From a virus: a DNA stretch of 38,389 bases. A program made the translations under genes and the position numbers. The notes beneath the pieces are model-generated. The model made no database searches. It saw nothing but the letters and a program-made list of their open reading frames with translations, and was not told where the DNA came from. Location: the IMG/VR virus record IMGVR_UViG_3300030102_004528, positions 1-38,389 of that record. One strand, written 5' to 3'. The number at the start of each line of letters is the position of its first letter. Positions within the stretch are counted from its first letter, which is position 1. Positions 1-38,389 of the stretch are shown piece after piece.

Positions 1-35
1 ATATTTATGTAATACTTAATTATATTTTTTTAAAA

Positions 36-428
36 TTAGTTATTCGACAAAAAATTTTCTATATTGTTCCAATCTTTAGTTATACTATATTTATTAAAAT
101 CTTCTGGTGTAACACCTTTAGCAAGAGTTTCACCATCTTTACTATGAAACAAATAAACATCTCTATCTTTTTTAACAAGTATAAATACTTTACCGCCATA
201 AAATTCGTATGATTTATGCCATGCAAGTTGTTCTATCGTAAGACCAACTTTAATTTTTGTCTTTCTTCTTTTAGGAGTTTTAACATATTTACCTTCAATC
301 CAACCACAATGACCACCATAAGTAACATAATGAACATCAGGGATCCCTCGTTCTATTTGTGTTTCAATTCTTTGTATAAAAAAATTTTTAAGTTTCTTTC
401 TGATCTGTGTCCAGAGTGTCTTTTCCAT
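36..428 (-). CDS. VRR-NUC / PD-(D/E)XK-like nuclease
   Basis: Small protein of 130 residues with the layout of phage PD-(D/E)XK nucleases of the VRR-NUC or Holliday-junction-resolvase kind. A GIPDV motif near residue 28 supplies the metal-binding Asp. It is followed by a strand ending in WIEGK (the E-x-K pair), a TIEQLAWH helix start and a GGKVFILVK strand. The usual E-L-K is E-G-K here. Such nucleases resolve branched DNA or degrade host DNA; which one applies here cannot be read from the sequence. The start lies inside the 3' end of the NAD synthetase gene (41-base overlap), so it is the last gene of the leftward operon in this window. Confidence 0.75.
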   Translation of the reverse strand: MEKTLWTQIRKKLKNFFIQRIETQIERGIPDVHYVTYGGHCGWIEGKYVKTPKRRKTKIKVGLTIEQLAWHKSYEFYGGKVFILVKKDRDVYLFHSKDGETLAKGVTPEDFNKYSITKDWNNIENFLSNN

Positions 429-1164
429 CGAATTTACATACAGGTATTGGTTTCATCTTATGCAAATTCTTCTTTCTAATTGCAAGATATTTTTCATAAC
501 CGACTTCATCTGGTCTTGTCATTAAATGTTCTATCTCTTTATAACTCATTCCTAATTGATCTGTATCTGTTCTACCGTCAGACCATAATCCATCTGTAGG
601 TTCAGCCATTTGTATTTCTTCTAAAATTCCTAATTCTTTTCCCATAGACCAAACTTGACTTTTATTACAATCAGCAATTGGAGATATATCAACACCACCA
701 TCCCCATATTTTGTATAAAATCCTACACCAAAATCCTCAACTTTATTTCCTGTGCCAACAACTATACCTGATGTACTTGCTGATATTTGATATAGAGTCA
801 TCATTCTTAATCTTGCTTTAGAATTAGCAAAACCTAAATCAGAAGTAAATTTTTTATCTTTCAAACTATTTTCAAAAGTAAGAAAAGGATATGTTAGATC
901 AATTTCAACATTATATGCGTTTTGAAATTTATTAGTTAACCATTGAGCATGTTTAATTGATAAATCATGATGCTCGGGTCTTTGAGATATTGGCATGGAA
1001 GCTACGAGTGTTTTTATTCCAGTACGTGCACACAATGTAGAAACTACTGATGAATCAATTCCACCAGAAACTCCTACAACTAAACAATTAGCTGGAGTAT
1101 CCATACTCTCAACATAGTCTTTTATCCAATCGGTTATTATCTTTACTCTGTCTTTTGCTTCCAT
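388..1164 (-). CDS. nadE: NH3-dependent NAD+ synthetase
   Basis: NAD synthetase (258 residues), which amidates nicotinate adenine dinucleotide to NAD+ using ATP and ammonia. The PP-loop SGGIDSS is at residues 33-39. Further family blocks are GTGNKVEDFGVGFYTKYGDGG and, later, PTDGLWSDGRTDTDQLG. The length fits the stand-alone synthetase domain; there is no glutaminase domain, so free ammonia or a host partner is needed. The start is supported by GGAG seven bases upstream. It overlaps the stop of the UDP-sugar dehydrogenase gene by 22 bases, so the two are co-translated. The neighbouring dehydrogenase uses NAD+, which makes cofactor supply one possible role; countering NAD-depleting host defences is another. 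Confidence 0.93.
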   Translation of the reverse strand: MEAKDRVKIITDWIKDYVESMDTPANCLVVGVSGGIDSSVVSTLCARTGIKTLVASMPISQRPEHHDLSIKHAQWLTNKFQNAYNVEIDLTYPFLTFENSLKDKKFTSDLGFANSKARLRMMTLYQISASTSGIVVGTGNKVEDFGVGFYTKYGDGGVDISPIADCNKSQVWSMGKELGILEEIQMAEPTDGLWSDGRTDTDQLGMSYKEIEHLMTRPDEVGYEKYLAIRKKNLHKMKPIPVCKFDGKDTLDTDQKET

Positions 1165-2423
1165 GTATTGTCTCCAATAGGTATATACTTTACATCATTT
1201 CCTAACTTTAGATACCTAAATGGATCAATCACAATTGAATTAGGATAGAAGTAAAACTGTTTAAATACTTCGTGTTTTGTTCCAATAAAAAATAATTGTG
1301 GTTTCGTTTCCCATTCCATTTCTTGAGAAATATCTTTTAAATCTTTTGTATCAACATATGGATCCCATATTTTAATTTTTTCTCCTCTTTCTTCTAAAAT
1401 GTTTTTCAACAATAAACTAGGACTACCAAGCGTTAAATTAGTTTCAGGTTTAAAACATTTACCTAAAATATTTATATCCATTTCAAATTTTTCAGAAATA
1501 ATTAAATCTGCTAACCAATCAGTTTGTTTTTCTCTTTGTCTCATAATATTGTCATACCAATTATGTGAAAGATTTAATTTTTGAGCTAAGTAACTAAGAG
1601 CTATATTATCACGAGGATGACAACCACCTCCATCTCCCATTCCACCATATAGATATTTGTCACTTATTAATCTTGTTGTGCATAAAGAAAAAGCTCTACT
1701 AATATCATCTATGTTTGTATTTGGTAAATTGTGGCAAGTTTCCATCAAAGTATTAATCATAGCAATTTTAGTTGAAATAAATGTATTATAAGCAACTTTA
1801 ATTAATTCTGCATTTTCAATTGTTGTATCAAATAAAGGAGCATTGTTTATTGTTTTATAAAATTCTTTTGCTTTCTCTAATGCATTGATATCATCAACAC
1901 CAAATAAATTTATTTCAGCATTTAAAAAATCGTCAATTGTAGTACCCATAGCAATAAAATATGGATTATAACAAAGTTTTAAATGTTTGCCTAAAATTGG
2001 TTTAATATGTTTTGTAATAGTACCAGGAAGGACAGTAGATATAATAACAACAACTTTATCTTTACCTTGTTTTTCGATTTCTTCATTTAATTCTTTTATT
2101 CCTTTCTTTAAATATTCATAGTTAAAATCTTTTCTTTCTTCTGGTATTCTTGTTATACCTTCATATTTTTCTTCATGAGGTGTTTGAATTGGAACAAAAA
2201 TTATATCAGAATCAGAAACTATTTGCTCAACATTTTTTATTTCAATTTTAGAATTATTTAGTAGTTCTTGAGCACCTTTTTCTTTATAATTGAGTGTTTT
2301 AAATCTTATATTTCTTAATGTAATATCATTTATATCTGTACCAAAAACAGTATGTCCTTTACTTTCTACTGCTAGTGCAACAGGTAAACCTAATTTTCCT
2401 AGTCCTAAGAATCCTATTTTCAT
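1143..2423 (-). CDS. UDP-glucose / UDP-sugar 6-dehydrogenase
   Basis: Member of the UDP-glucose / GDP-mannose / UDP-ManNAc dehydrogenase family, 426 residues, full length. These enzymes oxidise C6 of a nucleotide sugar to the uronate with two NAD+. The N-terminal Rossmann motif GFLGLGKLGLP is at residues 4-14. The central domain has ELIKVAYNTF (Lys209, Asn213) and the catalytic Cys268 in GGGCHPRD. The C-terminal UDP-binding domain starts around NILGKCFKPETN. The exact sugar cannot be decided. In the same operon is a beta-glucosyltransferase-like gene, so this enzyme may supply an oxidised UDP-sugar donor (UDP-glucuronate, also a precursor of UDP-pentoses) for DNA or virion decoration. It starts three bases after the polymerase stop. 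Confidence 0.88.
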   Translation of the reverse strand: MKIGFLGLGKLGLPVALAVESKGHTVFGTDINDITLRNIRFKTLNYKEKGAQELLNNSKIEIKNVEQIVSDSDIIFVPIQTPHEEKYEGITRIPEERKDFNYEYLKKGIKELNEEIEKQGKDKVVVIISTVLPGTITKHIKPILGKHLKLCYNPYFIAMGTTIDDFLNAEINLFGVDDINALEKAKEFYKTINNAPLFDTTIENAELIKVAYNTFISTKIAMINTLMETCHNLPNTNIDDISRAFSLCTTRLISDKYLYGGMGDGGGCHPRDNIALSYLAQKLNLSHNWYDNIMRQREKQTDWLADLIISEKFEMDINILGKCFKPETNLTLGSPSLLLKNILEERGEKIKIWDPYVDTKDLKDISQEMEWETKPQLFFIGTKHEVFKQFYFYPNSIVIDPFRYLKLGNDVKYIPIGDNTWKQKTE

Positions 2424-2426
2424 AAT

Positions 2427-4280
2427 TCATTTTGCTGTACCCCAATTACTTCCTTTCTCAACATCTACTTCTAAAGGTACACTTATTTCTACACAATTTT
2501 TCATAATATGTATAGCTTCATTTAAACATTTTTGTTGTAATTTATCAACAGAAAAATCTAATTCATCATGTATAGTTAATTTTAAATCAATATAATCTAA
2601 ATATCCATCTTCCCATATTTTTAACATTGCTGCTTTTGTAATATCTGCAGAGCTACCTTGTATCAAAGCATTTAAAGCAGTATGAGTATAAGCTCTTTTT
2701 AATTCTTGTTTATGATATTTAGTTGATGCTTCTGATAATGGATATGCTTTTTGTCCCCACTCATCTCTTGGTTCCCATAAATCAAATCTTCTTTTTCTAC
2801 CTAATAAAGTTTTTATGTAACCTCTGGTGCTTGCAACATGAGATACTTGTCTTGATAATTCTTTAACAAATGGTACTTTACCATGATAATTATTAAATAA
2901 TTCATAAGCTTGATCTAATTCTAAACCTAATTCAGCAGCAAGTTTTTTATTTCCCATACCATAAAATAAACCTAAATTAATAGTTTTGGCTTGTTTTCTA
3001 GGTATACCAGCCATTTTAGCTACCATAGAATGAAAGTCTGTTTTAGGATTATTTAGATATTCTTTTTGTAATGACATTGCTGTATCCATTAATTTTAGAC
3101 TAGCATAATGTACTAACACTCTTGGTTCTTGTTGTGCATAATCACAAGCTACCCAATCGTGATTTTCTTCTGGTAAAAACAAACTTCTGATCATCGGACC
3201 AAGTTCTGGATCTCTCGCAGGCACTTGTTGTAGATTAGGATATTGAGAGCTAAATCTACCTGTAACAGTACCCATAGGATTAAAGCTACAATATATTCTT
3301 CCATTCTTAGCTTTATCTAGAATCATGTTTTTAATAAATGTATTTCTAATCTTGTCTAACTTTCTTATTTGTAATATAGTTTTAGAAACGTCATCAATTT
3401 GAGTTTCCAACCAACTCGCAGTGAAACTCGGAGTTCCTTTTGCGGTGTGGTTATACTGAATCGAATTATTATCATATGCTTGTTTTAGTGAAGCATTTGC
3501 CCATACATTAACTTCACTTCCTCCAAGTCTATTTAGTATTGATTGATGATCTTGTTGTTTTTTTTCTAATTCGTCATACAATTCTTCTGCTCTAGAAATG
3601 TTTACTCGTACTCCACCTTTTCGCATATGAAATAATAAAGGTATTAATCTTGATTCAAATACAACAATACTTTGTACTTGTTCTCTTTCAATTCTTGGCT
3701 GTTGTTTTAGAAAAATATCTAAAGTCAATTTTGCATCTGCTTTAGCATACTCAGCAACTTCGTTTGCGTGTAATCTCCACAAGCTTTCTTTTACTTTAGC
3801 ACGCTTTCCAAACTTAGCGATCACTGCAGTTTCTAATTCAACTTCATACTTAGATTTTCTCAAATAAAATTTGGCAAGTGAATCTAAAGAATACTTTAAT
3901 TTATTTTCATCTAATAAATGTTCAATAGTTTGAATATCGAAAATCCTATGATACTTACTAAGGGTAAGTCTATTATCCAGTGAATAAAGCCACTCTACGT
4001 CATACATTGCGTTAGCAAATACCATTGAAATACGTTTTTCTTCACATCTGTTATAAATGTATTTAATAAATCTAATTACTTTTTCTTTGTCTAAATTACC
4101 TCCGCCTTGATGACCGATAGGATAATATTCATTTAAACCTGTATCTGTTGCAATAGATATGCCTGCTACGTGACCATCTTTTCTAAAACCTCCAGGTCCA
4201 TGTGTCTTTAGTTTAGGATCATGTGTTTCTGTATCTATAGCAATATAAGTTGCTGTATCTATTTTATTTAAATTAAACAT
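2427..4280 (-). CDS. Family A DNA polymerase with 3'-5' exonuclease
   Basis: T7-like replicative polymerase of 617 residues without a 5'-3' exonuclease domain. The DEDDy proofreading domain is intact: AIDTETHDP (ExoI), NAMYDVEWL (ExoII) and YAKADAKLT (ExoIII with Tyr). Polymerase motif A reads DYAQQEPRV, motif B RKQAKTINLGLFYG and motif C IHDELDFSV, so the catalytic Asp residues and the motif B Arg and Lys are present. The residue matching E. coli Pol I Phe762 is Leu. The start chosen is the ATG at 4280, which overlaps the upstream deaminase stop as TAATG. The reading frame is open a further 22 codons upstream, but that stretch lies inside the deaminase gene. The gene is embedded in a nucleotide-modification operon. 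Confidence 0.96.
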   Translation of the reverse strand: MFNLNKIDTATYIAIDTETHDPKLKTHGPGGFRKDGHVAGISIATDTGLNEYYPIGHQGGGNLDKEKVIRFIKYIYNRCEEKRISMVFANAMYDVEWLYSLDNRLTLSKYHRIFDIQTIEHLLDENKLKYSLDSLAKFYLRKSKYEVELETAVIAKFGKRAKVKESLWRLHANEVAEYAKADAKLTLDIFLKQQPRIEREQVQSIVVFESRLIPLLFHMRKGGVRVNISRAEELYDELEKKQQDHQSILNRLGGSEVNVWANASLKQAYDNNSIQYNHTAKGTPSFTASWLETQIDDVSKTILQIRKLDKIRNTFIKNMILDKAKNGRIYCSFNPMGTVTGRFSSQYPNLQQVPARDPELGPMIRSLFLPEENHDWVACDYAQQEPRVLVHYASLKLMDTAMSLQKEYLNNPKTDFHSMVAKMAGIPRKQAKTINLGLFYGMGNKKLAAELGLELDQAYELFNNYHGKVPFVKELSRQVSHVASTRGYIKTLLGRKRRFDLWEPRDEWGQKAYPLSEASTKYHKQELKRAYTHTALNALIQGSSADITKAAMLKIWEDGYLDYIDLKLTIHDELDFSVDKLQQKCLNEAIHIMKNCVEISVPLEVDVEKGSNWGTAK

Positions 4281-4744
4281 TAGTTTGTCTTTCCTATTAA
4301 ATATTTTAAATTTATATATGTATAATTTCTTTGAGACTTTTCCCACAATTCTCTAGCTTTAGTATGAACATATCTTTCTCCAAAAATTATTTGATTAGCG
4401 GATGTATTTAAAAGAAGTTTTATACAATGAATACAAGGTTCTAATGTAGTATAAACTCTATCAATGTCATAAACATCTTTACATTGTAGTAATGCATTTT
4501 GCTCTGCATGTATTGCTTCGCACTTATCTAAATCTTTTCCACTTTCAGAAGTAGAACCAGAACACGGATTATCTATGCAATGTTCAAATCCAGAAGGATT
4601 ACCATTATATCCTGTAGCTATCACATGATTTTTTTTATTTACAAATACACAACCAACTTTTCTCCTAGCACAAGTTCCTCTTTCAGAAACTAATTTAGCC
4701 ATTCTTAAAAAATAAAAATCTGCTGGTGGTCTATAATTATCCAT
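4280..4744 (-). CDS. dCMP deaminase
   Basis: Deoxycytidylate deaminase of 154 residues (ComEB / T4 cd type), converting dCMP to dUMP. The zinc site is visible as HAE at residues 79-81 and PCIHC at 103-107. An extra Cys/His-rich insertion (EHCIDNPCSG) before it is typical of dCMP deaminases with a second zinc. The ATG at 4744 was preferred to an earlier in-frame start at 4780 because the protein then begins with the family-typical RPPADFYFLRMA and overlaps the preceding gene by only 8 bases. It is coupled to the polymerase by TAATG. T4 pairs the same enzyme with dCMP hydroxymethylase in its dNTP-synthesis complex. Confidence 0.92.
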   Translation of the reverse strand: MDNYRPPADFYFLRMAKLVSERGTCARRKVGCVFVNKKNHVIATGYNGNPSGFEHCIDNPCSGSTSESGKDLDKCEAIHAEQNALLQCKDVYDIDRVYTTLEPCIHCIKLLLNTSANQIIFGERYVHTKARELWEKSQRNYTYINLKYLIGKTN

Positions 4745-5573
4745 AAAGAAGGTAATTAAGCCTTTCTGATAACATACCATTAGGTCTTATCTCTGTACCT
4801 TCTAAATCTGCCATTTCTTCTAAAATTTTAATAAATTTTAAAGGTCTATCTTTATATTTATCAATAAGATTATTTAAAGAAATTTCAGATTTATCATCAA
4901 AATGAGATGTAAAAACACTATCTAATTTTTTGTAATCAGTTTCATAAATATGTCTACTACCGGCTTGAATAGTTAATTCACCTAATTTACATTTAACTCC
5001 TAATTTATTTAAATGTAATGCAATAAAAAAAGATATAGCACTAAAATTAAAAGTATCATATGGTACACCTAACCAAGCATCGTTACTTCTCATATTAGCA
5101 ATAGTATGTAACCATAATTCATCGCTTGCTTCTCTTAAAAAAAATTGTAAAGTAAGTGTACATGGAATATCTTTACTTGATCTAGGATTTTCTCTCCATA
5201 TACTAATTACTGCTTGTCTACTATCTTGATCAGTGATTAATGTCTTAACTACATAACCCCATTGAGTAATTATTTTAGGTCCATATGCACCAAAAAAAGT
5301 TTCACCATCGTCACTAAATCTTGTAATTCCTCCTACATATTTACTTACGCTTTCTACATCGTTCTTACCTTGAAGCATCCATGTAGCTTCACCAAACATA
5401 AATGGATAAGATAGTTTTCTTTCTGGTAAAGTAATAATAGGATCATCCATATCAACTTTCCAAGTATGATTTATTTTTTCGCTTATTTTTAAATCTCTTG
5501 GTTTACAAATAAAATCTGGTTGACGATACACGTCCCATAACATTTTTTTATAATTTAAATTTATATCTTTCAT
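4737..5573 (-). CDS. ThyA-family dCMP hydroxymethylase (or thymidylate synthase)
   Basis: Thymidylate-synthase-fold enzyme, 278 residues. The catalytic Cys138 is in IPCTLTLQF, the phosphate-binding segment is DSRQAV at 117-122, and RSND is at 162-165. The key point is residue 173: the block reads RSNDAWLGVPYD, with Asp where thymidylate synthases have Asn (E. coli Asn177, L. casei Asn229). T4 dCMP hydroxymethylase has Asp179 at this place, and CT-T-Q after the catalytic Cys and NMRSND also look T4-like rather than TS-like. It probably acts on dCMP to give 5-hydroxymethyl-dCMP; methylation of dCMP, or ordinary dTMP synthesis, is not excluded. Coupled by TAATG to the kinase-like gene upstream. 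Confidence 0.85.
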   Translation of the reverse strand: MKDINLNYKKMLWDVYRQPDFICKPRDLKISEKINHTWKVDMDDPIITLPERKLSYPFMFGEATWMLQGKNDVESVSKYVGGITRFSDDGETFFGAYGPKIITQWGYVVKTLITDQDSRQAVISIWRENPRSSKDIPCTLTLQFFLREASDELWLHTIANMRSNDAWLGVPYDTFNFSAISFFIALHLNKLGVKCKLGELTIQAGSRHIYETDYKKLDSVFTSHFDDKSEISLNNLIDKYKDRPLKFIKILEEMADLEGTEIRPNGMLSERLNYLLYG

Positions 5574-6130
5574 TAATTTATTATCCTATCTATAAATTCG
5601 TCCATTTTATGTCCATCTTTATAAAAATCATATCTTATGAAATCGGCTCTTTCTTTAAGAGGAGACAATGATCCAATAAAATTTTTACTTTCCATTCTTG
5701 AATACCAAGCGTGATAATAACCATCTATGACTTTATCAATATCCCAATATTCTTCATTTCTTTTAGTCCTGTTTATTCTATGATTTTCTTTTACTTGTGT
5801 TTTATCTTCTGGTATACACCAAATATATTTTGCATTTCTTTCTTTTAATTTATTATACAAATATCTAGGATTATAACTAGGTCCTTTACTTCTAATATAA
5901 GAATAAAATTGTTCACTAGGCCAATGTCTATCTAATAAAACTAACTTACCTATCATTTGTTTTTTTATAGCCATTCTTGCAGTGGCTGTATGCCATAATA
6001 ACATATTCTTATGCACTCTTAAATGCATGTAAAAATTATTCTTAAATCTTCTTCTGATTCTATCAATAAGTGTAGTTTTACCTACACCATCTGGTCCTTC
6101 TACAATTAAGATTTTTCCTCTAATAAACAT
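5573..6130 (-). CDS. Thymidylate kinase-like (deoxy)nucleoside monophosphate kinase
   Basis: P-loop kinase of 185 residues with the thymidylate-kinase layout: Walker A GPDGVGKTT at residues 12-20, a DRH motif at 67-69 inside LLDRHWPSEQFYS, and an Arg-rich lid-like segment (NHRINRTKRNEEYW). It should phosphorylate a deoxynucleoside monophosphate. Between a dCMP-hydroxymethylase-like gene and a glycosyltransferase gene, its substrate may be 5-hydroxymethyl-dCMP (the job of T4 gp1) or dTMP; the sequence does not decide. Its start overlaps the end of the glycosyltransferase gene by 25 bases, and its stop forms TAATG with the next start. Confidence 0.82.
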   Translation of the reverse strand: MFIRGKILIVEGPDGVGKTTLIDRIRRRFKNNFYMHLRVHKNMLLWHTATARMAIKKQMIGKLVLLDRHWPSEQFYSYIRSKGPSYNPRYLYNKLKERNAKYIWCIPEDKTQVKENHRINRTKRNEEYWDIDKVIDGYYHAWYSRMESKNFIGSLSPLKERADFIRYDFYKDGHKMDEFIDRIIN

Positions 6131-7152
6131 CTAAAAAATTCTTTCGTTCTTTCTCTATTCCAAAATTTAGTTTTTAAAACATCCATATGTTCTCTTGAAA
6201 TATTTAATAATTCTTCTTTATTAGAATTTTCTATTTTATTTAAATCAGAAGTTAAACCTAAAATTTTAGCTTCTTCAGGATGAGCATAAACTATACATTT
6301 AGCATCTAATGCCATTTTGTATCTTACTCTCCACCAGCCTGATCCTTTAGCTGTATGATAATGTGGTGGACTTATTATTCCCCATACTTTTCTATATTCT
6401 TGAAACATTTCATGTTCTTTTAATCGTGTTTGACCTTCTCTTTGATTTCCAAAAGTTTTAATTCTCCATTTAAAATTTTGACCATTTAGCCAACCTTGTT
6501 TACTTACAAGACTAGCACAAATCCAAGCATTTTCTTTTATTCCATCATTAGGTGCAAAATTATTTAATAAATCTTCTTGATTATCAGGACTTTTTAAATA
6601 TGTATCTGTATAAGCAGAAGGATCCCAATTAATTATTTCTTTTGCTTTCATACCTAATTCTTCGTAATTACCACCGTCATAAGCTGGAATTAACAATTTA
6701 TGAGGCCATTCTTTATGAGCAAAATGATCTACTAAATCCTCTATTTCTTTTTTAAATGGTTGAGCCTCGTCCCAATATACTTTACCTACAGGATTTCCGG
6801 CTTTAGAAAGTTTTTTCCATATTCTCCAATGACCATTACTAAATGTTCTAAATCCACTTACTGAATCTTTTGTTTGCCAGTCATCAATAGAAACTATTGC
6901 ATCAGGTCTTTTTATAATTGTATATGCTGCACCGTACCAATATCTTGCTGAAAGACTATTAGGTCCGAATACATAAACAAAAACTTTATCATACATTGAT
7001 ACATCTTCTCCCGGGACAATAGCTTTTTGAGTTACTTCATGTCCTAATTCTTCTAAAACTTTTGGTAAAATTCTTGCTGATGTAGCAATATTTAATGGTG
7101 ATCTAGCTGTACCAATTGATAAAGCATTAAATCCTGTTACTAATATCTTCAT
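6106..7152 (-). CDS. GT-B glycosyltransferase resembling T4 DNA beta-glucosyltransferase
   Basis: Protein of 348 residues, almost the length of T4 beta-glucosyltransferase (351). From memory of that protein, matching blocks in the same order are the N-terminal MKILVTG strand, an IDD at 89-91 near T4 catalytic Asp100, FGNQREGQTR at 235-244 (T4 FGNAREKQFK), and RVRYKMALDA at 275-284 (T4 RVWETMASDA, containing UDP-binding Arg269). The T4 Glu272 position is Tyr here. A role in transferring a sugar to 5-hydroxymethylcytosine in DNA fits the neighbours. Another acceptor or sugar is possible, and the match needs a profile search. It overlaps the MazG-like gene by 26 bases. Confidence 0.68.
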   Translation of the reverse strand: MKILVTGFNALSIGTARSPLNIATSARILPKVLEELGHEVTQKAIVPGEDVSMYDKVFVYVFGPNSLSARYWYGAAYTIIKRPDAIVSIDDWQTKDSVSGFRTFSNGHWRIWKKLSKAGNPVGKVYWDEAQPFKKEIEDLVDHFAHKEWPHKLLIPAYDGGNYEELGMKAKEIINWDPSAYTDTYLKSPDNQEDLLNNFAPNDGIKENAWICASLVSKQGWLNGQNFKWRIKTFGNQREGQTRLKEHEMFQEYRKVWGIISPPHYHTAKGSGWWRVRYKMALDAKCIVYAHPEEAKILGLTSDLNKIENSNKEELLNISREHMDVLKTKFWNRERTKEFFRCLLEEKS

Positions 7153-7582
7153 TTTGTTTTTCCCTTTCTTCTTCTATAATTTGTTCAATATCTGGTGCAG
7201 TCCAACCTTTAGGTTTGACTACATCAAATGATGTACCTCGTTTTTTAGATTTGCTTTTAGTTCTTATCTTACTCATATTTGCTTTCTGTACCGCATCCCA
7301 TGCTTTATTAAAAGGTAAGTTAAAAAGCCATGCTGTACCTAAAGCAATATAAACTATATCTACAAGAGCATCTAAAGCTCCTGCTGCATCTTTTTTAGTA
7401 ATTGCTTGAGTATATTCTGCTAATTCTTCCATTAAAAAAGATGTTCTAAAATTTACGAGTTCATTATTATCAGGTATTCCTACCTTTTCGTTTTTTTCAA
7501 ATTTATATTTTTTATGAAAAGCATCAATATCTCTTATTAGTGTATCTTTATCCATATCTTCAAACATACCAGAATTTGTCAT
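7127..7582 (-). CDS. MazG-like all-alpha NTP pyrophosphohydrolase
   Basis: All-alpha NTP pyrophosphatase (MazG / PRA-PH group), 151 residues. The metal-binding signature is EELAEY at 52-57 followed by DALVDIVY with Asp71 and Asp75. The tail KKRGTSFDVVKPKGWTAPDI is shared by phage members of the group. Substrate is unknown. Such enzymes hydrolyse dNTPs or alarmones, and the T4 dCTPase/dUTPase gp56 belongs to the same broad superfamily, so a dCTPase supplying dCMP to the hydroxymethylase is attractive here. The ATG overlaps the upstream methyltransferase stop as TAATG, which supports this start over the internal Met6 or Met10. Confidence 0.85.
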   Translation of the reverse strand: MTNSGMFEDMDKDTLIRDIDAFHKKYKFEKNEKVGIPDNNELVNFRTSFLMEELAEYTQAITKKDAAGALDALVDIVYIALGTAWLFNLPFNKAWDAVQKANMSKIRTKSKSKKRGTSFDVVKPKGWTAPDIEQIIEEEREKQNEDISNRI

Positions 7583-8637
7583 TAAAGCAAAGCCTCTTGT
7601 TCTGGAACTTTTCTATAATCTACAATTTTTAATTCTTCTTTCGCTTTCGTTTTATCTTCTATACTATTTTTAATAATTCTTGCTACATATTCAGCTACAG
7701 GTGGCATTACACCTCTTGCAATTTGTGATCCGATAGAAGAAGCAGGTCCTTCCCATTTGTAATCTACAGGATACCCTGCCATATAAGCTAATTCCTTATG
7801 ACCAAATAATCTATCTTCTGTAGGATGTATATAAAAACCTCCAGCAATAACTGGTATATGTGCATCTGATTTTAATCTCCATTTCATAAATTGTGGTCTA
7901 CCTTTAACTCCACCACGCATACCACCTCTAACCCAAGTTTCTGGTGGATTATATCTTTCCCATGTAACCCTTAAACTTTCTCCTTGTTTACAATGTTTAA
8001 GATAAGGTTTTTCATTTTCACCTAATTTCATTAAATGACCAATGTCACCATGTTCTTTTTTAAAAGAACTTAATACTTCACCTGCAGTTGGTAATGGTTG
8101 AAAGTTTAAACCGCCTGCATTTAAATTATATTTAGTTGCTATAAAGAAAAATCTTTTTCTTGAATGATTTAAACCAGTAAAGCCACCATCAATTAAAAGA
8201 TGAGTTACTTGATAACCAAGTTTATTAGCTTCTTCAGTCAATTCCATGATCATCGGTCGACCGCCATTTTTACTATAAACTCTTGGAACAGATTCAATTG
8301 CTATAGCTTTAGGTTTTAATTCTTTTAATAAATTAAAACTATCTCTCCAACATTTAATTCTAGGATCATCTCTCCATGCTCCTGCACCTTTTTGAGCTCC
8401 ACCTAAATTAGACCAAGGCGCACATGGTGGATTACAGTAAACAAAATCTATTTTATTTTTATATTTTTCTCTTGGCCAATCATCCTCACCTTCGTAAATT
8501 GGTATGTTAGGAAAATTAGCTTTAAATGTTTTTTTGTATAATCCAGGTTTCATTTCAAAATGAGCTTGAACGTCAAAATGTTTACTAACACCAATGGTAA
8601 AACCACCGGCAAAAATGTAAGTTCCTAATGCTTTCAT
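7582..8637 (-). CDS. C5-cytosine DNA methyltransferase homologue
   Basis: DNA (cytosine-5) methyltransferase, 351 residues. Motif I is degenerate (FAGGFTIGVSKHF, residues 9-21). Motif IV is NPPCAPWS at 69-76 with the catalytic Cys72, motif VI is ESVPRV at 115-120 (ENV in most members), motif VIII is NHSRKRFFFIA at 157-167, and motif X is GSQIARGVMPPVAEYVA. The specificity region between VIII and X is short. It should methylate, or otherwise attack, C5 of cytosine in DNA. No restriction endonuclease is next to it, so it is probably self-protection or modification. It sits immediately upstream of the MazG/glycosyltransferase/hydroxymethylase genes, which is odd if cytosine is already replaced by hydroxymethylcytosine. 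Confidence 0.88.
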   Translation of the reverse strand: MKALGTYIFAGGFTIGVSKHFDVQAHFEMKPGLYKKTFKANFPNIPIYEGEDDWPREKYKNKIDFVYCNPPCAPWSNLGGAQKGAGAWRDDPRIKCWRDSFNLLKELKPKAIAIESVPRVYSKNGGRPMIMELTEEANKLGYQVTHLLIDGGFTGLNHSRKRFFFIATKYNLNAGGLNFQPLPTAGEVLSSFKKEHGDIGHLMKLGENEKPYLKHCKQGESLRVTWERYNPPETWVRGGMRGGVKGRPQFMKWRLKSDAHIPVIAGGFYIHPTEDRLFGHKELAYMAGYPVDYKWEGPASSIGSQIARGVMPPVAEYVARIIKNSIEDKTKAKEELKIVDYRKVPEQEALL

Positions 8638-8655
8638 AATTCTTTCTTTTTTAAA

Positions 8656-10164
8656 TTAACGAATATCATAGTTATACTTCGTTTCAGGTTGTAATATAAA
8701 CAAATTTTTTTTAGCTCTTGTAATTGCAACATAAAATACTCTATGTTCATCGTCCGGTTCTGTATTTAATTTTCTCCAAGTTTTGTAAGATATATCGGAC
8801 ATAACTACAACATTTTCACTTTCTCCACCTTTCATTCCATGTATTGTTGACAATCTAATTCTTGCTTTATTTTTAAAAATATCCTTAGATTTTACTAAAC
8901 TTTCAAACATTAAAATATCTTCTGGATCTAAACCTTGTAATATATCTTGCCATTCACCTTCTGCCATTAGTCCTACGTTTTCTTTTAAATATTCTAAATC
9001 AAAATCTATATCAGTTTCAATATTTTTCAAACCTTTAAATCCTCTTTTTACTCCTACATTTGTTTTTAAACAAGAATAAAGTTTTTTTAATTCATCAAAA
9101 GATATTTTTTCTTGATTATTTAATGCAATCCATGATCTAATTGCAATTACATATTTATTAGCTCTAAATTCATTGTAACCTTTTTCATAAAACCAACCCA
9201 TTCTTTTACAGTATGATTCTGCTTTATTTAATTGATAACCTGATCTAGCTAAAATCAACCAATTACCTTTTGACATATCAATATCTTCTATTGATTGTAT
9301 TTCTGTAATAGTTCCCTCTTCATCTCTGCATGCCCATTCTTTATGTTGCCTTAAAGATATTCTATTTGATATTTGATTAGCAAGACCGTGTATTTTTTTT
9401 GGAAGTCTGTATGATACTGGTAATACTTGTATGTTACCTTTAATAGATAAAAATTTTTTAACATCTGCACCAGCCCATTTATATATTGCTTGATCATCGT
9501 CACCTGCTATATATCTAATTTTACAACTTTCACTTAATCTTTCTATTACTTTCCATTGTTTAGTTGTTAAATCTTGTGCTTCATCAACAAAAACTATATC
9601 TAATCTAGGTATATATTCTTCAATTAAAAAAGCATCAAGCATATCAGTAAAATCTAATAATTTTTTTTCTCTTTTAAAATTTTTAAGTGCTAAAGAAAAA
9701 TACTGTTGTTCTTCAAAAGAGTGATCACATTCTAATTCTTTCCATACTGCTTTTAAATCTTTTTCACTTGATCGAGAAACCTCATCACAAAATAAAAGTA
9801 AATCCCCTTTTTTACTTCCTACAGATAAACCAGTTGTATCTTCTTCTGATACACCTGACATCTCTACTCTTACTAATTCAGAAAATTCTTTTACACGTTC
9901 ACCTTTAAATACCTGGCCACTATTTATTGATAAAGTTCTATAACACAAACTATGTATTGTTCTAAAATAATCTAAATCATCTTCTGATAAATTAAATTTA
10001 TGTATGACACGCCTACGAGCTTCTTTTAGTGCTCTACGTGTAAAAGAAAAAAAACCTATTCTACTAGGCTCATAACCTTCTTTTATTTTTTCTTCTAATA
10101 TATTTAATAATGTTGTAGTTTTTCCTGTACCAGGACTTCCGAATATTTTTATTGTTTCACTCAT
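8656..10164 (-). CDS. UvrD/Dda-like superfamily 1 DNA helicase
   Basis: SF1A helicase of 502 residues. Motifs in order: Walker A GSPGTGKTT (9-17), FSFTRRA (Ia), FRTIHSLCYR, LDIVFVDEAQD (Walker B), GDDDQAIYKWAGA (III), LPVSYRLP (IV), LSTIHGMKGGESENVVV (V) and VFYVAITRAKKNLFIL (VI). It is complete but much shorter than UvrD (about 720), lacking large inserted subdomains, as in T4 Dda and related phage helicases. No DnaB or T7 gp4 helicase is seen in the window, so this may be the main fork or accessory helicase. The ATG follows the upstream stop by one base. Confidence 0.92.
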   Translation of the reverse strand: MSETIKIFGSPGTGKTTTLLNILEEKIKEGYEPSRIGFFSFTRRALKEARRRVIHKFNLSEDDLDYFRTIHSLCYRTLSINSGQVFKGERVKEFSELVRVEMSGVSEEDTTGLSVGSKKGDLLLFCDEVSRSSEKDLKAVWKELECDHSFEEQQYFSLALKNFKREKKLLDFTDMLDAFLIEEYIPRLDIVFVDEAQDLTTKQWKVIERLSESCKIRYIAGDDDQAIYKWAGADVKKFLSIKGNIQVLPVSYRLPKKIHGLANQISNRISLRQHKEWACRDEEGTITEIQSIEDIDMSKGNWLILARSGYQLNKAESYCKRMGWFYEKGYNEFRANKYVIAIRSWIALNNQEKISFDELKKLYSCLKTNVGVKRGFKGLKNIETDIDFDLEYLKENVGLMAEGEWQDILQGLDPEDILMFESLVKSKDIFKNKARIRLSTIHGMKGGESENVVVMSDISYKTWRKLNTEPDDEHRVFYVAITRAKKNLFILQPETKYNYDIR

Positions 10165-10165
10165 T

Positions 10166-10714
10166 TTATTTCATAAATATTTGAACAGATATTCTAGGCA
10201 TAACGTCTGTTATTACTGGCACTACTTTATGTGGAATAGGCGATTTAATAATCAACAAAGAGTTTCCTATAATTGGAATATATCCTGATCCTTTAATATG
10301 AGAAAACAAAAGTTCTCCACCCCATTGTTTACTCCATCTTTTATTTACATAATAAGTAATACCATATTTCCAGTTGCTATCATCGTGCCAATTAATACCT
10401 GCTCCTTTTTTCATATAATGAATCAAAAAAACATTTTTTTCAACATCGTCTAATTTAAAAAAAGGATTGTGTTTTATTAAAGTTAAAAGTTTTTGAAAAG
10501 GTCTATAAGTTAAAGGTTTATTTAACATTATATCGCTTTTTAAAGGTGGTTGTATATTTTCATATAAAAACTTAGGCCAATCTTTTTCAATAGAATGTAA
10601 TTTTATTTTATTTCTATCTTTAATTATAGAGTTATGAATATTTTTATATGTACTGTAATCTAAAAAATTATCTATCCACCATACTTTACCTGGAATATGT
10701 AAACGTAAATTCAT
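10166..10714 (-). CDS. 2OG-Fe(II) oxygenase
   Basis: 2-oxoglutarate/Fe(II) dioxygenase of the prolyl-4-hydroxylase-like group, 182 residues. Iron ligands are H110 and D112 in NWHDDSNWK and H162 in IPHKVVPV; R174 in PRISVQIF is placed to bind 2-oxoglutarate. The middle has the usual ITYYVNKRW...GGELLF. The substrate is unknown. It differs from the five oxygenases at 26326-29387 in that it sits among DNA-replication genes, between the DEDDh exonuclease and the UvrD-like helicase. A nucleic-acid substrate (repair, or oxidation of 5-methylcytosine) is therefore conceivable, but no TET-specific motif was recognised. Confidence 0.85.
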   Translation of the reverse strand: MNLRLHIPGKVWWIDNFLDYSTYKNIHNSIIKDRNKIKLHSIEKDWPKFLYENIQPPLKSDIMLNKPLTYRPFQKLLTLIKHNPFFKLDDVEKNVFLIHYMKKGAGINWHDDSNWKYGITYYVNKRWSKQWGGELLFSHIKGSGYIPIIGNSLLIIKSPIPHKVVPVITDVMPRISVQIFMK

Positions 10715-10717
10715 TTT

Positions 10718-11521
10718 TTAGCCATGTTTAGTATAAATTTTTCTTAATGTATCATACTGTTTAGTTGATAATAAAATGTGTTCGTCATACTTATCGAGCT
10801 TTTCAATAACTGATTGACAAAAATTATTTTCCCATTCATTTATTTTTGTCGAATCAATATTAAGTAAAAATTTAACTAAGTTTTTATATTTTTCTCCATC
10901 AATTCTTTTTAATAATTCTTTTGGTATATCTTGAGGACCTTTTAGTAATACTGCTTTTCTTCTTAATTGAAAATAAAGTTCTCTACACAGTTGTACATCT
11001 AATAAAGCATCATGATAATTTTGTACTCCTTTATGAAAAAAGTAATCAAAACATTCTTGTAATTTAGGAAATTTATAATCATCAAATTTACCTTCAAGTT
11101 TCATTTCATCTTTAGAAGTCATCATAGTACAATGTTTATTTTCTGGTATCTTCCACATAAACTTTAATAAATTTATTTCTCTTTGAATTATTTGTAAATC
11201 AAATGCTAAATTATGAGCAACTAAAGTATGACATTTACTTGAAAAATAAGTAAAAACTGCTAATGCTACATTAAGATTTATACCTGTTTCTTGAGCTTGT
11301 TCAGTAGATATTCCATGTATATCTGCAGCTTCTTTTGGTATTTTAAAACTAGGTATGGTTGTATTTTTAGGCTCTATTCTACTCGAATATTGAGCCACTA
11401 CTTTTTCATTATCATCAGTAACTTGAAAAGCTAAACTAACAAGTCTTGGTTGATCTTCGTGATCTGAATTTAAATCTCTCCTCCATAAACCATTAGTTTC
11501 AGTATCAAAAAATAATATCAT
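10718..11521 (-). CDS. DEDDh 3'-5' exonuclease (DnaQ-like)
   Basis: Exonuclease of 267 residues in the DnaQ / polymerase III epsilon group. Catalytic residues are visible: FFDTETNG (Asp and Glu of ExoI), LVAHNLAFDLQI (ExoII Asp) and YHDALLDVQLC (ExoIII with His, hence DEDDh). The C-terminal 80 residues are not recognised. Since the phage polymerase has its own proofreading domain, this enzyme more likely works in recombination, mismatch processing or DNA degradation. The ATG at 11521 overlaps the stop of the preceding small gene as TAATG. Confidence 0.9.
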   Translation of the reverse strand: MILFFDTETNGLWRRDLNSDHEDQPRLVSLAFQVTDDNEKVVAQYSSRIEPKNTTIPSFKIPKEAADIHGISTEQAQETGINLNVALAVFTYFSSKCHTLVAHNLAFDLQIIQREINLLKFMWKIPENKHCTMMTSKDEMKLEGKFDDYKFPKLQECFDYFFHKGVQNYHDALLDVQLCRELYFQLRRKAVLLKGPQDIPKELLKRIDGEKYKNLVKFLLNIDSTKINEWENNFCQSVIEKLDKYDEHILLSTKQYDTLRKIYTKHG

Positions 11522-11709
11522 TATACTCCTTTTCTAATATTAAATTGCACACCTTGTATTTCTACTTTAGCATCTTTTTTATTTTTCTGTATATCTTGTT
11601 CTAAAAAAATAATCGCTGCAGTCAAGCCATCTTTATCTACTGCATACCAATCTTTGTCATAATTTTTTGCAAAGTCGAGTAATACATTAATAGCTCTTTC
11701 TTTATTCAT
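11521..11709 (-). CDS. Small hypothetical protein
   Basis: A 62-residue protein with no recognised family; mixed charged composition, no membrane segment. It is supported as a gene by context: GGAGG lies three bases before the ATG, inside the last codons of the primase gene, and its stop overlaps the exonuclease start as TAATG, so it fills the gap between two real genes exactly. It has a helix-prone N-terminal part and a C-terminal strand-like KVEIQGVQFNIRKG. Confidence 0.72.
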   Translation of the reverse strand: MNKERAINVLLDFAKNYDKDWYAVDKDGLTAAIIFLEQDIQKNKKDAKVEIQGVQFNIRKGV

Positions 11710-13207
11710 ATGCCTCCTTTTCTATTTTAGGTTGAGTAAATTCTTCTTCTTGTACACTAAAATTCTTTATAGACCATACATTCATAAATTTACCTTTAAT
11801 CTTTTTTCCAGAATGTTCTGCGCCTAAATTTTTAAGATACGCTGTAATTTCATTTAATTTAAATTCTTTAAATCTATGTCTATCTAAAAATTCCATTAAG
11901 TCATTTATTCTAAATTCTGTATGAGATGTATTAACAATAGCTTTACCTCTTAAAATATCTTCTACTTCTGTTGATGAAGTAGAGCCAGTGCAAAATCTCT
12001 CTAATAAATCTAACAATCGTCCTTCATTACTACTATCTTTCGGTGCTTCTACAGTAATAACTCTAGACATTAAATCATTTACTGATTCTGTCCACAATTT
12101 ATCATTAATTTTAGGAAGTAACATATCTAAATTTTCAAACACAACTTGTTTAAAATCCATAAAATTATAAATTTGTTTACTAGCTAATGGACCAATCTTT
12201 CTTTCATTAAGTGTTAAAAAATACTGTGGTGGATTAGTAAGGATTTTAGTAATACTATTTAAAACAGGCATAGTACCATCGTCACTTATTCCATATTCAC
12301 ATGTTAGACATTTAGTTTTATTACAAACTGAATTTATAGGACTATCTTTACATTTATAATTATAAGACTTTTTATCTAAACTATTTAATACTGTTGTAAA
12401 TTCTCTAGGTTTTAATGGTGGATCAATGTACTCATCGTTATATTCTTCTAATTTTTCTTGCCAATCTTCTGGAAACCTTTTTCTTAAATAAACACCGATA
12501 TTAAATAGACCATTATTTCTACCACCTTCTCCTAAAGCACCTTGAGAAAGTAAATCTTGTAAACAAGGAGGTCCTCCCGGGAGTATTTCATTTGATTTAT
12601 TTTCTTTTTTTATAAAATCTAATTTAATTTCGTCTAAAGAATTAACAGCAAATTTTTTAACCCACTGTATAAAATGTTCTAATGATAATGCTTTACCATC
12701 ATATAAAGCATATCTATCTGTTTCATCTCCATTAAAGTATGGCATATTAAGCCAACTTCCTACATCATCATCATTTAATAATTGAGTTTGTTGTGGTCTT
12801 AGATCATATTTTACAAAACCAAAAGCTTTCGCAATGGCTTTAAGTTTATCTATCATTGATTTTGCAGATACAAATTTTTTAGTAAATACAAAAATATGTG
12901 CACCACCTGATTTTGATCTACAAACTATTAAATTTTTTTTTACAAATTGTTTTGAAATTTTTTCTATATTTACTGAATAATCGTCTACATCTAGACAACC
13001 CCATTTACATTTGTTGTCTTCATTAATGGGTATAACACCTAATCCTGTTTTACCAGATAGGTGCTCTACCCACAAGTTTTCGTCATACTTTTCTCTTATT
13101 GTTTTTCCATACCCATCAAGCTTTGGTCCTTTTCTTTCAGTAATAAAGAAATGACCATAAGCCCGATGTAAACCAGGAAATATTTCAAAGAGTTTAGAAT
13201 GGTGCAT
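11702..13207 (-). CDS. AEP (archaeo-eukaryotic type) DNA primase
   Basis: Primase of 501 residues. The catalytic domain has CLDVDDY (Asp73 and Asp75 as the DxD pair) and CRSKSGGAHIFVF at 96-108 (the sGGxH block of AEP primases, similar to those of TOTE-type elements), followed by SWLNMPYF. A Cys cluster around residues 290-315 (CKDSPINSVCNKTKCLTC) may bind zinc or an iron-sulphur cluster, as in large primase subunits. There is no helicase domain, unlike T7 gp4, so unwinding must come from another protein. The ATG at 13207 lies in the last codons of the SSB-like gene, with GGAG just upstream. Confidence 0.85.
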   Translation of the reverse strand: MHHSKLFEIFPGLHRAYGHFFITERKGPKLDGYGKTIREKYDENLWVEHLSGKTGLGVIPINEDNKCKWGCLDVDDYSVNIEKISKQFVKKNLIVCRSKSGGAHIFVFTKKFVSAKSMIDKLKAIAKAFGFVKYDLRPQQTQLLNDDDVGSWLNMPYFNGDETDRYALYDGKALSLEHFIQWVKKFAVNSLDEIKLDFIKKENKSNEILPGGPPCLQDLLSQGALGEGGRNNGLFNIGVYLRKRFPEDWQEKLEEYNDEYIDPPLKPREFTTVLNSLDKKSYNYKCKDSPINSVCNKTKCLTCEYGISDDGTMPVLNSITKILTNPPQYFLTLNERKIGPLASKQIYNFMDFKQVVFENLDMLLPKINDKLWTESVNDLMSRVITVEAPKDSSNEGRLLDLLERFCTGSTSSTEVEDILRGKAIVNTSHTEFRINDLMEFLDRHRFKEFKLNEITAYLKNLGAEHSGKKIKGKFMNVWSIKNFSVQEEEFTQPKIEKEAYE

Positions 13208-13952
13208 CTTCTCCAGACGTTTCTGTTGGTTCTGATGCTTTAACTTTTCCAGTTGTTACTGAATCAGCTAATTTTTCCGCCTCTTTGAAAATATCTTTAG
13301 TTTCAATTTGGCCTGCTTCTTCTATTTTATATTTATGCCAATTACCTAAATCATTTTCTGCTTCGACTGTAGATAATTTAAATTTATATAAAAATGAAGG
13401 TGCTTCGACAGTTTGACCTTTAACATTTATTCTTTTCATTTTAAGAAGTGTATTCCACTTTCTTGAAACACCAAGATTACTAGATGTCATTGTCAATACC
13501 GCAGGTGAATAACCTTCAGCAGTTTTAACTAAAACAAAGTGTTCAGCTGTATCAACAATTTGATTTTCGCCTAACATTGTTTTTCTTGTTTTAGGATCAG
13601 TTATAGCTTTTTCAGGCTTGTAATCGTGTACCGCTACAAGTCCGCCACCTTTATCTCTAGGTACCCACTCTACATAGGTTTTTCTGTATCCACAAGGTAT
13701 TACTTCTAAACTGTCTTTATATAGTTCATTTGTAACAGTGTTAAATATCATACCTTCGTCTGCTCCATCAATGTATTTCTCATCTTTCTTCTTACGTTGA
13801 GGTGAGCCTGATTGTATTATCGCAAGTCTAGGTATAGTAACATCATCGTTACTTATGTTTTGTAAACCTTTTCCTGCGTTTGCTAAAATTAAATCATCTG
13901 ATAAATTTGCTATTTCAGTATTTGATTTTTTAGCGATTTGCTTATCACTCAT
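13194..13952 (-). CDS. Single-stranded DNA-binding-like protein
   Basis: A 252-residue protein likely to be the phage SSB. No OB-fold motif can be assigned with certainty by eye. The last residues form a Glu/Thr-rich, disordered-looking tail ending in SGEDAPF, much like the acidic DIPF tip of bacterial SSB or the T7 gp2.5 tail that recruits polymerase and helicase. It lies directly between a coiled-coil protein and the primase. The ATG at 13952 overlaps the preceding stop as TAATG, with GGAG well placed. A general phage DNA-binding or recombination protein is the alternative. Confidence 0.68.
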   Translation of the reverse strand: MSDKQIAKKSNTEIANLSDDLILANAGKGLQNISNDDVTIPRLAIIQSGSPQRKKKDEKYIDGADEGMIFNTVTNELYKDSLEVIPCGYRKTYVEWVPRDKGGGLVAVHDYKPEKAITDPKTRKTMLGENQIVDTAEHFVLVKTAEGYSPAVLTMTSSNLGVSRKWNTLLKMKRINVKGQTVEAPSFLYKFKLSTVEAENDLGNWHKYKIEEAGQIETKDIFKEAEKLADSVTTGKVKASEPTETSGEDAPF

Positions 13953-14536
13953 TATTTCTCCTTTCCAAGTGTAACTTTTGCAATTGATGCTTCATATACA
14001 TTAAATAAATTCTCTGGAAGAGTTTCACCTAATTTATATTGATCTTTAGCAAAAGCTTTTAGCGTTTGTGAATGAACAGTGCTGTTTTCATCATATGGAA
14101 TATTCTTAAAATTTTTATTAAGAACACCTATTAACTTATCAGCTTGATCATATTCACCTTTTGCAAAACTAACTTTAACATCGTGTTTAATTAATCCTGC
14201 ATGTCCATTTTCCTCTAACCATTTTAAAGCATCTGCTTTTTTATCTACTGGTATAGAACAAAATATTTCGTCTTTTACTTTTATTTGACTTCCATCTTTT
14301 AAATCGAAACGTGTCATTCCATTACACGCACGCATAGCATCTGGTAGTTCACGTTCCTCTATTTCTCTTATTTCAGCTTTTAGAGTTTTTAATCTTTCTT
14401 CTTCTTTAGCAAGATTTTTTTTCTTCTCTACCAATTTATTTCCAATTTTAGTAACTACTTCTAGTCCTACACTTGGAAGTTTTTTCTTTTTACTATGTTT
14501 TTCAACTTCGTCAAATATCCATGTTTCTTTAGACAT
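13952..14536 (-). CDS. Conserved phage protein with N-terminal coiled coil (unknown function)
   Basis: About 194 residues; not assigned to a named function. Residues 30-65 are a Lys/Glu-rich coiled coil, followed by LPDAMRACNGMTRFDLKDGSQIKV, a small beta-rich domain and a Lys/Asp-rich C-terminal part. Similar genes occur next to phage SSB and primase genes as far as I recall, so a replication or recombination accessory role is likely. The start is the ATG at 14536 (GGAG six bases upstream). An in-frame GTG one codon earlier has only three bases of spacing. It overlaps the stop of the preceding gene by 8 bases. Confidence 0.85.
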   Translation of the reverse strand: MSKETWIFDEVEKHSKKKKLPSVGLEVVTKIGNKLVEKKKNLAKEEERLKTLKAEIREIEERELPDAMRACNGMTRFDLKDGSQIKVKDEIFCSIPVDKKADALKWLEENGHAGLIKHDVKVSFAKGEYDQADKLIGVLNKNFKNIPYDENSTVHSQTLKAFAKDQYKLGETLPENLFNVYEASIAKVTLGKEK

Positions 14537-14858
14537 CACTTTCTCCTTTCTGATACATATTTATTTTAACATTATAGTAGCAACTATTTTCTCTATCCCA
14601 TTTAAGTATATTTACTTTTCCATTATTAACTTCAGAAGCAATTATACATGAAATTCCAATAGCTACAGGATCACCCATTGCTAGAATAAAATCGTCATCA
14701 TTATAATCTTTTAATTTTTGACGTATTAATCTTACTACAGGTGCAGACGATAATGTAATTTGTTTACCAGGATTTAATAGTGGTATCAATTCACCATATC
14801 GTCCTGCTGCAAGAATATTAACTCTTGGATTTTCTTGCACTACATAAACTTTCGCCAT
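14529..14858 (-). CDS. Conserved phage protein, first gene of the leftward early operon
   Basis: A 109-residue protein beginning AKVYVVQENPRVN, with GRYGELIPLLNPG, RLIRQKLKDYNDDDFILAMGDPVAIGI and LKWDRE blocks. I recognise this pattern from many marine phage genomes but know no function. A compact soluble alpha/beta protein without membrane segments. It has a strong ribosome site (AAAGGAG, five bases from ATG) and opens the leftward unit driven from the divergent region at 14859-14941, so it is expected to be expressed early and strongly. Confidence 0.82.
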   Translation of the reverse strand: MAKVYVVQENPRVNILAAGRYGELIPLLNPGKQITLSSAPVVRLIRQKLKDYNDDDFILAMGDPVAIGISCIIASEVNNGKVNILKWDRENSCYYNVKINMYQKGESDV

Positions 14859-14941
14859 AGTTCTCCTTTCTCATTTTAAGATTTACTTATAAATTAAATT
14901 CTATATAAAGTAAATTAATAATTAGAAAACAGAAAGAATTA
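14859..14941. promoter_or_regulatory. Divergent promoter region with inverted repeat
   Basis: 83-base non-coding, very AT-rich gap between the leftward DNA-metabolism operon and the rightward SNF2 helicase gene. Both need a promoter here. It holds an imperfect inverted repeat, ATTTACTTATA at 14881-14891 and TATAAAGTAAAT at 14904-14915, centred in the gap with TATA-like hexamers in the arms. This is a candidate operator or a pair of back-to-back -10 elements. No exact -35/-10 pair can be fixed by eye. Confidence 0.55.
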
Positions 14942-16417
14942 ATGCAAGTACAATTTATAGATCAAAAAGATTTTATAAAGTATAAGTTTAAAACTAAACC
15001 TTATAAACATCAATATGATGCATTTTTAAAATGCAAAGATAAAGAAAGTTATGCTTTGTTTATGGAGCAAGGTACAGGTAAATCTAAAGTAATAATAGAT
15101 AATATTGCTTATCTTTATAGAGAAGGTAAAATAGATACAGCAGTTATTGCTGCACCTAAAGGTGTTTACAGAAACTGGTTAAGCTCTGAGTTTAATACTC
15201 ATATGCCAGATGACGTAAAAGAATTTACAGAAATGTTAGTATGGTCGCCTACTGAAACTAAAACAAATATAGAATCACTTACTGATTTTTTAAAACCAAA
15301 TCATAATCTCAAATTTTTTATAATTAATATAGAAGCTCTATCTACAGACAAAGGTAAAAATTATTTACATAGATTACTTAATTCAAGTAAAGCTTTTTTC
15401 TGTGTAGATGAAAGTACAAATATTAAAAATAGAACAGCAAGAAGAACTAAAGCTTGTCTTAAATTAGGTCGTCTTGCAAAGTATAGAAGAATATTAACAG
15501 GTACACCAGTGACCCAAGGTCCATTAGACTTATGGGCGCAAGTAAATTTTCTTGATGAATATATTTTGCAAAATAGTTTCTATGCTTATAGAAATACATT
15601 TTGTGTTGTTAGAAGAAGGAGAGTTTCTACGCATAGTTTTGATGAAATAGTAGGTTATCAAAGATTAGAAGAATTACAATCTATATTAGATAAGCATAGT
15701 TTCAGAGTTACTAAAGAAGAATGTTTAGATTTACCACCAAAAGTAAGAACTATTAGACAAATCGACATGACACCACCTCAGAAGCTCATGTACACTCAAC
15801 TTAAAAAACGTGCTATACTAGAACTAGAACAAGAGAAATTAGTGACTGCGCCTCTTATAATCACACGAATATTGCGATTACAGCAGATATTATGTGGATT
15901 TGTTAAATTTGACGATGGAAGTGAAGAAGTTATTAAAGGTACTAATCCTAGATTAGATGAACTTTTAAATGTACTGGAAGAAACTCAAGGTGGTGTAATT
16001 ATATGGGCTACATTTAGAAGAACAATACAAATGATCCGTGACGCACTAGCTAAAAAATATGGCGCAAGTAAAGTTGCTACATATTATGGAGAGACAGAGT
16101 CAGAAGTAAGACAAGAAATAGTTGAGAAATTTCAAAAAGGTGAGATTAAATATTTTATAGGCCAACCTAGAACTGGTGGATATGGTCTTACATTGACTAA
16201 TGCTAAAACTGTTATATATTTCAATAATACTTATGATATGGAAGTTAGATTACAATCAGAAGATAGAGCACATAGAATAGGTCAAAAAGATAAAGTATTA
16301 TATATAGATTTTGTATGTCCTAAAACTATAGATGAAAAAATACTTAAAACTTTAAGTAATAAGAAAAAATTAGCAGATCAAATTACTGGAGATAATTGGA
16401 AAGAATTATTTGTTTAG
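14942..16417 (+). CDS. SNF2-family DEAD-like helicase / translocase
   Basis: SF2 helicase of the SNF2 group, 491 residues. Walker A is EQGTGKS at 42-48, motif II is DEST at 156-159, motif III is LTGTP at 185-189, and motif VI is SEDRAHRIGQ near the C-terminus. The second RecA lobe includes VIIWATFRRTIQMI and a TGGYGLTLTNAKTVIYFNN block. Phage members are thought to act in replication or recombination as DNA translocases. It is the only rightward gene between two long leftward blocks, which points to separate regulation. The ribosome site is weak (AGAAAG). Its end overlaps a possible small leftward gene. Confidence 0.93.
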   Translation: MQVQFIDQKDFIKYKFKTKPYKHQYDAFLKCKDKESYALFMEQGTGKSKVIIDNIAYLYREGKIDTAVIAAPKGVYRNWLSSEFNTHMPDDVKEFTEMLVWSPTETKTNIESLTDFLKPNHNLKFFIINIEALSTDKGKNYLHRLLNSSKAFFCVDESTNIKNRTARRTKACLKLGRLAKYRRILTGTPVTQGPLDLWAQVNFLDEYILQNSFYAYRNTFCVVRRRRVSTHSFDEIVGYQRLEELQSILDKHSFRVTKEECLDLPPKVRTIRQIDMTPPQKLMYTQLKKRAILELEQEKLVTAPLIITRILRLQQILCGFVKFDDGSEEVIKGTNPRLDELLNVLEETQGGVIIWATFRRTIQMIRDALAKKYGASKVATYYGETESEVRQEIVEKFQKGEIKYFIGQPRTGGYGLTLTNAKTVIYFNNTYDMEVRLQSEDRAHRIGQKDKVLYIDFVCPKTIDEKILKTLSNKKKLADQITGDNWKELFV

Positions 16418-16504
16418 GCCAAGCTGGTTCAACGAAAAATGCCAAACCACATAATAAGATAATAAGAATTGCTGTAAATCTGTAATCCACTTGGCATACT
16501 CCAT
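16406..16504 (-). CDS. Possible 32-residue peptide after the holin-like gene
   Basis: Short frame encoding 32 residues, starting MEYAKWITDLQQ and followed by a hydrophobic, aromatic stretch FLLSYYVVWHF. The ATG comes one base after the holin-like stop (TAATATG), which suggests reinitiation. It fills most of the gap between two convergent genes and overlaps the last 12 bases of the SNF2 gene. A small lysis-associated membrane peptide would fit, but length alone cannot prove coding. The same segment has an inverted repeat (GCCAAG at 16418, CTTGGC at 16490). Confidence 0.35.
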   Translation of the reverse strand: MEYAKWITDLQQFLLSYYVVWHFSLNQLGLNK

Positions 16505-16505
16505 A

Positions 16506-16895
16506 TTATTTTCTTTTAATTATATCGGCTCCTTTCAATCCGTATATTGCTGAAACAACACCAATAAACAATGCTTGATACCAATAAGGCATATTGTTAA
16601 ATTGATCGAAGAATAATTTTAATTTAGCATGAATTTCTGGATCGTCAGAAAAAATAGAATACACCAATATAAGAACAGGAGCGGAAACCAAAATAAGGAC
16701 AAACTCATCTTTCCATCCCTGTTGATTATTTTTAATAACTTCTTTTTTATATTCCAATTCTCCATTAGCCATTCTCTCTGCATGTTTCATTTCAGCCATA
16801 GATTCAAACTCTTTAGCTTGTCGTCTATTAGCTGCAATTTTCATTCCAGTCTTAATCATTCCCGGGACGAGTTTGCTCGCAATACTAAGCCACAT
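16506..16895 (-). CDS. Holin-like membrane protein (GTA 3TM-holin type)
   Basis: A 129-residue protein with a charged N-terminal half (Arg/Lys/Glu-rich helix around 20-60) and two clear membrane segments: about 66-84 (FVLILVSAPVLILVYSIF) and about 105-124 (YQALFIGVVSAIYGLKGA). A weaker hydrophobic N-terminus may be a third. The order WKDEF, membrane segment, aromatic linker, membrane segment resembles the gene-transfer-agent 3TM holin family. It lies directly after the amidase gene (11-base overlap), the usual holin-endolysin pairing, and probably permeabilises the inner membrane at lysis. Confidence 0.75.
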   Translation of the reverse strand: MWLSIASKLVPGMIKTGMKIAANRRQAKEFESMAEMKHAERMANGELEYKKEVIKNNQQGWKDEFVLILVSAPVLILVYSIFSDDPEIHAKLKLFFDQFNNMPYWYQALFIGVVSAIYGLKGADIIKRK

Positions 16896-17328
16896 TGATA
16901 GCCTCCTTGTTTAACCACTCTTTAACATTAAAGCCAGGGCAATTTGGTTTATTTTCTTGAACATCACAATGTCCTAAGACATCAGTAATATCTGAATATT
17001 TCTCCATTATCATAATTACTAAATCTTTTAAAGTTAAAAATTGTTCTAAAGTAAAATTATTTTCTGGTCCGCCATCTTCTGCCATTCCTCCGACTAAACA
17101 AATACCTATACTTCTACCATTATGAGAAGGTGCATGTGCTCCAGAATAACCTTCAGGACGAGCTTTTTCATATTGACCATCACGTTTTATAATAAAGTGA
17201 TATCCGACATCATCCCAACCATTTTGATCTACGTGCCACTTTCTTATTTCTTTATAACCAATATCCATTGATGGCTTAGTTGCAGCACAATGTATTATAA
17301 TTGAATCTGTTTTTTTTCTTAACTCCAT
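16885..17328 (-). CDS. N-acetylmuramoyl-L-alanine amidase (T7 lysozyme-like endolysin)
   Basis: Amidase_2 family endolysin, 147 residues, close to T7 lysozyme (151). Zinc ligands are H13 (IIIHCAAT), H120 (LGHCD) and C130 (NCPGF). Y43 in VGYHFIIKRDG matches the T7 catalytic Tyr46, and K127 is near the place of T7 Lys128. It cleaves the amide bond between muramic acid and the peptide stem. No signal peptide is seen, so release needs the neighbouring holin. The T7 enzyme also inhibits T7 RNA polymerase, but no such polymerase is found here. It overlaps both the nuclease gene upstream and the holin gene downstream. Confidence 0.94.
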   Translation of the reverse strand: MELRKKTDSIIIHCAATKPSMDIGYKEIRKWHVDQNGWDDVGYHFIIKRDGQYEKARPEGYSGAHAPSHNGRSIGICLVGGMAEDGGPENNFTLEQFLTLKDLVIMIMEKYSDITDVLGHCDVQENKPNCPGFNVKEWLNKEAINVA

Positions 17329-17615
17329 ACAGCACTCCTTCTTGGCACTATTCTACACTTTTTTTTATCTAAGTCTACACTCAATATTTGAACTCTAGGA
17401 TCTTTGATCCTAGGAACTCTAGAAATAATACTTCCATTCTTTCTACGACCTACATGTTTTACATCAAAATAAGAGCTTTCTAAAGTCTTAGGATCTACTG
17501 CAATTATATCTATAGGAGATTGTGTTTGAGAACCTTTATATACATAATAACCTTGTTCTTGAAGCCAAACAACAGCTAAATTTTCACAAAGACAACCTTT
17601 ATTTTTACTTATCAC
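17319..17615 (-). CDS. PD-(D/E)XK endonuclease-like protein
   Basis: A 98-residue protein with a helix starting GCLCENLAVVWLQEQGYYVYKG, then SPIDIIAVD and SSYFDVKHVGRR: the Glu, Asp and (D/E)-x-K order of small PD-(D/E)XK nucleases such as the intron-endonuclease / resolvase group (here DVK). The start must be GTG, since no ATG is available downstream. It overlaps the preceding TGA as GTGA, a coupled start. Its place within the lysis block is unusual; it may process replicated or packaged DNA. Confidence 0.72.
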   Translation of the reverse strand: MISKNKGCLCENLAVVWLQEQGYYVYKGSQTQSPIDIIAVDPKTLESSYFDVKHVGRRKNGSIISRVPRIKDPRVQILSVDLDKKKCRIVPRRSAVWS

Positions 17616-17824
17616 CTTTCTATTAAATGAAGCAATGCTGTTCCTAGGCCAGTTATTATAAGACCTGCTGCTCCAATTAATATTTTCTCCAATCTAGCAA
17701 TTTGATTTGCCAATCCTTCTATCTTATCATGTGTTTCTTTTTGCATAATACGACATAATTTTTCATGATTATCTAATCTAATATGTGCAGTATCTGCGTT
17801 ATTTAATTTTCTTTTTTTATTCAT
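17612..17824 (-). CDS. Small coiled-coil membrane protein (XhlA-like)
   Basis: 70 residues: a charged N-terminus, a predicted coiled coil (HDKIEGLANQIARLEKIL) and one membrane segment near the C-terminus (IGAAGLIITGLGTALLHLI). This layout matches haemolysin XhlA / holin-accessory proteins. It lies upstream of the amidase gene and may be a second lysis protein or a membrane anchor used in ejection. The ATG overlaps the end of the 1144-residue virion protein gene; the gene ends in GTGA with the nuclease start. Confidence 0.7.
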   Translation of the reverse strand: MNKKRKLNNADTAHIRLDNHEKLCRIMQKETHDKIEGLANQIARLEKILIGAAGLIITGLGTALLHLIER

Positions 17825-20800
17825 TAATATCTTTTTGAAATTGTTCTTCCTCTAAATTTCTCTCTTCATATTTTTTAATAGTTTCATCTGGCTTATCTAT
17901 TAAGAATTTTTTAGTTTTTTTAAATCCTGTAAATATTGAATCTAAAGCTTCTACCGCATATCTAGCTGTAATATCTGCTGGAAAAAATATATCTGCATCA
18001 TCTTCCATCGGATCAGTATCTTTTATTTCTTCAAATTTATCTTTCGCATATTCTTTACCAACTAAAGGATTTCTATATGGTTTTAAAGTAAAACCTTTTC
18101 TAAGACCTGCTGCTTTATTAAAACCGAAATTAAGTCTGTTTATTACCTGATCTAAATTTGCTTCTTTAGATAAAAATTTTCCAGTTGCTGTATCTTCTAA
18201 TTTAATTTTTTTTAATACTTTATCAATTAAATTTTCTCTTGTTTTACCTGGTAAGTTATCCATAAATCTAGGATAATTACCTCCAATAAAATTATTTTTA
18301 GCTGCTTTTATAAATGCATCGTAATCTGTAAATAACATTAAATTATCTGTATTAATTTTAAATCCATCTAAAATACGTGCTGCTCTGTTAAGTATTAATC
18401 TTTTATGATTAAGTGGTCCTGCAAATATATCTACAAATAAACCTGCTTGATTTGCAGCATCTGTAAGTGTTTTACCACCACCTAAACCTATGCCTTTTGC
18501 AGGTGATTGTAACATTTCTAATACATTTGCAATATCTCTATATAAAGTAAAAAATTCTTTATCATATAATTGTAAAATAGTTGATCTGTTTTTATCTAGA
18601 AAAGCATTTAATTTTGCTCCATTTAAAGTATCAGTCTGTCTTGCACCAATATATTTAGCAATACTTGGCTCATAAGTTGAACCATTAACTTCAGACATCA
18701 TTTTTCTTAAAAATATAGTTCTAATATCATTTACTGTTTTAGATGGTAATTTATCTGTTAATAATTTAATATTTTTTTTAGCACTAGAATTTAAAATAAA
18801 ATCAACAATTTGACCTGGACCAGAGCTATCAATAGCATCCCATGTAATTCCAGGTAATGCTTTAGAAACAACAGCATTTTGATCTAATCTAAATTTATTT
18901 AGTTCTTCATACTCATCTAAAACTTTTGTTGTATTTTTTAATTTATTAAATTTTTCTTTTCCTAAAATATTTTCATAATTCTTTCCAAACTTTCTAAAGA
19001 ATTCATTATGAGACATTTTTTTAATACCTTCTTTTTCAACAACATTATTGAAATAATTTCTGTATAAAGCTTGTTCTATTTTTATTTTAGAAGAAGTAGG
19101 CATAGCAAAATTTGTACCAGTATTATTTTGAAATATTTTTCCAAATATTGCTGATTGTTTTCTTGATTCAATTGAATCACCTATAAGTTTTGTAAAAAGA
19201 GCTTCGCTTTCTGAAACTTGTTTACCTAAAGTATTATTAAAAGCTAATTTACCACCAGCAAATTCATTTGAAAAATTATCAAATATAGAATTTCTTTTTA
19301 AATCTAATAATATTTGTTTGTCATTAAATGCTTTAGCTAATGCAGAATCACCTGAATCAGCAAGAGCTTCTGCTATATTTCTATTTAAAGATCCAGATAA
19401 ATTTCTTAAAATACCTTGTTTAACTCCTACAGCAGATTGTTCTAACAAATCAACAGCATTTTTTAAAGTATAAATTTGTTTAATAGTAAGGTTACCTTTT
19501 TTAGATAATAATTTAAATCCTTGTTCTAGATTTTTTAAATCAATACCCATTTTACTAAAACCAGATTCATCAAATAATTGTTTTAAATTAAATAAAGTAT
19601 TATTGTCTATAGCTTTTTGAATATTTTCTGGTTTAGCTCTTTTACCTGGTACTGTTTTTAAAGTTTTAGGAAGTAAACCTTTTGTGTCAAATCTTTTAAT
19701 TTCTTTACTCAAAATTTTAAATGTTTCATCTAAATTTAAATTAATAGGATCTGTATTTTTATTTACTAATGTAGCTAAATTATCATCAACAGTTTTAAGT
19801 TGTCCTTGAATAGCTCTATATGTATCATCTATATAGATACCAAATTCATCTAATAATTTAGTAGAGTAGTCTGTTATAAAACTTTTTTCTAAATTAGCAA
19901 CTTGTTTTGTTGTATTTAATGCATTCATTTCTGCTACATTTAAAGCAATCTGAGCTTGACCTTTTACTTGATTTTCTACTGTTTCAATAATACTATCTGC
20001 AGTTACATTATCAACTTCTCTTAAACCAGTAATTCTTTTTAAAATTTTATCTTCTATTGCTTTTATTTCTGCTTTAGTTTTAAGATTACCAATTTCATCA
20101 GATAATACAATTTTTTGAATTTTACTTGTTTTAGCTCCTATTTCAGCAGGCTCTATTAAAGCTTTACCAATTGATACTGCAAAATATTTATCTGCTTCTC
20201 CATCAGTTAAATTAAAATCTTTTTTCATTTTATCTTTAACTTTATTTACTTTTTCAAAAACTGAAGAATCAGTTTTACCTTTTGTTTCTATATAATCATT
20301 TATAGTTTTTGTGCTTAATTGATTTTTTCCAAGTATAGTAGGTAAAACTAATTTTGCTGCACCTAGAAAAGCAGAGGTTGCTGCAGCATCTATTGCTCCA
20401 TATTTAATTGCTTTTTGTAAAGCTAATTCATTAAAATCTTCTGGTTTAAATTGGTCGTTCATTAAACCCAATTTATGATAACCATACATTAATCTTGCGT
20501 ATTCAGTTAATCCTGCAGAAATAGCAGAACCAGCAACTGTACCAACTGGACCTGCTACACTACCAAATGTACCACCAATTATTGAAGCAACAATAGGTCC
20601 TGCATCTGCAGCTAAGTCTGAAAAATCTCTCATCGATAATTCTGGTGAATCAACTGCTGCATACATATCAGTGCCACCTAATTCTTTTGGAATTTTATAA
20701 ACTAAACCTTTTTTAGTTATATTTTGATAATTTAAATCTTGAAATTTTACATCAATTTTATCTATATATTTATTTACTTCATCATCTCCATATGTATTTT

Positions 20801-21251
20801 TTAATTCTCTTATTAATAAATCTTTAATGTTAATTGCTTTCTCTGCATCTCCAGATAATCCAAAACCTGATTTAAATCTTATATCATTAGAAAGTTCAGT
20901 TTCTTTACCTGCTTGTATACCTTCTAATTCAAAAAGAGTTTTTTTATCTACATATTGTGATTGTGTTTCGATACCGGCACTATCAACTAATAAATCATTG
21001 TAACTTTTTTCAGCTTTAGGTGTTGCTTTTTCAATTAAATCTAAGTTATAACCTGATTCAGCCAGTAATTTTTTATCTATATCTTTTTCAGTTTTTCCAG
21101 TTGGAGCATCTAAAGTGGTGTCCCCTATTTTCGGTAATTCTACATCTACTCCTAATATAATATTTTTGGCGTCTTTAGGACTTACTTGTAGTTCAAGTAA
21201 TCTTTCAAAATCTTTTTGTTGTTCTTCATTAAATTTTGTTTCTTCGGCCAC
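17817..21251 (-). CDS. Large internal virion / ejection protein (putative)
   Basis: 1144 residues, the largest gene in the window, mostly charged alpha-helical with long coiled-coil-like tracts. Residues 218-247 form a Gly/Ala-rich hydrophobic stretch (glycine-zipper-like) that could insert in a membrane. No enzymatic domain is recognised; in particular no transglycosylase motif like that of T7 gp16 was seen. Size, place after the tail genes and composition fit an ejected internal core protein forming a DNA-entry channel. The start is GTG at 21251 (VAEET), with AGGAT upstream. An overlapping ATG two bases earlier is out of frame. Confidence 0.75.
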   Translation of the reverse strand: MAEETKFNEEQQKDFERLLELQVSPKDAKNIILGVDVELPKIGDTTLDAPTGKTEKDIDKKLLAESGYNLDLIEKATPKAEKSYNDLLVDSAGIETQSQYVDKKTLFELEGIQAGKETELSNDIRFKSGFGLSGDAEKAINIKDLLIRELKNTYGDDEVNKYIDKIDVKFQDLNYQNITKKGLVYKIPKELGGTDMYAAVDSPELSMRDFSDLAADAGPIVASIIGGTFGSVAGPVGTVAGSAISAGLTEYARLMYGYHKLGLMNDQFKPEDFNELALQKAIKYGAIDAAATSAFLGAAKLVLPTILGKNQLSTKTINDYIETKGKTDSSVFEKVNKVKDKMKKDFNLTDGEADKYFAVSIGKALIEPAEIGAKTSKIQKIVLSDEIGNLKTKAEIKAIEDKILKRITGLREVDNVTADSIIETVENQVKGQAQIALNVAEMNALNTTKQVANLEKSFITDYSTKLLDEFGIYIDDTYRAIQGQLKTVDDNLATLVNKNTDPINLNLDETFKILSKEIKRFDTKGLLPKTLKTVPGKRAKPENIQKAIDNNTLFNLKQLFDESGFSKMGIDLKNLEQGFKLLSKKGNLTIKQIYTLKNAVDLLEQSAVGVKQGILRNLSGSLNRNIAEALADSGDSALAKAFNDKQILLDLKRNSIFDNFSNEFAGGKLAFNNTLGKQVSESEALFTKLIGDSIESRKQSAIFGKIFQNNTGTNFAMPTSSKIKIEQALYRNYFNNVVEKEGIKKMSHNEFFRKFGKNYENILGKEKFNKLKNTTKVLDEYEELNKFRLDQNAVVSKALPGITWDAIDSSGPGQIVDFILNSSAKKNIKLLTDKLPSKTVNDIRTIFLRKMMSEVNGSTYEPSIAKYIGARQTDTLNGAKLNAFLDKNRSTILQLYDKEFFTLYRDIANVLEMLQSPAKGIGLGGGKTLTDAANQAGLFVDIFAGPLNHKRLILNRAARILDGFKINTDNLMLFTDYDAFIKAAKNNFIGGNYPRFMDNLPGKTRENLIDKVLKKIKLEDTATGKFLSKEANLDQVINRLNFGFNKAAGLRKGFTLKPYRNPLVGKEYAKDKFEEIKDTDPMEDDADIFFPADITARYAVEALDSIFTGFKKTKKFLIDKPDETIKKYEERNLEEEQFQKDINE

Positions 21252-21259
21252 ATTTTATC

Positions 21260-22594
21260 CTATGTATCTTTTTTCTTATATTTGCTCTTAATATCTTCAA
21301 TTTCGCTTTCTTTTTCTTTTTTAGCTTTAATAAATATATCAAATGCAGACATATTTGGTATTGTTTTATCAACTTTTAAATCTTGATACAATTTGGCATT
21401 TATAACTCTAAAATCATTTCTTTCTTTAGTACCAAATAATTCAATTAAAGTTTCATCTGTAACCTCTTTATCAAATTTTTTGGCTAAATTTTTTGCAGCC
21501 ATATCAGTTGCTTCAGCTTGAAAATTAACTATACCTGTAGTTTGTCCTCCTGGATAAGCAAATTTCATTGCTAAAGGATAAGCTTCATCTTCTATTAAAT
21601 TTAAAGTTCGTTCTGCTGATAGTAATACTTTAAGAGCTTCAGGGTTAGTAGATAAACTACCTGCACCTTTTAATAATAATTGTAAGTCAACATTAGATAC
21701 TGGATAAAGTTCTTTTGCTTTACCTAAAATTCTACTTCCTGAATCTGCATCTATAATTGATTTAAATTTTACAATATCTTCTTCACTTGGTACATGATCA
21801 GGATTGTCAGCATATTTTTTTCTCATATCATTAATAAAATCACCATAACCTAATTGTACTGCAATTTCATTCAATGGTAAGAAAAAGTTTTCTAATATAC
21901 CAGTAGGAGTATAATTTTTATTTTTTAATAATTCAGTATAACTTCTTTCAGAGGCTATTCTTGAAGCTTTACCTTCATTATATTTTTTATTGTAATCTTT
22001 GTACATCTCAGCAATTACTTTATCCTCTGGATCAGCGACCCTCTTAGGTTGTCTTAATGCTTGTAGTTTTTTTGCTTCTAATTCTTTTCTTTTAGTTGAA
22101 ATTGCCTCTGATTCTAAAAATCCTTTTTTTTGACCTCCAGCTATAATACCAAGTGGTGATTTAGCTTGTGTAATAGGTGTAAAAGAAGAAGCATCAATAA
22201 TAGTATTTAAACCTGATAAAAACATCATTCGTTTTTCTTTATCATCATAAACAGTTTCTAATTTTTTTTCAGCACCTTCAGCAATATTTGAAAAAGCTTC
22301 GCCTACACCTTTAACAAAAGTTTTAAATCCACTTTCTTTTTTTTCTGGTTTTTTTTGTTCTTCTTTTTCTATTTCTGTAGTTAAGGCATCGCCGCCTGTA
22401 ACTTCTATTTTATCATATTTTTGGATAACTCCATCATCAACTTTACCAACGAAATCTTTAGCATCTACTACATAACCTTTTTCTTCTGCTAATTCTAATT
22501 CTTTTTTTTCTTCATCAGTCATTTTATTGTATGATTCTTCGTCTAGCTGAAGTTTCATAGGACCATCAACTGTTTGCAAAATTTTCATTGCCAT
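21260..22594 (-). CDS. Putative internal virion protein, unknown function
   Basis: 444 residues, not recognised. The N-terminal 100 residues are rich in Glu and Lys and look disordered. The rest is helical, with FSNIAEGAEKKLETVYDDKEKRMMFLSGLNTII and a C-terminal Lys/Glu helix ending KSKYKKKDT. No membrane segment or catalytic motif seen. It lies between two presumed internal virion proteins, so a structural or ejection role is likely. The ATG overlaps the upstream stop as TAATG, and its ribosome site GGAGGA sits inside the last Gly codons of the preceding gene. Confidence 0.78.
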   Translation of the reverse strand: MAMKILQTVDGPMKLQLDEESYNKMTDEEKKELELAEEKGYVVDAKDFVGKVDDGVIQKYDKIEVTGGDALTTEIEKEEQKKPEKKESGFKTFVKGVGEAFSNIAEGAEKKLETVYDDKEKRMMFLSGLNTIIDASSFTPITQAKSPLGIIAGGQKKGFLESEAISTKRKELEAKKLQALRQPKRVADPEDKVIAEMYKDYNKKYNEGKASRIASERSYTELLKNKNYTPTGILENFFLPLNEIAVQLGYGDFINDMRKKYADNPDHVPSEEDIVKFKSIIDADSGSRILGKAKELYPVSNVDLQLLLKGAGSLSTNPEALKVLLSAERTLNLIEDEAYPLAMKFAYPGGQTTGIVNFQAEATDMAAKNLAKKFDKEVTDETLIELFGTKERNDFRVINAKLYQDLKVDKTIPNMSAFDIFIKAKKEKESEIEDIKSKYKKKDT

Positions 22595-23427
22595 TAGAAG
22601 AATCCTCCAAGAGCTTGACCTGCACCGACAATTTGTGCAAATGGACTAGGAGCACCTACTGGTGTTCCAACAATTGCTGATCTTTCTTCTCCGTATGTTC
22701 TTATAGGAGCACCTGCTAAAGCACCAATCATTTGTCTTACTTGACCAGCAGGATATTCTCTTGCTTCAATGAAATCTCTATAAGCTTCTGTTAAACCAGC
22801 TTGTTCTATTCCTCTTGCTAAACTACCAGCTTGACCTAATCCAGCTGCTGCACCAGCAAGTCCTGATAATTGTGCTTGTGCAGATTGTAATTGTGCTGCT
22901 CTATCTGCAGCAAATCTTTGTGCACCTGATTCAAAACCAGCTTGTCTTAATCTAGACGATGTATCTGCAACTTGATCTAAAAATCTTTCTCTTCCTAAAG
23001 CTCTTTCAATACCTTCTCTTTCACTACCAAATGCACCTGCTCCAATTGCTCTTGTAGCCATTCCTCTTTCTTGTTGAGCAAAAGCTTCTCCTAAATCTGA
23101 TATAGTTGATTGAATAACATTATTTGTATAAGGATTCATATATTGTTGAGCAGTTGCAGTATCAAAAGTTTGTGCACCTATTTGTGCTAATTGACCTGCT
23201 TGTGGTAAAATTTGATTACTAAATACATTAGAAACTTGTTGTTCTTGAGGAGATAATTGAGCAACTCTTTGACCTTTATATCCTACATAAGGTTGATTAA
23301 AAACATTTTCTGCTGTTCTTAATGTACGTTCTTGAATTTCTTTAAAATACTCTGGTATCTGCGAAGTAACTGTTTGTTGACTTGGCGCTTGTACTACTGT
23401 AGTTGATGGTTTGAAAAGACTACCCAT
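22594..23427 (-). CDS. Putative virion protein, Ala/Gln-rich helical
   Basis: 277 residues, Ala/Gln/Gly-rich, with long amphipathic helices (AQQERGMATRAIGAGAFG, RAAQLQSAQAQLSGLAG) and a Gly/Pro-rich C-terminus. Such low-complexity proteins downstream of the tail-tube gene in marine podoviruses are usually internal virion (T7 gp14-like) proteins; no sequence proof is available by eye. The ATG lies within the last codons of the GNAT gene (8-base overlap). Confidence 0.75.
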   Translation of the reverse strand: MGSLFKPSTTVVQAPSQQTVTSQIPEYFKEIQERTLRTAENVFNQPYVGYKGQRVAQLSPQEQQVSNVFSNQILPQAGQLAQIGAQTFDTATAQQYMNPYTNNVIQSTISDLGEAFAQQERGMATRAIGAGAFGSEREGIERALGRERFLDQVADTSSRLRQAGFESGAQRFAADRAAQLQSAQAQLSGLAGAAAGLGQAGSLARGIEQAGLTEAYRDFIEAREYPAGQVRQMIGALAGAPIRTYGEERSAIVGTPVGAPSPFAQIVGAGQALGGFF

Positions 23428-23875
23428 TGATTATATATGTACCTCCGATATTTTTATAACCTAATTTAATAAAGGCGTTATGTTTTCTTTCAACGTCTTT
23501 ACCTTGTGTTATTTCGCATAAAGCAGTTAATCTTTTACTTTGTGCGTATTCTTTAAAAACTATCATCATAGCTCTAAAGATATGAAAATTACGATATTTA
23601 GGATTTACGTGAAGCCATAAACTTCTTAAAAATCTTTTGTCGCTATACCATGTTTCGTCTACAGCGGCAGCCATAGTTCCTACAATAACATTTTCATATT
23701 CTACTACTATAACAAAACTATTCTTAATGTAAAATATAATATGATCAAGTAATTTCTTATTATTTACGTTACCGAAGTTATATGGTGATTCTGGAAGCCA
23801 TGTTTTAAGTAACTCTCGAACACGAACAGCATCATCTATTCTAGCTTGTCTTATCTTATATTTATCTTTTTCCAT
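23420..23875 (-). CDS. GNAT-family N-acetyltransferase
   Basis: 151 residues with the GNAT layout: IRQARIDDAVRVRELL at the N-terminus, VVEYENVIVGTMAAAV (strands 2-4), SLWLHVNPKYRNFHIFRAMM (strand 4 and the acetyl-CoA-binding helix; the usual R/QxxGxG/A is degenerate), and AFIKLGYKNIGGTYII at the end. Acceptor unknown; phage GNATs may acetylate host or virion proteins. Its position inside the virion block, overlapping the tail nozzle gene by 14 bases and the next virion gene by 8, suggests late expression. Confidence 0.82.
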   Translation of the reverse strand: MEKDKYKIRQARIDDAVRVRELLKTWLPESPYNFGNVNNKKLLDHIIFYIKNSFVIVVEYENVIVGTMAAAVDETWYSDKRFLRSLWLHVNPKYRNFHIFRAMMIVFKEYAQSKRLTALCEITQGKDVERKHNAFIKLGYKNIGGTYIING

Positions 23876-25706
23876 CTGGTCTAATTTGGATTCTTAATGT
23901 ACCAAACCGCCAATTGCTACCTAATTCTGTACTTTCAATTTTAACTGATGATTGTCTTCCTCTAGTTCTAGAATTATAAAATGGTGTGGTATTTGACACA
24001 GTTATAGTTTCGCCTGCAGTTTTAGTGCTATTTGGATAATCTCTTGTTGAAAGTGTTATTGTAGCATTTCCAGTTTGATTTTTGAAATCTGGTATAACTT
24101 TATTAATAAAACTAAAATTTTCTCCATCTGCAATATCTCCATCACCTGATTCTATAAAAGCTGTCATTGCAGAACCATCTGCGTCAACACCATCTTCGTG
24201 TCTATAAATTAATGATCTTCCAGCAGATAATCCATAAATTGTGGTAAAAGTATTAGAGGTATTATTAGCAAAAAATTCAGTAGCTATTGGATTTTGTTCA
24301 ACTCCATTATCTAAATATGTACTTCTTGAAAGACTTCCAAAATACCAACTGTTTTCTAAATAATTATAAATTACATACTTATCTACTTGATCAGAATCAG
24401 CAGAACAATAATACCAAATAACTTCTGAAAAATCAGATGTTTGGCCAGCATAAACTTGTTGATATTGTGTTTTATTAATATCATCAAATACATGATTTAA
24501 TATAGGACATGGTATTTCTTGAACAGCACCAGCAAATCTAAAAAATTGTCCATCAGACATCCAGTAAGCAATATCATCAATAACAATTGCACTGTTCATA
24601 CCGACAGATCCACAGTCATTACCTAATTGACGAAAACCAAATATAAAAGGCGGACCAATAAAAGACATTGAATGTAATGTCGTATCAGTCCAAACAAGAA
24701 TAGTACCTTTAGCAGGTCTTGCTGTTCTTATTTCTGATCCACCAGCAATTCTTTGAGATCCAGCTGAATTAGTAACATTAGGTGTCCAAAAATTATAATC
24801 TTCTTGATCTGACCATCTTATAAATAATTTATCTTGAGTTGCTGTATTGCCAATTGTTGTTTCTGTACCAAAACAAATTAAGTGTCTTGATTCAGTAGAT
24901 ACTACAGATAAGGTTGAAGCAGATGGTGCATTTGCAATAGCTTCACATCTATTTGAAGACATACCTCCAGATGTATCCCAATCAAAAGTTAATCCATCTC
25001 TTTGTGTTAATATTAAATCTTCTCCCCAGTTGTTTAAACTCCATAATCTCATATCTAGAATAACATTAGTAGATGACCTTGCAGTATTCCAAGTGCTTGA
25101 AGACCATGTACCTGATCCCCACCCATAACCTAATGTTTCTTGTTCTGGTCCAGTATTTATTTGATATTCTATAGAACAATTTCCAGTAGTTGTAACATCT
25201 GCATTTGCTGTTCCCGGGGTTGTAATTGTATAAGCGTTTGTATTATTAATTAATACTATTTCAAATTCGTTTTCTAAATTTGTGGTAGTTATTCCTCCTA
25301 CATTTGCTGAAACATTAGATATAGTAACAAAATCTCCTAATAATGCTCCATGAGATGTATGATTTACAATAACATTAGAACTTGTATTAGAGGTAGTAAA
25401 AACACTTGTTAGAGTATTAGATTGTCTAATTGGAGTAATATCAGCATTCGTTCCAGATTGATAAGCATATACTTTTCTATCTGTTCCAAAAGCTTCATAT
25501 TTTGTACCATCTAAAGCAATCCAAGCATGTAATGCGGCAGGTCTTCCTAAATAATAATCGTCACTAAATTTGTTCCATCCACCTAATTTTTGTGGAAGAC
25601 CTTTTCTAAATCTTATTTTATCGCAATCTGTCCATCTACCTTCGGCACCTGTTTCGGTGTTTTCGGTATCTAAACCAGGCTGAAAAGTAAGTTGTGTAAG
25701 TGGCAT
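23862..25706 (-). CDS. Tail nozzle / tubular protein (T7 gp12 or P22 gp10-like)
   Basis: 614-residue beta-rich structural protein. The N-terminus (MPLTQLTFQPGLDTENT, then DCDKIRFRKGLPQKLGGW) and repeated beta-hairpin segments with many Asn/Thr/Ser are typical of the tail-nozzle or hub proteins of podoviruses (T7 gp12, P22 gp10). Mid-protein blocks include DKLFIRWSDQEDYNFW and a WMSDGQFFRFAG segment. It likely forms the distal tube below the adaptor ring and holds fibres. It opens the leftward unit from the divergent region at 25707-25789. P22- versus T7-type cannot be settled by eye. Confidence 0.7.
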   Translation of the reverse strand: MPLTQLTFQPGLDTENTETGAEGRWTDCDKIRFRKGLPQKLGGWNKFSDDYYLGRPAALHAWIALDGTKYEAFGTDRKVYAYQSGTNADITPIRQSNTLTSVFTTSNTSSNVIVNHTSHGALLGDFVTISNVSANVGGITTTNLENEFEIVLINNTNAYTITTPGTANADVTTTGNCSIEYQINTGPEQETLGYGWGSGTWSSSTWNTARSSTNVILDMRLWSLNNWGEDLILTQRDGLTFDWDTSGGMSSNRCEAIANAPSASTLSVVSTESRHLICFGTETTIGNTATQDKLFIRWSDQEDYNFWTPNVTNSAGSQRIAGGSEIRTARPAKGTILVWTDTTLHSMSFIGPPFIFGFRQLGNDCGSVGMNSAIVIDDIAYWMSDGQFFRFAGAVQEIPCPILNHVFDDINKTQYQQVYAGQTSDFSEVIWYYCSADSDQVDKYVIYNYLENSWYFGSLSRSTYLDNGVEQNPIATEFFANNTSNTFTTIYGLSAGRSLIYRHEDGVDADGSAMTAFIESGDGDIADGENFSFINKVIPDFKNQTGNATITLSTRDYPNSTKTAGETITVSNTTPFYNSRTRGRQSSVKIESTELGSNWRFGTLRIQIRPDGKR

Positions 25707-25789
25707 ATTGTAAATTATTATATAATAAATCTACAAAATTTATACTATTTTTTGTTTATTAAATACTTATTATATTATATCTAAAATTT
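25707..25789. promoter_or_regulatory. Divergent promoter region
   Basis: 83-base, almost pure A/T gap between the leftward tail nozzle gene and the rightward methyltransferase gene. On the plus strand TTGTTT at 25752-25757 and TATATC at 25776-25781 have an 18-base spacer. With that -10 the transcript would start within a few bases of the ATG at 25790, which has no visible ribosome site: possibly leaderless. On the minus strand several TATAAT-like hexamers occur. Exact promoters are uncertain. Confidence 0.42.
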
Positions 25790-26326
25790 ATGCCATATGA
25801 ATCATTAGAACAAGCTAAATTATTTCACAATGCTAATTCTTTAAATTGGTCAGGTGAAGCTTTAGCTGAATATAAACATCAAATCAAAGCTTTAATAGAT
25901 GAAAAAAAACCAAAATCCATATTAGATTATGGATGTGGAAAAGCTCTTTTTCATAAACATTTTTTACCAACTATATTTAGAGGCATAATGATTTTTTGTT
26001 ATGATCCTGCAGTTAAAGATTTTGAAAATAAACCACAAAAAGAAATAGATTTAACCCTTTGTATAGACGTTATGGAACATGTACAAGAAGATAAAATTGA
26101 TGAAGTTTTAAAAGATTTATTTACTAATACTAAATTTGTATTTTTAACCATTACATGTTATGATGCAATTCAAAAATTACCTAATGGTAAAAATGCTCAC
26201 TATACTGTAAAACCACCTAGTTGGTGGAATGATAAGCTTAAACCTTATGATGGTAAATATCAAGTTGTTTTTCAAGAAAAAAGAGAAAGAAGTAAAATAG
26301 TAAGAAATCCAGATCCAAAGGATTAA
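25790..26326 (+). CDS. Class I SAM-dependent methyltransferase
   Basis: 178 residues with motif I as SILDYGCGKALFHKHF, the acidic ribose-binding Asp in CYDPAV, and motif IV-like LTLCIDVMEHVQED. A C-terminal block NAHYTVKPPSWWNDKL is distinctive. I recall similar proteins in marine phages, often near glycan or oxygenase genes. The acceptor is unknown. First gene of a four-gene rightward operon; its stop overlaps the next start as TAATG. No Shine-Dalgarno is seen before the ATG. Confidence 0.83.
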   Translation: MPYESLEQAKLFHNANSLNWSGEALAEYKHQIKALIDEKKPKSILDYGCGKALFHKHFLPTIFRGIMIFCYDPAVKDFENKPQKEIDLTLCIDVMEHVQEDKIDEVLKDLFTNTKFVFLTITCYDAIQKLPNGKNAHYTVKPPSWWNDKLKPYDGKYQVVFQEKRERSKIVRNPDPKD

Positions 26327-26805
26327 TGAGTGCAAAAGTAATTAAAAATTTTTTACCTCTAGATTTAATTAAGTTTTTAGAAAAATCTTTTTTATATGAC
26401 GTACCTCATTCTTTTGGACATGTTTCTGATCCTAATAGTGAAAATAATATTAATTTTTATAATTCAAATTTAAATATGAATGACACTATGCTTAGATATA
26501 TAGTAGAAAAATTGAGAGAACACTTTACATTTAAAGATGTTTTAAGATCCTATATTAATGTTCAGCATTATAAAATGGATGGAAACTGGCATACTGATGA
26601 TGGTGCTTTAACTATATTACTAATGATTACAAAAACTTTAAAAAAAGGAGAGGGTTGTTTTCAAATAAAAGAAAATGACAATATTACAAATTATGATTTT
26701 GAGCAGAATACTTTAATTGGATTCAATGCAAAATCTTTACATAGAGGATTAGCTCCAGATAATCTTCATAACCCTAGAATAACTTTAGCATTCAAAACTT
26801 TATGA
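26326..26805 (+). CDS. 2OG-Fe(II) oxygenase
   Basis: 159 residues. Iron ligands H89 and D91 lie in NWHTDDGALTILLM and distal H139 in SLHRGLAP; R151 in PRITLAFK should bind 2-oxoglutarate. The short double-stranded beta-helix is complete. The substrate is unknown. It is coupled to the methyltransferase by TAATG and to the ParB-like gene by ATGA, so these products are made together and may act on one target. Confidence 0.82.
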   Translation: MSAKVIKNFLPLDLIKFLEKSFLYDVPHSFGHVSDPNSENNINFYNSNLNMNDTMLRYIVEKLREHFTFKDVLRSYINVQHYKMDGNWHTDDGALTILLMITKTLKKGEGCFQIKENDNITNYDFEQNTLIGFNAKSLHRGLAPDNLHNPRITLAFKTL

Positions 26806-27146
26806 AAATTCTAAAAGCAAAAATTAAATGGTTTCCAAAAAAAATAATAAATGTAACCAAAGATAATTTAAAAATTGATTGGGAACAAAAACATTTAGAT
26901 CAAGTAAAGAAGTTTATGAAAAAAGATGGTCTTATGTTTCCAGGAGTAATTAAAGATGATGAAATTCATTGTGGACATTATAGACTTAAAATAGCAAAAG
27001 AAATGGGTTATGATGGAATAGAAATGTATAACGTAGATACATTTAAAGAAGTATTATATTTAACACAATTTTCAGAATTATGTTATAAACACTATAAAGA
27101 ATTAAAAGAATTAAAAATAAAACATAAAATTAAAAATTATTTATGA
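26802..27146 (+). CDS. ParB/sulfiredoxin-like domain protein
   Basis: 114 residues. The middle, GLMFPGVIKDDEIHCGHYRLKIAKEMGYDGIEMYNV, follows the ParB N-terminal pattern: a preferred-value strand, a G-H-x-R turn (here GHYR) and the A-x-x-x-G helix. Phage ParB-like proteins of this kind may bind or cut DNA, or act as CTP/ATP-dependent enzymes; there is no helix-turn-helix domain as in true ParB. The Lys-rich termini suggest nucleic-acid contact. ATGA overlaps at both ends show translational coupling. Confidence 0.65.
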   Translation: MKILKAKIKWFPKKIINVTKDNLKIDWEQKHLDQVKKFMKKDGLMFPGVIKDDEIHCGHYRLKIAKEMGYDGIEMYNVDTFKEVLYLTQFSELCYKHYKELKELKIKHKIKNYL

Positions 27147-27739
27147 TAAAGTTTAATAACAAAGATAAATTAAATCCTACTAATAATTCACTATATGTTT
27201 CTTATTTAAGAAATGTACAAATAAGTTGTGGAACCTATCCTTATCCAGAAGATATACATAATTTAATTATTGAAATAAAAAACAATTTAAGTCAAAAATT
27301 AGAGAAAGCAACCAATGTTTATGGAGGAATGACTGATTGGGAGTTTTTTAATAATCACCCAATATTTTTAAAATTTTTAACTTGGTTTATAAATACTCAT
27401 CAAATTTCTAATCATGAATTAAAAAACTTTCATGAATTTAAATTTTTAAAAGAAGCATGGGGAAATGAATTAAAAAAAGGTCATAGTGTTCAAATACATG
27501 ATCATTTTGATTATCATGGAATACTCTATTTGACTAAAGGTAGTCCTTTAATAGTCCCTGAATTAAATTTAACTATACTTCCAGAACCTGGTGATTATTA
27601 TTTTTTTCCACCTAATATTAAACATTATGTACCAGAAGTTCAAACAGATGAAACAAGGTATTCTGTTGTATTCAATATTGCTCTTAAATTAGATTGGGAT
27701 AAAAAGAAAAGATTAAATTTGAATAATGAAGTTAGTTAG
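27143..27739 (+). CDS. 2OG-Fe(II) oxygenase / cupin-like hydroxylase
   Basis: 198 residues. VQIHDHFDYHGILYLTKG carries the metal site (H119, H121, D123), followed by PGDYYFFPPNIKHYVPEV with distal H161 and R172 in ETRYSVVFNI. The pattern fits the putative 2OG-Fe(II) oxygenase family found in cyanophages and marine bacteria. Which His is a ligand is uncertain. The N-terminal 100 residues are helical and not assigned. Last gene of the rightward operon; its 3' end overlaps the 3' end of the convergent oxygenase gene by 8 bases, leaving no room for a terminator. Confidence 0.78.
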   Translation: MIKFNNKDKLNPTNNSLYVSYLRNVQISCGTYPYPEDIHNLIIEIKNNLSQKLEKATNVYGGMTDWEFFNNHPIFLKFLTWFINTHQISNHELKNFHEFKFLKEAWGNELKKGHSVQIHDHFDYHGILYLTKGSPLIVPELNLTILPEPGDYYFFPPNIKHYVPEVQTDETRYSVVFNIALKLDWDKKKRLNLNNEVS

Positions 27740-28337
27740 GCAATGCTAACATCCATGATGTTACAATATATTTTGTTTCTTTTAATGGTGGATTACCTCT
27801 ATGAACATATGGAAAACCTGAAGGCCATATAGCAATTCTGCCTGTTTTAGGTTTTACTCTTTTTTTCTGAAATAAAAATTCAGTTTCTCCTGCTTCTTCC
27901 ACATCATTTAAATAAATTGTATAAGCAAGAACTCTATTAAACATTTCACTATGTCCTTGTTTTTCTACATGCCAAGCATGATATCCTTGACCAGGTTTTG
28001 TTTTTTGAATTTTTACAGTTGTAAAATTAATATCTTTTACTCCACAAAAAGATAAGATTTGAGTTTCTTTAACATATTCTCTTAATGCTTGTTCGAAATT
28101 TATCATTAAGGTATTTAGAGCTCCTTTCCAAACTTCTAATGTATCTCCAGTTAACATAAGAGTTTCATCATTAAATCTGGTAACATCAGCACTATGATAC
28201 TGACTTCTTTTAAGGGTTTTATTAAGTTTATTTTGATCTTCATAATATTTTATAGCTTTATTACAAATTGTATCGTCTAAATACCCATCATATATTCCTA
28301 TAAAATCTTCAATACACTGTGTTTTTTTCACGAACAT
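27732..28337 (-). CDS. 2OG-Fe(II) oxygenase
   Basis: 201 residues, with the iron site H123-x-E125 in YHAWHVEKQG (Glu instead of Asp), the strand pair LAYTIYLNDV...GETEFLF, and distal H179 in FPYVHRGNPP, followed by KYIVTSWML. Start choice: the ATG at 28337 is only one base from GGAG, whereas an in-frame GTG at 28331 has seven bases of spacing, so translation may begin at the GTG (two residues shorter). It overlaps the preceding oxygenase gene by 29 bases. Substrate unknown. Confidence 0.82.
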   Translation of the reverse strand: MFVKKTQCIEDFIGIYDGYLDDTICNKAIKYYEDQNKLNKTLKRSQYHSADVTRFNDETLMLTGDTLEVWKGALNTLMINFEQALREYVKETQILSFCGVKDINFTTVKIQKTKPGQGYHAWHVEKQGHSEMFNRVLAYTIYLNDVEEAGETEFLFQKKRVKPKTGRIAIWPSGFPYVHRGNPPLKETKYIVTSWMLALPN

Positions 28338-28848
28338 TCTCCTCTATATTATTTCTAAATGGACCATTTCTATCTACATAATGAAAAAAAACTTGAGGAT
28401 TATCTAATCCTTTAAAAGGTTTTCTTCCGTGTGGTACATCGTGTCCTAAATACATTAAAGCGTCTCCAACTTTTATGTTAATCCATTTATTATTCATATG
28501 AATAGGCCATTTAACTCCACAATTATAAATAGGAGCTGTAATACTAATTTCACATTCAGGTCTATCTGTATGTGTTTTTAGAATAGATCCATATATATAA
28601 TATCTCCAAAAAGAATAAGTTTGAAACAATTTTAAACCTGCTTCTTTTTCTGCTCTTTCTTTTTTCAAGAATAAAAAAGTATTCATTAATGAATCTTTAT
28701 AAAAAGAAGGACAAATTGGAGATTGAGTATCTGATACAAAATTTTCTTCAAGTATTTTTTGTTTACAATATTCTTTTAAAATTAGTAACTCTTTTTTATC
28801 AAAGAAGTTTTTAATATAAATATATTTTTTATTTTTTATATTAGCCAT
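28309..28848 (-). CDS. 2OG-Fe(II) oxygenase-like protein
   Basis: 179 residues. Iron ligands H93 and D95 in LKTHTDRPECEISIT, distal H140 in GHDVPHGRKPF, then PQVFFHYVDRNGPF. The Arg normally found after the distal His is not clear; Q152 is near that place. This DVPHGR...HYVDRNG pattern recurs in hydroxylase-like proteins of marine phages. Unknown substrate. It overlaps the neighbouring oxygenase genes at both ends. Confidence 0.75.
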   Translation of the reverse strand: MANIKNKKYIYIKNFFDKKELLILKEYCKQKILEENFVSDTQSPICPSFYKDSLMNTFLFLKKERAEKEAGLKLFQTYSFWRYYIYGSILKTHTDRPECEISITAPIYNCGVKWPIHMNNKWINIKVGDALMYLGHDVPHGRKPFKGLDNPQVFFHYVDRNGPFRNNIEENVREKNTVY

Positions 28849-29387
28849 GCAACTATACTATATCTCTTTCCTTTAGTTATTGGTTCAATTTTATGAGGAT
28901 ATAAAAAATTACTTGGAAAAAAAACTGTTGTTCCTTTTTTCATTTTTATTGTTTTAATAACATTTTCATATTTCATATCATAAAAATTTAAATCGCCACC
29001 TTCATAATCGTTATTTAAATTTATTATACAGCTTAATCTTCTGAAAGACGTTGGTCCTTCATCTATATGAGTTTCATATTTTCCGCCAGGAGAATATTGT
29101 AATAAATCTACTTGACATATTTTAATTAATTCTATAAATTTAAATTTAGCTGTATAATTTACTAAAATTTTATTTATTTCTTGAGCAATATAACAAAACA
29201 AAATTCTTTCTGACATATTAGAATTTTTATTTAAAGTTCTACCTTCAACATTTCTAATATTTAAATACAAACCTCCACTTACATTTAAAGGTTTTAATTC
29301 TACTTTATTAATATATTTGATAATACGTTCTATTAATTGTTCACTAAATAAATTATCTATTTGTAAAATAGCATCTGTTACTTTCAT
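28836..29387 (-). CDS. 2OG-Fe(II) oxygenase, PKHD-type prolyl hydroxylase-like
   Basis: 183 residues with a textbook P4H-like core: H107 and D109 in KYETHIDEGPT, LSCIINLNNDYEGGDLNFYD, FFPSNFLYPHKIEPITKGKRYSIVAWL giving distal H165 and R175 as the 2-oxoglutarate ligand. It is the clearest of the six oxygenases. PKHD-type enzymes hydroxylate prolyl or other residues; the phage target is unknown. First of three leftward oxygenase genes that overlap in series. Confidence 0.88.
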   Translation of the reverse strand: MKVTDAILQIDNLFSEQLIERIIKYINKVELKPLNVSGGLYLNIRNVEGRTLNKNSNMSERILFCYIAQEINKILVNYTAKFKFIELIKICQVDLLQYSPGGKYETHIDEGPTSFRRLSCIINLNNDYEGGDLNFYDMKYENVIKTIKMKKGTTVFFPSNFLYPHKIEPITKGKRYSIVAWLI

Positions 29388-29432
29388 AAAAGTATAACTT
29401 TCTATAAACTAATTCTAAAAAATAGTCTACAC

Positions 29433-29852
29433 TTATGCAGAAGTATAAGAGGTAGGTCTTGGTCCTATTCTAGCAATTTTTTCTTCTTCAGTTTCTTCAG
29501 GTAGAGGTTCATCATTTTCATCTCTCATTTCAGGTCTTTCATTATTGTCCCATTGATTCTGAAGAGAAATTAAATGTGCTGAATCAAATCTTGTTATAAA
29601 CTCTGTTCTGAAATTTCCAAAAACAGCTTCATTATAAGATCCATTTGGACTTCCATCGTTATATTCAACTTGATCATTATCTACATTATCATCTGTATAT
29701 TGAATAACATTAACATTATTAAACTTGGCTTGATTCCAAAAATTTTCATCATCTATTACTTCGGGACATGGATTTTCTATTGAAAAATCTGAATTTTTTT
29801 TAGTAATTTTTTTACTAGGTATAATTACTGTCCAAAGTCCGTGTTTTGACAT
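29433..29852 (-). CDS. Hypothetical acidic protein downstream of tail fibres
   Basis: 139 residues, no family recognised. The N-terminus SKHGLWTVIIPSKKITKKN is followed by an acidic, Asn/Asp-rich segment; the C-terminus is Glu/Pro-rich (DENDEPLPEETEEEKIARIGPRP) and probably disordered. A good ribosome site (ATAAGGAG, eight bases from the ATG) and tight packing behind three fibre genes support it as a late gene, perhaps a fibre assembly or attachment factor. Confidence 0.75.
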   Translation of the reverse strand: MSKHGLWTVIIPSKKITKKNSDFSIENPCPEVIDDENFWNQAKFNNVNVIQYTDDNVDNDQVEYNDGSPNGSYNEAVFGNFRTEFITRFDSAHLISLQNQWDNNERPEMRDENDEPLPEETEEEKIARIGPRPTSYTSA

Positions 29853-29864
29853 TTTTAAATCTCC

Positions 29865-30455
29865 TTATGTTTTTATAATATATATCAAAGTTAAGTAAGG
29901 TTGTAAAACAGAAGTTGCATTACCTGCCATATTACCAGTGATTGGATGTGTATGACCACTTCCACCACCAAAAGAAGGACCTATATTTCCGTTTGGAGCA
30001 GGGTCCATGTTACATTCTACTATAGCAGATCCAGCTCTCGATCCACCACCTCTTATACCTGATTGAGCTGGATTAGCATTATGATTGTGAGAAGGCATTT
30101 CAGGAGTTGATACAGCAGTCGAAGCTGTAGTTCCTCCTAAAGTTCCATTAGATGCAACTGTATTAGCACCACCTGTTGAAGCCAAAGCTTTTCCAGGAGA
30201 AGCACTTACACAACAATCATCTTGTAAATCTGGAAGAGTAAAAGTTGTAGATCCATTTCCAGCCCCATAAGTAGTTCCAATTACTGCGAACAATGCTGAA
30301 TATGTAGACCTAGAAACATTTGCTCCATTACATTCTAAAAAACCTGAAGGTATCGAAGAATCACCCCATGGAACAATTAAACCAGTATTTACTCCTTGAA
30401 CATTTGTTAAATTTGCTCCTGAGTAATCATATCTAGTTGCTTCATAATTTGCCAT
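29865..30455 (-). CDS. Tail collar-domain fibre protein (copy 3 of 3)
   Basis: 196 residues with a phage tail-collar domain: VPWGDSSIPSGFLECNG, then STTFTLPDLQDD. The first 100 residues and the last 20 (SVLQPYLTLIYIIKT) match the two neighbouring copies closely; residues about 100-170 differ. H-x-H pairs (PSHNHN and GHTHP) flank the variable part, as in metal-binding tips of T4-like long fibres. This copy has two adjacent Cys after LQDD and a Cys in VECNMDP that the others lack. Probably a trimeric, receptor-contacting tip. Confidence 0.88.
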   Translation of the reverse strand: MANYEATRYDYSGANLTNVQGVNTGLIVPWGDSSIPSGFLECNGANVSRSTYSALFAVIGTTYGAGNGSTTFTLPDLQDDCCVSASPGKALASTGGANTVASNGTLGGTTASTAVSTPEMPSHNHNANPAQSGIRGGGSRAGSAIVECNMDPAPNGNIGPSFGGGSGHTHPITGNMAGNATSVLQPYLTLIYIIKT

Positions 30456-30464
30456 TTTTTTCTC

Positions 30465-31049
30465 CTAAGTCTTAATAATATATTTAATTGTTAAATAAGG
30501 TTGTAACACTGAATTTGCAACACCAGTGTAAGTACCTCCAGCTGCATGACTATGTGCTCCATCTCCTCCTGTTGAACCAAATTGAATTGATGTAGCTTGA
30601 TTAATAATTGCAGGATTAGTAGCATTACTAACAGCTTGAACATAATTAGCACCAATAGTTAAGTTTCCTGGAAAGTGGTTATGTGTAGGTAATTCAGGAG
30701 TAGTTAAAGTATGATTGGCTGCAGTAACACTTACATTACCTGTTGAAGCTACAGTATTTGCTCCACCTGTTGAAGCTAAAGCTTTTCCAGGTGATCTTCC
30801 CATAGCCACTTTATCTTGTAAATCTGGCAAAGTAAAAGTCGTTGAACCATTTCCAGAACCATATGTAGTTCCGACAACAGCAAATAAACCTGAATAAGTG
30901 CTTCTAGATACTGCCGCTCCATTACATTCTAAAAAACCCGATGGAACAGTCGTATCAGACCATGGAACAATTAAACCAGTATTGACTCCTTGAATACCTG
31001 TTAAATCGCTTCCATCAAAATTATATTTAGTTGCTTCGTAATTTGCCAT
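30465..31049 (-). CDS. Tail collar-domain fibre protein (copy 2 of 3)
   Basis: 194 residues, paralogue of the genes on either side. The collar domain VPWSDTTVPSGFLECNG and FTLPDLQDKVAMGRSPGKALAS is conserved; residues about 105-165 (including ANYVQAVSNATNPAIINQ) are unique to this copy, flanked by PTHNHF and GAHSHA. The C-terminal beta strand NSVLQPYLTIKYIIKT is shared. Nine bases separate it from each neighbour's start and stop, so the three form one translational cluster. Role: fibre tip or adhesin variant. Confidence 0.88.
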   Translation of the reverse strand: MANYEATKYNFDGSDLTGIQGVNTGLIVPWSDTTVPSGFLECNGAAVSRSTYSGLFAVVGTTYGSGNGSTTFTLPDLQDKVAMGRSPGKALASTGGANTVASTGNVSVTAANHTLTTPELPTHNHFPGNLTIGANYVQAVSNATNPAIINQATSIQFGSTGGDGAHSHAAGGTYTGVANSVLQPYLTIKYIIKT

Positions 31050-31058
31050 AATAATTCC

Positions 31059-31640
31059 TTAAGTTTTAATTACATACATTATTGTTAAATATGGTTGTAA
31101 TACTGAAGTTGCATCTCCAGTGAAATTTCCACCTGCAGTATGGTTATGTGCTCCATCTGAACCTACATTAGGCATAGTAAAACTAGCAGTTCCTTGAGTT
31201 CCAGATTGACCCATTCCACCAGGTCCATATACACTACGAGTATTATTACCAGTAGGAAAAGGTTGGTGCGTATGAGCAGGTAATGTTGATTCAGTTAAAG
31301 TAGTATTTCCGATACCTGCTTGAGTGCTTCCTTGTGCTGTAACTGTGTTAGCACCTCCAGTTGAAGCTAGAGCTTTTGAAGGTGATTTTCCAACTACTAT
31401 ATCATCTTGTAAATCAGGTAATGTAAAAGTCGTTGAACCGTTTCCTGATCCATAGGTTGTTCCTATGACAGCAAATAAAGCTGAATAAGTTGATCTTGAA
31501 ACTGTTGCTCCATTACATTCCAAAAAACCAGAAGGTGCTGTACTATCAGACCAGGGAAGAATTAATCCTGTGTTAACACCTTCTACATCAGCAAGATTAG
31601 CACCATCGAAATTGTACCTTGTAGCTTCGTAATTAGCCAT
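31059..31640 (-). CDS. Tail collar-domain fibre protein (copy 1 of 3)
   Basis: 193 residues, first of the tandem three in transcription order. Conserved: LPWSDSTAPSGFLECNG, FTLPDLQDDIVVGKSPSKALAS and the C-terminal SVLQPYLTIMYVIKT. The variable middle holds RSVYGPGGMGQSGTQG, between PAHTHQ and GAHNHT. It starts three bases after the preceding tail-fibre gene, with ATAAGGAG as ribosome site. Probably assembles with, or alternates with, the other two copies at the tail. Confidence 0.88.
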   Translation of the reverse strand: MANYEATRYNFDGANLADVEGVNTGLILPWSDSTAPSGFLECNGATVSRSTYSALFAVIGTTYGSGNGSTTFTLPDLQDDIVVGKSPSKALASTGGANTVTAQGSTQAGIGNTTLTESTLPAHTHQPFPTGNNTRSVYGPGGMGQSGTQGTASFTMPNVGSDGAHNHTAGGNFTGDATSVLQPYLTIMYVIKT

Positions 31641-31643
31641 GGT

Positions 31644-32345
31644 CTATTTCTCCTTATATGTCCAACCTGTAGATGCGTCTCCCGAAAAAACTAAAGTAAA
31701 TCCAGCTCCTTGTGTATTGACAACAAGATCTGCTGCAGCGTTTGTAATATTTGAAGAATTTCTTCCAACAGTTAAAGCGTTAGTATTAAAATCATAACCT
31801 TGATCTATAAATGAAACTTCATCTCCTGCACTTGGTGATGCTGGTAAAGTAATTGTAACAGTTCCGCCGTTTGTATTTACTAAAAGTTGAGCACCAGCTT
31901 GAACAGTTTCTGCTGCAGTTACAACTCTCCATTTTTTATATTCATTTGCTTTAACACAATTAGTACCATCTGCAAAAATAACATATGAATTTCCTTCACA
32001 TAAGAGAACACCAGTTCCACTTACAGTTTTAAATGTAAGTGTATAACCTGCGTGATCTGTTCCATCAACTACATTGTAAACTTTTTCTATACTATCAGGT
32101 ACAGTAACAGTTCTATTTGCTGCTAAAGTTCCAGTAAGTTTTAATGTTGCATTTCTTGCATTTGAAATAGTACCGTCAGTCATTGCAAGTGCCACATCAG
32201 ATGAAGCAACATCTATAGCTTGATAACCTGCAACTGCTTGTTGTACTAAATTTAAATTGTTATTTGTTTTATTTCCCCATGTACCGGCATTTTCGCCAGT
32301 TTGCATAAGTTCGATTTTTAAATCCGATGAGTAAGATGATGCCAT
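31644..32345 (-). CDS. Tail fibre / phage structural protein
   Basis: 233 residues. The N-terminus SDLKIELMQTGENAGTWGNKTNNNL is a signature I know from marine phage tail-fibre proteins and probably attaches the fibre to the tail. The rest is beta-rich, with Thr/Gly/Val repeats (LKLTGTLAANRTVTVPD, GAQLLVNTNGGTVTITLPAS) ending in GFTLVFSGDASTGWTYKEK. Directly upstream of the three collar genes, it likely forms the shaft to which they attach. Confidence 0.85.
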   Translation of the reverse strand: MASSYSSDLKIELMQTGENAGTWGNKTNNNLNLVQQAVAGYQAIDVASSDVALAMTDGTISNARNATLKLTGTLAANRTVTVPDSIEKVYNVVDGTDHAGYTLTFKTVSGTGVLLCEGNSYVIFADGTNCVKANEYKKWRVVTAAETVQAGAQLLVNTNGGTVTITLPASPSAGDEVSFIDQGYDFNTNALTVGRNSSNITNAAADLVVNTQGAGFTLVFSGDASTGWTYKEK

Positions 32346-32403
32346 AATTGTTTATACTCCATATTTTAAATAATGTAAATAATATATATTTGTATTCATT
32401 TGT

Positions 32404-33303
32404 CTAGTGAATATTAGTCCATGTTTCTGTATTTGTAGGTAATATCGGATCCCAAAATTTAAGACTATTAATTGATATATTTGCTTGATTTCCTGTAATA
32501 GATAAAAAGTTTTGAGAATTAGGTACAATATTTGCAGAGGCAATAGTTATTTCTTGTCCAGTAATTGATAAAATTTGTTGTGTACTTAGCGTAATAGTAT
32601 TTGCTGTAGTAGTAAGTTGTTCTCCTGTAACAGAAATAATATTGTTTGTTACGAGAGAAATATCATTTAAAGAAACAGTTAAACCTTGTCCTGTAATATC
32701 TAAAAAATTAGCTAATCCTACAACAATTCCATCATTATTTAATGATGTATTTGCTTCTAATGTAGGAGTATTTATTGTTATAGCTCCTCCAGCAACAACT
32801 GCAAAAGTGTTTACAGTAGCAGCAATTATATCTTCACCAGTAATCGAAACATTTGCATTACCTAATATATTTGAAACATCACCTGCAGAAGTTGTTAATT
32901 GACCTGCTGTAGAAATTGTTATAGGTGAATTTCCTATAACTGAAACATTATTTAAAGAAGATGATAAAGCACTTAATGTAGAAATAGAGAAAACATTTCC
33001 ATTTCCAGTAAATACAAAACCTAAAGTTTGGCCCCAAGATCCTCTTCCCCATTCTTCACGACCCCAACCAAAACCTAAATTTAAATCAACTTCTAATTCG
33101 TTTCCTGTAATTGAAATTGATGCATCTGGAGATTGACCCCACGCTGCAGCACCCCAAGTAACTCTTCCCCAACCTGATCTTACTTCTGTATTAGCAGTAA
33201 CACTATTTACAGAAGAGGTAAGTTGTTGTCCAGATATAACAGCACCACTTGCTGAATTTCCCCAAGAACCTAAGTTCCATTGACCTTGGCCCCATGTGCT
33301 CAT
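32404..33303 (-). CDS. WG-triplet and 22-residue-repeat structural (fibre) protein
   Basis: 299 residues. The N-terminal third has three copies of a Trp triplet with exact five-residue spacing: W4/W9/W14, W45/W50/W55 and W80/W85/W90, in a WGxxxWGxxxWG pattern. The C-terminal part is built of repeats centred on S-I-T-G-x-x-L-T; four perfect 22-residue units fill residues 199-286. Repeats of this kind suggest a fibrous, probably trimeric beta structure on the tail or head. The ribosome site AAGGAGG and the start codon lie in an inverted repeat (33302-33321). Confidence 0.82.
   Translation of the reverse strand: MSTWGQGQWNLGSWGNSASGAVISGQQLTSSVNSVTANTEVRSGWGRVTWGAAAWGQSPDASISITGNELEVDLNLGFGWGREEWGRGSWGQTLGFVFTGNGNVFSISTLSALSSSLNNVSVIGNSPITISTAGQLTTSAGDVSNILGNANVSITGEDIIAATVNTFAVVAGGAITINTPTLEANTSLNNDGIVVGLANFLDITGQGLTVSLNDISLVTNNIISVTGEQLTTTANTITLSTQQILSITGQEITIASANIVPNSQNFLSITGNQANISINSLKFWDPILPTNTETWTNIH
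32446..32709 (-). repeat. Four tandem 66-base coding repeats (22 residues each)
   Basis: Codes for residues 199-220, 221-242, 243-264 and 265-286 of the WG-repeat protein. Each unit has I-(T)-G at positions 5-7 and Asn near position 15, with alternating small hydrophobic residues. More degenerate units lie upstream. The DNA copies have diverged. Confidence 0.75.
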
Positions 33304-33321
33304 AAGGATTTACCTCCTTAT
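33302..33321 (-). promoter_or_regulatory. Ribosome-site hairpin of the WG-repeat gene
   Basis: Inverted repeat ATAAGGA (loop GGTAAA) TCCTTAT on the transcribed strand. The seven-base stem covers part of the AAGGAGG ribosome site on one arm and the first two bases of the ATG on the other, so it could limit initiation unless ribosomes arrive from the preceding gene. Confidence 0.45.
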
Positions 33322-33743
33322 GCTATTCTTATTAGACCGTTCGATGCGTCAGCGTTAGGAAACTGTAACTCAAATGTACCATTCGTAGATGTTTTTACAC
33401 CACCAAAATCTAATACTGCAATAGATGAATTACTATTGTTAGCATTATAAATTAATGCAGCTTGAGCAGAAATTGTTGCATTTGCAAATGAAACATTGTC
33501 AGCATCAAAAATAGCTGTTGTTCCATCAGTAGAGATAGCAACATTAGTCAATACTTGTCCGCCAGTCGTGTAGTTTGTACCACTGCTTGATATTTCGTTA
33601 GCTGTAATATAAGCAGTTGTATTTTGATTTAGAGTTGCAGTGTTGTCGTAAAGTGCACACTTCAATGTCAAAGCCTCTAAGTTTCCGCCAGGCGACATTA
33701 AGTCTTGTTTAAACGACACTGTTATCGCTTGAGATATAGCCAT
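33318..33743 (-). CDS. Putative virion structural protein
   Basis: 141 residues, Ala/Thr/Asn/Ser-rich, beta-strand-like throughout, starting AISQAITVSFKQDLMSPGGN and ending with an LDFGGVKTSTNGTFELQFP block. I recall proteins of this kind in marine phages near tail-fibre genes, but no precise role. GGAGG in the final codons of the preceding gene gives it a strong ribosome site nine bases before the ATG. Cytosolic and soluble; probably a head or tail decoration or fibre subunit. Confidence 0.8.
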   Translation of the reverse strand: MAISQAITVSFKQDLMSPGGNLEALTLKCALYDNTATLNQNTTAYITANEISSSGTNYTTGGQVLTNVAISTDGTTAIFDADNVSFANATISAQAALIYNANNSNSSIAVLDFGGVKTSTNGTFELQFPNADASNGLIRIA

Positions 33744-33745
33744 GT

Positions 33746-34405
33746 TTATTGTCCTCCAGTTAATGTATTCTCGCCTAGTGGACTACCAGGAAACTTGTAA
33801 TCAGTTCTTCTGTTTCTACGAGCTTCATTATTGATAGCAGTCACACTTTCGACATACTTTTGTTTATATATATTATAGTCTTCCATGTTTTTTGTAAAGA
33901 GATTTGCTTCAGATAAACAACCATATAAAAGAGCATCAGAAGCATTTTCAGTATACCAATTGGTTGTATTAGTATTAGATAATGGATTTATTCTACCTTG
34001 ATATCCTAATTCTATTCTATATACAGCATCTGGTGTTGGAGCAATGTATAACGTATTATCATCAAAGTTAGAAAAATATCTTGGTGTAGAAGTTATTGAT
34101 GAATTCGGCCAATATTCTTGAACATATTCCAATGGTTTTATTTCTAAAAATTGTCTTTCATTATTTACTAGAATATTAACATAATTTAATAACATAGGCT
34201 CAATAGCAGATGGAAGTGTAATAAATCTATCTCCAATACTTGTGTTAGATTGAACATTCTGATTAAATCCAGTAGGATCTATTTCTCTTGATAATTTTTG
34301 TTGAGTATTATCTATAAAAGTATCTAACTGAGCATTGAAATCTGTACCAGTATTTTCAGCCCATGTTTGTATATCAGTCTTTAGACTGCTGTAAGTCATT
34401 GTCAT
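33746..34405 (-). CDS. Head-tail adaptor / connector-like protein
   Basis: 219 residues. N-terminal helices (TYSSLKTDIQTWAENTG, FIDNTQQKLSREID), a beta-rich middle (DRFITLPSAIEPMLLNYVNIL, YIAPTPDAVYRIELGYQG) and a C-terminal helix ending NEARRNRRTDYKFPGS. The shape matches the ring adaptor proteins of podoviruses (T7 gp11 / P22 gp4 group). It overlaps the glycosyltransferase gene by 32 bases. A second adaptor-like gene is at 35578-36267, so the two may form successive rings. Confidence 0.7.
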   Translation of the reverse strand: MTMTYSSLKTDIQTWAENTGTDFNAQLDTFIDNTQQKLSREIDPTGFNQNVQSNTSIGDRFITLPSAIEPMLLNYVNILVNNERQFLEIKPLEYVQEYWPNSSITSTPRYFSNFDDNTLYIAPTPDAVYRIELGYQGRINPLSNTNTTNWYTENASDALLYGCLSEANLFTKNMEDYNIYKQKYVESVTAINNEARRNRRTDYKFPGSPLGENTLTGGQ

Positions 34406-35192
34406 TTTTCTTTGCTCCTTCTACTTCAAATTTAGTCCATACATTTCCTTTAAATGGATAAGTTCCATAATGAGTTAGTGGACTAATAACATCAGCGAAG
34501 ATTTTACCACCTATCTTTTGCCATAATCTACAAAAAGAATAATCCTCTGATAAATATCTATTACTTTTTTCATCAATAATACAGTCAAAAAATGCATAAG
34601 TATTATCACTTTTAAATCTTTGACCATTTATAATTTGATCAGATGTATATTTAAGATTGGCATAAGCATCTCTCATTTTAAAAAATACTTCTTTTTTAAT
34701 ACACATAAAACCTGTAGCTGCATCTAAAACTTCAATAAATCCATTTTTCAAAGATAAATTATTAGGGTTAGCAAAATTTAAATTGTAACCTAAAGCTTTT
34801 GCTTCTAAATGTTCTTTTCCAGTTTTTTCTATAAATTTTGGAATTGAATCCCAATCAATAGATTTTCTAGGATATATCCCTGCACATACATCATAATCTG
34901 ATTCTATAAGTCTAATTACATTTTCACCTCTAAAACCAATATCACTATCAATAAATAATAAATGTGTAAATCTTTCAGGATCTTTTGCTTCTGCATCAAG
35001 AAATTGAGTAACTAAAGTATTTCTAGCTCTAGTTATTAAACTTTCATTACCCATTGTATTTAAATGTAATTGTATTCCTTTTCTTTGAGCTTTGTTCATT
35101 GAATCAAGAATACCATGAAGATATCCTTCGGTAAGTTGACCGCCATAACAAGGTGTTGCGACCATAACACCATATTTTTTTTCTGTAATCAT
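34374..35192 (-). CDS. GT-A-type glycosyltransferase
   Basis: 272 residues. VMVATPCYGGQLTEGYLHGIL at the N-terminus, SLITRARNTLVTQFL, then THLLFIDSDIGF with the D-x-D metal motif, and DAATGFMCIKKEVFFKM followed by LSEDYSFCRLWQKIGGKIFAD: the ordered blocks of a GT-A (family 2-like) transferase. The sugar and acceptor are unknown. Its position between adaptor genes and its 32-base overlap with one of them mean it is expressed with the virion proteins, so decoration of virions or late surface changes are likely targets; DNA is another possibility. Confidence 0.82.
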   Translation of the reverse strand: MITEKKYGVMVATPCYGGQLTEGYLHGILDSMNKAQRKGIQLHLNTMGNESLITRARNTLVTQFLDAEAKDPERFTHLLFIDSDIGFRGENVIRLIESDYDVCAGIYPRKSIDWDSIPKFIEKTGKEHLEAKALGYNLNFANPNNLSLKNGFIEVLDAATGFMCIKKEVFFKMRDAYANLKYTSDQIINGQRFKSDNTYAFFDCIIDEKSNRYLSEDYSFCRLWQKIGGKIFADVISPLTHYGTYPFKGNVWTKFEVEGAKKNDNDLQQSKD

Positions 35193-35578
35193 GTTATGAC
35201 TACTGTAACACTTCCTAATGCAGTTGATAACAAATTTGTGCTTGCTTGTGCAATTCCTACAGCTGGAATATAACCAGCATTTGGAGGAAAGATTGTTTCA
35301 ATTTGATTTGGTACTCCTCCAGTTGATGATAAATTAGCTTGTGGTCTAGCATTTTCTAATGACTGTGCATCAGTAAAATAAGTTAAATCTAATTGTGGTT
35401 GTTTTGGTTCAAATTCAGAAGTATGTACAAAAGATCCATTCCATTCAAATACCATTTCTTGATAAGGAAATTCTAAACCTGATCTATCAGATATAGCTCT
35501 TGCATATTGTCCACCACTAAATTTATTATGTGGTGCTCTATGAGGTCGTCTGCTTCTATCTGCAAGTTTATTTGCCAT
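35189..35578 (-). CDS. Putative virion protein, unknown
   Basis: 129 residues. A basic N-terminus (ANKLADRSRRPHRAPHNKFSGGQYARAISDRSG) is followed by LEFPYQEMVFEWNGSFVHTSEFEPKQPQ and a hydrophobic C-terminal region. I recall similar proteins between adaptor genes of marine podovirus-like phages, without a known role. Coupled on both sides: TAATG at 35578 and ATGA at its 3' end. A minor virion component is likely. Confidence 0.78.
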   Translation of the reverse strand: MANKLADRSRRPHRAPHNKFSGGQYARAISDRSGLEFPYQEMVFEWNGSFVHTSEFEPKQPQLDLTYFTDAQSLENARPQANLSSTGGVPNQIETIFPPNAGYIPAVGIAQASTNLLSTALGSVTVVIT

Positions 35579-36267
35579 TATGTATAAAATCTATTTGTAG
35601 TTGAAGGTAAAATTCTTGTAGAAGGTGTATCATCACCAGCAACTAATCTTGTGTAAGCTTGTTCATAATCAGTTTTTAATTCCATTCTTTGAGCTTGATC
35701 TATATTAATTCTTTTTTTCGAAAGATAATATGCAAGACCTGCACACATGCATTCGAAAGCTCTAAATGGAATATCAAAATTTTGTTCAACACCATTTACT
35801 GTTGAGGCAGTTACGTCTTGAATTTTTCTCATTCTGTAATATCTTAATGTATAAGCTTGATCTGGAGCTGGATAAATTTTAATAACAGGCGTATTTAATC
35901 TTTGTAAATAAAATTGAGTAGGTCTTGATTGTTGAGTTTTATTTGATATGGCAGCATAATCGTTCAAACCAAGTCTTGTCATTGAATATTCAGTACCATC
36001 ACTATCAACAATATTAGCATTAATAATATCTACTAAATCATAATCTAAAGTATAACTTACAGTGCCTTGTGATACAGAAACATCTTTTAATTCTACTGTC
36101 CATTGATTGTAACCTCTATTAGCCCAATCACTAAACATAATATTTAAACTTCTACGTGCAGAACGTACATCATATCCTAAAATAGGATCTCCTCCTATTC
36201 TATCATATGCTTCTTGTATACAGTCATTAACTGTAAGATTAAATGTTGCTGTATTCGATGTAGCCAT
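35578..36267 (-). CDS. P22 gp4-like tail accessory / head-tail connector protein
   Basis: 229 residues. The N-terminus VNDCIQEAYDRIGGDPILGYDVRSARRSLNIMFSDWANRG resembles the P22 gp4 / adaptor fold, where two helices pack on the portal. The middle has a beta sandwich (GTVSYTLDYDLVDIINANI, VIKIYPAPDQAYTLRYYRMRKI) and the C-terminus is helical. It probably forms the first ring under the portal. Starts and stops are both TAATG overlaps with its neighbours. Confidence 0.75.
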   Translation of the reverse strand: MATSNTATFNLTVNDCIQEAYDRIGGDPILGYDVRSARRSLNIMFSDWANRGYNQWTVELKDVSVSQGTVSYTLDYDLVDIINANIVDSDGTEYSMTRLGLNDYAAISNKTQQSRPTQFYLQRLNTPVIKIYPAPDQAYTLRYYRMRKIQDVTASTVNGVEQNFDIPFRAFECMCAGLAYYLSKKRINIDQAQRMELKTDYEQAYTRLVAGDDTPSTRILPSTTNRFYT

Positions 36268-36551
36268 TATGCATGAAATGCTGTTAACCCAGCAACGTTT
36301 GTTAATGTTGCTTGTAAGTTTGAGCTAAATTTTACACCTTCATCTGGTAAACCAATATTAACTGGTCCTGATGCTGCACTAGCAGATGTAGAAACTGTAA
36401 ACTTATTTGTTCCTCCATCAGCAAAAACTACTGTTCCCGCACTAGCTGTTGGTGTAATAATAAATGCTTTTAATCTAGTAGGTCCACCAAATAATTCTTG
36501 TGTACCTGAAGTATTAGAAGTAAAAGCTACATTTAGATCCGATCCTGCCAT
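36267..36551 (-). CDS. Small putative virion protein
   Basis: 94 residues, Ala/Thr/Ser/Gly-rich beta-strand protein (TRLKAFIITPTASAGTVVFADGG, FSSNLQATLTNVAGLTAFHA). Not assigned; composition fits a decoration or head-tail joining subunit. AGGAGG seven bases before the ATG and the TAATG link to the connector gene support it. Confidence 0.78.
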   Translation of the reverse strand: MAGSDLNVAFTSNTSGTQELFGGPTRLKAFIITPTASAGTVVFADGGTNKFTVSTSASAASGPVNIGLPDEGVKFSSNLQATLTNVAGLTAFHA

Positions 36552-36559
36552 TTGTCCTC

Positions 36560-37045
36560 CTATATTAAATTTTGTTTTTTAAGGTTTTCATATAGTAACG
36601 CAATTCTATCATCTTGGCTAGTGGAAGGTGATATCATTGGAGTTACATAACCTTTAGCAATAGTTGTTGAAAAATCTATGGGTTTATTTAAATTTAAATC
36701 TTTAGTAAAAGGTGTTTTAGATGAAGTGCTTAAAGGTGTTTGATTTCCAAATGCAGAAATTACTTTTTCAATATCTTTTAATTTTTCGTCTAAATCTTTT
36801 TCTTTACCTTCTTCTTCTTTTTTAGAAGATTCATCTTTTAAAATTTGTTCAATACTTTCTGTTTCAGATGTATCATCTGTGTTAGCAACTTGTTTTTGTT
36901 CAGAAGTCATAGAAATATCTGAATCTTCTTTAGCTTTTTGAAAATCAAGTAATTTTTCTACAGATGATGTTTCTTCTTTTTCTTCTTCATCTTTATCTAA
37001 AAAATTTTTTAAAGCTTCACCTTTTTCTTTTAAAAATTCTAACAT
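36560..37045 (-). CDS. Acidic Lys/Glu-rich protein, unknown (possible capsid assembly factor)
   Basis: 161 residues, strongly charged: N-terminal helix FLKEKGEALKNFLDKDEEEKEE, a disordered Glu/Ser/Thr middle, and a C-terminal helix ISPSTSQDDRIALLYENLKKQN. No family recognised. Composition resembles scaffolding or head-completion proteins, but scaffold genes normally precede the capsid gene, whereas this lies after it in transcription. Its ribosome site AAGGAG is inside the palindrome CTCCTTATAAGGAG. Confidence 0.72.
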   Translation of the reverse strand: MLEFLKEKGEALKNFLDKDEEEKEETSSVEKLLDFQKAKEDSDISMTSEQKQVANTDDTSETESIEQILKDESSKKEEEGKEKDLDEKLKDIEKVISAFGNQTPLSTSSKTPFTKDLNLNKPIDFSTTIAKGYVTPMISPSTSQDDRIALLYENLKKQNLI

Positions 37046-37091
37046 GTTTTCTCCTTATAAGGAGGACCCTTATGGGTCCCCCTAAAAAGTA
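37046..37091 (-). promoter_or_regulatory. Two competing hairpins before the acidic-protein gene
   Basis: Intergenic 46 bases. On the transcript GGGGGACCC-AUAA-GGGUCCUCC forms a nine-pair stem (37061-37082) with one G-U pair. The next segment, CUCC-UUAUAA-GGAG (37051-37064), can pair CUCC with the ribosome site. Both need the same CUCC, so they exclude each other. No U-tract follows, so it is not a classical terminator. Confidence 0.5.
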
Positions 37092-37568
37092 TTATGCTGG
37101 AACGTCTCCCGCATCTGCAATTGAATTGTTTTGCATATACATAACAGTAACAGTTGCATTACCAGTTGTTCCATCACCATCTGTACCTGTAAAGTCAGCT
37201 AAAACTTGAATATCAGTTGTACCAATATTTGTAGCTTCAGTGTCTAAAGTACCTCTAGTAGTTCCTAATGATTTGACACTTGTAGATGGAATAAAAGCAT
37301 TTCCATCATCTGCTGTACCAACAATAACTGTTGCAGCGTTTGAATCATTATTAACAGTTGTTACATTTAATATAACATCTACTATTTGTGAATTAGCAGG
37401 AATAGTTCCACAAACTTGATTTAAATGTGAAGCTCCAGTAATGTCAATTTTAGCAGATTGTGCCATTACAACAAAACCAGTATTTACAACATTTGCACCA
37501 AGTGTAGTTCCTGTTGTTTGATTAATCGTTCCCGCTTTAATTGGTCCCGAAAATGTAGTTGTTCCCAT
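37092..37568 (-). CDS. Capsid decoration / head fibre-like protein (putative)
   Basis: 158 residues, Thr/Val/Ala/Asn-rich, beta-strand-like, beginning GTTTFSGPIKAGTINQTTG and containing GFVVMAQSAKIDITG and NATVTVMYMQNNS. It directly follows the major capsid gene, as decoration proteins often do, and lacks any enzyme motif. AAGGAGG lies in a small hairpin loop before the ATG. A late, abundant head protein is the best guess; the name is not supported by a specific motif. Confidence 0.75.
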   Translation of the reverse strand: MGTTTFSGPIKAGTINQTTGTTLGANVVNTGFVVMAQSAKIDITGASHLNQVCGTIPANSQIVDVILNVTTVNNDSNAATVIVGTADDGNAFIPSTSVKSLGTTRGTLDTEATNIGTTDIQVLADFTGTDGDGTTGNATVTVMYMQNNSIADAGDVPA

Positions 37569-37572
37569 AAGT

Positions 37573-37588
37573 CTATCCTCCTTGATAG
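37573..37588 (-). promoter_or_regulatory. Ribosome site displayed in a hairpin loop
   Basis: On the transcript CTATC-AAGGAG-GATAG forms a five-pair stem with AAGGAG as the loop, directly before the decoration-like gene (next G also matches the anti-SD). The loop would keep the site accessible. Confidence 0.45.
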
Positions 37589-37610
37589 TCAGCTATGCTG
37601 TCGTTTGGGT

Positions 37611-37636
37611 AACTAGGCGTATTTCTACGCCTAGTT
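37611..37636. terminator. Ten-base-pair hairpin after the major capsid gene
   Basis: Perfect inverted repeat AACTAGGCGT-ATTTCT-ACGCCTAGTT, 12 bases downstream of the capsid stop. On the capsid (minus) strand it is followed by ACCCAAACG, with no U-tract, so it may instead protect or cleave the abundant capsid mRNA. On the plus strand it is followed by a T-rich stretch (TTGTTTATTATTATT), so it could stop antisense transcription. Confidence 0.5.
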
Positions 37637-37648
37637 TGTTTATTATTA

Positions 37649-38389
37649 TTATGCAGCTCCTTCTGAACCGAAAACAGCTCTCCAGTCTGTGAAACCGAAA
37701 GAGTATCTTTCTCTAACTTTGTATCTTAGATTACCAGTTTCAAAATCGCCTTCAACAGCTTTTTTGATTGGTGCTCTAACAAAGTGTTTCATTCCATCAG
37801 GACAATCAGTCATAATGAAGTATTGATCTGTGTCAGTTAGTCTTTGGTTTACGACTACTCCGCCAGGGATCATACCCATATTTCTCATTGCATTAATGTC
37901 ATTGTCTGCAGTACCAGGTCTTAAATTAGACTTTAATACTCTTTCAGCAATAAACACTAAATTTGGTGGAACAATTAACTTTTGTCCAGTTAGTGCGATA
38001 GGTATACCTCTATCATCTTCAGCTTGTGCAATTTGAATTAAAAGTGATTCTAAAGAAGTTTCACTTAAATCAGCTGCAGTGCCTAGTTTGTTAGAAGCAG
38101 TACCGCCACCACCTAGAGGGTGTGCAGTAGACAATAAAGGTTGTCCATCACCACCTAGTTGTGTTGCGCTAGTTGCATTATTTAAGATGTTTGCACCTTT
38201 GATCTCTTTAGTGTGTTGCATTGATCTTGCTAAAGCTCTAGCATATTTTGCACCTAAAGATCCGTACAAACCATCTTCTTCTGCTTCCTCAGTAATTGAG
38301 AATGCTAAAGCGATAGTTTCATGCACGTATCTTGATACAAATCCTTCTCTGCCAGATTCATAAGATATTGCAGCACCTTCAGCTTTTGT
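37649..38389 (-). CDS. Major capsid protein, 5' end missing (partial)
   Basis: C-terminal 246 codons of a HK97-fold-type capsid protein; the frame stays open to the right edge, so the N-terminus lies outside the window. The frame before the first internal start (GTG at 38326) reads TKAEGAAISYESGREGFVSRY, showing the gene continues. Blocks DGLYGSLGAKYARALARSM, GQKLIVPPNLVFIAERVLKS, NDINAMRNMGMIPGGVVVNQRL and YKVRERYSFGFTDWRAVFG match Mu gpT-like / marine phage capsid subunits. A hairpin follows its stop. Confidence 0.85.
   Translation of the reverse strand, partial: TKAEGAAISYESGREGFVSRYVHETIALAFSITEEAEEDGLYGSLGAKYARALARSMQHTKEIKGANILNNATSATQLGGDGQPLLSTAHPLGGGGTASNKLGTAADLSETSLESLLIQIAQAEDDRGIPIALTGQKLIVPPNLVFIAERVLKSNLRPGTADNDINAMRNMGMIPGGVVVNQRLTDTDQYFIMTDCPDGMKHFVRAPIKKAVEGDFETGNLRYKVRERYSFGFTDWRAVFGSEGAA

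Follow-up and report, generated by a model that had tools for sequence, protein, structure and literature searches.

Gene block and its conservation

We analyzed a 38,389-nucleotide stretch of DNA from an uncultured virus (IMG/VR record IMGVR_UViG_3300030102_004528), here referred to as the window. Within it, six genes are packed tightly on one strand at positions 4280 to 8637, and neighboring genes, the adjacent polymerase included, overlap by 1 to 67 nt (Table 1). An initial annotation had described contiguous, coupled genes here; all of the genes that it named are present on the minus strand, and its identification of a C5-cytosine methyltransferase (C5-MTase) homologue, a MazG-like enzyme, a deaminase, and a family A polymerase agrees with the Pfam matches. 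Gene order is kept in close IMG/VR relatives, as far as the locus of each extends. The conserved unit in these relatives runs past the six genes into the polymerase, a sugar dehydrogenase, and NAD synthase, so that the earlier description of a minimal system at 4280 to 8637 was too narrow; these coordinates exclude both the polymerase and the genes conserved beyond it. When the region past the block was examined in eight relatives for a further sugar gene, an SDR-type epimerase-like gene turned up intact only in L041 and broken or partial in L004, with no pattern general to the relatives.

Table 1. Genes of the conserved unit in the window
Feature	Positions	Strand	Matches and remarks
C5-cytosine methyltransferase homologue, 351 aa	7582..8637	-	PF00145 (DNA_methylase) 3e-28
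MazG-like NTP pyrophosphatase, 151 aa	7127..7582	-	PF01503 (PRA-PH) 1e-11; phrog_671 5e-30
GT-B glycosyltransferase, 348 aa	6106..7152	-	phrog_14998 (unknown function); predicted hmC-DNA glycosyltransferase
P-loop (d)NMP kinase, thymidylate-kinase-like	5573..6130	-	TMPK 1.5e-5, below cut-off; predicted hmdCMP kinase
ThyA-family enzyme, dCMP hydroxymethylase type, 278 aa	4737..5573	-	PF00303 (Thymidylat_synt) 1.4e-17
dCMP deaminase, 166 aa	4280..4780	-	PF00383 9e-21; phrog_174 8e-38
Family A DNA polymerase with 3'-5' exonuclease, 639 aa	2427..4346	-	PF00476 1e-69; PF01612 7e-10
Nucleotide-sugar (UDP-glucose/GDP-mannose family) 6-dehydrogenase, 426 aa	1143..2423	-	PF03721/PF00984; TIGR03026 NDP-sugDHase over cut-off
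NAD synthase NadE, 258 aa	388..1164	-	PF02540 4e-47; TIGR00552 over cut-off
Putative VRR-NUC-like ORF, end of conserved block	36..428	-	Position kept in relatives; name is a reading; outside proposed pathway

The kinase had been called dNMP kinase-like. A kinase is indeed present, and its model (pLDDT 86) folds like thymidylate-type NMP kinases rather than specifically like T4 gp1, with YorR and thymidylate kinases as the best folds (E ~1e-4). The MazG-like protein is 39% identical to AXL3_30 of Stenotrophomonas phage AXL3 and is a possible dCTPase. HMO-2011-type phages, which carry ThyX and MazG (PMC9038755), were considered as kin of the window virus, but its polymerase is only ~40 to 44% identical to that of any isolate (nearest isolate, 43.7%), too distant to place the virus among them.

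ThyA-family enzyme and glycosyltransferase

The catalytic pair of the ThyA homologue is Cys138 and Thr139, and its key Asp is residue 173, in PYDTF; these three residues correspond to Escherichia coli positions 146, 147, and 177. The resulting C-T-D signature is common to the 69 sequences surveyed (window, glycosyltransferase-linked relatives, T4 gp42, and others), and position 147 is Thr, not His, in the window enzyme and in gp42. In contrast to the window enzyme, td-type controls have Asn177, and no Asn177 member was found among the surveyed glycosyltransferase-linked enzymes of the window and T4 types. Metagenomic contigs with and without C modification are best told apart by residues 177 and 147, the modified ones having mostly Asp177, and the substitution N177D is known to shift preference from dUMP to dCMP (both in PMC8670742, the latter as cited there). 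The best PDB match is the CMP 5-hydroxymethylase MilA (1e-27), with thymidylate synthase matches at 1e-9 or weaker, and every dCMP/HMase marker tested is present. Comparison with gp42 adds shared RSND and HIY/HVY motifs (HIY in the window). RB69 048c, which shares only 24% identity with the window enzyme, and gp33 of Morganella phage Rgz1 carry RSQN and HVF instead. Identity as an RB69-type 5-hydroxy-dCMP synthase was rejected on this difference, with RSQN/HVF taken as the mark of such synthases by our own criterion, inferred from two sequences; identity as an SPO1-type dUMP hydroxymethylase was rejected because the key position is occupied by Asn in the SPO1-type enzyme. The signature residues indicate that the window enzyme is probably a dCMP hydroxymethylase, in keeping with the Asp noted in the initial annotation.

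The glycosyltransferase (GT) has no Pfam family, and a PDB sequence search with it returned no match. Its AlphaFold model (pLDDT 85, pTM 0.85) adopts a GT-B fold, in which D90, D91, G235, E246, R275, R277, and E294 are invariant. A resemblance to T4 beta-glucosyltransferase (BGT) had been claimed, and in structure it stands: BGT is the top PDB match (Foldseek E 2.9e-5; VIA Z 16.7, rmsd 4.0, 286 aligned). At the sequence level, no clear profile match to T4 BGT, AGT, or RB69 ORF003c was found (hhalign probability 16% over 49 columns for BGT). SenB is tied with BGT (Z 16.3 versus 16.7) and other GT-B enzymes fit nearly as well, so the acceptor of the GT may be a different one. Fold and genome context together suggest that it is probably a transferase acting on 5-hydroxymethylcytosine (hmC) in DNA. 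A function is thereby proposed for a phage family that is labeled unknown in PHROGs, is absent from Pfam, and has at least 457 relatives in IMG/VR, and the enzymes of the block become candidates for new hmC-labeling tools. Some T4-like phages have arabinose genes without a known arabinosyltransferase (PMC8056088), and the GT family, present in Rgz1, is a candidate for the missing transferase.

Partners of the glycosyltransferase and its probable sugar donor

Gene families were counted over 41 GT-bearing viral contigs and 41 random contigs. A ThyA homologue occurs in 35 of the former and 4 of the latter (Fisher p 2e-12) and a C5-MTase in 27 and 3, respectively (p 4e-8), p values that are indicative only because GT-bearing contigs are related to each other. 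The association of the GT with both families is not due to chance. It extends to ThyA homologues in unrelated phages, and in phage C48C1 the same GT family neighbors a TET/JBP oxygenase. A TET/JBP source of hmC in the relatives was rejected, as Tet_JBP exceeded the cut-off in none of the 41 (one weak match); the 2OG-like ORFs scanned in the window matched other 2OG families or none, not TET/JBP.

The C5-MTase homologue keeps motif IV (PPC) and has ESV instead of ENV in motif VI; its match to the NCBIfam dcm superfamily (2e-16) is below cut-off. Close relatives show NPPC, IESV, and SRKR, such that the PC of motif IV, the Glu of motif VI, and the Arg of motif VIII are present. In more distant relatives it is the most conserved protein of the unit, and in two contigs, L052 and L054, it is fused to the GT. 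Judged by co-occurrence and fusion, the C5-MTase homologue is part of the pathway proposed below, yet there would seem to be no need for it once every C is hmC. The puzzle is open to testing: in genomes expected to have hydroxymethylated cytosines already, a C5-MTase goes together with the GT and is in some cases even fused to it.

The dehydrogenase has NAD and central domains and the catalytic Cys motif GGGCHPRD. It scores alike against GDP-Man and UDP-Glc dehydrogenases in the PDB (3e-26 to 1e-24); the TIGR03026 match is at the subfamily level, and equivalog models are far below cut-off. Its position after the polymerase is conserved, and the NadE gene overlaps it. The window lineage has the dehydrogenase without a decarboxylase (no UDP-glucuronate decarboxylase match in the 39.7-kb record of the window virus, which may be incomplete). 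An L043-type sister lineage has a UDP-glucuronate decarboxylase (7.5e-90 to human UXS1) without the dehydrogenase, and contigs L053 and L068 encode the two side by side. Given this swap between lineages and the adjacency in two others, UDP-xylose or UDP-glucuronate is the probable donor, as read from the neighboring genes. In other phages the same GT family lies beside a UDP-galactopyranose mutase or, in Rgz1, an arabinose-5-phosphate isomerase, for which the window proteins scanned gave no Pfam match. The sugar of each lineage may thus be predicted from the gene neighboring its GT. Mutase and dehydrogenase are both missing from some contigs that carry the GT, so the GT may need no dedicated sugar gene.

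Proposed pathway, alternatives, and known systems

We consider it likely that the block encodes a cytosine hypermodification pathway in which hmC is made at the nucleotide level and a sugar is then added by the GT; the earlier proposal is supported to this extent. The MazG-like enzyme would lower dCTP, giving dCMP, which the ThyA homologue would convert to 5-hydroxymethyl-dCMP; the kinase would begin its conversion to the triphosphate, the phage polymerase would build hmC into DNA, and the GT would add the sugar. The dehydrogenase would supply UDP-glucuronate, to be used directly or converted to UDP-xylose by a decarboxylase such as sister viruses encode, a step suggested by replacement and adjacency in relatives. 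Surplus dCMP may pass to dUMP and dTMP via the deaminase. More tentatively, the modified base may be xylosyl- or glucuronosyl-hmC, with a GT donor that changes with the neighboring gene (Galf, arabinose, or xylose/GlcA) and a C5-MTase that is not a conventional protective methylase but an obligate partner acting on DNA on or next to hmC. To our knowledge, neither base has yet been reported.

The same pathway could use plain glucose from host UDP-glucose, as in T4, with the dehydrogenase and NadE as unrelated metabolic genes. The rank of BGT among structural matches and the contigs lacking mutase and dehydrogenase fit this reading, which we nevertheless think rather unlikely: unrelated phages have three kinds of sugar gene next to or close to members of this GT family, and on the GT tree the dehydrogenase/decarboxylase label appears at three distinct positions. 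The "T4-like glucosyl" label of the initial annotation is too narrow: the GT has no clear sequence match to BGT, and its neighboring sugar genes suggest UDP-GlcA/UDP-xylose for the window and Galf or arabinose for relatives. It is unlikely that cytosine modification stops at hmC (or, for residual C, at 5mC made by the C5-MTase) while the GT has another target, e.g., a glycan on the host surface, a virion protein, or a small molecule. The GT-B fold is generic, SenB is a small-molecule glycosyltransferase, and the ThyA homologue occurs in HTVC200P and AXL3, which are absent among the GT-family carriers found; against this stand the overlap of the GT gene with the MazG and kinase genes, the fusion to a DNA C5-MTase, the tie to ThyA homologues in unrelated phages, and the TET/JBP neighbor in C48C1.

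Two further readings concern the ThyA homologue. In an RB69-like chemistry it would make 5-hydroxy-dCMP, and the GT would link the sugar straight to the ring oxygen. RB69-type homologues also have Asp at 177, with a pentose sugar (PMC13390438), and Rgz1 carries an RB69-type ThyA plus this GT family; the motif difference, the low identity to 048c, and the closeness to CMP hydroxymethylase make this quite improbable. That the block merely supplies thymidylate (deaminase, thymidylate synthase, thymidylate kinase, MazG) next to an unrelated GT agrees with database labels reading thymidylate synthase and kinase but is hardly credible in view of Asp177 with Thr147, the lack of Asn177 among the surveyed enzymes, the effect of N177D (PMC8670742), and the association of ThyA with GT and C5-MTase genes.

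Phage T4 encodes dCMP hydroxymethylase (gp42), dCTPase (gp56), dNMP kinase (gp1), beta- and alpha-GTs, and cd, and its hmC is glucosylated. The hypermodification pathway proposed here shares with it a ThyA-family enzyme with Asp177 and Cys, predicted hmC formation at the nucleotide level, a dCMP deaminase, and a GT-B transferase with BGT as its closest solved fold. Unlike T4, the window has a ThyA homologue from another sub-branch, a MazG-like enzyme instead of gp56, a TMPK-like kinase, a GT without detectable sequence homology to BGT, a nucleotide-sugar dehydrogenase, a family A polymerase in a small genome, and a C5-MTase that lacks a T4 counterpart and that the T4 analogy leaves unexplained. 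Phage GT pathways dependent on MT plus 5mYOX (TET/JBP), reportedly described by Pyle et al. in 2024 (Cell Rep 114631, as cited in PMC12619734 and PMC13216743), likewise join a C5-MTase to a DNA GT; for the window, a ThyA-type dCMP enzyme is instead the predicted source of hmC, and none of the 41 relatives has Tet_JBP over cut-off. Arabinosyl-(hydroxy)cytosine systems of RB69/Mosigvirus also combine a ThyA homologue, dedicated sugar-nucleotide genes, and a GT-B transferase but differ in the ThyA motif, in ORF003c, to which the window GT has no similarity, and in having arabinose genes in place of the dehydrogenase.

In sewage phages studied by MetaGPA, which have 5-carbamoyl-hmC, ThyA Asp177 co-occurs with PRA-PH (MazG-like) and dCMP deaminase domains (PMC8670742), with a carbamoyltransferase where the window has a GT. 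AXL3 encodes MazG, kinase, ThyA homologue (C-T-D; 45% identical to that of the window), and deaminase, arranged as in the window. Of 37 restriction enzymes, only 2 cut AXL3 DNA, and the sites of both consist of A and T alone (PMC7504290). We count this resistance as independent wet data for the pathway; it is a digestion pattern rather than a base identity. The AXL3 operon proteins tested gave no match to GT or C5-MTase models, and its methyltransferase is of another family. AXL3_29, which lies at the position of the GT, was rejected as a GT because it is a kinase and, like its neighbors, misses both models. Shewanella phage Thanatos carries a pentose-type sugar on cytosine and encodes a UDP-xylose-forming activity (PMC12838424), there a UDP-xylose pyrophosphorylase in contrast to the dehydrogenase/decarboxylase of the window and its relatives.

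Layout and conservation of the operon

The block of modification genes that the initial annotation had described as a T4-like cytosine hypermodification operon at 4280-8637 is present as described, but those coordinates are too small for the whole unit; the conserved unit also takes in the polymerase, dehydrogenase, NadE and VRR genes. The IMG/VR record containing the window comprises 39,666 bases. From the C5-MTase homologue through the VRR-NUC-like ORF, adjacent genes overlap or lie no more than 3 nt apart, so a single transcript is very likely.

Genes of the conserved unit in the window, in transcription order
Gene	Position	Strand	Remark
Helicase		minus	first of the listed genes, before the C5-MTase homologue
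C5-MTase homologue	8637-7582	minus	
MazG-like	7582-7127	minus	
Glycosyltransferase (GT)	7152-6106	minus	
NMP kinase	6130-5573	minus	
ThyA family	5573-4737	minus	
dCMP deaminase	4780-4280	minus	
Polymerase A	4346-2427	minus	
Nucleotide-sugar dehydrogenase	2423-1143	minus	
NAD synthase	1164-388	minus	
VRR-NUC-like ORF		minus	last gene, after NAD synthase

A GT-based scan of IMG/VR returned 26 loci, and in those of sufficient length the gene order primase-exonuclease-helicase-MTase-MazG-GT-kinase-ThyA-deaminase-polymerase-dehydrogenase-NadE-VRR is identical. One relative, L006, matches the window at 88% for the MTase, 78% for GT, 73% for the polymerase and 65% for ThyA; among the modification genes, the C5-MTase homologue is the best conserved in more distant members. 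We conclude that the block is a predicted cytosine-hypermodification operon with T4-like logic; compared with T4, the transferase family is different, the C5-MTase partner is unexplained and the sugar probably differs. The C5-MTase homologue retains the catalytic Cys and Glu, with ESV replacing ENV, and is fused to GT as one ORF in two loci (L052:4399-7008, 870 amino acids; L054:2-2425, 808 amino acids). Possible roles include conventional methylation of residual cytosine, site-specific action on hmC and DNA targeting for GT.

Nucleotide-level enzymes

The closest solved relative of the ThyA homologue is the CMP 5-hydroxymethylase MilA (1e-27), compared with 1e-9 or weaker for solved true thymidylate synthases. 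Where E. coli ThyA has Cys146, His147 and Asn177, the homologue has Cys, Thr and Asp (C-T-D). In a survey of GT-linked relatives, T4 gp42 and others, C-T-D was found in 69 sequences, C-Y-D in one pelagiphage homologue and C-H-N or C-M-N in four td-type enzymes, with two sequences too short to read; a SPO1-type dUMP hydroxymethylase has Asn at the position equivalent to 177. Metagenomic sorting of cytosine-modified DNA identified positions 177 and 147 as the best discriminators of modified from unmodified contigs, the modified ones having mostly Asp177 (PMC8670742). RB69-type enzymes are now described as 5-hydroxy-dCMP synthases (PMC13390438); these carry RSQN, whereas the window and T4 have RSND. 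The MilA match, C-T-D signature and RSND motif thus make the ThyA homologue look like a dCMP hydroxymethylase, an activity predicted from sequence. Two pelagiphage homologues (L002:19652-20470 of HTVC200P; L001:7730-8488 of AP013540) are annotated as thymidylate synthase, yet have Asp at position 177; because of this residue, they are candidate dCMP hydroxymethylases, and both phages may contain modified cytosine.

The kinase model is nearest to YorR and thymidylate kinases, and its gene position suggests that it acts on hmdCMP. Solved relatives of the MazG-like protein are among DR2231-like enzymes, and we predict that it hydrolyses dCTP; one cyanophage MazG is reported to be highly active on dGTP and dCTP, as cited in PMC9038755. 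Stenotrophomonas phage AXL3 lends independent support: it has, in the same order as the window, MazG (39%), kinase, ThyA homologue (45%, C-T-D) and deaminase. Only 2 of 37 restriction enzymes cut AXL3 DNA, both with A/T-only sites (PMC7504290), a pattern that fits modified cytosine produced through a ThyA of the window-type clade, although guanine modification would also be compatible.

Glycosyltransferase fold and probable sugar donor

GT matches only phrog_14998, whose function is unknown, and none of the Pfam and NCBIfam models. Its AlphaFold model, built with 41 sequences, has a GT-B fold (pLDDT 85, pTM 0.85). T4 beta-glucosyltransferase (BGT) ranked first in both Foldseek (E 2.9e-5) and VIA-align (Z 16.7, rmsd 4.0, 286 aligned), and profile comparison with BGT was weak. 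Because SenB ties with BGT in VIA-align (Z 16.3), the fold alone leaves the acceptor unfixed. Invariant residues include D90, D91, G235, E246, R275, R277 and E294.

Neighboring genes point to the donor. In established biochemistry, dehydrogenase and decarboxylase catalyze the consecutive steps from UDP-Glc to UDP-GlcA to UDP-xylose. The window's dehydrogenase passes the nucleotide-sugar dehydrogenase model, and its catalytic Cys motif is kept in the relatives shown. In the sister lineage L043-L049, a search for the dehydrogenase gave no match, and a gene between exonuclease and helicase matches human UDP-glucuronate decarboxylase (7.5e-90). The two genes are adjacent in two other lineages: one contig (L068) has decarboxylase, dehydrogenase, C5-MTase and MazG-like genes consecutively, and in the other (L053) the pair overlaps and the dehydrogenase is short (266 amino acids). 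When gene content is mapped onto the GT tree, the presence of dehydrogenase/decarboxylase requires 3 changes and that of UDP-galactopyranose mutase 4, far below the numbers for shuffled labels, although near-copies account for part of this. We infer that the donor in the window is UDP-xylose or UDP-GlcA; no decarboxylase was found in the window's own record, so a host enzyme, a missing genome end or GlcA itself must be invoked.

Wider occurrence and other window ORFs

GT homologues at 24-29% identity are found in T4-like phages of Aeromonas, Erwinia, Morganella and Providencia, in actinophages including those of Gordonia, in a spring-water siphovirus and in a Kyanoviridae genome. The mutase gene is next to GT in FBB1, DSL-LC01, Aeromonas phage 25 and C48C1. 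In C48C1 (L037:4586-8033), TET/JBP oxygenase, GT and mutase are consecutive, and the record is without a ThyA homologue or C5-MTase; this cluster could be for base-J-like galactofuranosylation of hmU. Morganella phage Rgz1 (L030:4372-7776) has arabinose-5-phosphate isomerase immediately before its GT homologue, a candidate for the arabinosyltransferase that such phages are said to lack (PMC8056088).

A wider IMG/VR scan found 457 GT relatives, from which 41 records were chosen for co-occurrence counts against 41 random viral contigs selected via an arbitrary 15-mer. ThyA homologues were present in 35/41 GT-bearing records versus 4/41 random contigs, and C5-MTase in 27/41 versus 3/41. The mutase was found in 20 of the GT-bearing records and Tet_JBP above the cut-off in 0/41. 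In one random contig (G062, of L151), a C5-MTase lies less than 4 kb from a weak ThyA homologue (2526-6307), possibly another hypermodification cluster.

Four window ORFs match 2OG-Fe(II) oxygenase families (10166-10714, 27143-27739, 27732-28337 and 28836-29387), a striking count for a small virus. The first of these is unmatched in all 26 GT loci and does not belong to the unit. ORFs at 26326-26805 and 28309-28848 resemble the oxygenases by eye, with no Pfam match. At 29865-31640, three tandem paralogous ORFs of ∼195 amino acids read like tail-collar or fibre domains.

Follow-up and report, generated by a model that had tools for sequence, protein, structure and literature searches.

A gene on the minus strand of the window (6106..7152), i.e. 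of the whole 38,389-nucleotide stretch of virus DNA analyzed here, very probably encodes a DNA glycosyltransferase with hydroxymethylcytosine (hmC) as its target. The fold and family of the protein, the assignment of a neighboring product as dCMP hydroxymethylase, the conserved gene link, and the absence of other known hmC transferases from the isolates tested are supported by computation. The sugar donor is moderately likely to be something other than UDP-glucose, as judged from the gene context, and would in this phage probably be UDP-glucuronate or a sugar made from it.

The gene, its family and its neighbors

The open reading frame (ORF) is real: it runs from 7152 down to 6106 with 348 codons, and the plus strand across the same positions is full of stops. 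Position and length agree with the initial annotation, which gave no strand. The profile of PHROG_14998, a family annotated as "unknown function" and formally uncharacterized, matches the 348-aa product full-length (E=7.5e-26, residues 1-339). Members of this family occur in more than 450 IMG/VR stretches, and relatives are found in phages of Aeromonas, Gordonia, Erwinia, Morganella, Providencia, and Stenotrophomonas; a search of bacterial and archaeal genomes, conducted solely with sequence patterns of the 348-aa protein, returned no relatives.

The ORF is embedded in a run of genes on the same strand that mostly abut or overlap. In the order of transcription, this run comprises a C5-cytosine DNA methyltransferase (C5MT; 7582..8637), a MazG-type nucleotide pyrophosphohydrolase as candidate dCTP-removing enzyme (7127..7582), the putative hmC-DNA glycosyltransferase itself, a P-loop dNMP (thymidylate-kinase-like) kinase as candidate hydroxymethyl-dCMP kinase (5573..6130), an enzyme of the thymidylate synthase (TS) fold predicted to be a dCMP hydroxymethylase (4737..5573), a dCMP deaminase (4280..4780), a family A DNA polymerase (2427..4346; identified by tblastn to phage DNA polymerase A/I), a nucleotide-sugar, probably UDP-glucose, 6-dehydrogenase as candidate for the donor pathway (1143..2423), and NadE, an ammonia-dependent NAD synthetase paired with the dehydrogenase (388..1164), all encoded on the minus strand. 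The record that holds the window is a 39.7-kb virus contig and probably an incomplete one, a fragment. Similarity to marine phages, including the Pelagibacter phages HTVC023P and HTVC027P, is seen in its polymerase and in part of the tail region.

Fold and relation to T4 beta-glucosyltransferase

The initial annotation had described the protein as a divergent relative of T4 DNA beta-glucosyltransferase (BGT) and had proposed a structural comparison, which supports the idea, by a narrow margin, at the level of the fold. A confident AlphaFold model, built from an alignment of 47 family relatives, reached a pLDDT of 87.3 and a pTM of 0.86. T4 BGT (1bgu) ranks first in a Foldseek search of the PDB (E=1.1e-5) and fills the top three rows of a VIA-align comparison (Z 17.1-16.8 over 294-287 residues at ~4.0 A), followed by SenB (Z 16.4) and T4 alpha-glucosyltransferase (AGT; Z 15.4). 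The lead of BGT over other GT-B enzymes, first in both comparisons, amounts to less than one Z unit. The outcomes that would have spoken against the initial annotation, a fold unlike GT-B or a closer relationship to transferases that do not act on DNA, did not occur; SenB practically ties with BGT. The model describes the 348-aa protein as a predicted GT-B enzyme with T4 BGT, narrowly, as its nearest solved structure.

The relationship is not recognizable from direct sequence comparison. BLASTP against T4 BGT gives E=0.63, and alignment scores, whether local (z = -0.03) or global (z = -0.2; both against 300 shuffles), equal those of shuffled sequence, which leaves no direct signal. PDB sequence searches with the protein and with the profile yielded nothing relevant. 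At the family level, hhalign connects PHROG_14998 with the BGT family at 84% in the C-terminal donor domain; 30 column-shuffled BGT profiles stay at or below 0.7% and the reversed profile at 0.1%. AGT and the family of RB69 ORF003c each score 0.3% and two other phage glycosyltransferases 0.2%, where AGT and the latter two entered as single sequences, a weaker comparison; the single T4 BGT sequence in place of its family profile reaches only 16.5%. Among unrelated neighbor families, the highest score was 46%, from a Rossmann-fold epimerase cluster over 31 columns. As far as profiles can tell, the donor domain has a remote link that is specific to BGT. None of the 47 members matches PF09198, the BGT Pfam model covering the N-terminal domain, at E<=0.1 (T4 BGT itself scores 325 bits), the 348-aa protein does not match the BGT family PHROG_7922, and BGT and PHROG_14998 are separate PHROGs. 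For these reasons, we treat PHROG_14998 as a family of its own that resembles BGT in fold and donor domain, and not as a BGT.

With T4 BGT (gene b-gt), the protein shares the predicted GT-B fold, nearly the length (348 versus 351 aa), an Asp in the D100 region, a conserved Arg that aligns with R269, and a dCMP hydroxymethylase gene nearby; it differs in its insignificant pairwise similarity, the missing PF09198 match, the lack of an acidic residue at the E272 position, and the other sugar-nucleotide genes alongside. AGT (PF11440) likewise combines the GT-B fold with DNA as acceptor, but scores lower structurally, shows no profile link, and is longer (400 aa).

The blocks on which the kinship with BGT had originally been argued are IDD and RVRYKMALDA, located as described at residues 89-91 and 275-284, and FGNQREGQTR, which lies at 234-243, one residue before the 235-244 first given. 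Their T4 counterparts are FTDIR (98-102, with D100), LRVWETMASDA (268-278, with R269 and E272), and FGNAREKQ (213-220). Since pairwise similarity to BGT is no better than that of shuffled sequence, these motifs alone prove nothing, and the correspondence becomes informative only at the family level: hhalign pairs, unprompted, R275 with R269 and Y278 with E272. R275 belongs to the signature GSGWWRVR (residues 270-277, 6322..6345 on the minus strand), directly followed by Y278. D90-D91 (6880..6885, minus strand) are the candidate catalytic base, D91 being placed at the D100 position by register only. R269 and E272 have recognized roles in T4 BGT. In the family alignment, D90 is conserved in 47/47, D91 in 44/47, R275 in 43/47, and R277 in 46/47 members; in FGN..RE.Q, solely G235 is conserved. 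The PDB title of 1nzd indicates that D100 was chosen for a T4 BGT mutant. A second, diverged family copy lies near the first at L030:12121-13137, L034:13000-14010, L090:7032-8054, L092:7035-8045, L102:6947-7939, and L115:1832-2863. In the aligned set, D91 is lost in three members and R275 in four. Second copies apparently make up most of these, and they may lack activity or differ in specificity.

The replacement of Glu272 by Tyr had been read as a hint to a changed donor. The alignment of Y278 with E272 stands, but the residue argument is weak: position 278 is Pro in 22, Tyr in 19, and Phe in 4 of the 47 members, otherwise Trp or Ile, and never acidic, so the absence of the Glu is a trait of the whole family and not peculiar to the window protein. 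A changed donor is nonetheless reasonable, owing to the sugar-nucleotide genes of the context and not to this position.

Candidate sources of the acceptor and of the sugar donor

The TS-fold product of 4737..5573 carries D173 at the position of T4 D179 (N177 in E. coli TS), D135 at the position of T4 D145 (L143 in E. coli TS), and the catalytic C138 (T4 C148). In T4 dCMP hydroxymethylase, D179 is the determinant for dCMP over dUMP, and D145 is a polar residue unique to the active site of this enzyme (PMC6400193). The neighboring "thymidylate synthase" holds the residues that are diagnostic of a dCMP hydroxymethylase. RB69-type enzymes make 5-hydroxy-dCMP (PMC13390438). At the positions equivalent to 143, 169, and 209 of E. 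coli TS, the window protein shows D135, D165, and Y210, like T4; RB69 and Morganella phage Rgz1 show Glu, Asn, and Phe, and the window protein does not resemble an RB69-type 5-hydroxy-dCMP synthase at these positions. It is presumably this choice of residues that decides the product, and the RB69-like paralog of the Morganella phage may accordingly lead to hydroxycytosine rather than hmC.

A TS paralog with the diagnostic Asp is present in 6/7 complete phage records with a family member. The seventh, phage C48C1, lacks a TS altogether but encodes a Tet_JBP (TET) oxygenase immediately upstream of its gene copy, so that all seven contain a candidate source of C5-oxidized cytosine. That one and the same gene is combined with either of two unrelated routes to modified cytosine speaks most strongly for DNA as the acceptor, and hmC is the likely acceptor of the window enzyme. 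BGT, AGT, and the RB69 ORF003c family are absent from all seven records. Conversely, 11 comparison records, among them those of T4, RB69, and four further phages that carry BGT or ORF003c relatives, gave no hit with the PHROG_14998 profile, a search with no positive control of its own, although the profile matches family members in other searches. Several small 2OG-Fe(II) oxygenase-like ORFs lie at 10166-10714 and 26326-29387 of the window, four of them with Pfam matches. A TET route was rejected for the window, as its record yields no Tet_JBP match and these ORFs match other oxygenase families.

The donor was approached via gene-context counts over 74 distinct loci. In 25/74, a UDP-galactopyranose mutase gene (UGM) is directly adjacent to the glycosyltransferase gene, and in 9 of these GalE lies directly on the other side; both enzymes together complete the path UDP-Glc -> UDP-Gal -> UDP-Galf. 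Such triplets (L080, L081, L084, L087, L095, L105, L107, L111, and L116) predict galactofuranosyl-hmC DNA. Nothing relevant on Galf-DNA or on UDP-galactopyranose mutase with hmC in phages was found in the literature searched.

In the clade of the window, wherever the locus extends far enough, the polymerase is followed by the dehydrogenase and this by NadE. The sister clade (47-50% identity; L063-L069 and L024) carries a UDP-glucuronate decarboxylase (UXS; human UXS1 8e-90, 304 bits versus 118 for the next kind), and a dehydrogenase was not found in seven of its records that were searched. The gene backbone is common to both clades, with the sugar genes swapped on it: in L002, dehydrogenase and NadE lie between polymerase and endonuclease; in L063, polymerase and endonuclease are direct neighbors, and UXS lies between exonuclease and helicase. 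UXS forms a pair with a short dehydrogenase in the record of L074, and L090 combines a dehydrogenase with UXS. The sugar-gene labels are strongly grouped on a maximum-likelihood tree (11 changes versus a shuffled mean of 33.6), to which near-identical sequences contribute. This suggests that UDP-glucuronate is on the donor path in the lineage of the window, either as donor or as precursor. A search of the window record revealed neither UXS nor another PF01370 enzyme; as this record is probably a fragment, the absence proves little. Two relatives of the window phage encode an extra SDR-type sugar-nucleotide enzyme close to NadE (L002:15099-15926 and L124:3408-4265), which resembles GalE or UXS in sequence. 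A UXS identity of the SDR gene of L002 and L060 is not supported, as it scores about equally with GalE-type and UXS structures and misses the S-T-S-E stretch of the UXS proteins in L063 and the record of L074.

NadE and a nucleotide-sugar dehydrogenase recur as a two-gene module in unrelated phages (window 388-2423, L134:4204-6215, and L135:3123-5023). The window dehydrogenase has kept its catalytic Cys and Lys; the Glu of the NPE motif is replaced by Tyr or Phe throughout the aligned clade members, and among PDB matches GDP-mannose and UDP-glucose dehydrogenases are nearly tied. Because this Glu is missing, the product may not be UDP-glucuronate. A different reaction is conceivable from the gene pairing, e.g. 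uronamide formation together with the ammonia-using NadE.

A precedent comes from phage SP-15, which bears phosphoglucuronate on its DNA and encodes a UDP-glucose dehydrogenase in its genome (PMC5977210). Its hypermodification cluster would share with the pathway proposed for the window the link of a phage UDP-glucose dehydrogenase to uronic acid on DNA, but the SP-15 modification sits on dihydroxypentyl-uracil via a phosphodiester, not on hmC. For RB69 ORF003c, a candidate arabinosyltransferase (PHROG_8302), cytosine glycosylation with a non-glucose donor made by phage genes has likewise been proposed; no homology to it was found by sequence or profile, and PHROG_14998 never occurs in the same record among those searched. 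In Morganella phage Rgz1 (L028:5357-8776), genes for an arabinose-5-phosphate isomerase and for a relative of the RB69 pyrophosphorylase flank the PHROG_14998 gene, which takes the place of the arabinosyltransferase candidate in a UDP-arabinose module of the RB69 type; arabinose appears to be the sugar used by this family member.

Proposed pathway, alternatives and meaning

From these data, we infer DNA as the acceptor, the catalytic residues, the identity of the donor, and protection as the benefit. The dCMP hydroxymethylase would make 5-hydroxymethyl-dCMP, to be phosphorylated by the dNMP kinase and subsequently by the host NDK, with the MazG-type hydrolase and dCMP deaminase clearing competing dCTP and dCMP. 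The phage polymerase would build hmC into DNA, and in the finished DNA the glycosyltransferase would then glycosylate the hydroxymethyl group with a nucleotide-sugar donor; R275 (perhaps with R277) would bind the diphosphate, with D91 (or D90) as base. The donor would be UDP-glucuronate from the phage dehydrogenase, with NAD+ supplied by NadE, or a derivative such as UDP-xylose, and probably not plain UDP-glucose. The resulting mark is supposed to shield phage DNA from restriction and Cas nucleases.

It is rather unlikely that the enzyme glycosylates hmC-DNA with UDP-glucose, like T4 BGT, and that the dehydrogenase and NadE have another role, for instance in surface glycans, in NAD supply, or in counter-defence. 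Hosts commonly contain UDP-glucose, and one clade (L083, L097, L099, L106, L112, and L113) has no sugar-nucleotide gene nearby. Furthermore, NadE-dehydrogenase pairs occur without PHROG_14998 in pelagiphage HTVC008M, next to a carbamoyltransferase, and in the 642-kb phage LR756502; their dehydrogenases also lack the NPE Glu and keep Cys and Lys, these clusters look unrelated to DNA modification, and the pair may accordingly not feed the window glycosyltransferase. Against this, the pair in the window clade directly follows the polymerase within the same run of co-directional genes; the first 20 kb of the related pelagiphages HTVC023P and HTVC027P yielded neither the pair nor the hmC module, and the sister clade carries UXS instead on the same backbone.

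It is very improbable that the sugar goes to an acceptor other than DNA, for example a virion protein, a small molecule, or a glycan on the host surface. Many GT-B enzymes of similar fold act on such acceptors, and bacteria use GalE and UGM for surface glycans, but the oxidized-cytosine source (dCMP-hydroxymethylase-type TS or TET) in every complete record, the absence of other hmC transferases from the same records, and the fusion of the glycosyltransferase to a DNA methyltransferase speak for DNA. These fusions (L073:4399-7011, 870 aa, with the C5MT at residues 5-339 and the glycosyltransferase at 535-868; L075:143-2428, similar, 761 aa, truncated at its start by the end of the contig) also favor a further reading, in which the glycosyltransferase forms one unit with the neighboring C5-methyltransferase; the latter would flip or mark target cytosines, and only chosen sites would be glycosylated. 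A C5MT gene with intact catalytic motifs is present in the window, and one lies within 51/74 loci (40 + 11, from two seed types). No C5MT, however, was found in the examined stretch of Morganella Rgz1, Aeromonas 50AhydR13PP, Erwinia FBB1, and C48C1, and full replacement by hmC leaves a normal C5-methyltransferase little substrate. This reading is considered unlikely. In the preferred pathway with fully substituted DNA, the C5-methyltransferase would be left with little to do, a point that this model does not explain.

On a wider scale, it is a tentative possibility, put slightly below even, that PHROG_14998 is a widespread family of DNA glycosyltransferases with repeated donor switches: to galactofuranose in the mutase clade and, in the marine clade of the window, to glucuronate or a sugar derived from a uronate, such as xylose or perhaps, in view of the NadE partner and the altered dehydrogenase, a uronamide. 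Donor switching in this family is new relative to the literature searched and, if true, would write marks not described there on cytosine. A Tevenvirinae survey reported phage groups that have UDP-arabinose genes and no known arabinosyltransferase (PMC8056088); Rgz1, not among the phages named there, has PHROG_14998 inside that kind of module. A testable function is thereby named for a phage protein family listed as unknown, and DNA marks are predicted beyond glucose and arabinose, which bears on the evasion of restriction and CRISPR as well as on the enzymatic tagging of hydroxymethylcytosine.
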